From an uncultured Sphingosinicella sp. (GTDB taxonomy: Bacteria; Pseudomonadota; Alphaproteobacteria; Sphingomonadales; Sphingomonadaceae): a stretch of DNA of 64,000 nt. Positions 1 through 64,000 of this stretch are shown piece after piece. How positions within the stretch are numbered: position 1 is the first letter of the stretch; every line of letters begins with the position of its first letter. A program made the position numbers and the translations under genes. Where the stretch lies: assembly GCF_902806315.1 (NCBI RefSeq), contig NZ_CADCWD010000033.1:1-64000 (forward strand), read 5' to 3'. The notes under the pieces were generated by a model. That model was not told the origin of the DNA, ran no database searches, and worked only from the letters and a program-made list of their open reading frames with translations.

Positions 1-1
1 C

Positions 2-394
2 AAGATGCGCGGTTTTAGCTTCGTTTCGGACGACATCGATCCGCTGAAGCAGATGCCTTTCAGCCCGGCCGTTGTCGGACAGATCATCAACATCGGCCCC
101 GACGATGAGTTCATAACCATCAACGAACTGGCGGAGACGACCGCTCGGCTGCTCCAGTTCCCGCTGGAGATCAACTACACCAGGGGCCGTCCGCAGGAGG
201 TGCTGCTCGCCAATTGTTCGGCGGACAAGGCCAAGAAGCTGCTGGGCTATGAGCCCAAGATCAAGCTGGAGGAAGGCCTCGAGCAGATGATCACCTGGAT
301 CAGCCAGCGGGGGCCGCGGCCGTTCAAATACCATATCGATCTTGAGATCGTAAACGAAACGACCCCGGACACATGGTCCAAGCGGCTGTTCTAG
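2..394 (+). CDS. NAD-dependent epimerase/dehydratase, C-terminal part (cut by window edge)
   Basis: The reading frame is already open at the first bases of the window (a Lys codon precedes the first Met), so only the C-terminal ~130 residues are present. The motif INIGPDDEFITINELAE followed by a segment ending in a short-chain-dehydrogenase tail (KKLLGYEPKIKLEEGLEQMI) is typical of extended SDR sugar-nucleotide epimerases or UDP-glucuronate decarboxylases. The NAD-binding Rossmann motif lies outside the window. Its last 22 bases overlap the following glycosyltransferase, which supports a shared polysaccharide operon. The exact substrate cannot be told from this part. Confidence 0.8.
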   Translation, partial: KMRGFSFVSDDIDPLKQMPFSPAVVGQIINIGPDDEFITINELAETTARLLQFPLEINYTRGRPQEVLLANCSADKAKKLLGYEPKIKLEEGLEQMITWISQRGPRPFKYHIDLEIVNETTPDTWSKRLF

Positions 395-1521
395 AGCGGT
401 CGCCGCCAGTCGGCTCCAGCGGCCGCCGGCCCCTGCGCCTGCTGGTGCTTGCGCCCAAGCCGCAGGGGCTTTCCCCCGGGCAGCGCTTCCGCCTCGAGCA
501 ATGGGCGCCGCATTTGGCGGCGCATCATGGGATCACGCTCGATTTCCTGCCCTTCGAGTCCCCCGGCCTTACTCGGGTGCTGTACAAGCCCGGACACCAG
601 CTGGAGAAGGCGGGGCGGGTGGCGTTCGACTTCGCTCGGCGTGCCGCAGCGGTGGTGAAGGCGCGGCGCTACGACGGCGTCATCGTCTATCGGGAGGCGG
701 CGCTCATCGGGCCCGCCTTCTACGAGCGCCTGCTCGCCTGGCTGAACGTGCCGGTATTCTTCGACTTCGACGACGCGATCTGGCGCGAGGGGGAGCTGGC
801 GGCTTCCGCCAACGGCATTTTCCAGCGCCTGCATTTCTGGGGCAAGACCTCGACCACTTGCCGCCTCGCAAGCGCGGTGCTCGTCGGCAACGAATATCTC
901 GCCGATTACGCGCGCGAGCGGAACGACAAGGTTTTCATCCTCCCCACAAGCATCGAGCTTCCGAAATATCCGGTCCAGCCGGAGCTGGACTATGAGGAGC
1001 CGTTCGTCATCTGCTGGACAGGCTCGCACAGCACCCTCGCTCATTTCGAACGTGCCCGAGCGCCTCTGGAGAGACTCGCCACAATGCGCAGGATCGTCGT
1101 CAAGATAATCTGCAACAAGCGGCCGGAGCGGCCGATCCCGGGGGCGGAGAACATTTTCGTGGCGTGGAGCGAGGAAGGGGAAGCCGAGCAGATCGGCGCC
1201 TCGCATGTCGGCATCATGCCGTTGCCGGACAATGATTACACCCGCGGCAAATGCGGCCTCAAAGCACTGCAATATATGGCCACCGGGCGCCCCGTGGTCA
1301 TCTCGCCCGTCGGCATGAACTTGGAACTCGTGCAGTCCGGGCAGAACGGCTTTCTCGCCGACACGGACGAGGAGTGGATCGAGGCGCTGACGCGGCTGGC
1401 CGACTCGCGCGAGCTTCGCAGCCGCATCGGCCCGGCGGGAAGGAAAACCGTCGAGGACCGCTACTCCGGCGAGGTGGTCTCCCGCATGTTTGCCGACGCC
1501 GTCCGGGCGACGCTCGGCTGA
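373..1521 (+). CDS. Glycosyltransferase family 4 protein
   Basis: A 382-residue protein with a two-Rossmann GT-B layout. The N-terminal half begins RPLRLLVLAPKPQGLSPGQR and carries FFDFDDAIW. The C-terminal half carries the donor-binding pattern GLKALQYMATGRPVVISPVG followed by a NGFLADTDEEW loop, as in retaining GT4 enzymes (Glycos_transf_1 / Glyco_trans_1_2). It should transfer a sugar from a nucleotide donor onto a cytoplasmic lipid-linked glycan. The start overlaps the epimerase end, suggesting translational coupling. Donor and acceptor are unknown. Confidence 0.85.
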   Translation: MVQAAVLERSPPVGSSGRRPLRLLVLAPKPQGLSPGQRFRLEQWAPHLAAHHGITLDFLPFESPGLTRVLYKPGHQLEKAGRVAFDFARRAAAVVKARRYDGVIVYREAALIGPAFYERLLAWLNVPVFFDFDDAIWREGELAASANGIFQRLHFWGKTSTTCRLASAVLVGNEYLADYARERNDKVFILPTSIELPKYPVQPELDYEEPFVICWTGSHSTLAHFERARAPLERLATMRRIVVKIICNKRPERPIPGAENIFVAWSEEGEAEQIGASHVGIMPLPDNDYTRGKCGLKALQYMATGRPVVISPVGMNLELVQSGQNGFLADTDEEWIEALTRLADSRELRSRIGPAGRKTVEDRYSGEVVSRMFADAVRATLG

Positions 1522-1531
1522 CGCTTCCTCG

Positions 1532-2569
1532 TCAGCCGTGGCGGAGCGGCCGCCACCACCACCCGTTCTCTACGTACCAGACAATCGTTCGCTCAAGGCC
1601 TTCTTCGAAATTCTGCAACGGGCGCCAGCCAAGCTCGCGCTCGATCTTGGACGAATCCACTGCGTAGCGCAGGTCGTGACCCGGGCGATCCTCGACGAAC
1701 CTGATGAGATCGCGCCGGCGGCCGTTCCCGGCGAGGGGCCGCAGCCCGTCGATGATGTCGCAGATCGTCTCCACGAGGGCCAGGTTGGTGCGCTCGTTGC
1801 GGCCCCCGACATTGTAACTCTCACCCACCTGCCCGCTGTTCATCACCAGCTCAAGCGCCCGCACATGGTCGTCGACGAAGAGCCAGTCACGGACGTTGGC
1901 GCCGCGTCCGTAGACCGGCAGCGGCAGCCCCTCGAGCGCGTTCAAGATCGTCAGCGGCACCAGCTTCTCAGGATATTGGAAGAATCCATAGTTGTTGGAG
2001 CAGTTGGATAGCACCACCGGCAGTCCGTAGGTCCGGTGCCAGGCGCGGACGAAGTGATCGGACGCCGCCTTGGACGCAGAATAGGGCGAAGAGGGCGCGT
2101 AGGGCGTCTCCTCGGTGAAAATGCCGCTGTCGAAGGGCAGGTCGCCGAACACCTCGTCGGTGGAGATGTGATGAAAGCGGAACGCCTCCCGTCGGTCTTG
2201 CGGCAACGCGCGCCAGTGCGCGAGCGCGGCGTCGAGCAGCGTGACGGTGCCGACGACGTTGGTCTGAACGAACACGCCCGGTCCGTCGATCGAACGGTCG
2301 ACATGGCTCTCCGCGGCCAGATGCATGACGAGATCGGGGTCGGCTTCCTCGAAGGCCTGCGCCATCGCTCGGGCATCGCAGATATCCGCCTGGATGAAGC
2401 GATAGGACGGATCGTCCGCGATGCCGGCCAACGACGCAAGATTGCCCGAGTAGGTCAGCTTGTCGACGTTGAAGACGTGGTAGCCGCCCTGCGCGACCAA
2501 GTGCCGGCAAACCGCGCTGCCGATGAAGCCGGCTCCCCCGGTGACGAGTATGCGGATCGGTTCGACCAT
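1532..2569 (-). CDS. rfbB: dTDP-glucose 4,6-dehydratase
   Basis: A 345-residue extended SDR enzyme that converts dTDP-glucose to dTDP-4-keto-6-deoxyglucose, the second step of dTDP-rhamnose synthesis. The N-terminal nucleotide motif [18 protein letters not shown], the STDEVFGDL segment and the [11 protein letters not shown] active-site Tyr/Lys are all visible, and the length is usual for RmlB. It is the last gene of a leftward rfbA-rfbC-rfbB run, 3 bases after rfbC. It converges on the upstream GT4 gene with a 10-base gap. Confidence 0.95.
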
Positions 2570-2572
2570 CCC

Positions 2573-3127
2573 CTAAAATCCCGTGTCCTGGTCGGCGAGC
2601 AGCGGCGCGGCGCGATCCTTGGCGGACATCGCCGCCTCGTCGACGGCGCGGGGCCAGTCGATGCCGATCGTCGGATCGTCGAAGCGAACGGCCCGGTCGT
2701 GATCGGGCGAATAGAGCGCGGTCACCTTGTACTGGACCTCCGTGTCCGGCTCCAGCGTCAGGAAGCCGTGCGCGAACCCGACCGGGACGAAGATCTGGTT
2801 GCCGGCATCCGCCGACAGCGTCACCCCGACCCACTTGCCGAAAGTGGGCGAGCCCATCCTGATGTCCACCGCGACGTCGAAGACGGCGCCGCGGGTCACG
2901 CGCACGAGCTTGTCCTGAGCGAATGGCGGCGTCTGATAGTGCAGGCCGCGCAACGTCCCGACCTTCCGGGTCAGCGAATGATTGTCCTGAACGAACTCGT
3001 GATCGAGCCCGATCGCGGCGAACGCCTTTCGGCTCCAATTCTCCGTAAAGAAGCCGCGATCGTCGGCGAACCGCTTGGCGGTGATTTCGAGCACGCCGTC
3101 CAGATCGAGCGGGTGGACGTCAATCAC
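2573..3127 (-). CDS. rfbC: dTDP-4-dehydrorhamnose 3,5-epimerase
   Basis: A 184-residue cupin-fold epimerase acting on dTDP-4-keto-6-deoxyglucose. Family signatures seen are RGFFTENW near residue 25, the catalytic-His region [12 protein letters not shown] and the substrate-site segment [24 protein letters not shown]. The length matches RmlC. The start overlaps the end of rfbA by 8 bases, so the three genes are tightly coupled. Confidence 0.95.
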
Positions 3128-4022
3128 GGCCGGCGACCTTGTCCACGACGCAGCGGCGGAGGTAGTGCGCGTAATCGGTCTTGCCCATCAACGCGGCGCG
3201 CCGTTCCATCTGCGCTGCGTCGATCCAACCCTTGTCGAACGCGATCTCTTCCGGGCACATAATCTTGACGCCCTGACGATGTTCGATCGTGCGCACGAAC
3301 GAGGACGCTTCGTGCAGGCTTTCATGCGTTCCCGTGTCGAGCCATGCATAGCCGCGTCCGAACCGCGCCACGTTGAGGTCGCCGCGCTCGAGATAGGCGC
3401 GGTTCACGTCGGTGATCTCGAGCTCGCCGCGATGCGACGGCTTCACCGCGCGCGCGATCTCGACCACATCCTTGTCGTAGAAATATAATCCGGTCACCGC
3501 CCAGTTCGACTTAGGCTTGGGGGGCTTCTCCTCAAGCGTCTGCGCCTCGCCCGTTTCCGGGTCGAACGAGACCACGCCGTAGCGTTCGGGGTCGTCGACC
3601 CGGTAGGCGAACACGGTGGCCCCGCTGGTCCGCGAGGCCGCGGCGAGGCAGACTTCGCCAAGGCCCGCGCCGTAGAAGATGTTATCTCCCAGAACGAGCG
3701 CGGCGCTGTCGCCGCCGATGAAGTCGGCTCCGATGAGGAAAGCCTCCGCGAGCCCGTTCGGCTGCGCCTGCTCGGCATATTGCAGGTTCAGCCCGAACGC
3801 GGACCCGTCGCCGAGCAGGGCCTGGAAGCGCGGAAGATCAACGGGCGTCGAGATCAGCAGGATGTCGCGCAGGCCGGCCAGCATCAACACGCCCAGCGGA
3901 TAGTAGATCATCGGCTTGTCGAACACGGGCAACAGCTGTTTCGAGGTGGCCAGCGTCGCGGGGTACAGCCGCGTCCCGCTGCCCCCAGCCAAGATTATGC
4001 CCTTCAAAGGTCGGACTCCCAA
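3120..4022 (-). CDS. rfbA: Glucose-1-phosphate thymidylyltransferase
   Basis: A 300-residue nucleotidyltransferase making dTDP-glucose from dTTP and glucose-1-phosphate. The signature [21 protein letters not shown] at the N-terminus and [10 protein letters not shown] near residue 110 are diagnostic of RmlA. It is the first gene of the leftward rfbACB run. The rfbD reductase that would finish dTDP-L-rhamnose is not next to it, so either it lies elsewhere or the pathway branches to another dTDP-6-deoxysugar. Confidence 0.95.
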
Positions 4023-4234
4023 AACTGTTCACGGACGGTCGGCGATGATGCCACAAAGGCACTGGCCGAAGATTGCTCCAGCGCGACAAATGGCTAGGCG
4101 TTCGCCCTTAGCCCTCCCGTTCTCCCGCGCCAAGGGGACGAATGTGGGAGGACAAAGGGCGCTGGCGACGTTATTGGACCTTGGTGGCCGCCCCTGGCGT
4201 CCGACATTCTCAAGCGGAAGAACAACCTCGTACG

Positions 4235-5299
4235 ATGTTCGTCTACTGGACCATGTTCGCCGTGCCGGCGTTCTTCGCGATGCTCACCGGTCCGGGGCGC
4301 GATAAGCGCAACACGCTAAACACCATCGGACTTTTCCTGATCTTCTTTTTGTTCGCGGCCTTGATCGGGCTGCGCTTCGAGGTCGGCGCCGACTGGAGCA
4401 GCTATCAGGAGATCGTCACCTATATCTCGATGGAGACGTTTCGGGGGTCGCTGGTTCACGGCGATCCAGCTTTCAATGCCTTTGCTTGGTTTGCCACCCG
4501 CGTCGGCGCGGATGTGTACGGCCCGAATCTCGTATGCGGCACAGTCTTGGTAATTGGCCTTATTCGATTTTGCCGACGGCAAGATAACCTTTGGCTCGCG
4601 ATCGCCGCAGCCGTTCCCTACCTCGTGATCGTAGTCGGTATGGGTTATGTGCGGCAGGCGGCGGCGATCGGCCTGTTGCTTATCGCGTTCGCGAACTTCG
4701 AGCGCGGAGCGTTCGCGCGCAGCATTGGATGGGTGCTGGCGGCCGCGATGTTCCACGCCACCGCCGTGATCGTGCTGCCGTTGGTCGGGCTGGCGATCGT
4801 TCGTAAGCGGCTGGAATGGTTCATCCCGATCGTCATAGTAAGCGCCGTGCTGATCGTTCTGCTGTTGGGGGCGCGGTACGATACTTTCATGACCAACTAC
4901 ATCGAGGCGGAGTATGACTCGTCGGGAGCCATGGTTCGGCTGATGATGAACGCGGTTCCTGCAGTGCTGTTCGTCGCTTTCTATCGACGCTTCGACGTTT
5001 CGGAAGCCGGACGGGCGTTGTGGTTGTATTTTTCCCTAGCGTCGTTGCTGCTCGTGTTTATCGTGTACCAATCGCCGTCCACCACGATCGTGGACCGGAT
5101 CGGGCTCTACTTCATCCCGCTCCAGCTCTACGTCTTCGGCAATCTGTCCCAGGCGATGCAGGCGGATGGTCGGAGTCGGCCGGTGATCGTCTATGCCGTG
5201 CTGCTCTACTATACGGCCATTCTGTTCGTGTGGCTGAACTACGCTACGCACGCCGAGCTCTGGCTCCCCTATCGTTTTCTGCCGTTCGAGACGGAGTGA
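4235..5299 (+). CDS. EpsG/Wzy-like polysaccharide polymerase (membrane)
   Basis: A hydrophobic protein of 354 residues from the Met at 4235. The ORF track starts 31 codons earlier in a charged, Arg/Trp-rich stretch that looks untranslated. From MFVYWTMFAVPAFFA onward there are about ten predicted transmembrane segments and the GLRFEVGADWSSYQE motif typical of EpsG family glycan polymerases, which link repeat units at the periplasmic face. It is flanked by glycosyltransferases. The last 56 bases overlap the oppositely oriented GT4 gene. Confidence 0.8.
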   Translation: MFVYWTMFAVPAFFAMLTGPGRDKRNTLNTIGLFLIFFLFAALIGLRFEVGADWSSYQEIVTYISMETFRGSLVHGDPAFNAFAWFATRVGADVYGPNLVCGTVLVIGLIRFCRRQDNLWLAIAAAVPYLVIVVGMGYVRQAAAIGLLLIAFANFERGAFARSIGWVLAAAMFHATAVIVLPLVGLAIVRKRLEWFIPIVIVSAVLIVLLLGARYDTFMTNYIEAEYDSSGAMVRLMMNAVPAVLFVAFYRRFDVSEAGRALWLYFSLASLLLVFIVYQSPSTTIVDRIGLYFIPLQLYVFGNLSQAMQADGRSRPVIVYAVLLYYTAILFVWLNYATHAELWLPYRFLPFETE

Positions 5300-6410
5300 G
5301 CACCGCGTCCAAGGCGGCGAGATAGCGGTCGATGACAAGTTGCTCGTCGAACTGACGCATGGCTTTGTTCCGGCTCCGCTGTCCCATCTGGGCGATTTCG
5401 TCGGTCGACGCCTTCACCATCGCCGCCATTCGTCCGGCAAGCGCCGGGATTTCGCGCGGCGGCACGAGAAAGCCGTTCACGCCGTCGTCGACCACATCCC
5501 TGCACCCCGGCATGTCCGTGGTGATGATCGGGCGTCCCATGGCGGCGGCCTCCAGCAACGCCCGGGGCGTTCCCTCGCGGTAGTAGCTCGGCAGGACGAC
5601 ACAGTCGGCCTCTTCCAGAACGGGCCGGACATCGTCCAGCACGCCCAGATATTCGAACAGGCCTTCATCGACCCATCGCTTCATCGCCTGGGGCGCAATC
5701 GACGCCGGGTTGCGGGAGTCCAGTGGTCCGGCCACCCATACCCGAACGTCCGGATGTTCCCGGCGGACGCTTCGGGTCGCATCGGCCAGCTCGGCCAGTC
5801 CCTTCTCCTTGAGCAATCGCCCAACGAGCACGAAGGTGAAAACTGACTTCCGATCCCGACGCCGGGGCGCCGCTTGGAAATGCACGGTGTCGATCCCGGA
5901 CCCCGGTAGCAGACCGGCTTGCTCAGGCCGGGCGAGGCCGCGCGTGACGAACAGATCAAGGTCGTCGGAATTTTGAAAGAACACCCGCTTCGAACGCCGC
6001 AACGCCAGCCGGTACAGCGCCGCCACGATCCGCGCCGTCGGCCCCGTTTCGTTGAAGATGCTGCCCAGCCCCGCGATGTTGTTGATGCACGGCACGCCGG
6101 CCAACTGGGCCGCCAACGACCCGAACACGTTGGGCTTGACCGTGTAGCCGAGGAACGCGTCAGGCCGCACAATCCGCATCGTCCGCACGAAGCGACTGAA
6201 AAGGGCGAGATCGGTGGCGGGGGAACGGCTGTGCCCTCGCATAGGCAGATCGACGAAGCGGCAGCCCAGGTCGCGTTCAATCGCGTCGCTGAACCGGTCG
6301 CGCGGCGCCGCGACGACGACCTCGTACCCTTGCGCCTGAAGCCCGCGCACCAGCCCCGCGCGGAAATTGACGATGTTCCACGACGTGTTGACGGACATGA
6401 GAAGCTTCAT
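5244..6410 (-). CDS. Glycosyltransferase family 4 protein (PglA/CapM-like)
   Basis: A 388-residue GT-B enzyme. The N-terminus MKLLMSVNTSWNIVNFRAGLV, the segment GYTVKPNVFGSLAAQLAGVP and the donor site EGTPRALLEAAAMGRPIITTD followed by NGFLVPPR mark a retaining GT4 of the kind that adds the second sugar of O-antigen or capsule repeat units, often an N-acetylhexosamine. Its 3' end overlaps the polymerase gene tail to tail by 56 bases, so the C-terminal ~18 codons are read on both strands. Confidence 0.88.
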   Translation of the reverse strand: MKLLMSVNTSWNIVNFRAGLVRGLQAQGYEVVVAAPRDRFSDAIERDLGCRFVDLPMRGHSRSPATDLALFSRFVRTMRIVRPDAFLGYTVKPNVFGSLAAQLAGVPCINNIAGLGSIFNETGPTARIVAALYRLALRRSKRVFFQNSDDLDLFVTRGLARPEQAGLLPGSGIDTVHFQAAPRRRDRKSVFTFVLVGRLLKEKGLAELADATRSVRREHPDVRVWVAGPLDSRNPASIAPQAMKRWVDEGLFEYLGVLDDVRPVLEEADCVVLPSYYREGTPRALLEAAAMGRPIITTDMPGCRDVVDDGVNGFLVPPREIPALAGRMAAMVKASTDEIAQMGQRSRNKAMRQFDEQLVIDRYLAALDAVLTPSRTAENDRGARARRA

Positions 6411-6535
6411 GGGCGGACAGCGCGATACATGGTGTCGGTCTCGATGATCGGGTCAATGGCGCTTCGCGACGAGCGCCGCGACTTTAATCCGGCCTTTGCC
6501 GCACCTATGTCCGCCTCGTCAAAGAGGGATGGATC

Positions 6536-7084
6536 ATGGCGATGGAAACGGCGACGTTGGCGGGCGGGTGCTTCTGGTGCACCGAGGCCGTGTTCAAGGA
6601 CGTGATCGGCGTCTCCGATGTCAAAAGCGGCTATATCGGCGGCCATGTCGACAATCCGACCTACAAGGCGGTCTGCGGCGGGAACACCGGGCATGCCGAG
6701 GCGGTCCGCGTGCAGTTCGACCCGGACGTCATCTCCTACGACGACATCCTCGACATCTTCTTCGCGACGCACGACCCCAGCCAGCTCAACCGGCAGGGCA
6801 ACGATGTCGGCACGCAGTATCGCTCGGCCATTTTCCCGCACGACGAGGCGCAGGAAGCCGCCGCGCGCGCAGCCATCAAGCGCTCGCAGGCCGACTGGAC
6901 CAACCCGATCGTCACCACGATCGAGCCGCTCTCCGACTGGTATCCGGCCGAGGATTATCACCAGAGCTATTGGGAGGGCGAAGGCCAGCGCAATCCTTAT
7001 TGCCTGTCCGTCATCCCGCCCAAGCTCAAGAAGCTGCGCAAAAGCTTCGCCAACCGGCTGAAGGATCAGGCCACCGTCGCCTGA
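6536..7084 (+). CDS. msrA: Peptide-methionine (S)-S-oxide reductase
   Basis: A 182-residue cytoplasmic repair enzyme that reduces S-methionine sulfoxide. The active-site motif [12 protein letters not shown] lies near residue 10. The second Cys in FWC replaces the Gly of enterobacterial MsrA and resembles the GCFWC class. The DYHQSYW segment and a C-terminal Cys (NPYCLSV), a possible resolving residue, are visible. It is divergent from the GT4 gene. Its stop overlaps the end of the Sua5-type gene by 19 bases. Confidence 0.95.
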
Positions 7085-8037
7085 CGCGGCGCCGCCGCGC
7101 GGCGGAGGCGATCGTTTACGGCGAGGCCGATGCCGTGCTCCGGGATCGGGGCGACGGCAATGCGCGGGCGGTTCTGAGCGTCGGCGCGGTGGAGCGCTTC
7201 GAAGAGGTGTGAGGCGGCTTCGGCAAGGTTGCCGTCGGTGCTGAGGCTGTCGTCGCCCGCAATGGCTCCGAAGCCGATCAGCCACTCTCCCGCTTCCGCC
7301 TCGCGCGCGTTGAGGCGGAGCGGCTTTGCCGGCGCGTAGTGGCTCTCCAGCTGGCCCGGCGCTTCGATGCCACTTGCCGGCATCGTCGTTTCGCCCAGGC
7401 GAGCGACGCTCAGGATTTCCTCGAACGAAACCGGTCCCGGCCTCAGCAGGCTGATTCCCTCGGCGACTTTGACGATGGTGGATTCGAGGCCGAGCGGCGT
7501 GGTGCCGGCGTCGATGATCAGCGGAATGCGGCCGGCGAGGGTTTTCATCACATGATCCGCGCTGGTCGGGCTGACGCCGCCGCTTGCGTTTGCGGAAGGG
7601 GCAGCGAGCGGGAGGCCAGTCGCGGCGAGCAGGGCCTGCATGACCTCGTGACTCGGGCAGCGGAGCGCGACCGTCGGGAGGCCGGCCGTCACCGCGGGCG
7701 CAATGCCGCTCCCTTCCCGCAGCGGGACCACCAAAGTGACGGCGCCGGGCCAGAACGCTTCGGCCACCCTGCGCGCTGCATCGTCGAAGGTGCCGATGGT
7801 GTCGGCCTGCTCGAGATCGCGAACGTGGACGATGAGCGGGTTGAAGCCCGGTCGCCCCTTGGCCTCGTAGATGCGCGCGACTGCGGTGGCGCTGGTGGCG
7901 TCCGCGGCGAGCCCGTAGACGGTTTCGGTTGGCACCGCGACCGGCTGCCCCTCCCCGATGAGGCGCGCTGCCTCCTCGATAGCGGCTGTGCCGTAGCGAC
8001 GAATTTCCGTCGAAAATGGCGGGTTTGGCGGGCTCAC
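7066..8037 (-). CDS. sua5: L-threonylcarbamoyladenylate synthase (Sua5 type)
   Basis: A 323-residue protein making threonylcarbamoyl-AMP for the t6A37 tRNA modification. The YrdC-type core shows [29 protein letters not shown] and a [16 protein letters not shown] substrate region. A further ~110 residues form the C-terminal Sua5 domain ([22 protein letters not shown]), making this the long form. It is convergent with msrA and divergent from the acyl-CoA dehydrogenase, with 47 bases between the two starts. Confidence 0.92.
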
Positions 8038-8084
8038 CGGGCCGCGCTATAGCCGCCCCTCACGTCACGCAAGCGGGGCCTCCA

Positions 8085-9812
8085 ATGACCTATACGCCGC
8101 CCATCGCCGAGCAGCGCTTCCTGCTGGAACATGTGGTGAGGCTCGGGGAGTTTGCCGGGCACAATGCCTTCGCGGATGCCACTCCCGATGTAGTCGACGC
8201 GATTCTGGAGGGCGCCGGCGCGTTCGCGGCGGGCGAGTTCGCGCCGTTGAACCGGGTGGGCGATCAGGTCGGCGCCCGCTGGACCGACGGCCGCGTGACC
8301 ATGCCTGACGGCTTCCGCGACGCCTATCGCGCTTATGTGGAGGGCGGCTGGGGCACGTTGGCGGGACCGGTCGAATATGGCGGACAGGGGCTCCCCTTCA
8401 CGCTCGCCACGGTGGTCATGGAGGATCTCGGATCGGCCAACATGGCCTTCTCGCTGTGCATGATGCTGACGCCGGGCGCGGTCGAGGCGCTGAAGCATCA
8501 TGGGTCGGAGGAGCTGAAGAGGACCTGGCTTCCCAAGCTCGTGACCGGCGAGTGGAACGGGACGATGAACCTGACGGAGCCGCAGGCGGGCTCGGACGTC
8601 GGAGCGCTGAAGACCCGGGCGGTCCCGAACGGCGACGGCACGTATCGGATCAAGGGCCAGAAGATCTACATCACCTTCGGCGAGCACGACCTTTCCGACA
8701 ACATCGTCCACCTGGTCCTCGCCCGCACGCCCGATGCGCCGCCGGGGACGAGGGGCATCTCGCTCTTCCTCGTCCCCAAGTTCCGGCTCGATGCGAGCGG
8801 CCGCCCCGCCGAGTCGAACGACGTCCGCTGCGTCTCGATCGAGCACAAGCTCGGCATCAACGCGTCGCCGACCTGCGTCATGTCCTATGGCGACAATGAC
8901 GAGTGCATCGGCTGGCTGATCGGCGAGAAGAATGGCGGCATGCGCGCCATGTTCACGATGATGAACAATGCGCGCCTGAATGTCGGGCTGCAGGGCGTGT
9001 CGATCGCTGAGCGAGCGACGCAGGCCGCCGTCCATTATGCCCGCGACCGCATCCAGTCGGTCCGCGCGGGGGGCGCCAGCCGCGACCCGGTACGCATCAT
9101 CGAGCATCCGGACGTCCGCCGCATGCTGCTGCGGATGAAGGCGCTGACGCAGGCGGCCCGCGCGCTGACCTATCATGCGGCCGGGCTCAGCGACCGCGCG
9201 ACGCTCGGCGACACGGAAGCCAAGGCGCGGGTCGACCTGCTGACGCCGCTGGTCAAAGCCTATGGCACCGATGTCGGCGTCGAGGTGGCGAGCCTCGGCG
9301 TGCAGGTCCATGGCGGAATGGGCTTCGTCGAGGAGACGGGCGCGGCCCAGCATTATCGGGATGCCCGCATCGCGCCGATCTACGAGGGCACCAACGGGAT
9401 CCAGGCGGCGGATCTGGTCGGGCGGAAGCTCGGGCTGGAGGGGGGCGCCGTGCTGTCGCGGCTGCTCGCCGACATCAGGGCCGAGGCTGCCGGCGAAGCG
9501 GAGCTCATGGCTTTGGTGGATTCGTGCGAGCGGGTCGCGGCACACTTGGCCGCCGCAGGGCATGACGACCGGCTGGCGGGCTCCTATCCGTTCCTGACGA
9601 TGCTCTCGGTTGCGGTCTCCGGCTGGCTGATGGCGCGGCAGCACGAGGCCAGCGGCGGCAGCGCTGCCGATCCGGACTTCCTCGCGATGAAGCGGGCGGC
9701 CGCGCGCTTCTTCCTGGACCAGATCGTGCCCGAGGCCGCGGGCCTCAGGGCAGCCGCCATGGCTCCGGCCGAAATCCTCTACTCGGTCGGCGAGGAGAGC
9801 TTCGCGGCCTGA
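8085..9812 (+). CDS. Acyl-CoA dehydrogenase
   Basis: The Met at 8085 (MTYTPPIAEQRF) is preferred over the track start, whose 23 extra codons overlap the divergent promoter region; this gives 575 residues. Domains in order are N-terminal helices, the FAD-contact region MNLTEPQAGSDVG, the middle beta domain (KGQKIYITFGEHD) and a C-terminal helical domain. The IYEGTNGIQAADLVGRKL segment holds the expected catalytic Glu and flavin contacts, and a ~130-residue extension follows. It oxidises an acyl-CoA to the enoyl-CoA, passing electrons to ETF. No beta-oxidation partners are adjacent, so the chain-length preference is open. Confidence 0.92.
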   Translation: MTYTPPIAEQRFLLEHVVRLGEFAGHNAFADATPDVVDAILEGAGAFAAGEFAPLNRVGDQVGARWTDGRVTMPDGFRDAYRAYVEGGWGTLAGPVEYGGQGLPFTLATVVMEDLGSANMAFSLCMMLTPGAVEALKHHGSEELKRTWLPKLVTGEWNGTMNLTEPQAGSDVGALKTRAVPNGDGTYRIKGQKIYITFGEHDLSDNIVHLVLARTPDAPPGTRGISLFLVPKFRLDASGRPAESNDVRCVSIEHKLGINASPTCVMSYGDNDECIGWLIGEKNGGMRAMFTMMNNARLNVGLQGVSIAERATQAAVHYARDRIQSVRAGGASRDPVRIIEHPDVRRMLLRMKALTQAARALTYHAAGLSDRATLGDTEAKARVDLLTPLVKAYGTDVGVEVASLGVQVHGGMGFVEETGAAQHYRDARIAPIYEGTNGIQAADLVGRKLGLEGGAVLSRLLADIRAEAAGEAELMALVDSCERVAAHLAAAGHDDRLAGSYPFLTMLSVAVSGWLMARQHEASGGSAADPDFLAMKRAAARFFLDQIVPEAAGLRAAAMAPAEILYSVGEESFAA

Positions 9813-9911
9813 GTCTACGCGACCGGCCGGAGTCCACAATGTCCGTGCAGTAAAAACATCATCCTAAGCCGGCGCTCCGCCTAGCGCGCCTTTTGGCTTC
9901 GCGCGCGGCGC

Positions 9912-10151
9912 GATGCTCTGTTCGCGGGCAGTGCCCTCAACCGGTAGATCCGAGGGAAGATCACCAGCCCCGACAGCGGCTATTCAGGGAAGTTCGTGGG
10001 CCGCATGTTCGGACCGGGCGGCGCGGAAATGGGTCTGCTGTTCACCATCGTTCGCGACGGGAAGGGCTCGGCGGGACAAATCGCGGCTTTGAAGCATCAG
10101 GGCGCTGCGCCCGCCCCCACTCAGGGCTGCCAGGGCGTACCATCATCTTAG
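9912..10151 (+). pseudogene. Remnant of a transferrin-binding-protein-like lipoprotein (C-terminal end)
   Basis: In the 478-base gap between the acyl-CoA dehydrogenase and the beta-lactamase-like gene, one frame reads DALFAGSALNR, then a TAG at 9945-9947, then ITSPDSGYSGKFVGRMFGPG and AEMGLLFTIVRDGKGSAG. The pattern (Y/F)SG-F-GR-FGP--AE-GL-FT is how the C-terminal beta-barrel of TbpB-like surface lipoproteins ends. No start, signal peptide or lipobox is present and the in-frame stop breaks it, so it looks like decay debris. The 103-aa track ORF here is in another frame and is not supported. The rest of the gap holds nothing I recognise. Confidence 0.5.
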
Positions 10152-10290
10152 GAAAACAGGACGAACCGGGCGGGAGACACGACGACGAAGGATTGCGGTC
10201 GTAATGCATTAGCAAGCAGGATGTATTCTGCTGCAGCCCATGATCGGCTTGGGTGGGCGAGGCGCGCAGCGTGTCGAGGGGAGTGATTAC

Positions 10291-11190
10291 ATGCGGTTGT
10301 TTGCGTTGCTTGGCTGGATTGCGCTGTTTCTGGCCCAACCCGCTCATGCTCAGGCCTCCCCGAAGCTCCAGCTGCTGGAGCAGCGGCTTGCCGCGATGGC
10401 CGCCGAGAATCCGGGCGAATTCGGAATCGCCGCCATGGACCTGGCGACCGGCAGGACGATCAGCTTCAACGGCAGCCAGGCCTTCCCGATGGCAAGCACC
10501 ATGAAAATCGCCGTCGCGGCCGCCTACCTCGCGGACGTGGACGCGGGCCGCCGCAGCCTCGACGACCCCTACGGCGACCGGACCGCGGGAAGCCTGATGG
10601 ACGCGATGATAACGCGAAGCGACAACCGGGCGACCGACGCGCTGATCTCTATGTTGGGAGGGCCGGCGTCGCTGGACCGCTGGCTGCGCACGCATGGCCT
10701 CACCGGGATGCGGGTCGACCGCACGATCGCCCAGCTGCTCAGCGCGCGCCGGGACCTGCATGATGTCCGGGATTCGAGCACGCCCACGGCGATGCTCGGC
10801 CTGCTGCGCCTGATCGATAGCGGCAGCGCCTTGAGGCCTGAGAGCCGCGCGCTCCTGCTGGACATGATGCACCGCTGCAGGACCGGGTCGAACCGCATCC
10901 GCGGCATTCTTCCAGCGGGCGCGAAGGTGGAGAACAAGACCGGCACCCTCAATAACTACACCAGCGATGTCGGCTTCCTGACCACGCCCACGGGGCGCCG
11001 GATTGCGGTCGCCTTTTTCGCGCGGGGCGGAGAGAACCGGCCGGCCGTGATCGCCACGGCCGCACGCATGATCTACGACGCATTCGGTGCTGAGCTGCCC
11101 TCATATTCTACGACGGGTGTCCAAGCGATCCAGGCGGTGCAGGCTCACCCGGCGCAGGCATCACAGCAGCCTCGACCTGCCATCAATTGA
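10291..11190 (+). CDS. Class A beta-lactamase-fold serine hydrolase lacking Glu166
   Basis: The Met at 10291 follows a GAGGGGAG ribosome site and gives a clean signal peptide (MRLFALLGWIALFLAQPAHA), so the track start 17 codons earlier is rejected. The ~299-residue protein keeps the penicilloyl-serine motifs: STMK at 69-72, SDN at 110-112 and KTG at 216-218. In the omega loop the family reads R-W-E-P-E-L-N, but here it reads RTIAQLL, so the deacylating Glu166 and Asn170 equivalents are Ile and Leu. It may be a penicillin-binding protein or other esterase/peptidase rather than an efficient lactamase. Location is periplasmic. Confidence 0.85.
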   Translation: MRLFALLGWIALFLAQPAHAQASPKLQLLEQRLAAMAAENPGEFGIAAMDLATGRTISFNGSQAFPMASTMKIAVAAAYLADVDAGRRSLDDPYGDRTAGSLMDAMITRSDNRATDALISMLGGPASLDRWLRTHGLTGMRVDRTIAQLLSARRDLHDVRDSSTPTAMLGLLRLIDSGSALRPESRALLLDMMHRCRTGSNRIRGILPAGAKVENKTGTLNNYTSDVGFLTTPTGRRIAVAFFARGGENRPAVIATAARMIYDAFGAELPSYSTTGVQAIQAVQAHPAQASQQPRPAIN

Positions 11191-11262
11191 GCGGGTCGCC
11201 TAAGGCAAGGTCGAGGCGAGCGTCGGCTTCCGACCCAGTGCGGACTGTGATCCATTGAAGGA

Positions 11263-11610
11263 TCAGGCGAGCGCGCGGTCGAGCAGGTCTTCGGCGTCGA
11301 GGCCCAGGCGGCGGATATGGGCAGCGATGGCGGGCCAGCGATCCTCCAGGAACTCCTTGCGAGCGCTGGCGAGGAGGCGTTCGTACGCGCCGGGCGCGAC
11401 GAACATGCCGACGCCTCGTTTCACGACGATCAGCCCCTCCTCCTGGAAAGTCGTGTAGGCCTTCGCCACCGTGAGCGGGTTGGCGCCATATTCGGCGGCG
11501 AGGCTGCGCACGGAGGGGAGCGGGTCGCCCTCCCCCACCTTTCCTTCGAGGATGGTGGCGGCGATGGTGTCGCGGAGGCGGAGGTAAACGGGACGGTCGT
11601 CGGATTTCAT
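11263..11610 (-). CDS. GntR-family regulator, YtrA type
   Basis: A 115-residue repressor-type protein. The winged-helix DNA-binding domain occupies residues ~8-75 (LPSVRSLAAEYGANPLTVAKAY recognition region, then EEGLIVVKRGVGMFVA wing). It is followed by a short helical tail instead of a full effector domain, as in the YtrA subfamily that usually controls nearby ABC transporters. No transporter lies beside it here. The nitroreductase downstream on the same map side is also leftward. Confidence 0.88.
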   Translation of the reverse strand: MKSDDRPVYLRLRDTIAATILEGKVGEGDPLPSVRSLAAEYGANPLTVAKAYTTFQEEGLIVVKRGVGMFVAPGAYERLLASARKEFLEDRWPAIAAHIRRLGLDAEDLLDRALA

Positions 11611-11679
11611 CGTCTGCTATAGTGAGCTAATACAGTCGCGAGGTCAAGGTCTGCGAGTGGGGGTGCCGAGGTTCGAGGC

Positions 11680-12258
11680 TCAGGGCCGCCACCTCGTCAC
11701 GACAATGTCCAGCGGCGGGCGGGGACGGTCTTCGAGCGGGGCCGCCGGCGTGCCGATGAAGATGAATCCCGCAATGACCTCGTTCTCGGCGGCAAAGGCG
11801 CTGCGGACGATCTCGGAAAAAGCAGCCCAGCCGGTGATCCAGCCGCCGACGAAGCCGAATGCGTGGACGGCATTGAGCATGTTCATCAAAGCGGCGCCGC
11901 AGGAAAGCTGCTGCTCCCACAGGGGTATCTTGCTGCTCGCGACGGGCTTGAAGAGGGCGACGACGAGCGCCGGCGCCTGGTGGGCGAAACGCTGCACGGC
12001 CTCGACCTCCAGCCGGGCGGGCTCGGGGTTGTTGGCGCGGTAAGCGTCCATCAGCAGCGACTCCAGCCGGCTACGATCCTCCTTGGCGATGATCACGAAG
12101 CGCCAGGGCGCCAGCTTGCCGTGGTCGGGCACCCGCGTCGCGATCGAGAGGATCTCGCGCAGTTGCTCCTCGCTCGGGCCGGGTTCGACCAGGTCGCGCG
12201 GGCGGCCGGAGCGGCGAGTCTTGAGGAAGGAGAGGATCGAGGAGCGGTCGTTCAGCAT
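11680..12258 (-). CDS. Nitroreductase-family flavoprotein
   Basis: A 192-residue FMN-dependent NAD(P)H oxidoreductase fold. The N-terminal FLKTRRSGRPRDLVEPGPSEEQL with ATRVPDHGKLAPWRFVII matches the FMN-binding segment of the YdjA-like subfamily. The middle helix WEQQLSCGAALMNMLNAVHAFGFVGGW is typical. The reduced substrate is unknown. It is divergent from the peptide transporter. Confidence 0.9.
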   Translation of the reverse strand: MLNDRSSILSFLKTRRSGRPRDLVEPGPSEEQLREILSIATRVPDHGKLAPWRFVIIAKEDRSRLESLLMDAYRANNPEPARLEVEAVQRFAHQAPALVVALFKPVASSKIPLWEQQLSCGAALMNMLNAVHAFGFVGGWITGWAAFSEIVRSAFAAENEVIAGFIFIGTPAAPLEDRPRPPLDIVVTRWRP

Positions 12259-12382
12259 GTGCGAGGCCCGCTAGCATCCTTGTGATAGTGCAACAATCGG
12301 CTTCACAACGACGTTTTCGCCGTTAGTGTGCCCGCCCAATAGACACCCAACGTGTCAGATAAGCACAAGAGGACGCTTGGAT

Positions 12383-14029
12383 ATGGACCTAAAGGGAATC
12401 TCCTTGTGGAACGAGGGAGATTGGATCGCGGTCATCGCGCTGATCCTGCTCGCCGGGTTCCTGGCTGCTGGCGCCATGATCGCTGTCAGCAAGAAGCCGG
12501 ACTTTGCGGGCCATCCCAAGGGCCTCTACATGCTGTTCTTCGCCGAGATGTGGGAGCGCTTCTCCTTCTACGGCATGCGCGCGCTGCTGATCTTCTACCT
12601 GGTGCAGCATTGGGCGTTCGCCGACGACAAGTCGAACCTCATCTACGGCTCCTATCTTTCGCTCGTCTACATCACCCCCGTACTGGGCGGCTATCTCGCC
12701 GATCGCTATCTCGGCCAACGCAAGGCGGTGGTGTTCGGCGGCTTGCTGCTGGCGCTCGGCCATGGCTTCATGGCGTTCGAGGGAGTTGGCGGGCAGGACG
12801 ATCCGACGATCAACGTCTTCTGGCTCGCGCTGGCGCTGATTATCGTCGGCTCGGGCTTCTTGAAGGCCAACATCTCAGTGATGGTCGGCCAGCTCTACAG
12901 CCGCACCGACATTCGCCGCGACCCGGCCTATACGATCTTCTACATGGGCATCAACGTCGGCGCGGCGCTCGGCACCATTCTCGTCGGCTATCTCGGCCAG
13001 ACGCTCGGCTGGGGCTGGGGCTTCGGACTTGCCGGCATTGGCATGCTTCTTGGGCTGCTGGTGTTCGTGCTTGGCAAGAGCGCCTTGAGGGGCGCGGGCG
13101 AGGCACCGGGACCGCTCTCCAAGTCGCGCGAATATACGCTTTACGGGATCGGCGTTGCCGCCGTCGCCGTGATGTGGGGACTCATCCAGTATCAGGATGT
13201 CATTCAGACGCTGCTGATCATTTCCGGCGTGGCGCTGCTCGGATACGTCCTCTTCCAGAGCTTCAAGCTGCCCAAGGAACCGCGGGAGCGCATGTTCGCG
13301 ATCCTGTTCCTGATCGCCTTGAACCCGCTTTTCTGGGGCCTGTTCGAGCAGGCCGGCGGATCGATGAACCTGTTCACCGATCGCTTCGTCGACCGCGGCG
13401 GCGTGCCAGCCTCCCTGTTCCAGTCGATCAACCCGATCTACATCATTCTGCTCGCCCCGCTCTTCGCCGGGTTATGGCAGTGGCTGGGCACGCGCGGCCG
13501 TGAGCCTTCCGCTCCGGCCAAGTTCGGCCTCGCTTTGCTCCAGATGGGCCTCGCCAATCTCGCCTTGGTCTGGGGTGCGCAGGCGTACGGCGTGGAAGCG
13601 ATGACTCCTGTCATCCTCGTCTTCCTTTATTACCTTCTCGCCACCACTGCGGAGCTTTGCCTGTCGCCGGTTGGTCTTTCGGCAATGAACCGGCTAGCGC
13701 CGAGCTACCTCGCGTCGCTGATCATGGGTGCCTGGTTCTACATGACTGCCGTTGGAAATTTCGTCGCGGGCAAGATCGGCGAGGCGACCGGCGGCCACGA
13801 CGGCGAGATGACCAAGCAAGGCTTGCTGGACATTTACGGCATGTTCGGCTGGATTTCGATCGGCGTGGCCGTCCTCGTGCTCCTGGTCAGTCCGATCGTG
13901 AAGCGCTGGATGCACCTCGACACGCTGAAGGACGAGCGCATGGCCGGCGATGCCGAGCTGGCCGAGCCGATCGCGCCCGGCATTCCGCCCAATCCTGGTC
14001 TCGAAACCGTTCCCGGAGTCCGCAACTAG
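12383..14029 (+). CDS. POT/PTR2-family proton-dependent peptide transporter
   Basis: From the Met at 12383 (an AGAGGA ribosome site lies ~10 bases upstream) the protein is 548 residues with about 14 transmembrane segments. The PTR2 hallmarks are present: the helix-1 ExxERFxYYG-like motif reads EMWERFSFYGMRALLIFYL, and SFLKANISVMVGQLY and GxxLGDRxxG-like YLADRYLGQRKAVV are also seen. It imports di- and tripeptides with protons across the inner membrane. Two amidohydrolase-family genes follow without a gap, suggesting a peptide or amide scavenging unit. Confidence 0.93.
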   Translation: MDLKGISLWNEGDWIAVIALILLAGFLAAGAMIAVSKKPDFAGHPKGLYMLFFAEMWERFSFYGMRALLIFYLVQHWAFADDKSNLIYGSYLSLVYITPVLGGYLADRYLGQRKAVVFGGLLLALGHGFMAFEGVGGQDDPTINVFWLALALIIVGSGFLKANISVMVGQLYSRTDIRRDPAYTIFYMGINVGAALGTILVGYLGQTLGWGWGFGLAGIGMLLGLLVFVLGKSALRGAGEAPGPLSKSREYTLYGIGVAAVAVMWGLIQYQDVIQTLLIISGVALLGYVLFQSFKLPKEPRERMFAILFLIALNPLFWGLFEQAGGSMNLFTDRFVDRGGVPASLFQSINPIYIILLAPLFAGLWQWLGTRGREPSAPAKFGLALLQMGLANLALVWGAQAYGVEAMTPVILVFLYYLLATTAELCLSPVGLSAMNRLAPSYLASLIMGAWFYMTAVGNFVAGKIGEATGGHDGEMTKQGLLDIYGMFGWISIGVAVLVLLVSPIVKRWMHLDTLKDERMAGDAELAEPIAPGIPPNPGLETVPGVRN

Positions 14030-15451
14030 ATGAACAAAACGGCACTGGCCGCGCTTGGCGCGGCCACCCTGCTTTCCGCCTGTTCCACCCCCTCCAGCCA
14101 ATCCGAAGACCGAGCAGCGAGGGCGTCCGACCGGACGCCGCCGCCCAGGGCCGCCGCGGCCATTCCTTTCCCCTCGACCTACCGACGCTATCCGGGCGTG
14201 GTGACCGCGATCACCGGTGCGACCGTCTATGATGGCGAAGGCGGCCGGATCGAGAACGGCACGGTCGTGCTCGCGGACGGCAAGGTGCAGGCTGTGGGCG
14301 GGCCGGAGACGGCGATCCCTGACGGCGCAACCCGCATTGACGGCGCCGGTCGCTGGGTGACCCCCGGCGTGATCGACATTCATAGCCATCTCGGCGACTA
14401 CCCCTCCCCGTCGGTCGAAGCGCACCAGGACGGCAACGAAGTGACCGGCCCGGTCCGCTCCGAAGTCTGGGCCGAGCACAGCATCTGGCCGCAGGATCCG
14501 GGCTTCGCCCGCGCGCTCGCCAATGGTGGGGTCACCAGCCTCCACGTTCTCCCCGGCTCGGCGAACCTGTTCGGCGGGCGCGGCGTGACGCTGAAGAACG
14601 TTTATGCCCGCACCATGCAGGGCATGAAATTCCCGGGCGCTCCGCACTCGCTGAAGATGGCCTGCGGCGAGAATCCCAAGCGCGTCTATGGCGGGCGCAA
14701 TCAGATGCCGGCGAGCCGCATGGCGAACGTCGCGCTGATGCGCCAGACTTGGATTCGCGCCCAGGAATATGACCGCAAGTGGGACAAGTATGACCGTGAC
14801 GGCGGCGAGCAGCCGGGGCGCGACCTGCAGCTCGAAACGCTCCGCGGCGTGCTCGACGGCCAGATCACGGTCCAGAACCACTGCTACCGCGCCGACGAGA
14901 TGGCCAACATCATCGATATGTCGAAGGAGTTCGGCTACAAGGTCTCCGCCTTCCACCACGGCGCGGAAGCGTACAAGATCGCCGACCTTCTGCGCGAGAA
15001 TGGCATTTGTGGCGCGCTCTGGGCGGACTGGTGGGGCTTCAAGATGGAAGCCTATGACGGCATCAACGAGAATATCCCCCTGGTCCACAATGCAGGTGCG
15101 TGCGCGATCGTCCATTCGGACGATCCGAACGGCATCCAGCGGCTCAATCAGGAAGCGTCCAAGGCGCTGACCTACGGCCGGCGCGCGGGGATCAACATCT
15201 CCGACGAGGTGGCCTGGACCTGGCTCAGCTTCAATCCGGCCAAGGCGCTCGGCATTTCGGACCGGACCGGCAGCCTCCGGCCCGGCAAGATGGCGGACGT
15301 GGTGCTGTGGAACGGCAACCCGCTGAGCGTCTACACCCGGCCCGAGCGGGTCTGGATCGACGGCGCGCTGATGTACGATGCGAATGACCCGAGACGCAGA
15401 CCCGTGAGCGATTTCGAGCTCGGCCAGCCCGGCGAAGGGGACGTGAAGTGA
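14030..15451 (+). CDS. Amidohydrolase-family lipoprotein
   Basis: A 473-residue protein. The N-terminus MNKTALAALGAATLLSAC with lipobox LSAC (Cys18) predicts export and lipidation. After a short linker comes an amidohydrolase barrel: GVIDIHSHLGDYPS supplies the HxH metal pair, later His residues occur in QNHCYRADE and AFHHGAE, and AIVHSDD supplies the Asp. The closing small beta domain reads GSLRPGKMADVVLWNGNPL. It is likely a metal-dependent peptidase or amidase of the imidazolonepropionase-like group. The start lies directly after the transporter stop, and the end overlaps the next gene as GTGA. Confidence 0.87.
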   Translation: MNKTALAALGAATLLSACSTPSSQSEDRAARASDRTPPPRAAAAIPFPSTYRRYPGVVTAITGATVYDGEGGRIENGTVVLADGKVQAVGGPETAIPDGATRIDGAGRWVTPGVIDIHSHLGDYPSPSVEAHQDGNEVTGPVRSEVWAEHSIWPQDPGFARALANGGVTSLHVLPGSANLFGGRGVTLKNVYARTMQGMKFPGAPHSLKMACGENPKRVYGGRNQMPASRMANVALMRQTWIRAQEYDRKWDKYDRDGGEQPGRDLQLETLRGVLDGQITVQNHCYRADEMANIIDMSKEFGYKVSAFHHGAEAYKIADLLRENGICGALWADWWGFKMEAYDGINENIPLVHNAGACAIVHSDDPNGIQRLNQEASKALTYGRRAGINISDEVAWTWLSFNPAKALGISDRTGSLRPGKMADVVLWNGNPLSVYTRPERVWIDGALMYDANDPRRRPVSDFELGQPGEGDVK

Positions 15452-16857
15452 AGCGCCTGCTGATCCTTGCCGCGGCGCTTTGCGCCTCCACCTCTGCCGC
15501 AGCTCAAACCGTCGCGATCACCGGGGGAACGGTCGCGCTCGGCGACGGCTCCGATCCGATCGAGGGCGGCACGGTGGTGATCCGCAATGGCCGCATCGCC
15601 GCCGCGGGGCGCGGCGTCGCGGTTCCCGCCGGCGCGCAGGTGGTGGACGCGACCGGCAAGTGGGTGACACCCGGCATCTTCGCGGGCTTCTCCCGCGTGG
15701 GCCTCGCCGAGGTGGATGCGGTGGGGAACGCGAACGACGTCCAGGCCGAGAACTCGCCATTCAGCGCCGCCATCGACGTCGCTCCCGCCGTTAATCCGCG
15801 GGCAGCAGCGATCTCGATCAGCCGAGCCAATGGCGTCACCCGTGCTCTCGTTGCTCCAGCAACCGGCAAGAGCATCTTCGCCGGCCAGGGCGCGATCATC
15901 GATCTCGGCGCCGATATGCAGCCGATCACGCAGGCGAGGGCGTTTCAGTTCGTCGAGTTTGGCGAGACCGGCTCCAATGAGGCGGGCGGCAGCCGCGCGG
16001 CAACCTTTGTCCTGTTCCGCAACGCGCTCCGGGAGGCGCGTGATCTTGGCCGCTTCTCGCAGGGCATCTCCGGCGGGGGTGGCCAGCGCGAGCCCCGCGC
16101 GAATGACCAGCGCGACCTTCCGCTCGAGGAGGTCCCTGGCCCCGGCCCGAACCAGCAACTCCTCGGCGGGAACGTCAACCGCGGCCAGGACGTGCTCCTC
16201 ACCCGTTTCGACGCGGCGGCTTTGGTGCCGGTGCTGACCGGGCGGCAGCTGCTGCTGGTCCATGTCGAGCGGGCGAGCGACATCCTGCAGGTGCTCGGTC
16301 TCAAGCGCGAATTCCCGAACCTGCGGATGGTGCTCGTCGGCGCCACCGAGGGGTGGACGGTCGCGGACCAGATCCGCGCCGCGGGCGTGCCGGTGATCGC
16401 CAACGCGCTCGTCAATCTTCCCGCCTCCTTCGAGCAGCTTGCCGCGACCCAGTCGAATTTCGGCCGGATGCGGGCGGCGGGCATCAACGTCGCGATGGGC
16501 ACGATCAACGAGGACGAGACTCGGATGGTGCAGGTGACGCGTCAGAATGCTGGCAATCTCGTCGCTCTTACCCGCGTGCCCGGAGCCAGCGGCCTCAGCT
16601 GGGGCGAAGCGCTGGCGGCGATCACCTCCCGGCCTGCCGAAGTGATGGGGCTTGGCGGTGAGATCGGCTCGCTGCGCCCGGGCCGCCGTGCCGACGTGGT
16701 GGTCTGGAGCGGCGACCCGCTTGAGACGACCTCGACGGCGCAGGTGGTGATCATCGACGGCGTCCAGCAGCCGCTCGACACCCGCCAAACCAAGCTGCGC
16801 GACCGATACCGCGACCTTAGCGAGCCCAACCTGCCGCCGGCTTACGATCCCCGGTGA
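15448..16857 (+). CDS. Amidohydrolase-like protein without recognisable metal ligands
   Basis: Starts with GTG in a GTGA overlap with the preceding amidohydrolase and has a Sec signal (MKRLLILAAALCASTSAAAQ). The fold of its neighbour is conserved at both ends (ITGGTVALGDG, TGKWVTPGIF, GSLRPGRRADVVVWSGDPL). At the expected HxH position it reads GIFAGFSRVG, and at the expected HSDD it reads GTINEDET, so the catalytic metal site appears lost. A Gly/Arg/Asn-rich insertion sits near residues 205-235. It may be a non-catalytic partner of the upstream enzyme, which is an inference from coupling only. Confidence 0.82.
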   Translation: MKRLLILAAALCASTSAAAQTVAITGGTVALGDGSDPIEGGTVVIRNGRIAAAGRGVAVPAGAQVVDATGKWVTPGIFAGFSRVGLAEVDAVGNANDVQAENSPFSAAIDVAPAVNPRAAAISISRANGVTRALVAPATGKSIFAGQGAIIDLGADMQPITQARAFQFVEFGETGSNEAGGSRAATFVLFRNALREARDLGRFSQGISGGGGQREPRANDQRDLPLEEVPGPGPNQQLLGGNVNRGQDVLLTRFDAAALVPVLTGRQLLLVHVERASDILQVLGLKREFPNLRMVLVGATEGWTVADQIRAAGVPVIANALVNLPASFEQLAATQSNFGRMRAAGINVAMGTINEDETRMVQVTRQNAGNLVALTRVPGASGLSWGEALAAITSRPAEVMGLGGEIGSLRPGRRADVVVWSGDPLETTSTAQVVIIDGVQQPLDTRQTKLRDRYRDLSEPNLPPAYDPR

Positions 16858-16914
16858 GTTCATGATGGGATTGCCCTCAGCAATCCGCAGCCTTGCCCGG
16901 GGGGCAAGGCGGTC

Positions 16915-17607
16915 ATGATCGCCACCGTCAGCCTTGCGCTGGCGACGATCGCCTTTGTCGGCACGCACCTTGCCATGTCGCACCCCTATCGGGGGCGGCT
17001 GATCGGACAGATGGGCGAGGCGGGCTTTCGCCTGCTCTATTCGCTGGTTGCGTTCGTCACGCTTGGCCTGATGATCTGGGCTTACCAGGACGCCGAGCCG
17101 TGGCCGCTCTGGACGGCGCCCGACTGGGCATGGAATGTCGGCTCGGCGATTATGCTGCTCGCCAGCATCCTGCTCGTCGGCTCGTTCATGGGAAACCCGG
17201 CCTTTCCGCATCCCGGCGCCGCCAAGCTGGCGGTGAAGCCGGCGCGGGGCGTGTTCGCTGTCACGCGGCACCCGATGAACTGGAGCTTCGCGCTGTGGTC
17301 GGTGGTGCACATCCTGGTCTATGGCAGCCCGCGTAACCTGATAGTGGCGGCCGGTATTCTTGTGCTCGCGCTCGCCGGGTCGATCGGTCAGGACGCCAAG
17401 AAGCGCTCGACGCTCGGGCAGAGCTGGCGGGATTGGGAAGGTCGCACGTCGTTCGTGCCGTTCGCGGCGCTCTTCAGCGGGCGGGCGAAGTGGAACGCCG
17501 CCTTTCCCGGTGCGATCGCGATTGGCGGCGGGGCGCTGCTATGGCTGGCCGTCACCAGCCTGCACGCGCCGACCGCATCCGTGCCGGGCTGGCTGGGGCT
17601 TCTCTGA
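16915..17607 (+). CDS. NnrU-family membrane protein
   Basis: A 230-residue protein with five or six transmembrane helices. The pattern HPYRGRLIGQMGEAGFRLLYSL, GNPAFPHPGA and VTRHPMNWSFALWSVVH is the NnrU signature, a family related to isoprenylcysteine methyltransferase-like membrane proteins and named from a nitric-oxide metabolism locus. No denitrification genes are nearby, so a role in that pathway is not supported here. Confidence 0.9.
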   Translation: MIATVSLALATIAFVGTHLAMSHPYRGRLIGQMGEAGFRLLYSLVAFVTLGLMIWAYQDAEPWPLWTAPDWAWNVGSAIMLLASILLVGSFMGNPAFPHPGAAKLAVKPARGVFAVTRHPMNWSFALWSVVHILVYGSPRNLIVAAGILVLALAGSIGQDAKKRSTLGQSWRDWEGRTSFVPFAALFSGRAKWNAAFPGAIAIGGGALLWLAVTSLHAPTASVPGWLGLL

Positions 17608-17625
17608 ATTGCCGCGCCGCGGCGG

Positions 17626-18012
17626 CTAACTCGCCTGCTTCTCTATGCTGGTCTCGATCGCGTCGAGCACCGCTTCGGGCGCCACGTTGCGCTTCAGCTC
17701 CTCCACCTCCTCACCGGTCACGTGATGGAGCCCCAGATGCTCGCTGATCGCGGACACCATGGCGACGACCTTGGTCAGCTCATGCTCGGACAGGAGGTTG
17801 ATCTGGAGGTCGAGGTCGGCGCGCTTGTCGGCGGCGGCGGCCATGCGGTTCTGGCTGATCAGCACGAAGGTGGAGAGGAAGATCGCTTCGACCGACGCGA
17901 TCATCGCCAGGACGACGAAGCTCTCGTCCCACTCCGGCACGCCCGGCACCAAACCGAGATTGGCGACGATCCAGAAGCCGAACACCGCGAGGTGGAGGTA
18001 GACGAACGCCAT
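17626..18012 (-). CDS. DUF1003 membrane protein (true start probably upstream)
   Basis: The 128 residues from the ATG at 18012 include two transmembrane helices and the DUF1003 pattern VEAIFLSTFVLISQNRMAAAADKRADLDLQINL. The same frame stays open upstream to the TAG at 18262-18264 and reads QERRRAEAARASRQEKIAEA followed by ITRFTGS, which is the usual N-terminal part of DUF1003 proteins. The coding region therefore very likely extends well beyond 18012, but no in-frame ATG, GTG or TTG exists there. A CTG at 18186 is one option. Function is unknown. Confidence 0.75.
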   Translation of the reverse strand: MAFVYLHLAVFGFWIVANLGLVPGVPEWDESFVVLAMIASVEAIFLSTFVLISQNRMAAAADKRADLDLQINLLSEHELTKVVAMVSAISEHLGLHHVTGEEVEELKRNVAPEAVLDAIETSIEKQAS

Positions 18013-18261
18013 GCTGCCGGTGAAGCGGGTGATCGCCTCGGCGATTTTCTCCTGGCGACTCGCACGCGCGGCTTCGGCGCGGCGACGCTCCTGGAGCGCG
18101 GTGATGTTGCGGGCGAGCGCGGTGTTGAGGCTGCCGGGCTCCGGCGGCGCGACCGTGGGGCCGAGCCGGCCGGCGTCATAGGTCAGCTTTGATTCGGAGA
18201 CTCCGATGACCGGCTCCTGGGTTGAACGCCGCCCAACAACCGCTGGCGTAAGTGGCGGTTC

Positions 18262-19539
18262 CTAGGAAGCCGCGGGGCTCGCCTCCCGCACCGGCTCAGC
18301 CGACTCCTCCTGCGTCTCCCCCGTCTGGCGGCTGACGGTGGTGGTGACGGCCACGTCCATCATGACATTGCCGAGCGTGCGCACGATGTCCGGCAGCACT
18401 TCGACCGCGATCAGCAGGGCAAGCGCTTCCACGGGCGCGCCGATGATGAGGCAGATGGGGGCGATGGCGGTGACGAAGCTGACCTGGCCCGGCAGGCTGA
18501 CCGAGCCCATCGAGGTCAGCACCGCGGCGAGGATCGCGACCGCATATTGGGCCGGACCCATTTGAACGCCGAACCAGTTCGCCACGTAGAGTGCGACGGC
18601 GAGGTTCATCGCCGGGCCTGTCGCGCGAAGCAGCGCGACGGCGAGCGGGAGCACGATGCCGGCGGTGCGCTCGGGGACGCCCAGTTGCTCCGACTTCTTC
18701 AGCATCAGCGGCAGGCAGGCGAGCGAGGACTGGGTGCTGATCGCCAGAGCCTGGACGGGCGCGATGGTCTTGGCGAAGCGGCCGAGCGGCACTCGGCCGC
18801 CAAGCATCGCCAGCGGGTATGCGAAGAGTGACACGACGGCGCCGACCGCCGCCACGGTCAGGATGTAGTGGATCACGGCTCCGAACGCCGCCGCGCCCGA
18901 GCGCGCACCGACCACGAAGGCGAGCGCGAATACGCCGATCGGCGCAAGCTTCAGCACCCATTCGATGACGATGATCATGGCATCGGCAAGCGCGCTGAAA
19001 AAGCTGGTGAGCGAGGTGCGCGGCTCGACCGGAAGCCGGGTCACGGCAAAGGCGAACACGCCGGTGAAGAGGATGAGCGGCAGGATCGCATCGCTTGCAG
19101 CCGCCGCGATCGGGTTGGTCGGGACGATCGAGCGAAGAAACTCGGTGAAGGGCGGGACCTCCCCCACCGGCGTGGTGGTGGTGAGCGCGTTCCGCAGCGC
19201 CGCCGCCGAGGCTTCCGGCATCGGCGCGATCGATAGGAAGAGCGGAGTCAGGACGGCTCCCAGGATCGCGGAGAGCGTCATCAGCGCGATGATCCAGGCA
19301 AGCGCACGCCCGGCAATCACCCCGGCCTTGGCGGCGGCCGCCGTCTGCGCGATCCCGGTCACCAGCAGCGCGACCAGCAGCGGCACGATGGTCATGCGAA
19401 GGCCGTTCAGCCAGAGGTTTCCGATCGGATCGGCAAGGCTTGCGGCGCTCTCGGCAAATCCGGGCGCCCAGGCAAAGGCCGTGATGCCGAGCGCGAGTCC
19501 GGCGGCAAGGGCGAGAAGGATACGTGTGGCCTGCGACAT
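18262..19539 (-). CDS. Dicarboxylate/amino acid:cation symporter (DAACS family)
   Basis: A 425-residue inner-membrane carrier with about eight helices and two re-entrant loops. The family signatures are present: the serine-rich loop STQSSLACLPLMLKKSEQLGV and the ATGPAMNLAVALYVANWFG segment near the substrate site, plus SMGSVSLPGQVSFVTAIAPIC. It imports C4-dicarboxylates or Glu/Asp with Na+ or H+. The next leftward frame (DUF1003) follows the TAG stop in the same reading frame. Confidence 0.92.
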   Translation of the reverse strand: MSQATRILLALAAGLALGITAFAWAPGFAESAASLADPIGNLWLNGLRMTIVPLLVALLVTGIAQTAAAAKAGVIAGRALAWIIALMTLSAILGAVLTPLFLSIAPMPEASAAALRNALTTTTPVGEVPPFTEFLRSIVPTNPIAAAASDAILPLILFTGVFAFAVTRLPVEPRTSLTSFFSALADAMIIVIEWVLKLAPIGVFALAFVVGARSGAAAFGAVIHYILTVAAVGAVVSLFAYPLAMLGGRVPLGRFAKTIAPVQALAISTQSSLACLPLMLKKSEQLGVPERTAGIVLPLAVALLRATGPAMNLAVALYVANWFGVQMGPAQYAVAILAAVLTSMGSVSLPGQVSFVTAIAPICLIIGAPVEALALLIAVEVLPDIVRTLGNVMMDVAVTTTVSRQTGETQEESAEPVREASPAAS

Positions 19540-19622
19540 GCTCGCCCTTTTGATCGTTACGCGTTATCAGCCCCTTCATTGCAGGCGCCCGCAGCGCACG
19601 CAAGGAAACGGAAAGCACCGGG

Positions 19623-20963
19623 ATGACGCGTAAGTTTTTCGGCACCGACGGGATCAGGGGCCGCACCAATCAGATGCCGATGACCGCGGCCATGGCTCAG
19701 CGGATCGGCCAGGCGGCGGGCGCGCATTTCGTGCGCGGCAACCACCGCCACCGCGTGGTTGTCGGCAAGGACACGCGCCTCAGCGGCTATATGATGGAAT
19801 CGGCGCTGATCTCCGGCTTCACGAGCGTCGGCATGGACGTGGTGATGGTCGGGCCGATGCCGACGCCGGCCGTCGCGATGCTCGCCCGCTCCATGCGCGC
19901 CGACCTCGGGGTCATGATCTCGGCCAGCCACAACCCCTATCTGGACAATGGCATCAAGCTGTTCGGCCCGGACGGCTATAAGCTGACCGACGCGGACGAG
20001 GGCGCCATCGAGAAGCTGCTGGAGGACGAGCCCAGGCTTGCTCCGGCGCCCGAGATCGGCCGCGCCCGCAAGATCGAGGATGCGCGCGGCCGCTACATCC
20101 ACGCGGCCAAGCTGACCTTTCCCGAGCATCTTCGTCTCGACGGCATCAAGGTGGTCGTCGATTGCGCCAACGGCGCCGCCTACCAGGTCGCTCCCGCCGC
20201 GCTTTGGGAGCTCGGCGCCGAGGTGGTAGCGATCGGCGTGTCCCCAAACGGCATGAACATCAACGACGGCTGCGGGTCGACCGACACGCGGCTGCTTCAG
20301 GCGACCGTTGTGGAGGCAGGCGCCGATATCGGCATCGCGCTGGACGGGGACGCTGACCGGCTGATCGTGGTCGACGAGACCGGCCGTGTGGTCGACGGCG
20401 ACCAGCTCATGGCGCTCATCACCAGCGCGTGGCACCGGCGCGGCACCTTGCGCGGCGGCGGGCTGGTGGCGACGGTCATGTCGAACCTCGGCCTCGAAAG
20501 GTTCGTCGAAGGGCTCGGGCTCAAGCTGGAGCGGACCACGGTGGGCGACCGCTACGTGCTGGAGACGATGCGCGCCAAGGGCTTCAACGTCGGCGGCGAG
20601 CAGTCCGGGCACATCATCCTCAGCGAATATGCGACCACGGGGGACGGCCTCGTAGCCGCGCTCCAGGTGCTTGCGGAATTGGTGGTGAGCGGAAAGCGGG
20701 CGAGCGAGTTGCTGCGACTGTTCGAACCCCTGCCCCAGCTCCTCAAGAATGTTCGCTTCGAAGGCGCGGCGAAGCCCTTGGACGCTGCTCCGGTGCAGGC
20801 CGCGATTGCCGAAGGCGAGGCCCGCCTGTCCGGGACGGGCCGCCTGCTGATCCGCAAATCCGGCACCGAGCCGCTGATCCGCGTCATGGCCGAGGGTGAA
20901 GACGAGCGACTGGTGGCCGAAGTGGTCGACCAGATTTGCGATGCGGTGAGGGCCGCGGCCTAG
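19623..20963 (+). CDS. glmM: Phosphoglucosamine mutase
   Basis: A 446-residue alpha-D-phosphohexomutase turning glucosamine-6-P into glucosamine-1-P for UDP-GlcNAc. The order of sites is N-terminal [13 protein letters not shown], phosphoserine loop [18 protein letters not shown] near residue 100, metal loop [14 protein letters not shown], sugar loop [13 protein letters not shown] and phosphate loop [15 protein letters not shown]. The length is standard. thiD follows with 14 bases between stop and start. Confidence 0.96.
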
Positions 20964-20977
20964 CGGCGCCGGACCAA

Positions 20978-22159
20978 ATGAGCGTTCCCCGCATCCTCAT
21001 CATCGCCGGCTCGGATTCGGGCGGCGGGGCCGGCATTCAGGCGGACATCAAGACGGTGACGATGATGGGCGGCCACGCAATGACCGCGATCACGGCGATC
21101 ACCGCGCAGAACACGCTGGGTGTCGATGCGGTGATGGCGGTGCCTGCCGGCATGGTTCTGAAGCAGATCGACGCGGTGGTGAGCGACATCGGCGTGGATG
21201 CGGTGAAGATCGGCATGATCGGATCGGCGGAAGTGGCGGAAGCCGTGGCGGAGCGGCTCGAAGGGCTGGATGTCCCGATCGTCTTCGATCCGGTGATGGT
21301 CGCGTCGAGCGGCGCGGTGCTGGCGGATGCTCGGACCATAAGGGTGTTCGATCGGCTGCTGAAGCTCGCGGCGCTCGCAACTCCGAACACGCCGGAACTG
21401 GCGGCGCTCGCAGGAATGGAAGTCCGGGACGAGGCAGAGCGGGATCGGGCCGTCGAAGAGGTGATGGATCGTACCGGCTGCCGCGCACTGCTGGCCAAGG
21501 GAGGTCACCTGCCCCATTCGGAATCGGATGAGATCAGCGACGTGCTCTACGATTCCGAATATAACGAGCGCCATTGGAGCGGCCTGCGCATCGACACCGT
21601 CCATAATCACGGGACCGGCTGCACATTGGCGAGCGCGATCGCCGTCGGGCTTGGGCGCGGCGAACGGCTCGCCGACGCTGTCGACATCGCTCGGGACTTT
21701 GTCCGCACCGCGATGAAGGCCGCGCCGGGTCTCGGCGGCGGTCATGGCCCGATGGGTCATTGGGCGGCGCGCGGCGGCGCGATGAACCTCAATCAGGTGA
21801 CCGTCGGAGCGCTCAATTATGGCGACTCGATCCGGTTCTATCGCGCGCTCGGCCTCCGTCAGATCGTCGACGCCCCGCCGCGCTACGCCCGTTTCGAAGC
21901 TCCTGGCGGCGCCACTTTCTCGATCCATGTCGAAGAGACGCCCAGCACCCGCAGCGACACTTTGATTTATTTCGAGGTGGCGGAGCTGGACGCGCTGGCC
22001 GAGCGCCTCAGCACGGACGGCATCGGATTCCTGAGCATGCCCGAAGACAAGCCGTGGCTCTGGCGCGAAGCACGCCTGCTCGATCCCGCCGGAAACCGCA
22101 TCTGTCTCTACCGAGCCGGCGAGAACCGCCGCTTCCCGCCTTGGCGGATTGCCGGCTGA
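20978..22159 (+). CDS. thiD: ThiD HMP-P kinase fused to a VOC (glyoxalase-fold) domain
   Basis: The Met at 20978 begins the canonical ThiD N-terminus (SVPRILIIAGSDSGGGAGIQ); the track start lies inside glmM. Residues 1-~262 are a complete hydroxymethylpyrimidine(-phosphate) kinase ending with DTVHNHGTGCTLASAIA, the P-loop-like anion hole, and a short tail. The frame then runs on without a stop into residues ~268-393, which form a VOC domain (VTVGALNYGDSIRFYRALGL, a half-barrel, and RLLDPAGNRICLYRAG). Kinase function in thiamine synthesis is secure; the role of the VOC half is unknown. Confidence 0.9.
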   Translation: MSVPRILIIAGSDSGGGAGIQADIKTVTMMGGHAMTAITAITAQNTLGVDAVMAVPAGMVLKQIDAVVSDIGVDAVKIGMIGSAEVAEAVAERLEGLDVPIVFDPVMVASSGAVLADARTIRVFDRLLKLAALATPNTPELAALAGMEVRDEAERDRAVEEVMDRTGCRALLAKGGHLPHSESDEISDVLYDSEYNERHWSGLRIDTVHNHGTGCTLASAIAVGLGRGERLADAVDIARDFVRTAMKAAPGLGGGHGPMGHWAARGGAMNLNQVTVGALNYGDSIRFYRALGLRQIVDAPPRYARFEAPGGATFSIHVEETPSTRSDTLIYFEVAELDALAERLSTDGIGFLSMPEDKPWLWREARLLDPAGNRICLYRAGENRRFPPWRIAG

Positions 22160-22231
22160 TCCACAGCTTTTAGCGATGTTACCAGCGGCTCCCACTGGCC
22201 AGCCGCTGAAATGGTTAATAAGCTTGAGAAC

Positions 22232-22852
22232 ATGGCCCGCCCCTGCTTCAAGATCGAACGCGAATTTCCCGAGCCGCTCGCCGGTGTCGACGAAGCCGGC
22301 TGCGCGCCGCTGGCCGGGCCGGTGGTCGCGGCGGCGGTGGTGCTGGATCGCAGCCGCTTTCCGCGCGGGCTCGACGATTCAAAGGTGGTGCCCGTCAAGG
22401 AGCGGGAATCGCTTTACGCCCGGCTGCAGGTGCAGGCGCGGATCGGCGTCGGGATTGCGAGCGTCGAGGAGATTGAGAGCCTCAACATCTACTGGGCGCG
22501 GATGCTGGCGATGACTCGGGCGGTGGAGGCGCTGGGGTTCGACCCTGAGTTCGTGCTGGTGGACGGCAATGCATGCCCGCGCTGGAGCCGGCCTTCCAAG
22601 GCGATCGTGGCGGGCGACGCCAAGTGCCGCTCCATCGCCGCTGCCTCCATCATCGCCAAGGTCACGCGGGACCGGATCATGGCGGAGTATTGCGCGCAAT
22701 ATCCGGGCTATGGCTGGTCCTCGAACAAAGGCTATCCGACCCCCGACCACCGCAAGGCGATTGCCCGGCTCGGCATCACGCCGCTCCACCGGCGCAGCTT
22801 TGCGGGCGTGCGCGAATATGTGCCGGACCTGGTGACGCTCGCGGCCGAATAG
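22232..22852 (+). CDS. rnhB: Ribonuclease HII
   Basis: A 206-residue type 2 RNase H removing RNA from RNA/DNA hybrids and misinserted ribonucleotides. Catalytic acidic residues are visible in LAGVDEAGCAPLAGPVVAAAVV (Asp-Glu), FVLVDGNACPRW (Asp) and KCRSIAAASIIAKVTRDRIM (Asp after the helix). The Met at 22232 (MARPCFKIEREF) is preferred; the track Met 21 bases upstream is also possible and neither has a strong ribosome site. It ends immediately before the convergent MFS gene stop. Confidence 0.93.
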   Translation: MARPCFKIEREFPEPLAGVDEAGCAPLAGPVVAAAVVLDRSRFPRGLDDSKVVPVKERESLYARLQVQARIGVGIASVEEIESLNIYWARMLAMTRAVEALGFDPEFVLVDGNACPRWSRPSKAIVAGDAKCRSIAAASIIAKVTRDRIMAEYCAQYPGYGWSSNKGYPTPDHRKAIARLGITPLHRRSFAGVREYVPDLVTLAAE

Positions 22853-24214
22853 TCAGGCCGGCAGGCGGGCCGACACGCTCCGCCTGAACAGCAGAAGCAG
22901 GAGCACGGCGAGCGCGGCGAAGCCGGCATGCAGGCTCCAGAAGAAGTGCGCCGGCATCGTTTCGTAAAAGCCGCCGGTCCAGCCGACGATGAGGTTGCCC
23001 GCAAACGCGCTCAGCACATAACTGCCCATGATCAGCGATCGCGATCGAGCCGGCGCGTGCCTGGAGATGAGCGCGAGCGTGGTCGAGAAGATGAAGGGCG
23101 CTGCGGCCGCGACCAGCAGGAAATAGGGCACGCACCAGAAGAGGCTCGCCTTGCCCGCTCCGGCCGTTGCGGCGCCGAGCGTCAGAGAGAGGAAAGCCAG
23201 AGCGAGCAACGTGAAGCCGATGACCAGCTTGCGCAGCGCATGCGGTTCCGTCTCGAGCCGCGCCTGCCGCTTCCAGAGCCAATAGACGCCGAGCGCGGCG
23301 GCAATGCCGAACAAGCCGTCCAGTCCAAGGAGCCAGGGCACCGGAAGCTCGAAGCCGACATCGCGGTCGACGGCATCGCGGGCCCAAATGGCGAGGATGT
23401 TGAACGTCTGATTGTAGGTGCCGAAATAAAGAATGTTGAGCGCGATGATCCCGATCAACGCCGTGACGGCGCCGGGAGCGCCCGGCTCCTCCGGCTCGGC
23501 TTCGGCGGCCGCGCGGACGTCCGGCGGCAGCCGTTGCCATGCCGATCCGTAAAGGGCGAGCGCCGCAGCCGCGGCGGCCGCAGGGGCGGCGAAACCTGCC
23601 GACCATCCCGAAGCTGCGACAAGGCTTCCGCAGACGAGAGGGCCAGCGAAGGCTCCGAAATTGATCCCGGCAAGGTCGAGCGCGAAGGCGCGAGGCCGTT
23701 CCTCGCCGGTGTCGTCGTAGAGGTTGCCGATCTGCACCTTGAGATTGCCCGTCGCGAAGCCGCTTCCCAGCCCGATCAACAGCAGCCCGGCGAGGAAGGA
23801 ACGAGGCCAGGTCAGCGCGGCATAGCCGGCGAGCATAAGCACAAGCCCGATGCCGACCGCCGCGCGCTGCCCAGTCAGGCGGTCGGCGATGGCGCCTCCG
23901 AGGAGCGGAGTGAAGCAGATGAAGCCCGCGAACAGCCCGAAGAGCTGGGACGCGAGGCCGATCGTCGTCAGCTTGCCGAACAGCGTGTCGAGCAGGGCCG
24001 CAAAGCCGCCAAGCCCGGCTACCGCGCCGAGCCGCTCGGACCGAAGCAGTTCGCCGCTGAGATAGAGCACCAGGAGCGAAAGGGTACCATAAAGCGCGAA
24101 AGCATTCAGCGCTTCCGTCGCGGCCAGGATGGCGAGGCCGCGCGGGGCCGGCGGTGCCTCCGAATGCGGAAAAGCGTCGCCCGCCGATGTCGCTCTTGTC
24201 GCGCCGTTCACCAT
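22853..24214 (-). CDS. POT/PTR2-like MFS transporter
   Basis: From the Met at 24214 the protein has 453 residues and ~12-14 transmembrane helices. The upstream 43 codons of the track ORF are basic and proline-rich and look untranslated. Segments ALYGTLSLLVLYLSGELL, LLGGAIADRLTGQRAAV and GFATGNLKVQIGNLYDD follow the peptide-transporter subfamily, but the ExxERF motif of true POT proteins is reduced to TEALNAFALYG, so substrate specificity may differ from the gene at 12.4 kb. It is divergent from ridA with 91 bases between starts. Confidence 0.82.
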   Translation of the reverse strand: MVNGATRATSAGDAFPHSEAPPAPRGLAILAATEALNAFALYGTLSLLVLYLSGELLRSERLGAVAGLGGFAALLDTLFGKLTTIGLASQLFGLFAGFICFTPLLGGAIADRLTGQRAAVGIGLVLMLAGYAALTWPRSFLAGLLLIGLGSGFATGNLKVQIGNLYDDTGEERPRAFALDLAGINFGAFAGPLVCGSLVAASGWSAGFAAPAAAAAAALALYGSAWQRLPPDVRAAAEAEPEEPGAPGAVTALIGIIALNILYFGTYNQTFNILAIWARDAVDRDVGFELPVPWLLGLDGLFGIAAALGVYWLWKRQARLETEPHALRKLVIGFTLLALAFLSLTLGAATAGAGKASLFWCVPYFLLVAAAAPFIFSTTLALISRHAPARSRSLIMGSYVLSAFAGNLIVGWTGGFYETMPAHFFWSLHAGFAALAVLLLLLFRRSVSARLPA

Positions 24215-24305
24215 GAGGACTACAGACGCGCGGGGCCGATCCGTCAACGTTCGTTGGCTTTGCCGGCTTGACCCCGGCCTGCGCCCGGTGCTTACGGCTG
24301 CGGCC

Positions 24306-24767
24306 ATGAGCATCAACGAGCGCCTCGCCGAGCACGGCATCACCCTTCCCGAGCCGGCCGCGCCGGTCGCCGCCTATGTGCCCGCCGTGCGCGTCGGCAA
24401 TCTGCTCCACATTTCCGGGCAGCTCCCGTTTGACAACGGCGCGGTGATGACCGGCCGCCTCGGCGATGATCGCGACCTCGACTACGGCCGCGCCGCCGCC
24501 CGCGCCTGCGGCATCATGCTGCTCGCCCAGATCAAGAAGGCGATCGGCTCGCTCGACAAGGTGGAGCGGATCGTGAAGCTCGGCGTGTTCGTGAGCAGCG
24601 CCGGCTCCTTTACCGATCAGCCCAAGGTCGCGGACGGCGCCTCGACCTTGATGGCGGACATCTTTGGCGAAGCCGGACGCCACGCACGGGCCGCCGTCGG
24701 CGTGCCGGTGCTCCCGCTCGGCGCCGCGGTCGAAATCGATGCGGTTGTGGCCGTCCGGGCTGATTAG
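24306..24767 (+). CDS. RidA-family protein
   Basis: A 153-residue RidA/YjgF/UK114-type protein from the Met at 24306; the track extends it into the promoter region. The order VGNLLHISGQLPFDNGAVMTGRLG, KLGVFVSSAGSFTDQPKVADGAS and RAAVGVPVLPLGAAVEIDAVV is that of the longer RidA subgroup. The Arg that binds imine or carboxylate in archetypal RidA is at the RAAVGVPVLP turn. It hydrolyses reactive enamine/imine intermediates in archetypal members. Its end overlaps the GDPD start by 29 bases. Confidence 0.9.
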   Translation: MSINERLAEHGITLPEPAAPVAAYVPAVRVGNLLHISGQLPFDNGAVMTGRLGDDRDLDYGRAAARACGIMLLAQIKKAIGSLDKVERIVKLGVFVSSAGSFTDQPKVADGASTLMADIFGEAGRHARAAVGVPVLPLGAAVEIDAVVAVRAD

Positions 24768-25515
24768 CCTCCCCTCGATCGACAGGGTCCTCGCTCCAGC
24801 GCCGAACCCGAAGCGGGTCGAGGCGCTGAGGCCCCTGCCCTTCGCACATCGCGGGCTCCACGGCCGCGGGCTCGTCGAGAACAGCCTCCGCGCTTTCGAA
24901 GCTGCGATTGCTGCGGGCCATGGCATCGAGCTCGACGTGCGCATCAGCCGGGATGCTCATGCGGTCGTCTTCCACGATGCCGAGCTCGACAGGCTTGCCG
25001 AAGCGTCCGGCGCGGTAGACCGCCGCTCGGCCGCCGAGCTCGCCCAGGTCAGGCTTCGCGGCACCCGGGAGACGATCCCCAGCCTGCCCGAGGTGCTGAA
25101 ACTGATCGCCGGGCGCGTGCCGCTCCTTATCGAACTGAAGGCCCCCGATGCGCGCGTGGCACCGCTCTGCCTGTCGGTCTTCCATGCGCTCGAAGGCTAT
25201 CGTGGCCCGGTCGGCGTGATGTCGTTCAACCCGGAGGTCGGCCGCTGGTTCAGGTCCCACGGCCCCCGCGTGGCTCGCGGCCTGGTTGTGACGGAGGCCG
25301 GAAAGCGCAGGCGCGGGGCGCTCGAGCGGCGGCTCGCTTTGTGGCGGTGCAAGCCGGACTTCCTCGCTTATGACGTGCGCGACCTCCCCTCGCGCTTCGC
25401 CGCCCGCGCGCGGGCCCGCGGCATCCCGGTCTTCACCTGGACCTGCCGTTCCGCAGAAGACGAGGCAAAGGCCCGCGCTCATGCCGACCAGGTCATTCAC
25501 GAGATGCCGACTTGA
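24739..25515 (+). CDS. Glycerophosphodiester phosphodiesterase
   Basis: A 258-residue TIM-barrel phosphodiesterase releasing glycerol-3-phosphate from deacylated phospholipids. Key residues are visible: FAHRGLHGRGLVENSLRAF (His, Arg, Glu), IELDVRISRDAHAVVFHDAEL (Glu, Asp, His) and LIELKAP (Glu, Lys). The start at 24739 lies within the ridA 3' end, a typical coupled overlap. No signal peptide is seen, so it is probably cytoplasmic. It runs into the DUF482 gene with a TTGA overlap. Confidence 0.9.
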   Translation: MRLWPSGLISLPSIDRVLAPAPNPKRVEALRPLPFAHRGLHGRGLVENSLRAFEAAIAAGHGIELDVRISRDAHAVVFHDAELDRLAEASGAVDRRSAAELAQVRLRGTRETIPSLPEVLKLIAGRVPLLIELKAPDARVAPLCLSVFHALEGYRGPVGVMSFNPEVGRWFRSHGPRVARGLVVTEAGKRRRGALERRLALWRCKPDFLAYDVRDLPSRFAARARARGIPVFTWTCRSAEDEAKARAHADQVIHEMPT

Positions 25516-26648
25516 GCGACCGCGAGATCCTCGCCCGCATCGGCGCGGGAGTGTCGAGCTTCGACCCGGCGGATTGGGACGCGTGCGCCGGCACCGGCAA
25601 TCCGTTCCTGTCCCACGCTTTCCTGTCGGCGCTCGAGGATTCGGGCAGCGCCACGCACCGGACCGGCTGGCAGCCGGTGCCGATCGCGATCGACGGCCCT
25701 GATGGACGGCCTGCCGCCGTGCTCCCGGCCTACGCCAAGAGCCACAGCCAGGGCGAATATGTGTTCGATCACAGCTGGGCGGCCGCTTACGAGCGGGCCG
25801 GCGGGCGTTATTATCCCAAGCTCCAGATCGCGGTGCCCTTCACGCCCGTTCCCGGCCGCCGCCTCCTTTCGCGCGACCCGACCCTCGCTCCCGCGCTCAT
25901 CGCCGCTGCGGAAAACCTCGTGCGCAGCAACGGGCTATCGTCGGCCCACGCGACCTTCATCGCGCCCGAGGAAGCGCCGCTGTTCGAGCGTGCGGGCTGG
26001 CTGATCCGCATCGACAGCCAATTCCACTGGCACAATGACGGCTATGGCTGCTTCGACGATTTTCTCGGCTCGCTCTCCTCAAGGAAGCGCAAGGCGATCC
26101 GGAAGGAGCGCGCCGCGGCGGTCGAGGGCCTCCGGGTCGAGCAGCTTACGGGCAGCAGCATCGAGGAGCGGCATTGGGACGCCTTTTGGCATTTCTACCA
26201 GGATACCGGCGCGCGCAAATGGGGCCGCCCTTATCTGACGCGGCGCTTCTTCTCGCTGCTGGGCGCGCGAATGGCTGAGCGGCTGCTGCTCGTTTTTGCG
26301 ATGGACGGCGACACGCCGGTGGCCGGCGCGCTGAACCTGATCGGCGCCGACGCGCTCTATGGGCGCTATTGGGGCACGACGGCCGACGTGCCGCACCTGC
26401 ATTTTGAGATCTGCTATTATCAGGCGATCGAATTCGCGATCGCGAATGGTCTGGCGCGGGTCGAGGCCGGAGCCCAGGGCGAGCATAAGCTCAGCCGCGG
26501 CTACCGGCCGGTGCCGACCGTCTCGGCCCACTATCTCGCGGACCCGCAGCTACGCGATGCGGTGGCGGATTTCCTCGAGGCGGAGCGCCGCGCCGTGGCG
26601 CAGGAGATCGCCGTGCTGGACGAAATGACGCCCTTCAGGAAGACCTAG
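25512..26648 (+). CDS. GNAT-fold DUF482 protein (peptidoglycan-biosynthesis/recognition-like)
   Basis: Begins with TTG in a TTGA overlap with the GDPD stop; 378 residues. The pattern NPFLSHAFLSALEDSGSA, YVFDHSWAAAYERAGGRYYPKLQIAVPFTPVPGRRLL and HFEICYYQAIEFAIANGLARVEAGAQGEHK is that of the DUF482 family, a double GNAT fold related to FemABX aminoacyltransferases. Biochemical function is not established. Coupling with RidA and GDPD suggests co-expression only. Confidence 0.88.
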   Translation: MSDREILARIGAGVSSFDPADWDACAGTGNPFLSHAFLSALEDSGSATHRTGWQPVPIAIDGPDGRPAAVLPAYAKSHSQGEYVFDHSWAAAYERAGGRYYPKLQIAVPFTPVPGRRLLSRDPTLAPALIAAAENLVRSNGLSSAHATFIAPEEAPLFERAGWLIRIDSQFHWHNDGYGCFDDFLGSLSSRKRKAIRKERAAAVEGLRVEQLTGSSIEERHWDAFWHFYQDTGARKWGRPYLTRRFFSLLGARMAERLLLVFAMDGDTPVAGALNLIGADALYGRYWGTTADVPHLHFEICYYQAIEFAIANGLARVEAGAQGEHKLSRGYRPVPTVSAHYLADPQLRDAVADFLEAERRAVAQEIAVLDEMTPFRKT

Positions 26649-26941
26649 GCCGCGCGGCGGGCGGTCTCGGCGAGCCAGGCGCGTGCCTGGCGCTGGGCTT
26701 CGGCGATCTCGCGGGCGCTCATTTCCTCGGAGATATCGGCGCGGCACGACTGAGCCTCGCAGCTGCCGTTGAGCGCGGCGAGATTGAACCATTTATGCGC
26801 TTCGACGAGGTCGATCTCGGTCCCGGCAGTGCCGGTCGAATATGCAACGCCCAACTCATAAAGCGCGTCCGCGTCGCCGCCTGCCGCATCCGCCATCCAA
26901 CGCTCCATCAGGAAGTTGGCCGATTTCAGACTGTTGCCCAT
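26645..26941 (-). CDS. Small Sel1-like repeat protein
   Basis: A 98-residue protein with about one and a half Sel1/TPR-like units (GDADALYELGVAYSTGTAGTEIDLVEAHKWFNLAALNGS), then a basic amphipathic tail. No signal peptide is seen. Such proteins are protein-interaction adaptors, and the partner is unknown. It is convergent with the DUF482 gene, sharing four bases, and leftward like panC, but 92 bases separate it from panC. Confidence 0.8.
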   Translation of the reverse strand: MGNSLKSANFLMERWMADAAGGDADALYELGVAYSTGTAGTEIDLVEAHKWFNLAALNGSCEAQSCRADISEEMSAREIAEAQRQARAWLAETARRAA

Positions 26942-27033
26942 TCTTGGTCCCCTGTTTGCTCTCTTATCGGGGCCAGTCTTCGCGCATCCTCTGCAAAGAA
27001 ATGGTTAACGGCGCGGTGACCATCTTTCGTTGA

Positions 27034-27879
27034 TCAGAGCGGCTCAACGGCAACATTGTCGATGAGACGCGTGCGGCCGAGCTTCGCTGCCGCGAGCAGA
27101 CGCGCCGGGCGATCAAGGCCGTCGAGCGGAGTAAGCGTCTCCGCATCGGCGAGCGCCACGTAATCGATGGGATCGAAGCCCGCAGCCCGCAGCGCCGAAC
27201 GTGCGCGCTCGAGAGCTTCGTCCATGTCGGCGCCCTCCCGGATCGCCTGCGCCGCCTCCAGCAGAACTCGCGGAAGCACGCGCGCGGCTATCCTCTCCTC
27301 CTCCGACAGGTAGGCATTGCGCGACGAGAGCGCCAAGCCGTCCGCATCGCGCTGAGTTGGAACGCCGACGATCCGCACGTCCAAATCCAGGTCGCGGACC
27401 ATCTTGCGAATGACGGCAAGCTGCTGGAAATCCTTCTCGCCGAACAGCACCACGTCCGGCCGGACCTGCCCGAACAACTTCGCCACGACAGTCGCAACCC
27501 CTCCGAAATGCCCGGGCCGGTGCGCGCCCTCGAATGCTTCGCTCACACCCGACACGCTGATCGTGGTCGCGTAACCGTCCGGATACATGGTGGCGACACT
27601 CGGCGCCCACAGGAACGCGCAGCCTGCCGCCTCTAGCAGCGCCTCGTCCGCTGCCTCGCGGCGGGGATAGCTCGCCAGGTCCTCGGTCGGAGCGAACTGC
27701 GTCGGGTTGACGAAGATCGAGGCCGCGACATGGCTCCCATGCCGTTTCGCCTCTGAAATCAATGCCATATGCCCGGAGTGGAGCGCGCCCATGGTTGGCA
27801 CCAGCGCCACGCTTCCGCCGTCACGGCGAATCGCTGCCACGACTCGTCTGAGCGCATCGATCTCACGGATGGTTTGCAC
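27034..27879 (-). CDS. panC: Pantothenate synthetase
   Basis: A 281-residue enzyme joining pantoate and beta-alanine via pantoyl-AMP. The ATP site PTMGALHSGHMALISEAK (the HxGH-type signature near residue 30), FGEKDFQQLAVIRKMV and the KMSKS-like LSSRNAYLSEEER are present. The length is standard. It is divergent from mipZ with 87 bases between starts, a gap containing a TTAACG motif. Confidence 0.96.
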   Translation of the reverse strand: MQTIREIDALRRVVAAIRRDGGSVALVPTMGALHSGHMALISEAKRHGSHVAASIFVNPTQFAPTEDLASYPRREAADEALLEAAGCAFLWAPSVATMYPDGYATTISVSGVSEAFEGAHRPGHFGGVATVVAKLFGQVRPDVVLFGEKDFQQLAVIRKMVRDLDLDVRIVGVPTQRDADGLALSSRNAYLSEEERIAARVLPRVLLEAAQAIREGADMDEALERARSALRAAGFDPIDYVALADAETLTPLDGLDRPARLLAAAKLGRTRLIDNVAVEPL

Positions 27880-27966
27880 GAAAGCGCGTGCTCCGATAGA
27901 AGGTTAACGTCGGTATTTGAGGCGCGTTCTTTGCGAGGGCGAGCCGGGTAGATCAAGGGGGACAGC

Positions 27967-28782
27967 ATGTTGGGTATCGCTGGCGCACGGCCGCATTTCA
28001 TCGTTTTCGCGAACGAGAAAGGCGGCACGGGCAAGTCGACAACGGCCGTGCACACTGCTGTCGCCCTTGCCGCCGCAGGCCGCCGCGTGGCCGCGATCGA
28101 CCTCGACACGCGCCAGCGCACGCTGGGCCGATATCTGGACAACCGGGCCGCTTCGATCCGCCGGCTCCAAATCGAGCTGCCGATGCCGGCGCACGAGACC
28201 TTCGATCCCGCGAAGAATGACGACCTGGGCGCGCAGCTCGACCGGCTCGCCGAGGGCGTTGAGGTGGTGGTCGTCGACACGCCCGGCCGCGACGACCCCT
28301 TCGCCCGCGCCGCCATGTTGCGCGCCGACACGCTTGTGACACCGATCAACGACAGCTTCGTCGACCTGGACCTTATAGGCGAGGTGGACGCGGAGACCTA
28401 CAAGGTCCGCCGCCCGAGCTTCTATGCGGAGCTCGTCTGGAACAGCCGCACTCAGCGCGCCAAGACCACCGGCAGCAGCGTCGATTGGGTCCTGCTCCGC
28501 AACCGCCTCCAGCATATCGAGGCGAAGAATATGCGCCGCGTCGGCAATGCGCTGGAGGAGCTTTCCCGCCGCGTCGGCTTCCGCGTGATCCCGGGCCTTG
28601 GCGAGCGCGTCATCTATCGCGAGCTCTTCCCCTCGGGCCTCACCCTCCTCGACCTCCAGCAGCTCGGCAATGTCGGCCTCAGCCATATCGCCGCGCGCCA
28701 GGAACTGCGCGAGATGATCGCCGCCTTCGGCATTCCCGAGCAAGGCGAAGCCGCGCCGAGGCGGATGGCCGCCAACGGCTAG
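27967..28782 (+). CDS. mipZ: Division-plane positioning ATPase MipZ
   Basis: A 271-residue ParA/MinD-type ATPase. The deviant Walker A ANEKGGTGKSTTAVHTAVALA sits near residue 18, VVVVDTPGRDDPFARAAM is the Walker B/switch II region, and the extended C-terminal half (TYKVRRPSFYAELVW, GLGERVIYRELFPSGLTLLDL) matches MipZ rather than ParA. In Caulobacter MipZ forms gradients from the origin-bound ParB and inhibits FtsZ, placing the ring at midcell. The J-domain gene follows 3 bases later. Confidence 0.92.
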   Translation: MLGIAGARPHFIVFANEKGGTGKSTTAVHTAVALAAAGRRVAAIDLDTRQRTLGRYLDNRAASIRRLQIELPMPAHETFDPAKNDDLGAQLDRLAEGVEVVVVDTPGRDDPFARAAMLRADTLVTPINDSFVDLDLIGEVDAETYKVRRPSFYAELVWNSRTQRAKTTGSSVDWVLLRNRLQHIEAKNMRRVGNALEELSRRVGFRVIPGLGERVIYRELFPSGLTLLDLQQLGNVGLSHIAARQELREMIAAFGIPEQGEAAPRRMAANG

Positions 28783-28785
28783 AAG

Positions 28786-29202
28786 ATGCCGCCCATCTTC
28801 TTCCTTCTCGCTGTCGCCGGGCTCGGCTGGGCCTGGTGGACCGGCCGTCTGAAGGGCTTCACCTATGAAGACGGGGTCGCCGCGGCTCTGTTCCTGCTCG
28901 GCCTGCGCCTCTTCACGACCGGCAAGCCGCTGCCCGGAGCGGTGCTGATGGCCGGATCGCTCTTCTGGGCCGCCTATCGGCGCAAGCAGCTTTCGACCAG
29001 CTCGATGTCCCCCGCCGACGCACGCAAGCTGCTCGGCGTTTCGGAGGGCGCGAGCCTGAGCGATATTCGCGACGCCCACCGGCGCCTCATCAGCCGAGTT
29101 CATCCCGATACGGGCGGCTCGGCCGAGCTTGCGAACCGCGTCAATGTTGCGCGCGACACGCTGCTCGCCGAAATGAACCGCGGAACGCCTCGCGCGTCTT
29201 GA
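28786..29202 (+). CDS. Membrane-anchored J-domain protein
   Basis: A 138-residue protein with an N-terminal hydrophobic pair of segments (PPIFFLLAVAGLGWAWWTG and VAAALFLLGLRLFTTGKPLPGAVLMAG) and a C-terminal J-like domain (residues ~75-130). The HPD tripeptide is seen in LISRVHPDTGGS. The topology resembles Tim14/DjlA-like co-chaperones that stimulate DnaK at a membrane. It is tightly linked to mipZ. Confidence 0.87.
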   Translation: MPPIFFLLAVAGLGWAWWTGRLKGFTYEDGVAAALFLLGLRLFTTGKPLPGAVLMAGSLFWAAYRRKQLSTSSMSPADARKLLGVSEGASLSDIRDAHRRLISRVHPDTGGSAELANRVNVARDTLLAEMNRGTPRAS

Positions 29203-29229
29203 TTCGCACCCCTCAATACGGAGCCCCTC

Positions 29230-30612
29230 ATGAGTCATCGTTTCGACCCGACCTCTTTGCGCGAATATGACATTCGCGGGATCGTGGGAGAGACGCTGAA
29301 GGAGGAGGACGCTTATGCGGTCGGGCGCACCTTCGGGACTTTGCTGCGGCGCGGGGGCGGCCATCGGGTGGCGGTCGGATATGATGGGCGAACCCACTCG
29401 CCTGCATTGGAGCAGCGACTGGTGCGCGGGCTTACCGAGGCCGGCGTCGACGTGGTGCGGATCGGCATGGGGCCGACGCCGATGACCTATTTCGCCGAGG
29501 CCGAGCTCGAAGTGGACGGCGGCATCCAGATCACCGGCAGCCACAATCCGGCCAATTACAACGGCTTCAAGATGGTGATGTTTCACACCGCCTTTTTCGG
29601 CCAGGACATCCAGAAGCTCGGGCGCATGGCCGCCGAGGGCGACTGGGAAGAGGGCGAGGGCAACGTCACCGAGTTCGACATCATCGACATGTATGTCGAC
29701 CGGCTCGTCCGCGACTTCGACGGTGCCGCCTTTCGCGTGGGCTGGGATGCCGGCAATGGCGCGGGTGGGCACATCCTCGAGCGGCTGGTGAAGCGTCTGC
29801 CCGGCGAGCACCACCTTCTCTACACGGAAGTCGACGGCACCTTTCCGAACCACCATCCCGATCCCACCGTCGAAGCCAATCTGGCCGACCTGAAGAAGTT
29901 GGTCGCAGAGAAGAACCTCGATTTCGGGATCGCCTTCGACGGCGACGCGGACCGCATCGGCGCGATCGACGGCGAAGGCCGGGTGATCTGGGGCGACCAG
30001 CTCCTCTCCATCCTCGCCGAGCCGGTCCTGCGCGAAATGCCCGGCGAGACGATCATTGCCGACGTGAAGGCGAGCCAGGCCCTGTTCGACCGCGTCGCGG
30101 AATTGGGCGGCAAGCCGATCATGTGGAAGACCGGCCACAGCCTGATCAAGTCCAAGATGAAGGAGACCAAGGCTCCGCTGGCAGGGGAGATGAGCGGCCA
30201 CATCTTCTTCGCCCACCAATGGTACGGCTTCGACGACGCAATCTACGCTGCGCTGCGCCTGATCCAGGCGGTGACTCAGCTCGGCGGTTCGCTGACGGCT
30301 TTGCGCTCGGCGATGCCCGCCATGATCAACACGCCGGAAATGCGCTTCCAGGTCGATGAAAGCCGCAAGTTCCCGGTCGTTGAGGAAGTGCTCGAGCGGC
30401 TCTCCGGCAACGGCGCCACGGTCGATCGCACCGACGGTGCCCGGGTCAGCACCGACGACGGGTGGTGGCTGCTCCGCGCCTCCAACACCCAGGACGTTCT
30501 GGTCGCGCGCGCGGAGGCGAAGAGCCAGGACGGGCTCGACCGTCTCGTCGCGCAAATCGACGAGCAGCTCGCTTTGTCCGGCCTGTCGCGCGGCCCGCAA
30601 GTGGCGCACTAA
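29230..30612 (+). CDS. Phosphomannomutase/phosphoglucomutase
   Basis: A 460-residue alpha-D-phosphohexomutase of the AlgC type. The order of sites is REYDIRGIVGETL, catalytic phosphoserine loop QITGSHNPANYNGFKM near residue 105, metal loop AFDGDADRIGAIDGEG, sugar loop GEMSGHIFFAHQWYGFDD and the C-terminal phosphate loop RASNTQDVLVARAEAK. It interconverts mannose- or glucose-6-P and -1-P for LPS and exopolysaccharide precursors, which fits the glycan genes at the left end. Confidence 0.93.
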   Translation: MSHRFDPTSLREYDIRGIVGETLKEEDAYAVGRTFGTLLRRGGGHRVAVGYDGRTHSPALEQRLVRGLTEAGVDVVRIGMGPTPMTYFAEAELEVDGGIQITGSHNPANYNGFKMVMFHTAFFGQDIQKLGRMAAEGDWEEGEGNVTEFDIIDMYVDRLVRDFDGAAFRVGWDAGNGAGGHILERLVKRLPGEHHLLYTEVDGTFPNHHPDPTVEANLADLKKLVAEKNLDFGIAFDGDADRIGAIDGEGRVIWGDQLLSILAEPVLREMPGETIIADVKASQALFDRVAELGGKPIMWKTGHSLIKSKMKETKAPLAGEMSGHIFFAHQWYGFDDAIYAALRLIQAVTQLGGSLTALRSAMPAMINTPEMRFQVDESRKFPVVEEVLERLSGNGATVDRTDGARVSTDDGWWLLRASNTQDVLVARAEAKSQDGLDRLVAQIDEQLALSGLSRGPQVAH

Positions 30613-30852
30613 TTGAAGGCGGAAGCGCTCGCTTATTGCGCGGCCTGGGCGGCCCTCGCCTTCGCCGGTTGGCACCTGTCCGGCCTGGGCGCCGGGCTGC
30701 TGCTCTCGGTCGGGCTGTTCCTGATCGTCATGCCGACCAGCGCACTGGTGCTGAGCCGGAGCGGCAACTTCAATCTCGAGCGCGGTGTGCGCTGGGGCAT
30801 TCTGGCGCTCGCTGCGCTCGCCCTCGCCTCCTACGTGGACGCCGCCGTCTAG
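30613..30852 (+). CDS. Small membrane protein, function unknown
   Basis: A 79-residue ORF starting with TTG directly after the mutase stop. Two or three hydrophobic helices (ALAYCAAWAALAFAGWHL, GLGAGLLLSVGLFLIVMPTSALVL, RWGILALAALALASYVDAAV) leave little else. The codon use resembles its neighbours and the spacing suggests co-translation with the mutase. It ends convergently on rpoN with a four-base overlap. I do not recognise the family. Confidence 0.65.
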   Translation: MKAEALAYCAAWAALAFAGWHLSGLGAGLLLSVGLFLIVMPTSALVLSRSGNFNLERGVRWGILALAALALASYVDAAV

Positions 30853-32366
30853 GCGGCGTGGCTGCCGAGCGCCTTCTGGCGGCGGCGCTGGACGGACGAG
30901 CCGATCCCCATCGCCTCCCGATATTTGGCGACCGTCCGCCGGGCGATGTCGAAGCCCTTGGCGCGCAGCAGATCGACGAGCTGATCGTCCGACAGGATGG
31001 CGCGCGGCCCTTCGGCCAGGATCAGCGTCTTGATGTGGCTCTTCACCGCTTCGGCTGAAACCGCGTCGCCGCCGTCAGAGCTCTGGATGCCGCTGGTGAA
31101 GAAATATTTGAGCTCGAACATGCCCCGGTCGCAATCGAGATATTTGTTCGAGGTCACGCGGCTGACGGTCGATTCATGCATGCCGATCGCTTCGGCCACC
31201 GTGCGCAGCGTCAGCGGACGCAGATGCGCGACGCCGTGGCGGAAGAATCCGTCCTGCTGCTTGACGATCTCCGTGGAGACTTTGACGATCGTGCGTGCCC
31301 GCTGGTCCAGGGCCTTCATCAGCCAGTTTGCGCTGGCGAGGCAGTCCGACAGCCAGGCCTTGGACTGCTTGTCCTGCGGACCGGCCGCGAGCTCGGTATA
31401 ATAAGTGCGGTTGACGAGCAGCTTCGGGAGCGTCGCACTGTTGAGCTCGATGGCCCAGCCAGTGCCGCGGCGGCCGACGAAGACGTCCGGCACGATGCCG
31501 TCCACCGCCTCGGCCTGGCCGAAGCGACAGCCGGGCTTGGGATCGTAAGCGCGCAGCTCGCGGATCATGTCCGACAGATCCTCGTCGTCCACGCCGCAGA
31601 TGCGCTTCAGTGCGGCGAGATTGCCCTTGGCCACGTAATCAAGGTTGGCGATCAGCCGCGCCATTGCCGGGTCGTAGCGGTTCGCGTCCTTCGCCTGGAT
31701 GGCGAGGCATTCAGACAGGGATCGCGCACCGACCCCGGCCGGATCGAAGGTCTGGATGATGGCGAGCACCCGCTCGACTTCGTAAAGCGGGACGCTCAGC
31801 CGTTGCGCAATCTCGAGCAGCGAGCCGGCGAAATACCCGGTCTCCTCGATTTGATCGATGATCTGGCCGGCGATGAGGGCGTCGATGGCGCTCAACACCG
31901 TGCCGATCTGGTTGGTGAGATGCTCGTGGAGCGACACGCCGCCGCTCGCAAACTCGTCGTAGTCGGGCCCTTCGCCGCCGCCGGCAGCGCTGGTCGAGAT
32001 GCCTTCCAGCCCCAGCCCGCCATCCATGCCGCGCATGCTGTCGGCGGCGCTGTCCTGGTGAAAGCTCTCGCTGTCATAGTCGATGTCGAGCGGCGCGTCG
32101 GCTGCGGCGTCGCCGGTCTGCACGAGCAGGTCCACGGTCGCGGGCTCCTCCCCGTCCGAAAGGACGATTTGAGGCTCCGCGACTTCGCCATGGGCTTCCT
32201 CATCGCCCGCGCCGCTCTCCAGCAGCGGGTTTTTGTCCATTTCCTCGGCGATGAAGCCTTCGATCTCGAGGTTCGACAGCGCGAGCAGGCGGATCGCCTG
32301 CTGCAGCTGCGGCGTCATGACCAGCGACTGGCTTTGCCTGAGGTCGAGGCGAGGCCCGAGCGACAT
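30849..32366 (-). CDS. rpoN: RNA polymerase sigma-54 factor
   Basis: A 505-residue sigma factor. The N-terminal glutamine-rich activator region starts RLDLRQSQSLVMTPQLQQAIRLLALSNLE; an acidic region II follows at residues ~50-140; the core-binding and helix-turn-helix domains follow. The C-terminal RpoN box reads ARRTVAKYREAMGI. It directs transcription that needs enhancer-binding ATPases. It lies directly after lptB, the usual alphaproteobacterial order. Confidence 0.97.
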   Translation of the reverse strand: MSLGPRLDLRQSQSLVMTPQLQQAIRLLALSNLEIEGFIAEEMDKNPLLESGAGDEEAHGEVAEPQIVLSDGEEPATVDLLVQTGDAAADAPLDIDYDSESFHQDSAADSMRGMDGGLGLEGISTSAAGGGEGPDYDEFASGGVSLHEHLTNQIGTVLSAIDALIAGQIIDQIEETGYFAGSLLEIAQRLSVPLYEVERVLAIIQTFDPAGVGARSLSECLAIQAKDANRYDPAMARLIANLDYVAKGNLAALKRICGVDDEDLSDMIRELRAYDPKPGCRFGQAEAVDGIVPDVFVGRRGTGWAIELNSATLPKLLVNRTYYTELAAGPQDKQSKAWLSDCLASANWLMKALDQRARTIVKVSTEIVKQQDGFFRHGVAHLRPLTLRTVAEAIGMHESTVSRVTSNKYLDCDRGMFELKYFFTSGIQSSDGGDAVSAEAVKSHIKTLILAEGPRAILSDDQLVDLLRAKGFDIARRTVAKYREAMGIGSSVQRRRQKALGSHAA

Positions 32367-32371
32367 GGCGG

Positions 32372-33151
32372 CTAAAGCTCGAAGCTCTCGCCGAGATAGA
32401 GCCGGCGGACATTCTCGTCGGCGACAAGTGCCTCGGGGCTGCCCGCGAACAGCACCTGGCCATCATAGATGATGCAGGCGCGATCGACGATGTCGAGCGT
32501 CTCGCGGACATTGTGATCGGTGATGAGCACGCCGATGTCGCGCTTCTTGAGCTCCATCACGAGCCCGCGAATGTCCGATATCGAGATCGGGTCGATGCCC
32601 GCGAAGGGCTCGTCCAGGAGCATGATCGACGGGTCGGCCGCGAGCGCACGTGCGATCTCGCAGCGCCGCCGCTCGCCGCCCGAAAGCGCCATCGCCGGCG
32701 CGTCGCGCAGCCGCTGGATATTGAACTCGTTGAGCAGCTGCTCAAGACGCTCCGCCCGCACCCGCCGGTCGGGCTCGGCGACCTCAAGCACGGCCATGAT
32801 GTTCTGGCTGACGGTCATGCCGCGGAAAATCGATGTTTCCTGCGGCAGGTAGCCAAGGCCCAGGATCGCGCGGCGATACATGGGAAGGCCGGTAATGTCC
32901 TCGCCGTCGAGAAGGATGCGGCCGCTGTCGGGCTTCACCAGTCCCATGATCGAGTAGAAGCAGGTCGTCTTGCCGGCACCGTTGGGGCCGAGCAGGCCCA
33001 CCACCTCGCCGCGCTCCACGTGCAGCGAGACGTCGGTCAGAACCGCCTTGCGATCGTAGCTCTTGGCGATCGAGACGACGGAAAGACCGCGCGACGCTTC
33101 ATCGATCGCCGCGGCTCCGCTCGGCCTCTCGATGGCGGCACTCTCGTTCAT
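32372..33151 (-). CDS. lptB: LPS export ABC transporter ATPase LptB
   Basis: A 259-residue ABC ATPase powering LptFG extraction of LPS from the inner membrane. It has Walker A LLGPNGAGKTTCFYSIMG, Q-loop PQETSIFRGMTVSQN, signature LSGGERRRCEIARAL, Walker B IMLLDEPFAGIDPIS and switch His TDHNVRETL. The N-terminus has a ~25-residue extension before the fold. rpoN follows after 5 bases. 136 non-coding bases separate it from lptA. Confidence 0.95.
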   Translation of the reverse strand: MNESAAIERPSGAAAIDEASRGLSVVSIAKSYDRKAVLTDVSLHVERGEVVGLLGPNGAGKTTCFYSIMGLVKPDSGRILLDGEDITGLPMYRRAILGLGYLPQETSIFRGMTVSQNIMAVLEVAEPDRRVRAERLEQLLNEFNIQRLRDAPAMALSGGERRRCEIARALAADPSIMLLDEPFAGIDPISISDIRGLVMELKKRDIGVLITDHNVRETLDIVDRACIIYDGQVLFAGSPEALVADENVRRLYLGESFEL

Positions 33152-33287
33152 CGTCCCCCGCTACCACGCCCCGCGGCACAGACGAAGCGCCGATACGCTC
33201 CGTCTGGCAAGCTTCCTGCATGACCCGGCGTGAAAGGTCGAGCCTTCTTCACGCTAAGCCACTCTGTTCTTGCCGAACTGTTGCGTT

Positions 33288-33833
33288 TCAGTTGCGGCGC
33301 TGAGGCACCGTGAAGGTGCCCGTCACGCGCCCGCCTGTGGTCTGGGTGCCCGCGGGCGCGCCGGCCGTACGTCCCCCTCCGTCCATCACCGCCCGTCCGC
33401 TATCAAGGTCGAGCACGAGACGTCCGCCCTGCACTCGCGATTCCCCGCGGGTCAGAGTGACGCCGCCCAGGAGTGTGATCAGGCGCGTGTTGAGGTCGTA
33501 TATCGCATATTGCCCACGCGCCGTTTCGGACGGACTGCGCACCGTCACCCCGCCGCTCGCGTCGATCCGCTGGATCTGGATTCCACCGGTATCGGCATAG
33601 GCAACGGTGACGCGGGCCGCGCTCAGCGTCATGCTCGCCTGCGTCGCCACGACATTGCCCGAGAAGATGGCGCGGTCGGCACGGTCCTGCACCTCGATGC
33701 GATCGGAAGCCACAGTGACGGGCGCATTGGTATTGTGCCCCTTCAGCGCCGAGGTCGCGCCCTGCCCGATCGCCGGCGCTCCGCCGACGAGCAAGGAGGC
33801 GAGCGCCGCCACCGAGATGCTGAGCCGTTTCAT
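33288..33833 (-). CDS. lptA: LPS transport periplasmic protein LptA
   Basis: A 181-residue OstA/LptA-like beta-jellyroll protein with a Sec signal (MKRLSISVAALASLLVGGAPAIGQ). The repeated strand pattern APVTVASDRIEVQDRADRAIFSGNVVATQ and RLITLLGGVTLTRGESRVQGGRLVLDLDSG forms the groove that shuttles LPS across the periplasm. It sits five bases after lptC, and the C-terminus is Gly/Thr/Arg-rich. Confidence 0.92.
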   Translation of the reverse strand: MKRLSISVAALASLLVGGAPAIGQGATSALKGHNTNAPVTVASDRIEVQDRADRAIFSGNVVATQASMTLSAARVTVAYADTGGIQIQRIDASGGVTVRSPSETARGQYAIYDLNTRLITLLGGVTLTRGESRVQGGRLVLDLDSGRAVMDGGGRTAGAPAGTQTTGGRVTGTFTVPQRRN

Positions 33834-33838
33834 GTCGT

Positions 33839-34477
33839 TTATCTGAGACCGCCCTGAACGATATGCAAGCGCGCCCGGCCGGTGAGCTTCACGTTGCGGC
33901 TCTGCATGTCCGCTTCCAGCTTGTCGGCCGAGAAACGCCCGAGCGGCATCGTGCCGTCGACGCGACCGTCGCTCTCGAGCGTGCGCTTATTGAGGTCCGC
34001 GGCCACGTCGCGTGTCTGGAGGCGATAGCCGTCGGCGGCGCTGAACAGGATCGGGCCGATTACATTCACCTTCTCTTGCTCCATGTTATAGCGACCTTTG
34101 CCGGCCTGAAGCTGAGCCGGGCCGCCGTCCAGCGCGATCCGCGCTTCCATTCCGGTGATGTCCACCACCGGATCCTGCGCGGAAACCTGAACCGCCGAGG
34201 CTGCATCGAGCGTGAACGGACGCCCCCTGTCGTCCTGGCCGCGATAGCGGGCGGTCTGCACCCGCATCCGCTCGTTGGTCGTCTCGACCTTGTTCTTGTC
34301 GAGGAGGAAGCTAATTTCGGGGCCTTTGCGGAGCGGTGTGATCGCCAAGTAGGCCATCAGCACGCCGATCAGCGCGGGCAGCGCGATCTTCATCAGCCGC
34401 ACGAGCACGTCGTGGCCGCCGCCCGGCGCCGCCCAGCCCTGCCGCTTCATGCGCTCACGGACGGCGGCCTCAGACAT
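33839..34477 (-). CDS. lptC: LPS export protein LptC
   Basis: A 212-residue protein with a single N-terminal membrane anchor (VLVRLMKIALPALIGVLMAYLAI) and a periplasmic LptC jellyroll (YRGQDDRGRPFTLDAASAVQ, EKVNVIGPILFSAADGYRL, SDGRVDGTMPLGRFSADKLEADM). It passes LPS from LptBFG to LptA. The start overlaps the rnd stop by 8 bases, so rnd-lptC-lptA form one leftward unit. Confidence 0.92.
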   Translation of the reverse strand: MSEAAVRERMKRQGWAAPGGGHDVLVRLMKIALPALIGVLMAYLAITPLRKGPEISFLLDKNKVETTNERMRVQTARYRGQDDRGRPFTLDAASAVQVSAQDPVVDITGMEARIALDGGPAQLQAGKGRYNMEQEKVNVIGPILFSAADGYRLQTRDVAADLNKRTLESDGRVDGTMPLGRFSADKLEADMQSRNVKLTGRARLHIVQGGLR

Positions 34478-35087
34478 GGGCGAAAATGTCCTCCTCCGGC
34501 CAGCCGGCGAGGTCGAGCATCGCGCGGTGCGGCAGGAAGTCGAAGCAGGCCTGCGCCAGGTGCATCCTGCCTTCGCGCGTCAGCCGTTCATCGAGCTTCT
34601 CCTTCAGTGCGTGGAGATAGCGCACGTCGGAGGCCGCATATTCCTTTTGCGCGTCGCTGAGATCCGGCGCGCCCCAGTCGGACGATTGCTGCTGCTTCGA
34701 AAGGTCCTGCCCGAGCAGCTCCTTGACCAGCTCCTTGAGGCCATGACGATCGGTATAGGTGCGGATCAGCCGCGAAGCCGTCTTGGTGCAGTAAACGGGA
34801 CCCGCCATCACGCCGAGATAGGCTTGCATCAGCGCCAGGTCGAACCGGGCGAAATGGTAGAGCTTGAGGCGGCTGCGGTCGGCCAGCACCGCTTTCAGGT
34901 TCGGCGCGGAATAGTCGCTGCCGGCGGAGAAGCGAACGAGGTGCTCGTCGCCCCGCCCGTCCGAAATCTGGACGACGCAGAGCCGGTCGCGATGCGGATG
35001 CAGCCCCATCGCCTCGGTGTCGATTGCAACGGCGCCTGGGGCGAGCGCGCCCTCCGGCAAGTCTTCTTCGTGGAAACGCACAGTCAT
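34470..35087 (-). CDS. rnd: Ribonuclease D-like 3'-5' exonuclease
   Basis: A 205-residue DEDDy exonuclease domain. Residues visible are AVAIDTEAMGLHPHRDRLCVVQIS (Asp, Glu), YHFARFDLALM (Asp) and EYAASDVRYLHALKEKL (Tyr-x3-Asp). Unlike E. coli RNase D it lacks the HRDC domains, as is common for the short alphaproteobacterial version. It trims the 3' ends of structured RNAs. It is upstream of and overlapping lptC. Confidence 0.9.
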   Translation of the reverse strand: MTVRFHEEDLPEGALAPGAVAIDTEAMGLHPHRDRLCVVQISDGRGDEHLVRFSAGSDYSAPNLKAVLADRSRLKLYHFARFDLALMQAYLGVMAGPVYCTKTASRLIRTYTDRHGLKELVKELLGQDLSKQQQSSDWGAPDLSDAQKEYAASDVRYLHALKEKLDERLTREGRMHLAQACFDFLPHRAMLDLAGWPEEDIFAHV

Positions 35088-35172
35088 GCGCCCGGCATAA
35101 GCGCAAGCGCCGCCCGCCTCAATGGCTTGCGTCGGGCCGCCCGACGCCTCGGATCGGTATCATTGACACCAT

Positions 35173-35203
35173 AAAATGCCGACTCGCCCGGCATTTTCTT
35201 TTC
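35173..35203 (+). terminator. Terminator-like stem-loop upstream of the cold-shock gene
   Basis: AAAATGCCG and CGGCATTTT form a perfect 9-bp stem around the loop ACTCGCC, followed by CTTTTC. A TTGACA box lies 5 bases before the stem. In the rightward direction there is no gene to end, so this could attenuate the long cold-shock leader or end a short RNA. The loop contains a GACTC (GANTC) site. Confidence 0.45.
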
Positions 35204-35312
35204 GGCTATAGCCTCCGAAGGTGCGCCATGATTCCGCGCCGAAACCGTTTGCGCGTTTGCCCAGCGCGGTGGTTCTTGAACAGGGTTCGGGCGCGGGAAA
35301 GAATAAGACGGC

Positions 35313-36182
35313 ATGAGTTTCGATAGAGGACGCCGGGGTGATCGCGGCGGGCGCGGCAGGGACAAGCGCGACGGTTTCGGAGACGAGAGTTTCGGCGGCG
35401 GCGGCGGTTTCGAGGACCGCAGCAGCTATGGCGGCGGCGGTGGACGCGGCGGTTATGGCGGCGGCGGTGACCGATTCGGCGGCGGCGGTGGCAGCGGCTA
35501 TGGCGGCGGCGGCGGCGGTGATCGCTTTGGCGGCGGTGGCGGCGGCTTTCGCAGCGGCGGTGGCGGCGGCTTCGGCGGCGGCGGTGGCGGCTTCGGTGGT
35601 GGCGGCGGCGGCGGTGGCCGCGGCATGCCCCCGCAGGTCGTCGGCGAAGGCAAGGGCATCGTCAAATTCTTCAACGGTCAGAAGGGCTTCGGCTTCATTG
35701 TCCGCGAGGATGGCGGTGAGGACGTGTTCGTGCACATTTCCGCGGTCGAGCAAGCGGGCCTCACCGGCCTTGCCGAAGGCCAGCCGCTCGACTTCACGCT
35801 CGTGGATCGCGGCGGCCGGATCTCCGCGACCGACCTCAAGATCGAGGGCGAGCCGATGCCGGTCACTGATCGTGGCCCGCCGCGCGAAGATCGTGGCGGT
35901 CCGGGCGGCGGTGGCGGCTTCGGCGGCGGCGGCGGCGGCGGCGGCGGCCCGCAGCGCCAGCTGACGGGCGAAAAAGCCTCCGGCACCGTCAAGTTCTTCA
36001 ACGCGATGAAGGGCTTCGGCTTCATCAGCCGCGATGACGGGCAGCCCGACGCTTTCGTGCACATCTCGGCCGTCGAGCGCGCCGGCATGGTTTCCTTGAA
36101 CGAGGGCGACCGGCTCGAGTTCGAACTGGAAGTCGATCGTCGCGGCAAAACGGCGGCGGTGAACCTGGCGCCGATCCAGTAA
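35313..36182 (+). CDS. Double cold-shock-domain protein with glycine-rich N-terminal region
   Basis: A 289-residue protein. Residues 1-~107 are a low-complexity Gly/Arg/Phe/Tyr tract (repeated GGGGDRFGGGGG-type units with RGG near the start). CSD1 spans ~112-177 and CSD2 ~222-287, joined by a second Gly-rich linker. Both cold-shock domains keep RNP1 (KGFGFI) and RNP2 (VFVHI, AFVHI), so each should bind single-stranded RNA or DNA. Tandem CSDs are common in alphaproteobacteria, but the long RGG-like head is unusual. The leader is 225 bases long, as often found for temperature-controlled csp mRNAs. A strong terminator follows. Confidence 0.92.
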   Translation: MSFDRGRRGDRGGRGRDKRDGFGDESFGGGGGFEDRSSYGGGGGRGGYGGGGDRFGGGGGSGYGGGGGGDRFGGGGGGFRSGGGGGFGGGGGGFGGGGGGGGRGMPPQVVGEGKGIVKFFNGQKGFGFIVREDGGEDVFVHISAVEQAGLTGLAEGQPLDFTLVDRGGRISATDLKIEGEPMPVTDRGPPREDRGGPGGGGGFGGGGGGGGGPQRQLTGEKASGTVKFFNAMKGFGFISRDDGQPDAFVHISAVERAGMVSLNEGDRLEFELEVDRRGKTAAVNLAPIQ

Positions 36183-36203
36183 CAGTTCCGCCTAGCGGAC
36201 CAG

Positions 36204-36243
36204 AAGCCCGGCCGCTCACTCGAGCGCGCCGGGCTTTTCTTTG
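36204..36243 (+). terminator. Rho-independent terminator after the cold-shock gene
   Basis: AAGCCCGGC pairs with GCCGGGCTT, extended inside by CGCTC/GAGCG, then TTTTCTTT. It lies 22 bases after the cold-shock stop and separates it from vapBC. Confidence 0.88.
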
Positions 36244-36302
36244 GCGAAGCACTTTCTTCGGCATCAGTTGATGATATATTCTGTGCTCTGAAGGAGCGCG
36301 AC

Positions 36303-36494
36303 ATGAGAACCACCGTAGCCCTTGATGATGATCTCTTGGCAGAGGCTCAGGCGTTCACGGGCATCTCGGAAAAGTCCGCGCTTCTTCGCGAGGCGCTGAA
36401 GGCGCTCGTGGAACGCGAGGCTGCCCGTCGATTGGCTCGCATGGGCGGATCGGACCCGAACGCGACAGCGGCTCCCCGGCGGCGAAACTTCTAA
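36303..36494 (+). CDS. vapB: VapB-type antitoxin
   Basis: A 63-residue protein with an N-terminal ribbon-helix-helix-like segment (MRTTVALDDDLLAEAQAFTG followed by EKSALLREALKALVERE) and a flexible C-terminal tail of the kind that neutralises VapC. An AAGGAG ribosome site lies 6 bases before the ATG. The stop is one base before vapC. The RHH part should bind the operator in the AT-richer sequence just upstream and autoregulate the pair. Confidence 0.9.
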   Translation: MRTTVALDDDLLAEAQAFTGISEKSALLREALKALVEREAARRLARMGGSDPNATAAPRRRNF

Positions 36495-36495
36495 G

Positions 36496-36861
36496 ATGAT
36501 CCTGGTCGACAGTTCCGTATGGATCGACCACCTGCGCAAGGCCAACACCGCTCTTTCGGAAGCATTGAAGGCCAATCGGGTCCTGGCCCACCGCTACGTC
36601 ATTGGCGAGTTGGCGCTCGGATCGCTGAAGGACCGGAGCTTGATACCGGCGAAACTGGGGCGGCTGCCACACGCAGTGCAGGCGACGGACTCCGAAGTAA
36701 TGCACCTGATCGAGGGTGAGCGCTTGTTCGGGACTGGCATCGGCTATGTCGACGCTCACTTGATCGGCAGCGCCAGGCTGACTTTTGCCTCCTTGTGGAC
36801 GCGCGACAAGCAGCTTCGGGCTGTGGCCGACCGGCTCGGCCTCGCGTCTGCTGACCCGTAG
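36496..36861 (+). CDS. vapC: VapC-type PIN-domain toxin
   Basis: A 121-residue PIN ribonuclease. The acidic residues are all in place: Asp5 (ILVDSSVWIDHL), Glu38 (YVIGELALGS), Asp86 (IGYVDAHLIGSA) and Asp104 (LWTRDKQL), so it looks catalytically intact. VapC toxins usually cleave tRNA or rRNA when the antitoxin is lost. It is tightly coupled to vapB and convergent with the DNA ligase gene (4-base gap). Confidence 0.92.
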   Translation: MILVDSSVWIDHLRKANTALSEALKANRVLAHRYVIGELALGSLKDRSLIPAKLGRLPHAVQATDSEVMHLIEGERLFGTGIGYVDAHLIGSARLTFASLWTRDKQLRAVADRLGLASADP

Positions 36862-36865
36862 TGGC

Positions 36866-38464
36866 TCAGCTCACCATCCGCCGCAGCGTCTCGATCGTGT
36901 CGGCCTCATGCGCCGGTTTGTCGCGGCGGATGCGGGAGACGCGGGGGAAGCGCATGGCGAGACCGGATTTGTGGCGCTTGCTTTCGTGGATGCTGTCGAA
37001 GGCGACTTCCAGCACCAGGCTCTTCTCCACCTCGCGCACGGGCCCGAAGCGCTGGACGGTATTGTTGCGCACGAACCGGTCGAGCCACATCAGCTCCTCG
37101 TCCGTGAAACCGAAATAGGCTTTTCCCACGGGCAGCAGCTCGCCTTCCGGGCTCCAGCAGCCGAAGGTGAAATCAGAATAATAGCTAGAGCGCTTGCCGC
37201 TGCCGCGGGCGGCATACATGAGCACGCAATCGGCATTGAGCGGGTCGCGCTTCCACTTATACCAGTGGCCGACACGGCGGCCCGCCACATAGGGGCTGTC
37301 GCGGCGCTTCAGCATCACCCCTTCGATTGAGGCGTCGCGGGAGCCGGCGCGGATCTCCTCCAGCTGCTCGAAGCTCTCCGCCTCGATCAGCGAGGATAGG
37401 TCGAACCGCTCGGGGTTGAGCGTCGGCACGAACGCCTCCAGCCGCGCCCGACGTTCTTGCCATGTGAGAGAACGAACATCCTCCGCGCCGTCGAACAATA
37501 TGTCGTAGAGCCGGACGAAGGCGGGATAATCGCTCAGCATCTTGGGCGAGACGATCTTGCGCCCGAGCCGCTGCTGGAGCGCGTTGAAGCTGGCAGCGGC
37601 CCCGCCATGTTCCTCCGCGCCCTGGAACTCGCCCTTCACCAGCAGCTCGCCGTCGATTACGCCCTCCCGGTCGAAAGCCTCGGCCACTTCGGGGAAGCTG
37701 CGGGTGATGTCGTCGCCTGCCCGGCTGTAGAGCCGCGTCTCCTGGCCGACACGCACGATCTGGACGCGGATGCCGTCCCATTTCCACTCGGCAGCATAAT
37801 CATGCATCGAGACGCGTAGATCCTCGAGCCCGTGGGCGAGCATGAAGGGCCGGAAGACCGGCACATTGCGCGATGTCGGCTGCTCCGCCTGTCCATCCGC
37901 CCAGGCGAACAAGGCGGTGTAGGGCGGCCCGATCCCGTGCCACACCTCTTCCACCGCATCGACGTCCAGGCCGAAGGCTTCGGCCAGCGCCAGCTTGGCA
38001 AGCCGCGCCGAAATGCCGATGCGCAGCTCGCCGGTTGCGAGCTTGAGCAATGCGTAGCGTCCGCTCGCGTCGAGATGGTCGAGCATATGGGCAAGCGCCT
38101 GCGGTGCTTCGGAGCGGCCGAGGCCGGCCAGCCGTTCCACCACATTGCCGATCCTGAGCGTTCCGTCGTCGATGTTCGCCGGCTGCTCGATCCGCTTGGG
38201 CCAGAGCAGGGCAACGGTTTCGGCAAGGTCGCCGACATAGTCGCGGCTCATGTGGAAGAGCACGGGATCGACTCGCTCCTCCGTGATCGCGCGGATTGCG
38301 GCGGACTTCACCGCCGGCAGGTTGAGCTCGCCCGTGAGCGCCGCCAGCGCATAGCCGCGGTCGGGGTCGGGCGTGCGCTTCAGATAATCGCCGATCAGCT
38401 TCAGCTTCGCATTACGCGACCGCGTGTAGACAAGGGCGTCCAGCAGCTGGGAAAAATCGCGCAT
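36866..38464 (-). CDS. ATP-dependent DNA ligase
   Basis: The Met at 38464 (MRDFSQLLDALVYTRSRNAKLKLIGDY) gives 532 residues and is the usual family start; the track adds 18 codons. Domains in order are an N-terminal DNA-binding domain (residues ~1-200), the nucleotidyltransferase domain with catalytic Lys in AEWKWDGIRVQIV, motif III-IV region VIDGELLVKG and EGVMLKRRDSPY, then the OB fold (KWKRDPLNADCVLMYA). This family usually travels with an Lhr-like helicase, an exonuclease and PdeM, but none of those is adjacent here. It seals nicks in repair. Confidence 0.93.
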   Translation of the reverse strand: MRDFSQLLDALVYTRSRNAKLKLIGDYLKRTPDPDRGYALAALTGELNLPAVKSAAIRAITEERVDPVLFHMSRDYVGDLAETVALLWPKRIEQPANIDDGTLRIGNVVERLAGLGRSEAPQALAHMLDHLDASGRYALLKLATGELRIGISARLAKLALAEAFGLDVDAVEEVWHGIGPPYTALFAWADGQAEQPTSRNVPVFRPFMLAHGLEDLRVSMHDYAAEWKWDGIRVQIVRVGQETRLYSRAGDDITRSFPEVAEAFDREGVIDGELLVKGEFQGAEEHGGAAASFNALQQRLGRKIVSPKMLSDYPAFVRLYDILFDGAEDVRSLTWQERRARLEAFVPTLNPERFDLSSLIEAESFEQLEEIRAGSRDASIEGVMLKRRDSPYVAGRRVGHWYKWKRDPLNADCVLMYAARGSGKRSSYYSDFTFGCWSPEGELLPVGKAYFGFTDEELMWLDRFVRNNTVQRFGPVREVEKSLVLEVAFDSIHESKRHKSGLAMRFPRVSRIRRDKPAHEADTIETLRRMVS

Positions 38465-38565
38465 CGGGTCCGTAACGACAGGCGGCGCATAGATATCCGG
38501 CCTGCACGAAATCTGCACCGAAAAGCGATTGGCGCCTGCAGGCCGGGCGCGGCTAGTAAGCGGTC

Positions 38566-39423
38566 ATGCGCCGCTTGCTGATCGCTCTGCTTATCCTCGC
38601 CGCCGCAGCTGCTGCAGCCGCATTGTTCGGCTACTCGGTTGCGACATCCACGCCGTTGGTGCGGCGCGCCACGCTGGAACTCGACAACTGGCCGGAAGGG
38701 GCGGAGCCGATCAAGCTGGTGCTCATCTCGGACATCCATGTCGCGGGTCCCGACATGCCGCCGGAACGGCTCGCGCGCATCGTGCAGCAGATCAACCGGC
38801 TGAGGCCGGATCTGGTGGTCATTGCCGGCGACCTCATCAGCGAGAAACGGCTCTCGACCCGGCTTTATTCGATGGCCGATGCAATCCGTCCTTTGGCGGG
38901 CCTGAGGCCAAGGCTCGGCAGCTATGTCGTGCTCGGCAATCACGATCATTGGTATGATGCGCCGGGTGCGCGAGCCGCGCTTCATGCTGCGAAGGTGACT
39001 CTGCTCGACAATGACGCCGTGCAAGCCGGACCGGTGGCTCTCGGCGGTCTGGATGACGATTTCACCAAGCGTTCGAACGTACCCCAGACCCTAAGCCGGC
39101 TGGCCGCTCTGAACGGTCCCCGACTTCTCCTCAGCCACAGCCCCGATCCCTTTCCGGATCTTCCACCGGCGGTCGCGCTTATGCTGGCGGGCCACACGCA
39201 TTGCGGGCAGGTGGCGCCGCCGCTGATCGGGCCGATCAAGACGATGTCGCGCTACGGCAAGCGCTACGCCTGCGGCATCATCCGTGAGGGAAGCAAGACC
39301 CTGGTCGTGACCGCGGGGCTCGGCACCAGCGGCATCCCGCTCCGGCTCGGCGCGCTGCCGGACATGTGGCTGCTGGAAATGCGCGGCCGCCGGCCCGCGG
39401 TCAGATCAGCCGGAGCGCGTTGA
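38566..39423 (+). CDS. Membrane-anchored metallophosphoesterase (YkuE/YaeI-like)
   Basis: A 285-residue protein with an N-terminal transmembrane helix (RRLLIALLILAAAAAAAALFGYSV) and a calcineurin-like domain. Metal ligands are seen in LVLISDIHVAG (DxH), VVIAGDLIS (Asp), VLGNHDHWYD (NHD) and LAGHTHCGQVAPP (GHxH). Relatives hydrolyse lipid A precursors or other phosphoesters at the membrane. It is divergent from the ligase and overlaps the TMEM165-type gene tail to tail. Confidence 0.9.
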   Translation: MRRLLIALLILAAAAAAAALFGYSVATSTPLVRRATLELDNWPEGAEPIKLVLISDIHVAGPDMPPERLARIVQQINRLRPDLVVIAGDLISEKRLSTRLYSMADAIRPLAGLRPRLGSYVVLGNHDHWYDAPGARAALHAAKVTLLDNDAVQAGPVALGGLDDDFTKRSNVPQTLSRLAALNGPRLLLSHSPDPFPDLPPAVALMLAGHTHCGQVAPPLIGPIKTMSRYGKRYACGIIREGSKTLVVTAGLGTSGIPLRLGALPDMWLLEMRGRRPAVRSAGAR

Positions 39424-39967
39424 CCGCGACGATAAAGCCCCCGAGCAGGAACAGGACCGCGACGCCGTAGCGAATGGGCCTCAACGGCAGGGTCGTTTCG
39501 AAGTGAGCTGCGAGCAAGGCGGCGGGGGCTGCCGCAGCGACCACACCCGCGGTTGCCCCGAAAGCCGTGAGCACCGGCGCGTCATATTGGGCGGAGAGAG
39601 CGAAAGTCAGGAACTGCGTCTTGTCGCCGAATTCGGCGAGGAAGAAGAGGAAAGCGGAGGTGAGGAAAGCGCCCGTTTTCCACTCCTTGCCGATCTCCAG
39701 CGGCTTCTTGGTGAAGAAGCCCGTCGCGCCGGCATAGATCATGGCGACGGCGACCAGCAGCGAGAGCGCCCGCACCGTCACAATGCCGTTGACCATCGCC
39801 CCCGCTATGCCGGCGATCAGCGCATTGGCGAGCGCGCCCACGGCCGCTCCCGCAAGCACCGGCCGCGCGGCTCCGAAGCGAATGGCGAGAAAGGCGACCA
39901 GGATTTGAGTCCGGTCGCCGAACTCCCCGAGCGCGGCGGCGAGGAAGCTGGTGAGGAGTGCGTCCAA
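39401..39967 (-). CDS. TMEM165/GDT1 (UPF0016) family cation transporter
   Basis: A 188-residue protein with six helices and the duplicated signature ALGEFGDRTQILVAF and FLAEFGDKTQFLTFAL (ExGD(K/R)TQ). Family members export Mn2+ or exchange Ca2+/Mn2+ for protons. The gene ends inside the metallophosphoesterase 3' end (23-base overlap). No MntR/yybP-type riboswitch was seen upstream. Confidence 0.9.
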   Translation of the reverse strand: MDALLTSFLAAALGEFGDRTQILVAFLAIRFGAARPVLAGAAVGALANALIAGIAGAMVNGIVTVRALSLLVAVAMIYAGATGFFTKKPLEIGKEWKTGAFLTSAFLFFLAEFGDKTQFLTFALSAQYDAPVLTAFGATAGVVAAAAPAALLAAHFETTLPLRPIRYGVAVLFLLGGFIVAVNALRLI

Positions 39968-39976
39968 AGGGGTGCG

Positions 39977-40303
39977 TCAGGCGCCGAAGCGGACGGAAAC
40001 GGATGCGATCATGGCTTCGCTTGCCGCGTCGTCGACGCGCGTGCAACCGATCGCGTCCTGAAGCCGGTCAAGATAAAGGGCGGTTTCGCGCCCGCCGCTG
40101 GTGCTGGCGCGCGCGGCGCGCTCCAGCGCCTCGGCGAGCCGGACCACCGGGGTCAGACCGTAGGCGGCTGCGAGGCGGCTGATGCCGGCGACGGTGCGCG
40201 CAAAGTCGCGCGGCCCCTGGCGCTCCGAATAGCTGCGAAGGCATTCCAGCCGCTGGCAAAGCTCGGCCCTGATCATTAGCATCTCGTCACGCTGCGTCTG
40301 CAT
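39977..40303 (-). CDS. Conserved-looking helical protein, function unknown
   Basis: The Met at 40303 (MQTQRDEMLMIRAELCQRLECLRSYSE) gives 108 residues; the 74 codons the track adds upstream are atypical and cross a probable terminator. The protein is all-helical with an amphipathic four-helix look (RTVAGISRLAAAYGLTPVVRLAEALERAARA), a size and pattern resembling HPt-like or small regulatory bundles, but no phosphorylatable His motif is clear. It precedes the TMEM165-type gene in the same direction by 9 bases. Confidence 0.65.
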   Translation of the reverse strand: MQTQRDEMLMIRAELCQRLECLRSYSERQGPRDFARTVAGISRLAAAYGLTPVVRLAEALERAARASTSGGRETALYLDRLQDAIGCTRVDDAASEAMIASVSVRFGA

Positions 40304-40417
40304 CGTTCTGGCTCCCGGCCCTCGGGCACGAGAATGCGCGCATATGGTTGCCGCCCCGTTAAACGGCGGGCCGGTCTTGACAGACGCATGCCGAAAAGGC
40401 AGGAGCCGGCGCATATG

Positions 40418-40447
40418 AGCGGCGGCAAGCGCCGCTTTTATTTTTTC
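40418..40447 (+). terminator. Intrinsic terminator just upstream of rpmG
   Basis: AGCGGCG and CGCCGCT form a 7-bp stem with loop GCAAG followed by TTTTATTTTTT. It faces rightward, 29 bases before the rpmG start, with no gene ahead of it on that strand. A TTGACA box is at 40377-40382. It may be a leader attenuator for L33 or the end of a short RNA. Confidence 0.65.
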
Positions 40448-40475
40448 GCCACAACCAAGATGTGAAGAGGCTGCA

Positions 40476-40643
40476 ATGGCCAAGCCGGCAACCGTCAAGA
40501 TCAAGCTCGTCAGCACCGCCGACACCGGCTTCTTCTACGTGACCAAGAAGAATCCGCGGAACATCACCGAGAAGATGACCTTCCGGAAGTATGATCCGGT
40601 CGTGCGCAAGCACGTCGACTTCAAGGAAGCGAAGATCAAGTAA
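40476..40643 (+). CDS. rpmG: 50S ribosomal protein L33
   Basis: A 55-residue basic protein missed by the ORF track because of its size. It reads [20 protein letters not shown], then [20 protein letters not shown] and ends [11 protein letters not shown]. This is the Cys-free, alphaproteobacterial form of L33. A GAAGAGG ribosome site lies ~7 bases upstream. It is monocistronic, bounded by intrinsic terminators on both sides. Confidence 0.97.
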
Positions 40644-40673
40644 GCCGCCGCGGGTTCGCCCGCCGGTGCTTGG

Positions 40674-40712
40674 AAAAAGGGCGTCTCCGCTGCGCGGAAG
40701 ACGCCCTTTTCG
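40674..40712 (+). terminator. Rho-independent terminator after rpmG
   Basis: AAAAGGGCGTCT pairs with AGACGCCCTTTT, with an inner CCGC/GCGG, 31 bases after the rpmG stop. The A-run and T-run make it effective in both directions, so it can also end the convergent GST genes. Confidence 0.92.
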
Positions 40713-40722
40713 TGTTTGCGGC

Positions 40723-41385
40723 TCAGTCGTATTCGGGCGGCCAGGGTAGCGGAAAGAGGTGGCGGTAGGGGCGTGCCTCGTCGACCACGCGGGCGAAGCT
40801 CGGCCGGGCGAGCAGCCGGCGGTAATACGCCGCGAGGTTGGGAAAGCTTGCGAACGGCGCCACGATGTTCGAATAAAAGAGCGCCGGAGCGGCCGCGCAA
40901 TCGGCGAGGCTGAACGCCTCCCCCGCTGCCCAGCTGCCGTGCGCAAGCTCCTTGTCGACCATGCCATAGGCTCGGGTGATGAGCCCCCTCGCCTCTTCCA
41001 CTCCGTGCGGGTCGGCCCGGCCCTCGGGACGCAAGGTGTCGACGACGATCTTCTGCAGCGGCAGCGACACGTAATTGTCGAATACGCGGTCGAGCATGCG
41101 CACCCGCAGCGCCGCATCGGGATCTTCGGGGATCAGCCGCGCCGGCCCGGGATGATGATCCTGGAGATACTCGATGACGAGGCTCGATTCGGGGACCGTC
41201 ACGCCTCTCGCCTCATCCCGGAGCACCGGGAACTTGGTCATGGGCCAGACGCGCTCCAGAGCCGCCCTCCGATCGGGATCGCCCAGATCGATGATCTCGC
41301 CCGTGAAGGAGGTCTCGTTCTCGTAGAGCGCGATCAGCGCCTTCTGGCAGAAGGAGGCGAACGGATGATAGTAGAGACGAAGCAT
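40723..41385 (-). CDS. Glutathione S-transferase family protein (second of pair)
   Basis: From the Met at 41385 the protein is 220 residues. The N-terminal thioredoxin-like domain (MLRLYYHPFASFCQKALIALYENE, FPVLRDEARGVTVPESSLVIEYL, where the cis-Pro and ESS contact glutathione) and a helical C-terminal domain (residues ~85-215) are clear. The gene follows the other GST by 4 bases, so the two are co-transcribed. Substrate unknown. Confidence 0.9.
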   Translation of the reverse strand: MLRLYYHPFASFCQKALIALYENETSFTGEIIDLGDPDRRAALERVWPMTKFPVLRDEARGVTVPESSLVIEYLQDHHPGPARLIPEDPDAALRVRMLDRVFDNYVSLPLQKIVVDTLRPEGRADPHGVEEARGLITRAYGMVDKELAHGSWAAGEAFSLADCAAAPALFYSNIVAPFASFPNLAAYYRRLLARPSFARVVDEARPYRHLFPLPWPPEYD

Positions 41386-41389
41386 CCGC

Positions 41390-42049
41390 TCAGGCGGCCT
41401 CTGCCGGCGCGTTCCGTTCGAATGGGGCGATCTGGTCCGCAAGCGCCTTCCGGAAGGCTGGCCGCGCCTCGCAGCGGAGCTGATAATCATGCAGCGCCGG
41501 CCGCTGGGCGACAAGGTCGGTGTGCCGGAGGAACCGGAGCACCGTCGTCATCATGAGATCGCCCGCGGTGAAGCGGTCGCTGTCCAGATATTCGCTGTCG
41601 CCAAGCCGGCCTGCCAGCGCATCGAGCCGTTTCTCCAGGAACTGCAGCGCACCCGGGCGCCGCTGCTTCGCCCACTCCTCGTTCGTGTAGAAGAGGTCGA
41701 TAAGGGTGAGGTTCTGCACGTGCGGCTCGATGCTGTTCAGGGCGGCGAACACCCACTGGGTCGCACGCGCCCGCGCTGCCGGGTCGCGCGGCAGCAGGGC
41801 TTCCGAACGCTCGCCGATGTGCAGCAGGATCGCCCCGGACTCAAACAAGGTGAGGCCGTCCTCCTCCAGCACGGGGACCTGGCCGAACGGCTGGATGTGC
41901 CGATATTCGGGCCGATCCTGCTCGCCTTGCTGGATGAGGCGCTCCTCATAAGACAGCCCCGCTTCCTCCAACGCCCAGCGGATACGAAGGTCGCGCACCA
42001 AACCGGCCGCGAACGGCGGCACCCAGGCGAAAGCCGTCACTCTGATCAT
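41390..42049 (-). CDS. Glutathione S-transferase family protein (first of pair)
   Basis: The Met at 42049 (MIRVTAFAWVPPFAAGLVRDL) starts a 219-residue GST; the 66 upstream codons in the track run through the MarR promoter. The thioredoxin-like domain has the glutathione site FGQVPVLEEDGLTLFESGAILLHI; the helical domain follows. The divergent MarR gene 76 bases away is a likely regulator. Confidence 0.9.
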   Translation of the reverse strand: MIRVTAFAWVPPFAAGLVRDLRIRWALEEAGLSYEERLIQQGEQDRPEYRHIQPFGQVPVLEEDGLTLFESGAILLHIGERSEALLPRDPAARARATQWVFAALNSIEPHVQNLTLIDLFYTNEEWAKQRRPGALQFLEKRLDALAGRLGDSEYLDSDRFTAGDLMMTTVLRFLRHTDLVAQRPALHDYQLRCEARPAFRKALADQIAPFERNAPAEAA

Positions 42050-42113
42050 TGTCTTCTCCCTCGCGTCTTCGCTGTTGCGACTCACGTCTGTCAGGTTGTG
42101 GAGCAGAGAAGAT

Positions 42114-42129
42114 GCATATACAAGTATGC
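42114..42129. promoter_or_regulatory. Possible MarR operator, GCATA-N6-TATGC
   Basis: A short perfect inverted repeat GCATA-TACAAG-TATGC in the 76-base divergent gap between the GST pair and the MarR gene, touching the chosen marR start codon. The size and symmetry fit a MarR-dimer site that would repress both directions. Confidence 0.4.
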
Positions 42130-42584
42130 CCATGGATGCCTCCGAGATCGGCCGCGCGATTGGCGCCGAATGCCTTTGCTTTCGATCGCGCCGTGTCGCG
42201 CGCGTGCTGACTCGGCACTTTGACGAAGCGCTGCGCCCGCTCGGCATTCAGGCGACGCAGCTCACGTTGCTGAGCGGCATCGCCGGGCCGGGCCCGACAG
42301 GCCAGACCATGCCTCGGCTCACGGCGATGCTGGCGATGGACCCGACCACCTTGTCGCGTAACCTCCGTCCGCTCGAGAAAGCCGGGCTGATCCTGATCGC
42401 ACGCTCCGAACGCGACAAACGCGTCCGCCTGGCTCGCCTGACCCCTGAGGGCGAGCGCGTCCTGGCGCAGGCGCTGCCGGTCTGGCGCGAGGCGCAGGAC
42501 CGGCTCGTCAATGCTTTGGGCGAGGACGCCGCGCTCGATCTGCGGACGCGGTTCGATGCGACGGCAGCGGTAACCCTGGTCTAG
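42126..42584 (+). CDS. MarR-family transcriptional regulator
   Basis: A 152-residue winged-helix protein from the Met at 42126 (the Met two codons later is equally possible). A dimerisation helix (FRSRRVARVLTRHFDEALRPLGI), the recognition region PRLTAMLAMDPTTLSRNLRPLEKAGLI and the wing ARSERDKRVRLARLTPEGERVL are present. A Cys-rich spot near the N-terminus (AECLCF) could sense oxidants or electrophiles, which would suit control of the divergent GST pair. Confidence 0.88.
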   Translation: MPMDASEIGRAIGAECLCFRSRRVARVLTRHFDEALRPLGIQATQLTLLSGIAGPGPTGQTMPRLTAMLAMDPTTLSRNLRPLEKAGLILIARSERDKRVRLARLTPEGERVLAQALPVWREAQDRLVNALGEDAALDLRTRFDATAAVTLV

Positions 42585-42587
42585 CTT

Positions 42588-43199
42588 CTAATCGGCCGTC
42601 GGCCGGAAGCGCCGCCTGCCCTCTTCCAGCTCGAACGCGAAGTGCGGCTTGATTTCCTTGTTGACGAACGCGCCCGCGGACGGGGCGGCAAGGAGCGCCT
42701 CATAGAGGCTGCGAGGAACGTCGAAGTAGCTGTAGCGGTCGCCGTCGCTGTACCAGAGATCGAGCGTGCGGCTTTCGTCGCGATACTCCGCGCGGTCGAT
42801 CGCGCTCGACGAGAGTTCCGGCATGGCTTCGCGCTCCTTCAGCAGCTGCCTCACCGCTTCGACGAACCGGATCACGGAGATAGGCTTCGAAACATATCCT
42901 TCCGCCCCCGCGTCGCGAATCCGGTCCTCGTCGCCTTTCGCGGCGTAAGCGGTGACGGCCATGATCGGGATCGACGACAGCGTCTCGTCGCCTTTCAGCT
43001 GCTCGATGATCTCCAGGCCGCTGATGTGCGGCATCTGGATGTCCATGATCACCAGGTCCGGCGCGAAAGCGCGGGCGCGGTCCACCGCCTCACGTCCGTC
43101 GCGCACCGGCTCTGCCTCGTAGCCGTGGGCGCGCAGGATGTCGCAGAAGAGCCGGAGATTGAGTTCGTTGTCCTCGACAACGAGGATTTTTTGTCCCAC
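42588..43199 (-). CDS. DivK-like receiver fused to a KTSC domain
   Basis: The GTG at 43199 gives the normal DivK-like N-terminus (GQKILVVEDNELNLRLFCDIL); the longer track start overlaps the divergent DUF3572 gene. Residues 1-~121 form a complete receiver: acidic Glu9/Asp10, phospho-acceptor Asp53 in LVIMDIQMPHISG, Thr83 and Lys105 (GYVSKPI). Without a stop the frame continues into residues ~130-190, a KTSC-type domain (SSAIDRAEYRDESRTLDLWY, then YSYFDVPRSLYEALLAAPSA). In Caulobacter DivK is a single-domain cell-fate switch feeding CtrA control. An AAGGAG followed 9 bases later by ATG (Met126) could also start the KTSC part alone. Confidence 0.85.
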   Translation of the reverse strand: MGQKILVVEDNELNLRLFCDILRAHGYEAEPVRDGREAVDRARAFAPDLVIMDIQMPHISGLEIIEQLKGDETLSSIPIMAVTAYAAKGDEDRIRDAGAEGYVSKPISVIRFVEAVRQLLKEREAMPELSSSAIDRAEYRDESRTLDLWYSDGDRYSYFDVPRSLYEALLAAPSAGAFVNKEIKPHFAFELEEGRRRFRPTAD

Positions 43200-43216
43200 G
43201 CGGCGCACCCTAAGCG

Positions 43217-43489
43217 ATGCGAATTCAGAGCACAAATAGCGATGAAGCGGAAACGCTGGCGCTTTCCGCGCTGGGCTGGACGCTGAGCGACGGCGACCGG
43301 GCGGCGCGCTTTCTGGCGCTCACCGGCCTTTCGCCCGAGGATCTGCGCGAACGCCTGGGAGAAGCTTCATTGCTCGCAGCGGCGCTGGGCTTCCTGGAAG
43401 CACATGAACCCGACCTCCTCGCCTGCGCCGACGCGCTGAACGTTGCCCCTGCGCGGTTGGTCGAAGCTCGGGGCGTGTTGGAACGATGA
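43217..43489 (+). CDS. DUF3572 family protein
   Basis: A 90-residue helical protein (AETLALSALGWTLSDGDRAARFLALTGLSPEDLRERLGE) matching DUF3572, a small alphaproteobacterial family often found beside divK, as it is here (divergent, 17 bases apart). Function unknown. Its end overlaps the HAD gene as ATGA. Confidence 0.88.
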   Translation: MRIQSTNSDEAETLALSALGWTLSDGDRAARFLALTGLSPEDLRERLGEASLLAAALGFLEAHEPDLLACADALNVAPARLVEARGVLER

Positions 43490-44112
43490 GCCGCCCCCTG
43501 CTCATAAGCGATTGCGACGAGGTGCTGCTCCACATGGTGAGCCACTTTGCCGACTGGCTCGACGAAGCCCACGACATGCATTTCGCTCTCGAGGCGCCCG
43601 GCTTCGCCGAAGCGATCCGGGACAGAAAAGGCAAGCCGGTCCCGCACGAGAAGGTCTGGCCCCTTCTCGACCGCTTCTTCGACAGCGAGATGCACCGGCA
43701 GAACATTGTCCCCGGCGCGGTCGAGGCACTGACCCGAATCGGTGAGCAAGCGGACATCGTCATCCTCACCAATCTTGGCGACGAATATCAGGCGAGCCGC
43801 GTCGAGCAGCTTGCAGCGTTCGACATCCGGCACCGGGTGCTCTGCAACCGCGGCGGCAAGGGCCGTCCGGTGCGGGAGCTCATCGAGGAGCTTCGCCCCA
43901 GCGTTACTGCATTTGTCGACGACCTTGCCGTCCATCACGAATCGGTCGCGAACCACGCGCCCGAGGTCTGGCGGCTGCATATGGTGGCCGAGCCGCGCGT
44001 TGCGACCCACAGCCCGAAAGCGCCTCACGCACATGCCCGGATCGACGATTGGAACGAGGCGACGCGCTGGCTGCTAGATCGCTTCGTCGATGGCCCGGCA
44101 CCTTTCGTCTGA
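43486..44112 (+). CDS. HAD-superfamily hydrolase
   Basis: A 208-residue HAD-fold protein. Motif I reads LISDCDEVLL, which keeps the first Asp, while the second is shifted to DCDE. Motif II is VILTNLGDEYQ, and motif IV is AFVDDLAVHHESV. The cap sits after motif I. The substrate is unknown. Translationally coupled to DUF3572 by an ATGA overlap. The region after its stop is the ccrM control region. Confidence 0.85.
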   Translation: MSRPLLISDCDEVLLHMVSHFADWLDEAHDMHFALEAPGFAEAIRDRKGKPVPHEKVWPLLDRFFDSEMHRQNIVPGAVEALTRIGEQADIVILTNLGDEYQASRVEQLAAFDIRHRVLCNRGGKGRPVRELIEELRPSVTAFVDDLAVHHESVANHAPEVWRLHMVAEPRVATHSPKAPHAHARIDDWNEATRWLLDRFVDGPAPFV

Positions 44113-44302
44113 GACTCGGCCGGTCGCAAATTTGGCTTTGTAGAGTTCTGAGTCTTTCCAGCCACACCACTTCAGATTGAGTCTTAAGTTCGGCTCGCGT
44201 CACAACATGTAGTAGGGGACTCTATCCGTTCCTACTACATGTTAACCTTTCTTAACGGTGCGTGTGAAGTCCCGCGACTTGACCAAGGCACAGCGCTGAC
44301 TC
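44113..44302 (+). promoter_or_regulatory. ccrM upstream region with five GANTC sites and paired TTAA motifs
   Basis: GANTC, the site methylated by CcrM, occurs at 44113-44117, 44150-44154, 44179-44183, 44218-44222 and 44298-44302. A TTAA-N6-TTAAC motif at 44242-44256 resembles the CtrA box (TTAA-N7-TTAA) with a one-base shorter spacer. In Caulobacter the ccrM promoter is activated by CtrA and silenced by GANTC methylation, so the arrangement suggests the same feedback. Confidence 0.6.
44204..44243. repeat. Perfect 13-bp inverted repeat with a GANTC in the loop
   Basis: AACATGTAGTAGG and CCTACTACATGTT flank a 14-base loop containing GACTC, and the right arm runs into the first TTAA motif. It has no T-run, so it is not a typical terminator. 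It may be an operator or a cruciform/RNA hairpin in the ccrM leader. Confidence 0.85.
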
Positions 44303-44309
44303 ACCCTAG

Positions 44310-45470
<1,161 letters not shown>

Positions 45471-45479
45471 TCCCGTGCG

Positions 45480-46550
45480 GTGACGGTTTATCTTCGCCCG
45501 ACCGGCTTCGTCGACGCGCCGTTCGGACATGATGGGAAGGTGGCGCGGCTTGCTGGCGGGCTGCTCTGGTTTTCGGCCGTGGAGCTGCTTCGCGTCAGCG
45601 ACGACAACCGGCTGACGAGCGATCTGGTGCCGGTCGAGCGCATCGGGGAGCGGCTCGACGATGCGGCCTGGGCGGTCTGGGAGAATATCACCCGCGCACG
45701 CCCGCCGCTGACGCTTGGTGAGCGCGTCGTCCGCCTGGACCAACCGCAGGTCGTGGGCATCGTCAACGTCACGCCCGACAGCTTCTCGGACGGGGGCGCG
45801 CATTCGGACGCCTCCGCCGCCGTGAGGGCAGGCCACGACATGGCTGCCGCAGGAGCCGCGATCATCGAACTGGGCGGCGAGTCGACCCGTCCGGGTTCCA
45901 AGCCGGTCTGGGAAGGCGACGAGATCGAGCGGGTGCTCCCCGTCGCGCGTCAGCTCGCCTCTTCCGGCACCGCGCTCTCCGTCGACACGCGCAAGGCGGC
46001 CGTCATGGAAGCGGCGCTTGGCGCGGGCGTGCGGATGATTAACGACGTCTCGGCGCTTACCTTCGACGAGCGCTCTGCCGGCGTGGCGGCGGCTTCGGGC
46101 TGCCCCGTGGTCCTCATGCATCATCAAGGCACGCCCGACACGATGCAGCAGTCGCCGCGCTACGACCGCCCGGTGCTGATCGAGGTTTATGACTGGCTGG
46201 AAGAGCGCATCGCCGCCGCCGTTGCCGCGGGCATCGACCGCGCCAAGATCATCGTCGATCCGGGCATCGGGTTCGGCAAGACCATCCAGCACAACCTGCA
46301 GCTGCTGAACGGCCTGTCGCTCCTCCACGGTCTCGGCTGTCCCATCATGCTTGGCGCCAGCCGCAAGCGCATGATTGGAGCGCTTGCCGGTGAAGCCCCC
46401 GCCGACCAGCGGCTACCGGGTTCACTCGCGCTCGCACTGAAGGGCGCTGATCAAGGCGTTCAGCTGCTGCGCGTCCACGACGTCCCCGAAACCGTCCAGG
46501 CACTGAAAGTTTGGCGCGGCCTCAGGGACGCGGCGCTGACGCCCGCTTAG
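45480..46550 (+). CDS. folP: Dihydropteroate synthase
   Basis: Starts with GTG; 356 residues. A ~90-residue N-terminal region precedes the TIM barrel, whose hallmarks are VVGIVNVTPDSFSDGG, AAAIIELGGESTRPGSK, LSVDTRKAAVMEAAL, INDVSAL and ILVDPGIGFGKT-like IIVDPGIGFGKTIQHN. It joins pteridine pyrophosphate with p-aminobenzoate in folate synthesis. The N-terminal extension is also known in alphaproteobacterial FolP. It ends convergently on phoD. Confidence 0.95.
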   Translation: MTVYLRPTGFVDAPFGHDGKVARLAGGLLWFSAVELLRVSDDNRLTSDLVPVERIGERLDDAAWAVWENITRARPPLTLGERVVRLDQPQVVGIVNVTPDSFSDGGAHSDASAAVRAGHDMAAAGAAIIELGGESTRPGSKPVWEGDEIERVLPVARQLASSGTALSVDTRKAAVMEAALGAGVRMINDVSALTFDERSAGVAAASGCPVVLMHHQGTPDTMQQSPRYDRPVLIEVYDWLEERIAAAVAAGIDRAKIIVDPGIGFGKTIQHNLQLLNGLSLLHGLGCPIMLGASRKRMIGALAGEAPADQRLPGSLALALKGADQGVQLLRVHDVPETVQALKVWRGLRDAALTPA

Positions 46551-48136
46551 GCGGAGACGATCCGCGGGTCGCCGGCAGCGACGGCGAGCCGGGCGCGCGT
46601 GCTGATCGCGCCATTCCGTTCCGTCACCCGATCAAGCACCCTGAACTCGCTTTGCCAGCGCTCCGGCGTCACGTCGCAGATCAGATAGCCGCGCTGGTTG
46701 TTGTTGAACTTGAGCTGCGGGTTTGCCTTCTGGATCTCGACCATATCCGGCCGCTGGTCGTTGCCGTTGCCGCCCGAGCTGATCGACGTCGCGACGAATT
46801 CCGTGGCGATCGGGCGGCCTTCCGGGTTGCGGCCGTCGAGGTGGAGTTCGCCGGCATAGTTTTGATGCTCGTCCCCGGTCAGGACGACGGCATTCTCGAT
46901 GCGCCGATCGCGAATGAAGCGTAGCAGCCGGTCGCGAGGGCGATTATAGCCTGCCCAGCTGTCTGGATTGACCGCGAAAGTGGCGGGATCGGGCACGCGA
47001 TCAAGGTCCATGACCATGATCTGCTGGGCAAGCGCCTTCCACCGAGCGCGCGAGCCCGACAGGCTGTCCATCAGCCAGCGTTCCTGCGCGGCGCCCAGCA
47101 CCTCGGCGCCTTCACGGCCGAGCTCATTGCAGGCCTGGCCCCAGCGATCGCCACAAGGCTGGTCGGTGCGGTATTGACGCGTGTCGAGCAGGTTTAGATC
47201 GAGCAGATTACCGTAGCTCGCCTTGCGGTAGAGCTGCAGCGAGGGGCCAACAGGGAATGAGCGGGCCCGGAGCGGCATATTCTCGTAATAAGCCTGGGCC
47301 GCGACCTGGCGCCGCAGGTTGAAGATGGCGGGCGGAGTCCCGTTCTCGTCAATCGAGCCGACCCAATTGTTCTCGGTTTCGTGATCGTCCCAGGTGGTGA
47401 ACCAGGCCGCGGCGGCGTGGGCGGCCTGGAGGTCCGCATCCATCTTGTACTGGGCGTAGCGGCGACGATAATCGTCGAGGCTGTACATCTCGCCGCCCGC
47501 ATGGCGGCGGATATTCTCGATCGGGCCGCCTGGGCTGTTCCACAGCCGCTCGCCCCGATATTCGTAGATATAGTCGCCGTAGCAGAAGACGAAATCGAGG
47601 TCCGGCTCGGCCGCGAGCTTGCGCCAGGCGGTGAACAGGCCCTGCTCGTAATGCTGGCACCCTGCCGAAGCGAAGCGCACGCGGGCGAGGTCGGCGCCCA
47701 GAGCGGGCGTGGTGCGGGCCCGCCCGGTGAGGCTGCGCTCCTTGCCCGCGACAAACCGATACCAGTAAGGCCGCGCCGGCTCGAGCCCAGCGACCTCGAC
47801 ATGGACGCTGTGACCGAGCTCCGGCCGCGCGACCGCCGTTCCCTTCTGGACGATCGTCCTGAAGCCGCCGTCGGACGCGACCTCCCACTGCACTTCGACC
47901 GGCTGCGAGGGCATTCCATAGCCGACCTCGAGCGGATCGGGCGCAAGCCGGGTCCAGATGACGAAGCCGTCCGGCGCCGGATCGCCGGCCGCGATGCCGA
48001 GCTGGAACGGATAGGTGGCGAAGATCGGCTGGGCGAGCGCCTCGCGGCCGAGCAGCGGCATCGCCGCCAGCGCGCCGAAGCTCTGGATGAGCCGGCGGCG
48101 CGAAAGAGCATAACGTTTCTCAAGAATGCGGCTCAT
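46547..48136 (-). CDS. PhoD-family alkaline phosphatase/phosphodiesterase
   Basis: The Met at 48136 begins a Tat signal (YALSRRRLIQSFGALAAMPLL), giving 529 residues; the track start adds an unlikely N-terminus. An N-terminal beta domain (PFQLGIAAGDPAPDGFVIWTRL) is followed by the metallophosphoesterase domain: DFVFCYGDYIYEYRGER, AAWFTTWDDHETENNW and VVLTGDEHQNYAGELH supply Fe/Ca ligands. It hydrolyses phosphate diesters or monoesters in the periplasm. No Pho box was recognised in the 167-base divergent gap. Confidence 0.92.
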   Translation of the reverse strand: MSRILEKRYALSRRRLIQSFGALAAMPLLGREALAQPIFATYPFQLGIAAGDPAPDGFVIWTRLAPDPLEVGYGMPSQPVEVQWEVASDGGFRTIVQKGTAVARPELGHSVHVEVAGLEPARPYWYRFVAGKERSLTGRARTTPALGADLARVRFASAGCQHYEQGLFTAWRKLAAEPDLDFVFCYGDYIYEYRGERLWNSPGGPIENIRRHAGGEMYSLDDYRRRYAQYKMDADLQAAHAAAAWFTTWDDHETENNWVGSIDENGTPPAIFNLRRQVAAQAYYENMPLRARSFPVGPSLQLYRKASYGNLLDLNLLDTRQYRTDQPCGDRWGQACNELGREGAEVLGAAQERWLMDSLSGSRARWKALAQQIMVMDLDRVPDPATFAVNPDSWAGYNRPRDRLLRFIRDRRIENAVVLTGDEHQNYAGELHLDGRNPEGRPIATEFVATSISSGGNGNDQRPDMVEIQKANPQLKFNNNQRGYLICDVTPERWQSEFRVLDRVTERNGAISTRARLAVAAGDPRIVSA

Positions 48137-48303
48137 TGGGGCAATCTCTTCCACTGTTCGGGACGGGGTTAGAAGCTGCGTGTGACAGACATGCGCGCGC
48201 CTCTCGTCTAACCTTCCGAGGTGCCGCTCGAAAGTTGCAATTCGCTTCGGTGGCACACAGATGGGCGCCTTCCTGCCCGCCCGGGCGCTTGCCAAGGTCC
48301 AAA

Positions 48304-49230
48304 ATGAAGCCGCAACTGGCGGTGCTCTATGAGCATCCGAAATGGTTCGAGCCGCTGTTCGCGGCGCTGGAGCGGCGCGGCATCGCGTTCGAGGCGATCC
48401 GCTTATCCGACCACAGCTTCGATCCGACTTCCAGCGACATCCCCGCCCCCGTGGTGCTGAGCCGTGTCGCGATGTCGAGCTTCCTGCGCGAGGTCGATCA
48501 TGGCATCTTCTATGCGGAATCGCTGCTCGCCCACTGGGCCTCGCGCGGCGCGCGGGTGTTGAACGGCGCCGAGGTGATCGCGATCGACTCCTCGAAGGCG
48601 CGGCAGCTCTCGCTAATCAGCGGACTTGGCTACGCGGTGCCGGACACGCGCGTAGTGCACCGCGTGGACGATCTCGTGCCTGCCTCGCGCGGCATGGCTT
48701 ACCCACTGCTGGTGAAGGCGAATATCGGCGGCTCCGGCGCGGGGATCGTGCGCTATTCGAACGAGGCGGAACTGGCGCAGTCGGTGCGCGAAGGCACGGC
48801 CCCAGACAGCGTGGACAAGGTGCTGCTGCTGCAGGACTATGCCCCCGCGCGAAGCGGATCGATCATCCGCATCGAGACGCTCGGCGGGCGCTTTCTTTAC
48901 GCGATCGAGGTGGAGAGCGGCGGCGACAATTTCGACCTCTGTCCGGCCGATGCCTGCGTCTCCGCGCCGGGCCGCACCGCGATCCGGATGGCGGCGGTCA
49001 CGCCCGCGCCGAAGATCATCGAGGCGGCCGAGCGGATCGCCCAGGCGGTCGGACTCAATGTCGGCGGCGTCGAACTGCTGATCGACGACCGCGACGGCAC
49101 TCCCCGTTTCTACGACATCAACGCGCTCTCCAATTTCGTCGCCGATCCGCTGAACGTGCTCGGCTGGGATCCGCACGAGCGGCTGGTGGATTATCTCGCC
49201 GCCGCAATCGCACAGAAAGAAGGCCAATGA
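48304..49230 (+). CDS. RimK-like ATP-grasp ligase
   Basis: The Met at 48304 (MKPQLAVLYEHPKWFEPLFAALE) gives 308 residues; the 56 upstream codons in the track lie in the promoter gap. The central ATP-grasp fold shows YPLLVKANIGGSGAGIVRYS, VLLLQDYAPARSGSIIRIETL and the metal-binding end VGGVELLIDDRDGTPRFYDINALSNF. It should join a carboxylate to an amine via an acyl phosphate. It ends in an ATGA overlap with the flavin monooxygenase, a strong hint that the two act on one product. Substrates are unknown. Confidence 0.87.
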   Translation: MKPQLAVLYEHPKWFEPLFAALERRGIAFEAIRLSDHSFDPTSSDIPAPVVLSRVAMSSFLREVDHGIFYAESLLAHWASRGARVLNGAEVIAIDSSKARQLSLISGLGYAVPDTRVVHRVDDLVPASRGMAYPLLVKANIGGSGAGIVRYSNEAELAQSVREGTAPDSVDKVLLLQDYAPARSGSIIRIETLGGRFLYAIEVESGGDNFDLCPADACVSAPGRTAIRMAAVTPAPKIIEAAERIAQAVGLNVGGVELLIDDRDGTPRFYDINALSNFVADPLNVLGWDPHERLVDYLAAAIAQKEGQ

Positions 49231-50267
49231 GGTTCGGTTACTGGATGCCCGTATTCGGCGGGTGGCTTCGCAACGTGCCCAACGAAGGCATGGAGGCGAG
49301 CTGGGACTATGTGAAGCGGCTGACGCAGCGGAGCGAGCAGACCGGCTGGGACCTGACCCTGATCGCCGAACTGAACCTCAACGACATCAAGGGCGTCGAG
49401 GAGCCGGCACTCGACGCCTGGTCGACTGCGGCGGCGCTCGCGGCGGTGACCCAAAGCATCGATCTGATGGTGGCGGTGCGTCCCAACTTTCACCACCCTG
49501 CCCTCTTCGCCAAGCAGGCGGCCAATATCGACAATATCAGCGGCGGGCGGCTCGCGCTCAACGTCGTCTCCTCCTGGTGGGCGGACGAGGCCAAGCAATA
49601 TGGGCTTCAGTTCGACGAACATGGCGACCGCTATGCCCGCACGCGCGAATGGCTGACGGTCGTGGACGGCCTCTGGACCGAGAAGCATTTCAGCTTCGAA
49701 GGCGGCCGCTACCAGCTGACCGACGCGATTTGCGAGCCCAAGCCCGCCGCCAAGCCGCGCCCTACCATCTATGCCGGCGGCGAGAGCGATGCTGCCAAGA
49801 CGATGATCGCCACACAATGCGACGCTTATGTCATGCACGGCGATCCCGCCGAGGCGATCGCGCCCAAGATCCAGGACATGAAAGAGCGGCGCGCGAAGGT
49901 CGGCGGGGGGCCGATGCAGTTCGGAATGGCCGCCTTCGCGATCGTCCGCGACAGCGAGGCGGAGGCGAAGAAGGAGCTGGCACGGGTCACGGCCATGCCG
50001 CCGCAGCCGCCCAAGGGCTTCGACAATTTCGACCAGTGGCTGTCGGGAACGCAACTGGAGCGCGAACTCAAGCTGCAGGAATATTCGGTTTCGAACCGAG
50101 GCCTAAGACCCAATCTCGTCGGCACGCCCGAGCAGATCCGGGAACGGATCGAGGAATATGAGGCAACCGGTCTCGACCTGTTGCTGCTCCAGATGAGCCC
50201 GCAGGCGGAGGAAATGGATCGTTTCGCGGCCCAGGTGATCGCGCCGATGAAAGAGGCGGTGAGTTAG
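49227..50267 (+). CDS. LLM-class flavin-dependent monooxygenase (SsuD/SfnG-like)
   Basis: The Met at 49227 overlaps the ATP-grasp stop (ATGA); 346 residues. The luciferase-like barrel shows FGYWMPVFGGWLRNVPNEG, MVAVRPNFHHPALFAKQAANIDNISGGRLALNVVSSW and PTIYAGGESDAAKTMIATQCDAYVMHG, close to alkanesulfonate/dimethylsulfone monooxygenases that use FMNH2 and oxygen. No FMN reductase or sulfonate transporter sits beside it. The much longer track ORF is an upstream frame extension through the ligase gene. Confidence 0.9.
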   Translation: MRFGYWMPVFGGWLRNVPNEGMEASWDYVKRLTQRSEQTGWDLTLIAELNLNDIKGVEEPALDAWSTAAALAAVTQSIDLMVAVRPNFHHPALFAKQAANIDNISGGRLALNVVSSWWADEAKQYGLQFDEHGDRYARTREWLTVVDGLWTEKHFSFEGGRYQLTDAICEPKPAAKPRPTIYAGGESDAAKTMIATQCDAYVMHGDPAEAIAPKIQDMKERRAKVGGGPMQFGMAAFAIVRDSEAEAKKELARVTAMPPQPPKGFDNFDQWLSGTQLERELKLQEYSVSNRGLRPNLVGTPEQIRERIEEYEATGLDLLLLQMSPQAEEMDRFAAQVIAPMKEAVS

Positions 50268-50327
50268 GAAGCCAGTCTAAGCTGCATCGCGATGCGAACC
50301 TTTTTCAACGCTGAGGGTTCGCAGCTA

Positions 50328-51194
50328 ATGGCTTCTTCCGCCCGCACGGTCGCACTCCCGCTCGCAGAGCCCCGGCGCGTCCCGCTGAAGCTCTCGCTGA
50401 TGCACTGGTGGCGCAACGGGCATTTCCCCGATCTTGCCCAGCCGACGAGGTTCAACGAGCTCGTCCAGGCACGCAAGCTCCACGACCGCGATCCGCGCCT
50501 CCCCCAGCTTGCGGACAAGGTGGCGGTGAAGGAGCACGTGGCCCGCCGCCTTGGTGCAGAATGGGTGATCCCGACCCTCTGGCACGGCACCGAACTGCCC
50601 AAGGCGCCCGAGTGGCCCCTCCCCTTCGTGCTCAAATCCAGCCATGGCTGCTGTCAGTGCGCGTTCGTGCGCACCGGCGAGGAGGATTGGCCGGCGATCC
50701 GCCGGCGCGCGGAGGGTTGGCTGAAGCAACGCTACGGCGCCATCCTCGACGAGTGGCTCTATAGCGAGCTCAAGCCGGGCCTCCTGGTCGAGCCCTTCAT
50801 CGGTGACGAGGGCGCGCTTCCAGTCGACTATAAATTCTTCGTCTTCGGCGGCCGCGTCGAGTTTATCCAGGTCGATACGGACCGCGAGCATGACCATAAG
50901 CGCGTCATCTTCGACCGGCGCTGGCGCGCGCTTCCCTGCGAGCTCCAATTCCGGGTGGAGCGGCGCGAGGTGCCCCGCCCTGCCGCGCTTCAGCGCATGA
51001 TCGAGGCCGCCGAGACGCTCGGCCGCGGCTTCGAGTTCGTCCGGGTCGATCTTTACGAGATCGGCGAGCGGCCGATGTTCGGAGAACTGAGCTTCTATCC
51101 GGGCTCCGGCCTGGACCGCTTCCGGCCGGCGCATTTCGACGCGTTATTCGGCGAACACTGGTTGCGGGCGCGCGCGCTCAGCCCGGACTGGTAG
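50328..51194 (+). CDS. TupA-like ATP-grasp protein (teichuronopeptide-type)
   Basis: The Met at 50328 follows a GAGGG ribosome site; the track start 12 codons earlier has none. The 288-residue protein matches the ATP-grasp TupA family: RFNELVQARKLHDRDPRLPQLADKVAVKEHVARRLG at the front, LPFVLKSSHGCCQCAFV (ATP lysine), VDYKFFVFGGRVEFIQVDTDR and FEFVRVDLYEIGERPMFGELSFYP (metal Glu). Relatives lie in cell-surface polymer loci. It ends over the EamA gene tail. With the upstream ligase this makes two ATP-grasp enzymes in 3 kb. Confidence 0.85.
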   Translation: MASSARTVALPLAEPRRVPLKLSLMHWWRNGHFPDLAQPTRFNELVQARKLHDRDPRLPQLADKVAVKEHVARRLGAEWVIPTLWHGTELPKAPEWPLPFVLKSSHGCCQCAFVRTGEEDWPAIRRRAEGWLKQRYGAILDEWLYSELKPGLLVEPFIGDEGALPVDYKFFVFGGRVEFIQVDTDREHDHKRVIFDRRWRALPCELQFRVERREVPRPAALQRMIEAAETLGRGFEFVRVDLYEIGERPMFGELSFYPGSGLDRFRPAHFDALFGEHWLRARALSPDW

Positions 51195-52092
51195 GCGCCC
51201 GCAGGTCCGACCAGCGCGGGTAGAGGATGGTGACGGCAAGGCCCGAAATCACCAAGGCGGCCGCTCCGATCTTCCACAGCGGCAGCGGCTCGCCCAGCCA
51301 GAGCAGCGACACGGACATCCCGAAAACCGGGACAAGGAGCGCCATAGGCGTGATCGTCGCGGCAGGATGCCGCTGCAGCAGCCAGCCCCAGGCAACGAAA
51401 CCGAAAATGCCTGCGGCCACGGCATTGTAGAGCACGGCGGCCCACACGCCCCAGCTCGCTCCGATGAGACCGGCCGAAACGGCGTTCCAGCCTTCGAACA
51501 GCAAGGAAAGAAGGAGCAGCGGCGGCACGGCGAAAAGGTTGGACCAGACCACGAAGGCCGACATGTCTGCCGGATCGGCGGCGCGGGCGGCGAGATTGGC
51601 TCCGGCCCAGCTCGCCGCCGCGACAAGCATCAGCGCGACGCCGAGTGGGGTGGTGGTCCCATCCGTGTTGGCCATGATGAGGGCGAGGCCGGCAAAGCCA
51701 AGTGACAATGCGAACCAGTGGAATGGCCGCAGCCGCTCCCCGCCGCGCCAGACGAACAGGCCGATGGTGAAGAAGACCTGCATCTGCACGATCAACGACG
51801 CGAGTCCGGGCGTGATGTCGCGCTCCATCGCGATGAACATGATGCCGAACTGACCGAAGCCGATCAGGAAGCCGTAGGCCGCAAGGTAGCGCCAGGGCAC
51901 GCGCGGCCGCGGAAGGAAGAAAACTGCGGGCACCAGCATGAAGGTGAAGCGAAGGCAGGCGAAGAGCAATGGTGGCAGCTCCGCCAGCGCCACCTTGATG
52001 ACGGTGAAGTTGGTGCCCCAGACGGCCACCACCAGCAGCGCCAGCAGGATGTGGCGCAGCGGGAGATGGTGGTGGGAAGCGCCTTGCGTCAC
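51178..52092 (-). CDS. EamA/DMT-family transporter
   Basis: A 304-residue drug/metabolite transporter with ten helices formed by two EamA repeats. The first repeat starts LLALLVVAVWGTNFTVIKVALAELPPLLFACLRF and the second ADMSAFVVWSNLFAVPPLLLLSLLF. Likely an exporter of amino acids or small metabolites. It is convergent with the TupA-like gene (17-base overlap) and 73 bases downstream of bcp. Confidence 0.9.
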   Translation of the reverse strand: MTQGASHHHLPLRHILLALLVVAVWGTNFTVIKVALAELPPLLFACLRFTFMLVPAVFFLPRPRVPWRYLAAYGFLIGFGQFGIMFIAMERDITPGLASLIVQMQVFFTIGLFVWRGGERLRPFHWFALSLGFAGLALIMANTDGTTTPLGVALMLVAAASWAGANLAARAADPADMSAFVVWSNLFAVPPLLLLSLLFEGWNAVSAGLIGASWGVWAAVLYNAVAAGIFGFVAWGWLLQRHPAATITPMALLVPVFGMSVSLLWLGEPLPLWKIGAAALVISGLAVTILYPRWSDLRAPTSPG

Positions 52093-52165
52093 CGAGCGCG
52101 CTTAGCGGCTTCACCGGGCCGGGCAAACGGATGCCCTCGCTGCGCTCCTCGCGACGGCAGGGAAA

Positions 52166-52639
52166 TTATTGCTCCGCTGCAAGCTCGCGAGCGGCGGCAA
52201 GCACTTCCTCGGCATGACCGGGGACGCTGACCTTGCGCCAGATGCGCTTCACGATGCCGTCGCGGTCGACCAGGAAGGTCGCGCGCTCGATCCCCATATA
52301 TTTGCGGCCGTACATCGACTTCTCGACCCAGGTGCCGAACGCCTCGCAGGCCGTGCCGTCCGTGTCGCTCGCGAGCGAAACCTTCAGCTCGTATTTGTCG
52401 ACGAACTTCTTGTGCTTGGCCGCCGCGTCCTTGGAGACCCCAAGGATCCACGTTCCGTCCCTGGCGAACTCGTCGGCCAGTGCGCTGAAATCCTGCGCTT
52501 CCTTGGTGCAGCCGCTGGTGTCGTCCTTGGGGTAGAAATAGAGGACGAGCTTGTTGCCCTTGAAGTCGGCGGGGCTGACGGGCTTTCCTTCCATCCCTTC
52601 GAGCTTCACGTCCGGAACGGGATCGCCTTCGTTCAGCAT
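52166..52639 (-). CDS. bcp: Thioredoxin-dependent thiol peroxidase (BCP-type peroxiredoxin)
   Basis: The Met at 52639 follows AAGGAGACTAGG, an excellent ribosome site, giving 157 residues; the track start is inside glnE. The peroxidatic Cys44 is in YPKDDTSGCTKEAQDF. The nearby resolving Cys of E. coli BCP (five residues later) is Gln here, and the only other cysteine is Cys98 (TDGTACEAFG), which could act as the helix-3-type resolving Cys. It reduces hydroperoxides in the cytoplasm. The start abuts the glnE stop. Confidence 0.92.
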   Translation of the reverse strand: MLNEGDPVPDVKLEGMEGKPVSPADFKGNKLVLYFYPKDDTSGCTKEAQDFSALADEFARDGTWILGVSKDAAAKHKKFVDKYELKVSLASDTDGTACEAFGTWVEKSMYGRKYMGIERATFLVDRDGIVKRIWRKVSVPGHAEEVLAAARELAAEQ

Positions 52640-52640
52640 C

Positions 52641-55343
52641 CTAGTCTCCTTGAAAAGACGCGACCTCGCGCCACAATCCACCGACCCTCTGCCGCGCCGC
52701 GTCATGCGCCGCAAGCAGGCTCTCCCAATCGTCGAACCCGCAGGCCTTCGCCACCAGCCCCCGCGATGCAGCCGGAGGCTCGGCGGAGCTGGGCGAGACC
52801 AGTCGGAGCGTGACGAGAATACGGGTGAGGAGCCGCAAGGCGGGATCGATGTCCTTGGTCACCAACCCGGCGGCAACGAGATCAGCAAGCGCATCCTCAA
52901 GCCGCGGATGCAGGCCGACGCCGTGGCGAAGCTGCAGCGTGTGCACGGCGAATTCGAGGTCGACGAGCCCGCCAGACCCAAGCTTGATATCGAACGGCCC
53001 CTTGACCGGCTTGTGAGCCGCCATCTCGGCGCGCATCGCGGCGGCGTCCCCCGTGATCTTCGCAGCGTCGCGGGGGCTTGCCAGCGTCTCGCGGATTACC
53101 TGCTCGAGCGCCACCTTGCTCTCCGGCGATCCGTAGACGGGGCGCCCCCGCGTCAAGGCCATGTGCTCCCAGGTCCAGGCATGGTTCTGCTGATAATCGG
53201 CAAAGCTCGACAAGGTGATCGCGATCAGGCCGTCCTTGCCCGACGGCCTGAGGCGCGTATCGACCTCGTAGAGCGGCCCGGCCGCAGTCGCCACGCTGAG
53301 CGCCGCCGTGACGCGCGGCGCGAGGCGGTTGAAATAGTCGGTTGCCCGAAGCGGCCTGCGGCCGTCCGATTCCGCCTCATGCGTGCCGGTGAAGAGATAG
53401 ACGAGGTCGAGATCGGACGCGTAGGTGAGCGCCTCGCCGCCAAGGCGGCCGAGCCCGAGGATCAGCAGCTCCGACCCGGGCACCCGCCCGTGCACGGCCT
53501 TGAACTCGGCGACCGCCGCATCGGCAAGAACGTTGATGGCGGCCTCGGCCACGCGCGAATAGCCCTCAGCGACGTCCAGCGGGTCGCTTCGGCCGAGCAC
53601 GAGCTGTGCTCCCAGCGCGAAGCGGCGCTCGTTCACGCGGCGGCGAACCCGATCGAGCAGCAGCTGATAATCCTCGCCGGCGCGCTCAGCGCGCGAAAAA
53701 TCTCCGATCAGCTCCGCCACAGGCGGGGTCGGCTCGAACGCCGAGGAGTCGATCAGGCCGTCGAGCAGCTCCGCGCGTCTCCCAAGCTGCTCGGCAAGCG
53801 CGGGCGCGTGGCTGAGGATGGTCGCGAGCAGCTGCGTGAGGCCGGGGCGCGCGTCGAGCAAGCGGTAGAAATTGACACCGCTGGGCAGCTTCATGACCAT
53901 GTCATCGAAGCGGTTCACGGCGCGCATCGGGTCCGGCGCGGCGCCGAACGCATCCATCAGGGCCGGCAGCATCGCCTCGAACGCCTCGCGCGCCGGCGCG
54001 GTGCGAAGCGAGCGCGGCTTGCCAGACCGCCACGCCTCGATGCGCTGCCGCGCGGCCACCGGATCGACGAACCCTGCTTCGGAAAGGCGCCTTTCGAGTG
54101 CTTCGGGCGCTTGCGGCAGGCGCCCGCCCCCTTCTCCCTCGAGTGCTCCGTAGATGGCGGCTACCCGTTCCACCTGCGGCTCTATGAGGCGGAGCAACGC
54201 CTCCCCGTCTCCAAGGCCGTGCAGCCTTGCGACATTGTCGAGCGCCGCGGGATCCTGCGGAAGGCTGTGCGTCTGCCGGTCGTCGACCATCTGCAGCCTG
54301 TGCTCGATCGTGCGAAGTAGGCGATAGGCCTCTGCCAGGTGGGCCGCGTCGGCTGCCGTGATACGACCCGCAGCGGAGAGCGCGGCCAGCGCATCCAGCG
54401 TTGCGGGGGGACGAAGCTCCGGCTCACGGCCGCCGTGGATAAGCTGGTGCATCTGCGTGAAGAACTCGATCTCGCGGATGCCGCCCCTGCCGCGCTTCAG
54501 GTCATAGCCGGGCCCGAACGACTGCCCGCCCGAATAATGATCGCGGATCCGCCCGGTAATCGCCTGCAGCTCCCCGATCGCTCCGAAATCGAGGCTCCGG
54601 CGCCATACGAAAGGATGGATCGCCTCAATGAAGTAGCGGCCGAGCTCCCGGTCGCCGGCGGCAGCGCGAGCACGGATGAATGCGGCCCTTTCCCAAGGCA
54701 GGGCGCTCGTTTCATAATAAGAGATTGCAGCGTCGGCGGAGAGTGCGATCGGCGTCACTTCGGGCGACGGGCGGAGGCGCAGGTCGACTCGGAACACATA
54801 GCCTTCGCCGTCGCGCTTCTGCAGCAGCTCGATCACCCGCTGACCGATCCGGACGGCGCCCTGCATCGCCTCCTCCCGCGGTTTCAGCGGGAGGGTGGCG
54901 GGATCGTAAAGGAACAGGACGTCGATATCCGACGAGTAATTGAGTTCCCGGCTGCCGAGCTTGCCCAGCGCAATTACTGCGAAGCCACGCGGCTCAGCGG
55001 CTGGAGTGCGCTCCAGGATCGCGGTTTTTACAGCCCGCTGAAGAGCGTTGTCCGCGAAGTCGGAGAGTGTCGCGACAACCGTTTCCAGCGCCAGCAAGCC
55101 GGCTAGATCGCCCATTCCGACAGCAAGCGCCAGACCACCTCGCTGCCGGCGCAAAGCAGACCCTTCATCGGACGCGCCAGCGCCACATTTCGCCGCAATT
55201 TCAATGGCTTGATTGACGGATCCCCGGTCCAGCGCAGCCGCCACTTCCGGCCTCTTATCGAGCTCCAGACGCAGAAAAGGCGAGTGGTACCGAGCGCGCG
55301 CGAGCGCCCCCTGAACCGCATGGTCACCCTCTGTCGCCTTCAT
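52641..55343 (-). CDS. glnE: Bifunctional glutamine synthetase adenylyltransferase/deadenylase
   Basis: The Met at 55343 (MKATEGDHAVQGAL) gives 900 residues. Two nucleotidyltransferase domains are visible: ALGKLGSRELNYSSDIDVLFLY around residue 130 (adenylyl-removing half; acidic pair D139/D141) and LGRLGGEALTYASDLDLVYLF in the C-terminal half (adenylylating). GlnD-like helical linkers follow each. It tunes glutamine synthetase by reversible AMP transfer under PII control. bcp follows directly in the same direction. Confidence 0.94.
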   Translation of the reverse strand: MKATEGDHAVQGALARARYHSPFLRLELDKRPEVAAALDRGSVNQAIEIAAKCGAGASDEGSALRRQRGGLALAVGMGDLAGLLALETVVATLSDFADNALQRAVKTAILERTPAAEPRGFAVIALGKLGSRELNYSSDIDVLFLYDPATLPLKPREEAMQGAVRIGQRVIELLQKRDGEGYVFRVDLRLRPSPEVTPIALSADAAISYYETSALPWERAAFIRARAAAGDRELGRYFIEAIHPFVWRRSLDFGAIGELQAITGRIRDHYSGGQSFGPGYDLKRGRGGIREIEFFTQMHQLIHGGREPELRPPATLDALAALSAAGRITAADAAHLAEAYRLLRTIEHRLQMVDDRQTHSLPQDPAALDNVARLHGLGDGEALLRLIEPQVERVAAIYGALEGEGGGRLPQAPEALERRLSEAGFVDPVAARQRIEAWRSGKPRSLRTAPAREAFEAMLPALMDAFGAAPDPMRAVNRFDDMVMKLPSGVNFYRLLDARPGLTQLLATILSHAPALAEQLGRRAELLDGLIDSSAFEPTPPVAELIGDFSRAERAGEDYQLLLDRVRRRVNERRFALGAQLVLGRSDPLDVAEGYSRVAEAAINVLADAAVAEFKAVHGRVPGSELLILGLGRLGGEALTYASDLDLVYLFTGTHEAESDGRRPLRATDYFNRLAPRVTAALSVATAAGPLYEVDTRLRPSGKDGLIAITLSSFADYQQNHAWTWEHMALTRGRPVYGSPESKVALEQVIRETLASPRDAAKITGDAAAMRAEMAAHKPVKGPFDIKLGSGGLVDLEFAVHTLQLRHGVGLHPRLEDALADLVAAGLVTKDIDPALRLLTRILVTLRLVSPSSAEPPAASRGLVAKACGFDDWESLLAAHDAARQRVGGLWREVASFQGD

Positions 55344-55448
55344 GTCACAATACAGATCAGTTCCGTTCGCGAGGCGCAACGGTTGCAACCCAGATTAAGG
55401 ATGTGCGTTCTACCCGGCGTGAACACGATCAATCCAAGAAGAGAAGCC

Positions 55449-55598
55449 ATGGTGAACGCTTCGTCCCGGCGCTTCGTGAAGGTGGCGCCACCCACCGTCC
55501 ATGCCGGTGTCGGCAATGCGTTGCGCGAGGCTTTCGCGATGGACGGCGAGTTGCGCTCGCTGAAATCGTTCGAGGAATTGCTCGCAAAGCTCGACTGA
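55449..55598 (+). CDS. 49-residue protein convergent with ecfG, NepR-like core
   Basis: Chosen start ATG at 55449 behind GAAGAGAAG; too short to be listed alone by the track. The C-terminal 29 residues (GNALREAFAMDGELR then SFEELLAKLD) align without gaps to the NepR core in this window (GSALKSVYQRTVDED then DLLDLLGKLG), sharing G, A, L, LL and KL positions plus several conservative changes. This suggests a second NepR-like anti-sigma or decoy, but the short length makes chance similarity possible. It ends 53 bases from the ecfG stop on the opposite strand. Confidence 0.6.
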   Translation: MVNASSRRFVKVAPPTVHAGVGNALREAFAMDGELRSLKSFEELLAKLD

Positions 55599-55651
55599 GC
55601 CTGCGCACGACCGGACCGGCAGCGCGCGGACCGGCAGCGTGCCGGCCCTCA

Positions 55652-56314
55652 TCAATCTTCGAGTGAGCCTGCTGGATCCCGGTCGCGGCTGAGGTCGTCG
55701 ACTTCGCTCATGATCGATTGCAGCGCCGTCTTGTTGACGTCGGTCTCGTGATCGCGGCGTGACGGAAGCTTGCCGTCGGTGAGCAGCGCCTCCAGCGCGA
55801 CGCGGCCGCGCGCGACGCGGCTCTTGATGGTTCCAACCGCGCAGCCGCAAATCTCGGCTGCTTCTTCATAGGCGAAGCCGCCAGCGCCGACCAGGATGAG
55901 CGCCTCGCGCTGCGGCTGCGGCAGGTGCATCAGCGCACGCTGCATGTCGCCAAGCTCTACATGGCGGTCCTGGCTCGCCGGGGCCGCTAGCAGCTTCGAG
56001 GCCGTCAACTCGTCCCACTCGCCCTTGAAGCGCGCGCGGCGCATCTGGCTGAGGAAGAGGTTGCGAAGGATGATAAAGGTCCAGGCCCGCATGTTGGTGC
56101 CCGCCTGAAAGCGCTTGCGCGCCGCCCAGGCCTTGAGCAACGTCTCCTGCACGAGATCGTCGGCGAGGTCGCGGCTGCCGGACAGCGAGCGCCCGAAGGC
56201 GCGCAGATGCGGGATCACCTGGGCAAGCTGATCCTTGAATTCATTGTCGGGGAGCGGAACGGGCTCTTCCCGAACCGGATTCTCTTCCGTCAATGCTGGC
56301 TTATCGCCGGCCAT
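55652..56314 (-). CDS. ecfG: General stress response sigma factor EcfG
   Basis: The Met at 56314 follows GGGGG at good spacing (track Met 8 codons earlier also possible); 220 residues. Sigma region 2 (residues ~35-105) shows LSGSRDLADDLVQETLLKAW and NMRAWTFIILRNLFLSQMRR. Region 4 (~130-190) shows HLPQPQREALILVGAGGFAYEEAAEICGCAVGTIKSRVARGR. These are typical ECF15 features. It recognises GGAAC...CGTT promoters and is held by NepR until phosphorylated PhyR removes NepR. It lies downstream of phyR and a 45-aa membrane protein, not beside nepR. Confidence 0.93.
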   Translation of the reverse strand: MAGDKPALTEENPVREEPVPLPDNEFKDQLAQVIPHLRAFGRSLSGSRDLADDLVQETLLKAWAARKRFQAGTNMRAWTFIILRNLFLSQMRRARFKGEWDELTASKLLAAPASQDRHVELGDMQRALMHLPQPQREALILVGAGGFAYEEAAEICGCAVGTIKSRVARGRVALEALLTDGKLPSRRDHETDVNKTALQSIMSEVDDLSRDRDPAGSLED

Positions 56315-56413
56315 CAAGCCCCCAATCACAGCAGTCATGAAACGCCGCCGCCGCGGCCTACCCGCCGGGGCGACAGGCTCCGGCGGAACGAATTGTTACG
56401 GCTAGGTATGAGC

Positions 56414-56551
56414 TTAGGCCCAGACAAACAAGATGAGGGCAAAGGCGATCACCGTCAGGGCGATTCCGAACACCAGAACGTAGCGCACCATGTGCGGCGT
56501 CGTGCCGGCACGAGCTTCGGTCTTTCCAACATGGCGTTCGGGTTCGGGCAT
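56414..56551 (-). CDS. 45-residue single-span membrane protein between phyR and ecfG
   Basis: Not in the ORF track because of size. Frame 56551 to 56414 reads MPEPERHVGKTEARAGTTPH, then MVRYVLVFGIALTVIAFALI and LFVWA before TAA. The N-terminal 20 residues are hydrophilic and the rest is one hydrophobic helix, so it is probably an inner-membrane microprotein. An AGGA lies 12 bases upstream. Its position between two GSR regulators in the same direction suggests co-expression. I do not recognise the family. Confidence 0.72.
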   Translation of the reverse strand: MPEPERHVGKTEARAGTTPHMVRYVLVFGIALTVIAFALILFVWA

Positions 56552-56684
56552 AAGCGCGTTCAATCCTGTTTCAGCATGCAACTTAGAACCGCCAACGCCT
56601 GCTCGGTGAGCCGGTTCCCGTTTGCGACGGAAGCCTCTCTGTCGCGGCTCCCGTCAGGCAAACGCGGATTTCCCGCGGCTCTCC

Positions 56685-57479
56685 TCAGGCGGGAACCGTT
56701 GCGCTGTCGAAGAACAGGGCCTGCGCGATCGCAGCCTTCACCGTCGAACGCTGGAACGGCTTGGTGATGAGGAAGGTCGGCTCCGGCCGCTCGCCGGTCA
56801 GCAGCCGCTCCGGGAAGGCGGTGATGAAGATCACCGGCACGTTGAATTCCTGGAGGATGTCCTTCACCGCATCGATGCCCGAGCTGTCGTCGGCGAGCTG
56901 GATGTCGGCGAGCACCAGGCCCGGGCGGCGCGCCAGCGCCTGGCTGACCGCCTCGTCGCGGGTAACGGCCACGCCGGTGACGCTGTGACCAAGGTCGCGG
57001 ACGATCGTCTCGATGTCCATCGCGATGATCGGCTCGTCCTCGATGATCAGCACTTCCGCGCGGGTCTGGCGCTCGATCTCGGCCAGCGCCTCCGCCACCA
57101 GCGATTCCACCTCGTCGGGTTCCGCCCCGATCAGGTAGCCGGTATCTTCCGGGGTGAAGCCCTCCATCGCCGTCAGCAGCAGCGCCTGGCGCGAAAGCGG
57201 AGTGATGCGGGCGAGCCGCGCTTGGGCGATGCCCTCAGGGTCCGACGCGTCCGATCCTTCCGGATCTTCTTCGATGTTGGCGGACGACCAGATGGCGTGA
57301 AAAGTGCGATAGAGGCCGAGCCGCGGGTCGACGCCGCGCGGGAAATCGTTCGGCGCCGCTACGATCGCCTCCAGCGTCGCCCTGACGAAGGCGTCACCAT
57401 GGCCCTGGCTGCCTGTCAGGGCGCGCGCATAGCGCCGGAGAAAGGGAAGGTGCGGCGCGAGTTCCTGACCGAGCGACAT
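56685..57479 (-). CDS. phyR: Anti-anti-sigma response regulator PhyR
   Basis: A 264-residue protein: residues 1-~135 are a sigma-like domain that mimics EcfG (LPFLRRYARALTGSQGHGDAFVRATLEAIV; then PLSRQALLLTAMEGFTPEDTGYLIG), and ~140-258 a receiver (VLIIEDEPIIAMDIE with Glu147/Asp148, phospho-acceptor Asp192 in LVLADIQLAD, Thr220 in VIFITAFPE, Lys240). When phosphorylated it binds NepR and frees EcfG. It is divergent from nepR with 289 bases between the starts. Confidence 0.96.
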   Translation of the reverse strand: MSLGQELAPHLPFLRRYARALTGSQGHGDAFVRATLEAIVAAPNDFPRGVDPRLGLYRTFHAIWSSANIEEDPEGSDASDPEGIAQARLARITPLSRQALLLTAMEGFTPEDTGYLIGAEPDEVESLVAEALAEIERQTRAEVLIIEDEPIIAMDIETIVRDLGHSVTGVAVTRDEAVSQALARRPGLVLADIQLADDSSGIDAVKDILQEFNVPVIFITAFPERLLTGERPEPTFLITKPFQRSTVKAAIAQALFFDSATVPA

Positions 57480-57614
57480 GATCGTTACGACTCCTATTCA
57501 CAAAATCGCCGGTCTTGTGATGGGCTGCCCCGCGCTTGGCAAGCCTGCCTGGCGGCAGTTCTCAAGCACGCAAACATGCCCGGGAAAGAACCCCGGCCCG
57601 CTCTCTTGGTGCAT

Positions 57615-57639
57615 GGAACCATCGTGCGACTTTTTTGTT
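57615..57639 (+). promoter_or_regulatory. Near-consensus sigma-EcfG promoter upstream of nepR
   Basis: GGAAC-N16-TGTT, one mismatch from the GGAAC-N16/17-CGTT consensus, on the strand reading to nepR 130 bases further on. NepR genes are commonly autoregulated by EcfG. A single-mismatch site can occur by chance. Confidence 0.4.
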
Positions 57640-57768
57640 TCCAAGCCCACGCGGGCACCATATGCGTTCCCGCAGCAATGATCTGTGCATTTGGTGGGCG
57701 GCAGGCGCTTTACCGAGGCGCTTGGAATAGGTTGGCGAGCGGAGACGCTTGTTTAGGGGTGGAATCAT

Positions 57769-57975
57769 TTGACTTTCGCGCGTGAAAAGGATGGCGAACG
57801 TCGGTCAAAATCCGATCAGCAAGCCGAGGCCGAGACCATCAACACATCTTATCCCAAACGGAAGAAGCGGGTCGACAGCCCTGAGCTGGGGAGCGCGCTC
57901 AAATCCGTCTATCAGCGCACCGTCGACGAGGATATTCCGCCGGATTTGCTCGATCTCCTCGGCAAGCTTGGATAA
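57769..57975 (+). CDS. nepR: Anti-sigma factor NepR
   Basis: Starts with TTG behind an AGGGGTGG ribosome site; 68 residues. A charged, disordered N-terminus (EKDGERRSKSDQQAEAETIN) precedes the two-helix NepR core (LGSALKSVYQRTVDED and PPDLLDLLGKLG) that clamps EcfG and is taken over by phosphorylated PhyR. It is followed 27 bases later by the phyP-like gene, while ecfG is 1.5 kb away on the other strand. Confidence 0.92.
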   Translation: MTFAREKDGERRSKSDQQAEAETINTSYPKRKKRVDSPELGSALKSVYQRTVDEDIPPDLLDLLGKLG

Positions 57976-58002
57976 AGCCGCGTCGCAAGACGTTCGGACC
58001 CA

Positions 58003-59571
58003 GTGAACAAAGAACAAGGCAGGCTTGCATTCAGGGGCGATCGGCGAATGCCGACCGGCCTCAAGATGCTTCTTTACCTCAGCCTGGGGTTGCTTCCGCT
58101 CGGGCTGATCGCGGTTCTGGCGTCGATCGAGAGCGCGCGGGAGAATCGGGCGGAGCATCTCGAGGAATTCCAGGCACGCGTGCAGCTCAAGGCGCAACGC
58201 ATCGAGAATGCGGTCGCCAGGAGCATGTTGATGCTGCGCGCCGCGAGCGCCGCGAGCGATCCCTCCGACAGTCCTGATCTTTGCAGCCGCACTCTTCAGC
58301 GCCTCAGTCGCGCCGAAGCTCTGCCGGGCCGCTATGCGCTCTATTCCGCCGGCACCTTGCGCTGCTCGACGCCGGGCTACAGCCCGCCGATGTACAGCGC
58401 GGTGCGCGGCGAGAGCACGCGGATCGAGCTCGCTCCGGGCGGGAACGCGCTCCGCTTCGTCGTGTTCGAAGAACGCGGCTGGATCGAGGGCAGCGGCGAA
58501 TTCACGCGTGAGGCGCTGGCCCGCTTGACCGACCTTCCCGGCGGCAGGACCAATTATGATCTGATCCTGTCCGGCGACGGCCGCAGCACCAAATTACGGA
58601 GCGGACTGCAACCCGGCGCGATGGATCGACCGGTCGACGTGAGCGCGTCCGCTTTGGGCGGGCGACTGCAGCTTCGGCTCCTGACCAGCGCGGCTCCGGT
58701 CAGCGCCGCCGAGCTCCTTATCATCCTCTTGCCCGTGATCATGTGGATCGCAGCCGCGGCGATCGGCTGGGTCATCCTCGACCGCCTAATCCTGAAGCCG
58801 CTCATGGGCATGCAGCGCGCGATTGCCGCTTATCAGCCGGGCGACCGGCATTTCGCTCTCCCGCAGCTCCGCTCGCCGGCGCGCGAGATCGGCGAGCTCG
58901 GCCTCGCCTTCACTCGAGTCACCCAGACAGTGGCAAGGCACGAGGCCGAGCTGGAGGCCGGGCTCGAGCGCCAGACCCGCCTGGTGCGCGAGGTTCACCA
59001 CCGGGTGAAGAACAACCTGCAGGTGGTCGCTTCCTTGCTTAACCTGCACGCCCGCGGTGCCACCAGCGAGGATGTCGCGGCCGCCTACGCCTCGATCCAG
59101 CGCCGGGTGGACGCGTTGTCAGTCGTGCACCGCAACCATTATGCGGAGCTTGAGGAAAATCGCGGGGTGGCGCTGAAATCCTTGATCTCCGAGCTTGGCG
59201 CCAACCTGCGCGCCAACGCGCCGAAGAATGCCGCCAGCATGCAGATCAAGCTCGACGTCGAGCCTTATTATGCGACGCAGGACGTGGCGGTGTCGGTGGC
59301 CTTCCTTGTCACCGAGGTGGTGGAGTTCGCGATGTTTTGCAGCGCGAAGACCGTCGCGATCGCATTGGAGGGAGTGGACCTCGCAACCGCGCGGCTTACG
59401 ATCGAGTCCGAAGCTCTTCGCGGCGAGGTCCGCTGCGACGAAAGGCTAGCCGAGCGGTTCGACCGGATCGTCACCGGACTGTCGCGGCAGCTCCGCTCCA
59501 GCCTCGACCGCGATTCCGAAACAGGGCGCTACGGGATCAACATCGCGGTCGTGGATAAGGGCGACAGGTAA
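58003..59571 (+). CDS. phyP: PhyP-like sensor histidine kinase homologue with degenerate ATPase domain
   Basis: Starts with GTG at 58003 (Met16 at 58048 is an alternative); 522 residues. TM1 lies at ~22-42, a periplasmic sensor region at ~45-225, TM2 at ~228-255, a HAMP-like segment, then a HisKA_2 helix VREVHHRVKNNLQVVASLLN with His333. The expected HATPase motifs are not recognisable: the N-box reads AFLVTEVVEFAMF and no DxGxG is present. PhyP of Sphingomonas Fr1 is known as a negative regulator acting as a PhyR phosphatase, which fits loss of kinase motifs. Position beside nepR supports this call. Confidence 0.82.
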   Translation: MNKEQGRLAFRGDRRMPTGLKMLLYLSLGLLPLGLIAVLASIESARENRAEHLEEFQARVQLKAQRIENAVARSMLMLRAASAASDPSDSPDLCSRTLQRLSRAEALPGRYALYSAGTLRCSTPGYSPPMYSAVRGESTRIELAPGGNALRFVVFEERGWIEGSGEFTREALARLTDLPGGRTNYDLILSGDGRSTKLRSGLQPGAMDRPVDVSASALGGRLQLRLLTSAAPVSAAELLIILLPVIMWIAAAAIGWVILDRLILKPLMGMQRAIAAYQPGDRHFALPQLRSPAREIGELGLAFTRVTQTVARHEAELEAGLERQTRLVREVHHRVKNNLQVVASLLNLHARGATSEDVAAAYASIQRRVDALSVVHRNHYAELEENRGVALKSLISELGANLRANAPKNAASMQIKLDVEPYYATQDVAVSVAFLVTEVVEFAMFCSAKTVAIALEGVDLATARLTIESEALRGEVRCDERLAERFDRIVTGLSRQLRSSLDRDSETGRYGINIAVVDKGDR

Positions 59572-59575
59572 AGGT

Positions 59576-59602
59576 GCTCCCCTCCCGTAACGGGAGAGGA
59601 GC
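59576..59602. terminator. Hairpin between convergent phyP-like and PNPOx genes
   Basis: GCTCC-C-CTCCCG, loop TAA, CGGGAG-A-GGAGC: eleven pairs with one C-A mismatch. No proper T-run follows on either strand, so termination would be weak, but the position between two convergent stops suits a shared transcript end. Confidence 0.5.
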
Positions 59603-59610
59603 GTTCCGTT

Positions 59611-60093
59611 TCAGAAGGTCACTTCCTTGATCTTGCCCCCGTCGGGAGGCGATTGGGTCACGTTCGCCTTTAGCACCTTGGCGATATAGACGAGATTGCT
59701 GCTGGTTGAATCCCAGAGCTTGCCCTCTTCCGGCTCCACTGTGATCAGCGCCACGTCGGGGGCGTCCGGCCCTTCGGGAAGCCAAGCTTCCGCCCACATC
59801 GACCAAAGCTCGCGCAGCTTCGCCCTGTCCTGGCTCGTCCGTGCCGTTCCGGACACCGACACGTAGGTGTTCTTGTGCGCGTCGGAATAAGCAAGATTCA
59901 CAGGCGAGGACCCGCCGATCTCGCCAACCTTGGCGTCGATGCGCGTCACGAAATAAATCGCACCGTCGTCCGGCCGCGCGAGGCTTGCCATCGGGCGGCT
60001 GACCAGCCGTCCCTCTTCTTCCACTGTGAGCATCGCGATCCGCTGACTCGCGATCGCGGCCCAGATCTCCTTCACGTCATCGGGTGCGGTCAT
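59611..60093 (-). CDS. PNPOx-fold protein, general stress protein 26-like
   Basis: A 160-residue split-barrel flavin/pyridoxamine oxidase-like protein: EIWAAIASQRIAMLTVEEEGRLVSRPMAS, AIYFVTRIDAKVGEI, VNLAYSDAHKNTYVSVSGTART and ALITVEPEEGKLWDSTSS are the GSP26/YhbP-type pattern. It lacks clear PNPOx catalytic residues; relatives bind FMN or FAD and are stress-induced. It overlaps the preceding small gene by 17 bases. Confidence 0.9.
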   Translation of the reverse strand: MTAPDDVKEIWAAIASQRIAMLTVEEEGRLVSRPMASLARPDDGAIYFVTRIDAKVGEIGGSSPVNLAYSDAHKNTYVSVSGTARTSQDRAKLRELWSMWAEAWLPEGPDAPDVALITVEPEEGKLWDSTSSNLVYIAKVLKANVTQSPPDGGKIKEVTF

Positions 60094-60265
60094 CTACATT
60101 CTCCTTGTCGTCCGAATAGGGTGGCTTGGCGACCTTCTCGTCCTGGACCTCCTTGAGTTCCTTGGCGCTTTCACCGAGTTCGGTCGCCACGTCGGTGTTG
60201 CGCCGCTCGTCCTGGTGCACTCCATCAATGTCGGAATGCGGCGTCGCCTGGGGCGGTTTGGCCAT
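60077..60265 (-). CDS. Small hydrophilic protein, function unknown
   Basis: A 62-residue protein with almost no hydrophobic residues (HQDERRNTDVATELGESAKE, LKEVQDEKVAKPPYSDDKEN), probably disordered. It overlaps the start of the PNPOx-like gene by 17 bases, so the pair is translationally coupled. Hydrophilic microproteins of this kind are frequent in stress regulons; here that is inferred from location. Confidence 0.72.
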   Translation of the reverse strand: MAKPPQATPHSDIDGVHQDERRNTDVATELGESAKELKEVQDEKVAKPPYSDDKENVDDRTR

Positions 60266-60376
60266 AAGCTGCGTCTCCTCTGCCTCCCATAACCGGCAGG
60301 CCTGCCGCAGGTTGCGATATGCTCTTGGGCTTCCTCGAACTTTTTCAATCGCGATGGATTTTTTTGGAGCGCGCGC

Positions 60377-60401
60377 GGAACCCCTGCCCGGCTTCCTCGT
60401 T
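60377..60401 (+). promoter_or_regulatory. Exact sigma-EcfG promoter driving the candidate sRNA
   Basis: GGAAC (60377-60381), 16 bases, CGTT (60398-60401). Both boxes match the GSR consensus exactly. No protein-coding start follows within 280 bases on this strand, but a hairpin-rich RNA and terminator do. Confidence 0.75.
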
Positions 60402-60407
60402 CTGCTA

Positions 60408-60508
60408 TTCGGATAGTGACCTTTTGCCCCCCCGCTCTCGCTATCCAGAACATGAGCCCGGAAGCGCTAACCCTCCCCCCCGGTAGCGCTTCCGGGCTCA
60501 ACATTTTT
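60408..60508 (+). ncRNA. Candidate GSR small RNA (GsrN-like), about 100 nt
   Basis: Directly after the exact sigma-EcfG promoter. Hairpin 1: GGATAGTGA (60411-60419) pairs with TCGCTATCC (60438-60446), 9 bp with one G-U, around an 18-nt loop holding seven consecutive C. A short linker AGAACA follows. Hairpin 2: a perfect 17-bp stem (60453-60469/60484-60500) with a C-rich 14-nt loop, then TTTTT. Caulobacter GsrN is a sigma-T-dependent sRNA with exposed C-rich loops that acts after transcription on stress mRNAs. The similarity here is architectural; I cannot align them. Confidence 0.65.
60453..60508 (+). terminator. 17-bp stem intrinsic terminator of the candidate sRNA
   Basis: TGAGCCCGGAAGCGCTA pairs perfectly with TAGCGCTTCCGGGCTCA across a C-rich 14-base loop. 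The T-run (TTTTT, 60504-60508) starts three bases after the stem. In the reverse direction no T-run follows, so the element is rightward. Confidence 0.75.
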
Positions 60509-60690
60509 CGGGGCATTTTCTTCCAGCTTTGATCGAAATCCTCGGCATGAGATCCTTGGACGCAGCCAGTGCTCCCCTGCGGCGTGCCGTGCGGAAGCGG
60601 CAACCCGGCAGGCAAATCGTTACGGCTTGGAACACTTACGGGCGCGCGGGCATTTACCATCTGCTCAACACAGTTTCGGGAGACACCAGT

Positions 60691-60819
60691 ATGATCCGTA
60701 AAGCCCTCAACATCGTCCTCATCACGGGCGCGATCACGACCCTGGTCGCATGCAACACCATGCGCGGCGCGGGCGAGGACGTTCAGTCCGCCGCGAACGC
60801 GGTCGACAACAAGACCTGA
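60691..60819 (+). CDS. Entericidin A/B-like small lipoprotein
   Basis: The Met at 60691 gives 42 residues: a signal with lipobox (MIRKALNIVLITGAITTLVAC, Cys21) then NTMRGAGEDVQSAANAVDNK, the pattern of entericidin-family lipoproteins, which are often induced by stress and stationary phase. The track's 54-codon upstream extension is rejected because it has no lipoprotein logic. GGAAC-N17-CATT (60629-60654), one mismatch from the EcfG consensus, lies ahead. A strong terminator follows. Confidence 0.85.
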   Translation: MIRKALNIVLITGAITTLVACNTMRGAGEDVQSAANAVDNKT

Positions 60820-60850
60820 TCAAGAAGCGGAAGTTTCCGCGTTTCGGAAG

Positions 60851-60881
60851 GGCGTCACCTGCGGGTGGCGCCTTTTCTTTT
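60851..60881 (+). terminator. Rho-independent terminator after the entericidin-like gene
   Basis: GGCGTCACC and GGTGGCGCC form a 9-bp stem (one G-U) with loop TGCG, followed by TTTTCTTTT, 31 bases after the stop codon. Confidence 0.9.
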
Positions 60882-60935
60882 GCCGCCGGGCAGCATTCCC
60901 CCAAGCGATGACGCGGAGGTCGGACCGCACCCTAG

Positions 60936-61018
60936 CGTCACCCCGGACTCGACCGCGGGGTCTACCTGCCAAGGGACGATGAAAAGAAGGTGGATGCCGG
61001 ATCAAGTCCGGCATAACG
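60936..61018. repeat. Composite palindromic intergenic repeat
   Basis: Two linked imperfect palindromes: CACCCCGGACTCGACCGCGGGG and, 32 bases on, ATGCCGGATCAAGTCCGGCAT, bordered by CGTCA and TAACG. The ATGCCGGACTTGATCCGGCAT-type unit is a familiar dispersed intergenic repeat in alphaproteobacteria. It lies between the entericidin terminator and the 3' end of the L,D-transpeptidase. Confidence 0.7.
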
Positions 61019-61054
61019 CGGTGAGTAAGCTTCCCCCGGCTCAGCGAAGCGGCG

Positions 61055-62632
61055 CTATTCCAGCTCCGCCATCCGCGTGCGGCCGACGCCAAGGCGCGCC
61101 ATTTGCGCGGCGTCCCGGTTGTAGGGATCGCGGCGGAAGGCGATGCCCTTCTCCGTCGGCGAGGCGGTCAGATAGGTGATGAACACCGGCACCGGCTGCG
61201 GCAGGTTCACCTGCTGCTCGGGCTTGTCGGTCTTGACCACCAGCGGCCGGCCAAACAGCCACTTGGCGAGCCGCTGGGCATCCTCGACCCGCACGCAGCC
61301 GGAGCTGAAGCGCCGCTCCTCCTTGGCGAACAGCTCGCGCTCGGGAGTGTCGTGCAGGTAGATGCCGAGATCGTTGGGCAGCATGAACTTCATCCTGCCC
61401 ATGGCATTGTCCTTGCCGGGCAGCTTCCGGATCGGCAACTCCTTGCGCCCCGACGCGACCGCGGCCCAGTCGACACTCTTGGGATCGAGCGGCTTGGCGT
61501 TCGGCGAAAAGTCCGAAAGCACCTCGAACCGGTTCGCGCGAACGAAGCTCGCTCCCTTCTTCAGGGCAGGTTCCGCCACCCGCTTGCGCGCAAGATCCGG
61601 CGGCAGGTTCCAATAGGGATTGACCGAAGCATAGCGGATAAAGCCCGCCATCATCGGCGTCTGCTCGCTGGGCTTGCCGACCACGACCTTCATCGAGTCC
61701 ACCACCCGGCCGTCCTCATACATCCAGAGGCGCGCGGACGCGGCATCGACCACGACGTGGCGCTGGCGGGGATCGGCAGGGAGCGAGCGGGCGCGTTCCA
61801 GGTTCAGCCGGATCACGTCCTCGCGGCTGCCGCCATCCTCGTTGAGGGCGGCAATGGTGCGGGGGCCGGCCACGCCGTCGCTGGGCAGGCCGTGCGCGGT
61901 CTGGAAGCCGCGAAGCGCGTTGGCGACGTCCGCATCATACTCGCCGGTCGGGTCGAGGCCGAGCCGCTGCTGGAGCGCGTGCACGCGCGCGCCGGTGGCA
62001 CCGAGCTTGAGCGGCGGCCCAGCCGGCACGTCGACACCGCCGCCTCCGCCCCTGTTATATTGATAATCGCCGAGACCGCGGCGGAGCTGCGCATAGATGG
62101 GATGCATCCAGCCGAGCCGCTGCACGTAGTTCTCGAGCGACGGCGCCGCCGCCGCGGCGTTGAGGGCGGCGATCGCCCCCGGGGCGCCCGGCGCAAGCTC
62201 CTTGTCGACATAGACCATGCCGATGTCGGTCGGTCGGCGCATATCGCGCACAAGCGCAACAAAGGCATCGGACAACAAAGCTTCGGCGCGAGCGAGCGCC
62301 CTTGTTGAGCCGCCCTGGGCGGAATCGAGCGCTTCCACCAGGCGGCGCGGACGATAGCGTTCCGGATCGAGGCCGTCCGCTTCGACCGACGCGATCAGCT
62401 CCACCAACGCTTCGGCAGCGGGCGAGACATGGCCGTCCTCGATCCAGAGCGGCCGGAAACCGCGGGATTTGTAGAATGCGCGAAGCTCGCGGCTGTCCGT
62501 CGCGGACTTGATCGCGCGCTCGACGGCCTGGCCGGACTGAGCGCGGGCCGTATCGACCGGCAATGGGGCGAAGAGGAGCCCGGCGGAGACGAGGCTTAGC
62601 AGGGCGTTCCTGCGTGCTGTGGAGAATGCCAT
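61055..62632 (-). CDS. L,D-transpeptidase (YcbB/LdtD-like) with peptidoglycan-binding domain
   Basis: The Met at 62632 (MAFSTARRNALLSLVSAGLLF, cleaved after ARAQ) gives 525 residues. Order: an N-terminal scaffold domain (LRAFYKSRGFRPLWIEDGHV), a peptidoglycan-binding domain (LKLGATGARVHALQQRLGLDPTGEYDADVANALRGFQ), then the YkuD catalytic domain with YLHDTPERELFAKEERRFSSGCVRVED (His and the catalytic Cys of SxGCxR). It makes 3-3 cross-links in periplasmic peptidoglycan, independent of penicillin-binding proteins. An exact sigma-EcfG site sits ~160 bases upstream. Confidence 0.93.
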   Translation of the reverse strand: MAFSTARRNALLSLVSAGLLFAPLPVDTARAQSGQAVERAIKSATDSRELRAFYKSRGFRPLWIEDGHVSPAAEALVELIASVEADGLDPERYRPRRLVEALDSAQGGSTRALARAEALLSDAFVALVRDMRRPTDIGMVYVDKELAPGAPGAIAALNAAAAAPSLENYVQRLGWMHPIYAQLRRGLGDYQYNRGGGGGVDVPAGPPLKLGATGARVHALQQRLGLDPTGEYDADVANALRGFQTAHGLPSDGVAGPRTIAALNEDGGSREDVIRLNLERARSLPADPRQRHVVVDAASARLWMYEDGRVVDSMKVVVGKPSEQTPMMAGFIRYASVNPYWNLPPDLARKRVAEPALKKGASFVRANRFEVLSDFSPNAKPLDPKSVDWAAVASGRKELPIRKLPGKDNAMGRMKFMLPNDLGIYLHDTPERELFAKEERRFSSGCVRVEDAQRLAKWLFGRPLVVKTDKPEQQVNLPQPVPVFITYLTASPTEKGIAFRRDPYNRDAAQMARLGVGRTRMAELE

Positions 62633-62972
62633 GATCAGCAACCGATCCGTGGATCGATGGCGCCGGACGCTGGAACAGCGAAAAACAGTCTGCTCACATT
62701 CAAACTCCCTGTACGCCTGCTCACGCGCCACCTTGCGGGCGCCACGCAGGCCCTATTTTTCCCGAAACTGAAGCCGGGCTCCATCGCCGAAAAAACGGCA
62801 CGCCTTTCAAAACGTTCCGGTTGCCGAACAGGCTTGCTCCCTCAAACCTCTATGCGTGTCAGCCTGACACGCACCTGAACACGAAGGTTGATGCGGAAGG
62901 TGAGACATTCACCTTGTTTTAATCATATTTTTGAATATTTATGCATGACATAGGTTAGTTGAGGCTATTCCA
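62633..62972. other. 340-base divergent gap between the L,D-transpeptidase and a small Cys-rich ORF
   Basis: Holds the leftward sigma-EcfG site at 62794-62818 and, near its right end (about 62915-62955), a markedly AT-rich stretch unlike the rest of the window that probably carries the rightward promoter. GTGTCAGCCTGACAC (62847-62861) is a perfect odd palindrome and could be an operator. No further gene is supported. Confidence 0.5.
62794..62818 (-). promoter_or_regulatory. Exact sigma-EcfG promoter reading toward the L,D-transpeptidase
   Basis: On the minus strand GGAAC (62818-62814), 16 bases, CGTT (62797-62794). The predicted transcript start near 62785 leaves a ~150-base leader before the L,D-transpeptidase ATG. 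Confidence 0.7.
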
Positions 62973-63161
62973 ATGAAGACGTTCGAGTGCTCGAAGGAAG
63001 CTCCCTGGGGTATCCACCTCTCGCTTCTCGGCGAGCACTGCCCGCGATGCGGGTGGGAAGCTCCACGGCCCAAGCCCCAGCAGCAAGCGGATCTGCCTGA
63101 GTTCGGCTGGATGCCGTTCGGCGCGATGCTCGCCGCCAGCTTGCCCGTCCTACCGCTCTGA
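62973..63161 (+). CDS. Small zinc-ribbon-like protein, function unknown
   Basis: A 62-residue ORF starting ATG behind GAGG at ~9 bases. It has CSKEAPWG near residue 6 and CPRCGWEAPRPK at ~23, a CxxC knuckle that could bind zinc with Cys6, then a hydrophobic C-terminus (FGAMLAASLPVLPL). It overlaps the leftward microprotein tail to tail by 12 bases. The family is not recognised and coding status rests on the ribosome site and Cys pattern. Confidence 0.55.
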   Translation: MKTFECSKEAPWGIHLSLLGEHCPRCGWEAPRPKPQQQADLPEFGWMPFGAMLAASLPVLPL

Positions 63162-63305
63162 AGCTTCCGGTCCGGCCCTGAAAAGCTCGATCGCCAGCCG
63201 GGCGCAGGCGAAAGGCGCGAGCGTTACCGCCAGAAGGACCACGAGCAGGATCAGCAGATTGCTCCAGCGCGGTCGCCGCGGCTCCCCATCCCTCGGCAGC
63301 TTCAG
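63150..63305 (-). CDS. 51-residue single-span membrane protein with probable CTG start
   Basis: The frame open beneath the PLD gene end reads (M)KLPRDGEPRRPRWSNLL, then ILLVVLLAVTLAPFACARLA and IELFRAGPEASER: a basic head, one transmembrane helix and a short tail, as in real membrane microproteins. No ATG, GTG or TTG is suitably placed. The CTG at 63305 forms a CTGA overlap with the PLD stop, analogous to ATGA/GTGA/TTGA overlaps seen elsewhere in this window. Function unknown. Confidence 0.55.
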   Translation of the reverse strand: MKLPRDGEPRRPRWSNLLILLVVLLAVTLAPFACARLAIELFRAGPEASER

Positions 63306-64000
63306 ACCAGATCGTCGGGGATGAACCAATAAGGGCGTGCGAAACGGCGTGCCCGCCCAAGCTGATAGGGAAGCACAAAACCCTGCCGGTCGTGCGGCTC
63401 GGCGCTGCTGTTGAACCCCGCCACGTCGCGCCAGCCTTCGAGATTCATCTGCTCGGGCAAGGCGCCGCCGAACAGCTGCCACCAGAGCTTGCGGCGGAAT
63501 TCGGCGATGGCATCGCCCTCTTCCGCCCAGATGAAGCCGAGCTCCGTATCCCATTCGAAGCTGCGGCCGTTGATGTTCGCGGACGATAGCAGACAGACAT
63601 CGTCGTCCGCGATCAGCAGCTTGGAATGGATGTGGATGAGGCCGGAGCCGTAGGCGGTGCCGCGTGTTTCTTCGAACTTCTCCTCGTTCGGCTTGACGGG
63701 CTCCTGCTTGGCGAGGGTGAAAAGACCCACGCGGTTCGGTCCCGCCTTGCGAAGCAGTCGGCCGAGCGCACGAGCCTGGAGATGTTCGCCATGGCGGTGG
63801 GCGAGATTGTCGGTCTGCCCTTCGAACGCGATCTCCTCGGGCGCATTGGCCACCAGGATGATGACCTCCAGCTCAGGATGGAGCTTCAGCGCCGCTTCGA
63901 CCCAATCGGCCGCCTCTTTCGAGCGGAAGAATTGCGCTTCGATATAGAGCAGCCGCTTGGCCGAAGTGATGACGCTGCGATGCGCCGCCTTGAGTTCGCG
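63302..64000 (-). CDS. Phospholipase D/cardiolipin synthase-family protein (5' part outside window)
   Basis: The frame is open to the window edge, so only the C-terminal 232 residues are visible; the track's GTG start at 63853 is internal. Upstream of it the frame reads SAKRLLYIEAQFFRSKEAA, typical of PLD proteins. The second HKD motif is complete: GLIHIHSKLLIADDDVCLLSSANINGRSFEWDTELGF (His, Lys, Asp). It is likely a transphosphatidylase or phosphodiesterase acting on phospholipids. The first HKD lies outside. Confidence 0.88.
   Translation of the reverse strand, partial: RELKAAHRSVITSAKRLLYIEAQFFRSKEAADWVEAALKLHPELEVIILVANAPEEIAFEGQTDNLAHRHGEHLQARALGRLLRKAGPNRVGLFTLAKQEPVKPNEEKFEETRGTAYGSGLIHIHSKLLIADDDVCLLSSANINGRSFEWDTELGFIWAEEGDAIAEFRRKLWWQLFGGALPEQMNLEGWRDVAGFNSSAEPHDRQGFVLPYQLGRARRFARPYWFIPDDLV

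Follow-up and report, generated by a model that had tools for sequence, protein, structure and literature searches.

The window analysed here, a stretch of 64,000 nucleotides from an uncultured Sphingosinicella sp., very probably contains a stand-alone gene for a small RNA (sRNA) of about 100 nucleotides, which would be transcribed with sigma-EcfG and act in trans in the mode of GsrN; we put the probability of this reading at roughly 0.85. The predicted gene, previously uncatalogued, lies beside the master genes of the general stress response (GSR). Its parts and its neighbours are the following.

55652-56338, minus strand: ecfG sigma factor gene (Pfam Sigma70_r2, Sigma70_r4_2)
56685-57479, minus strand: phyR (Pfam PhyR_sigma2, PhyR_sigma-like, Response_reg)
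57755-57762, plus strand: G-rich ribosome-binding stretch of nepR, AGGGGTGG, putative pairing site
57769-57975, plus strand: nepR anti-sigma gene, probable TTG start (Pfam NepR)
58003-59571, plus strand: phyP-type HWE/HisKA_2 histidine kinase (Pfam HisKA_2, HWE_HK)
60377-60381, plus strand: -35 box GGAAC of the sigma-EcfG promoter, exact
60382-60397, plus strand: promoter spacer, N16
60398-60401, plus strand: -10 box CGTT
60408-60508, plus strand: predicted sRNA transcript, about 100 nt
60411-60446, plus strand: 5' hairpin of 9 bp, near-invariant in the genus, with stem arms GGATAGTGA (60411-60419) and TCGCTATCC (60438-60446) and the 18-nt loop CCTTTTGCCCCCCCGCTC (60420-60437), given as CCUUUUGCCCCCCCGCUC among the RNA elements, which contains C7
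60447-60452: linker AGAACA, 6 nt
60453-60508, plus strand: terminator hairpin of 17 bp, then U5, with stem arms 60453-60469 and 60484-60500 and the C-rich loop ACCCTCCCCCCCGG, given as ACCCUCCCCCCCGG among the RNA elements
60504-60508: T-run, T5
60691-60819, plus strand: entericidin-like lipoprotein gene (Pfam Entericidin, 22.0 bits, just under the 23.3 cut-off)

The initial annotation had proposed such an RNA, and its promoter, stems, linker, terminator and T-run are each found at the positions claimed; the "seven-C loop" of that annotation is correct as to the run of C7, but the loop itself has 18 nucleotides, not seven. Nine bases separate the CGTT box from the first stem, and the start of the RNA, predicted at about 60407-60410, is deduced from the location of the -10 box. 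The segment 60377-60508 folds at -59.2 kcal/mol (z = -5.9), a stability equalled by none of 200 shuffles, and in its own genome the sRNA scores 130.8 bits with a covariance model, R1. The pattern is genuine, and far from chance.

Taken by itself, the promoter match is weak evidence: GGAAC-N16/17-CGTT has three matches in the window for 0.9 expected, about 3-fold over chance, and 7 of 100 shuffles also reach three. It is conservation that decides the matter. By DNA search, all but one of 26 genomes of the same genus have the element. In these 25 copies the -35 box is invariant and the spacing is exactly 16 throughout, the -10 box reads CGTT in 23 copies, GGTT in one and TGTT in one, and most spacer positions are merely 36-64% conserved: fixed boxes and a fixed N16 amid a drifting spacer are, as far as sequence can tell, the footprint of a promoter. 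Over the family, a correctly placed GGAAC is present in 70 of 71 copies, compared with 0.8% of random windows for GGAAC-N15-18-NNTT. As the EcfG promoter, GGAAC-N16-CGTT has been established in vitro in Sphingopyxis granuli, where the -10 variants in use include GGTT, TGTT and CATT (PMC7083833). The two other exact matches in the window, both on the minus strand, also make sense as putative promoters, given the genes downstream of them: one (56594-56618) is upstream of a conserved small ORF of 55 amino acids between ecfG and phyR, the other (62794-62818) upstream of an L,D-transpeptidase (YkuD) gene. In the same gap as the sRNA, a GGAAC-N17-CATT at 60629-60654, upstream of the entericidin-like gene, is probably a second EcfG promoter.

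Model R1 finds the sRNA in 71 of 201 Sphingomonadaceae genomes, and has no match outside this family among 387 genomes of the class. A second model, R2, built from 60 diverse copies, matches 90 of the 201 genomes, or about 82 once eight weak matches are dropped (G028, G032, G060, G091, G118, G124, G193 and G206). Those inspected had no promoter at the expected place and were excluded for that reason; G124 is a partial match only, and G118 was excluded unread, on its low score and its same-genus likeness to G028. Among the matches listed, carriers include at least Sphingomonas, Sphingorhabdus, Stakelama, Pacificimonas, Rhizorhabdus and Hephaestia, together with Parasphingopyxis, Sphingosinicella and Sphingomicrobium.

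The predicted structure is conserved with the sequence signals. In a MAFFT alignment of the 60 copies, 97.0% of the cells are paired, while slid structures reach at most 49%; compensatory, two-sided changes occur at 17 of 19 stem pairs, with 119 such cells versus 27 in shuffles. The 5' hairpin contributes 7 of its 8 modelled pairs, with 97.5% of cells paired, and the terminator hairpin 10 of 11. The C-loops are kept while the stems vary, as in GGATAG/CTATCC, GGACAG/CTGTCC and GGACGG/CCGTCC. Within the genus, an alignment of 23 copies has mostly invariant columns for hairpin 1 and its loop, including a near-invariant non-C context, CUUUUG..GCUC, and the C/T run of loop 2 varies in length from 8 to 16 nucleotides. 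The initial annotation had proposed that an independent sigma-EcfG-driven sRNA gene stands beside the GSR locus, and that the same gap be compared in related genomes: there, both promoter boxes are kept and the stems covary, which supports the proposal.

The neighbourhood is conserved as well. The window holds the four genes ecfG, phyR, nepR and phyP, all backed by Pfam. Of 60 loci inspected, 40 by manual count preserve the arrangement ecfG-phyR-nepR-phyP-RNA wholly or for the most part; roughly one inspected copy in three does not stand next to the GSR genes. In most carriers phyP is upstream of the sRNA, and in many loci an entericidin-like gene is downstream of it. One genome (G052, locus L437) has a window-like GSR locus, with a PhyR 83% identical, and no sRNA detectable between phyP and entericidin, an apparent loss; ahead of its entericidin gene is a GGAAC-N16-CATT similar to that of the window. 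At the level of sequence, then, promoter, structure, terminator, conservation and linkage to the GSR locus are established.

In most genomes without this first RNA, PhyR shares only about 57% identity with that of the window. These genomes form a sister clade with a different C-loop RNA, also preceded by an EcfG promoter, which diverges from phyR on the opposite strand (loci L438-L456 and L407-L436, for example positions 3252-3391 of L411, plus strand). Its promoter is GGAAC-N16-CATT in nearly all copies, its stem is TCACCGCCG/CGGCTGGTGA, its loop, ACCCCCCUCCCGUCCAAG, hardly varies, and its terminator is strong. The corresponding model, R3, finds this second RNA in 85 of the 201 family genomes, with zero overlap with the 82 carriers of the first RNA, so that about 167 of 201 genomes have either one or the other. 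In a sample of 54 genomes, one per genus, without an accepted copy of the first RNA, PhyR is present in 46, of which 39 have the second RNA; in the eight without a detectable PhyR, neither RNA was found.

The genome of the window contains yet another type, a sibling RNA with an EcfG-like promoter, a hairpin whose loop is a long C-run, and a GCCCCGGC-type terminator. There are at least three copies, on contigs C8 (L152:1868-1981, minus strand), C66 (L322) and C47 (L356, from position 507 onward, plus strand), and further copies are found in other genomes of the genus. Three loci from other genera (L305, L311 and L315) have extra EcfG-promoter C-loop RNAs distant from the main one, which suggests repeated expansion. 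Given the separate RNA of the sister clade and the multi-copy siblings, the restriction of the RNA to "this lineage" in the initial annotation proves too narrow: judging from the distribution, with one or the other of the two locus RNAs in about five sixths of the family genomes sampled, a conserved RNA arm of the stress response is probable.

What appears to be new is the RNA family with its two-loop form, together with the sister RNA and the multi-copy siblings. Scanned against Rfam, neither the whole window nor representatives of the three RNA types reach the cut-off of any family; the weak matches, to mir-671, MIR820, FsrA and others, are artefacts of palindromes. In the open-access literature searched, no description of the sRNA was found: the paper on the EcfG regulon of S. 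melonis Fr1 has none of the RNA terms looked for, and in that of Sphingopyxis granuli (PMC7083833) non-coding RNA occurs in the reference list only. As a kind, C-loop sRNAs under EcfG control close to the GSR locus are already known from GsrN of Caulobacter crescentus. When the whole class is searched for C6 downstream of any EcfG promoter, the matches beyond the family are scattered and, in our judgement, close to background; three of them, folded as examples, have no clear C-loop hairpin with terminator.

The comparison with GsrN (PMC5869019) deserves some attention, and the likeness in design that the initial annotation had claimed is indeed there. Both RNAs have an EcfG/sigma-T promoter, represented here by the exact consensus and the footprint in all 25 genus copies; both have about 100 nucleotides, with a C-rich 5' loop and an intrinsic terminator, a predicted fold in the present case; and both are near the GSR locus, as is the rule in most Caulobacteraceae (PMC5869019). 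In sequence, no homology was detected among the 387 class genomes scanned with R1. The differences are that the loop context is another, the GsrN loop core, reconstructed from the target sites in that paper, being GACGCCCCCCGACUUGA versus CUUUUGCCCCCCCGCUC here; that the terminator of the present RNA has a second C-loop; and that the katG target is absent. In Caulobacter, the 5' loop pairs through six C with G-rich mRNA; the proven target is a G-tract in the first bases of the katG mRNA (PMC5869019). In the genus of the window, 21 katG leaders have neither a G5 within 130 nucleotides of the start nor an EcfG promoter, and katG was rejected as a target there.

Is the RNA then a true orthologue of gsrN, drifted past sequence recognition? 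The shared sigma factor, 5' C-loop, terminator and GSR neighbourhood speak for it, and there is a hint of fast drift within the family: with R3, the model of the sister clade, two outliers of the first family, intermediate in kind, reach weak scores of 23 and 20 bits in full register, so that the first and second RNAs may be diverged relatives, although this is only a hint. Against common descent, the matches of R1 stop at the family border, no promoter-linked match to the reconstructed GsrN loop core is found in the 387 class genomes, the layout with two C-loops differs, and so does the result for katG. We consider orthology unlikely, and GsrN a relative in design.

Other stress-linked sRNAs of alphaproteobacteria, the alpha-r14 or cuckoo RNAs (NfeR1; PMC10746234), also have C-rich, anti-Shine-Dalgarno loop motifs, conserved while the stems vary (PMC10746234). 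They have three hairpins with an identical CCUCCUCCC, a motif absent from 60377-60508, whereas the present RNA, with its two C-tract hairpins, is preceded by an EcfG promoter and has no match in Rfam. It could be imagined that the present RNA acts without specific targets, by titrating a protein that binds C-rich RNA or by masking Shine-Dalgarno sequences broadly, as the two C-rich loops per molecule and the C-run siblings in the same genome might suggest. The near-invariant non-C context of loop 1, which suggests specific pairing, and the precedent of GsrN, which pairs with specific mRNAs, make this quite improbable.

The CcsR1-4 RNAs of Rhodobacter (RF02791; PMC8307010) are stress-induced and have C-rich loops too, but are cut from 3' UTRs and depend on other alternative sigma factors (PMC8307010); RF02791 (CcsR1) gives a weak partial alignment to our terminator loop, at 14.5 bits, far under its cut-off of 65.3. 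Such processing raises the question of whether the present element only ends the phyP transcript, as its terminator or 3' element, or is an RNA cut out of that transcript, the more so as in many genera it directly follows phyP on the same strand. A stand-alone gene accounts much better for the invariant EcfG promoter at a fixed distance, for the two genes, one pyridoxamine-oxidase-like and one an ORF of 62 amino acids, that intervene in the window on the opposite strand, and for the roughly one third of inspected copies that are not beside phyP; furthermore, a terminator needs neither an invariant 5' loop nor a second C-loop. A phyP origin thus seems very unlikely. Finally, a small protein, encoded by an ORF of 55 amino acids on the plus strand or of 188 on the minus strand, is hardly conceivable: the length changes of loop 2 break both frames, marking the segment as non-coding at the sequence level, and base pairs, not codons, are conserved.

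With the stand-alone sRNA gene as the preferred reading, a mechanism can be proposed, for which we infer transcription, dependence on EcfG in vivo and pairing of the loops. RNA polymerase with sigma-EcfG would transcribe the non-coding RNA of about 100 nucleotides, which would therefore be made when PhyR releases EcfG from NepR. It would fold into the 5' hairpin with its C-rich loop and the terminator hairpin with a second one, CCUCCCC-like and complementary to Shine-Dalgarno sequences. Probably with the help of Hfq, which also stabilises GsrN, an RNA processed to a stable 5' isoform, the loops would most likely pair in trans with mRNAs at G-rich leaders or ribosome-binding regions, and so alter how these mRNAs are translated or how stable they are under stress, as GsrN does in Caulobacter.

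Among possible targets, nepR stands out; in Caulobacter, the nepR and sigT mRNAs co-purified with GsrN (PMC5869019). A tract of G4 or more occupies the ribosome-site position of nepR in 23 of 31 carrier loci, where the rate among other ORFs is 14% (relatedness ignored, Fisher p = 5e-13), a count that is based on related genomes and approximate start codons. The nepR of the window itself has only G4, and in the sister clade, where the gene order differs, nepR has no consistent G-tract. For ecfG, a tract of G4 or more is in that position in 16 of 38 cases. The phyR leader has an excess of G5, yet none in ribosome-site position or in pairing energy, and was rejected, as were the leaders of phyP and entericidin, which have no excess of G-tracts; on the whole, the signals in the phyR and ecfG leaders are weak or inconsistent. 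It is thus tempting to conjecture that the RNA pairs with nepR mRNA, so that the level of the anti-sigma factor would fall and the response would be kept up, but this tentative candidate is to be taken as a lead, not as proof.

Within the literature checked, the general stress response of sphingomonads, bacteria abundant on plants, in water and in soil, has so far been described through proteins alone. The present analysis places a conserved RNA arm at exact coordinates and provides a promoter and covariance models for it, along with a hypothesis on nepR as its target, and indicates that most of the Sphingomonadaceae have a C-loop RNA alongside the GSR, although no gsrN-like gene was seen in the Erythrobacter outgroup of the GsrN study (PMC5869019). 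More speculatively still, EcfG might drive a whole set of C-loop RNAs in this family, one at the GSR locus, of two types that exclude each other between clades, plus the multi-copy sibling type, with the RNA at the locus repressing the translation of NepR. If this doubtful scenario were true, the GSR would gain an RNA positive-feedback loop, through repression of NepR at a G-rich ribosome site, and C-loop RNAs would accompany the alphaproteobacterial partner switch almost universally, while themselves turning over fast.
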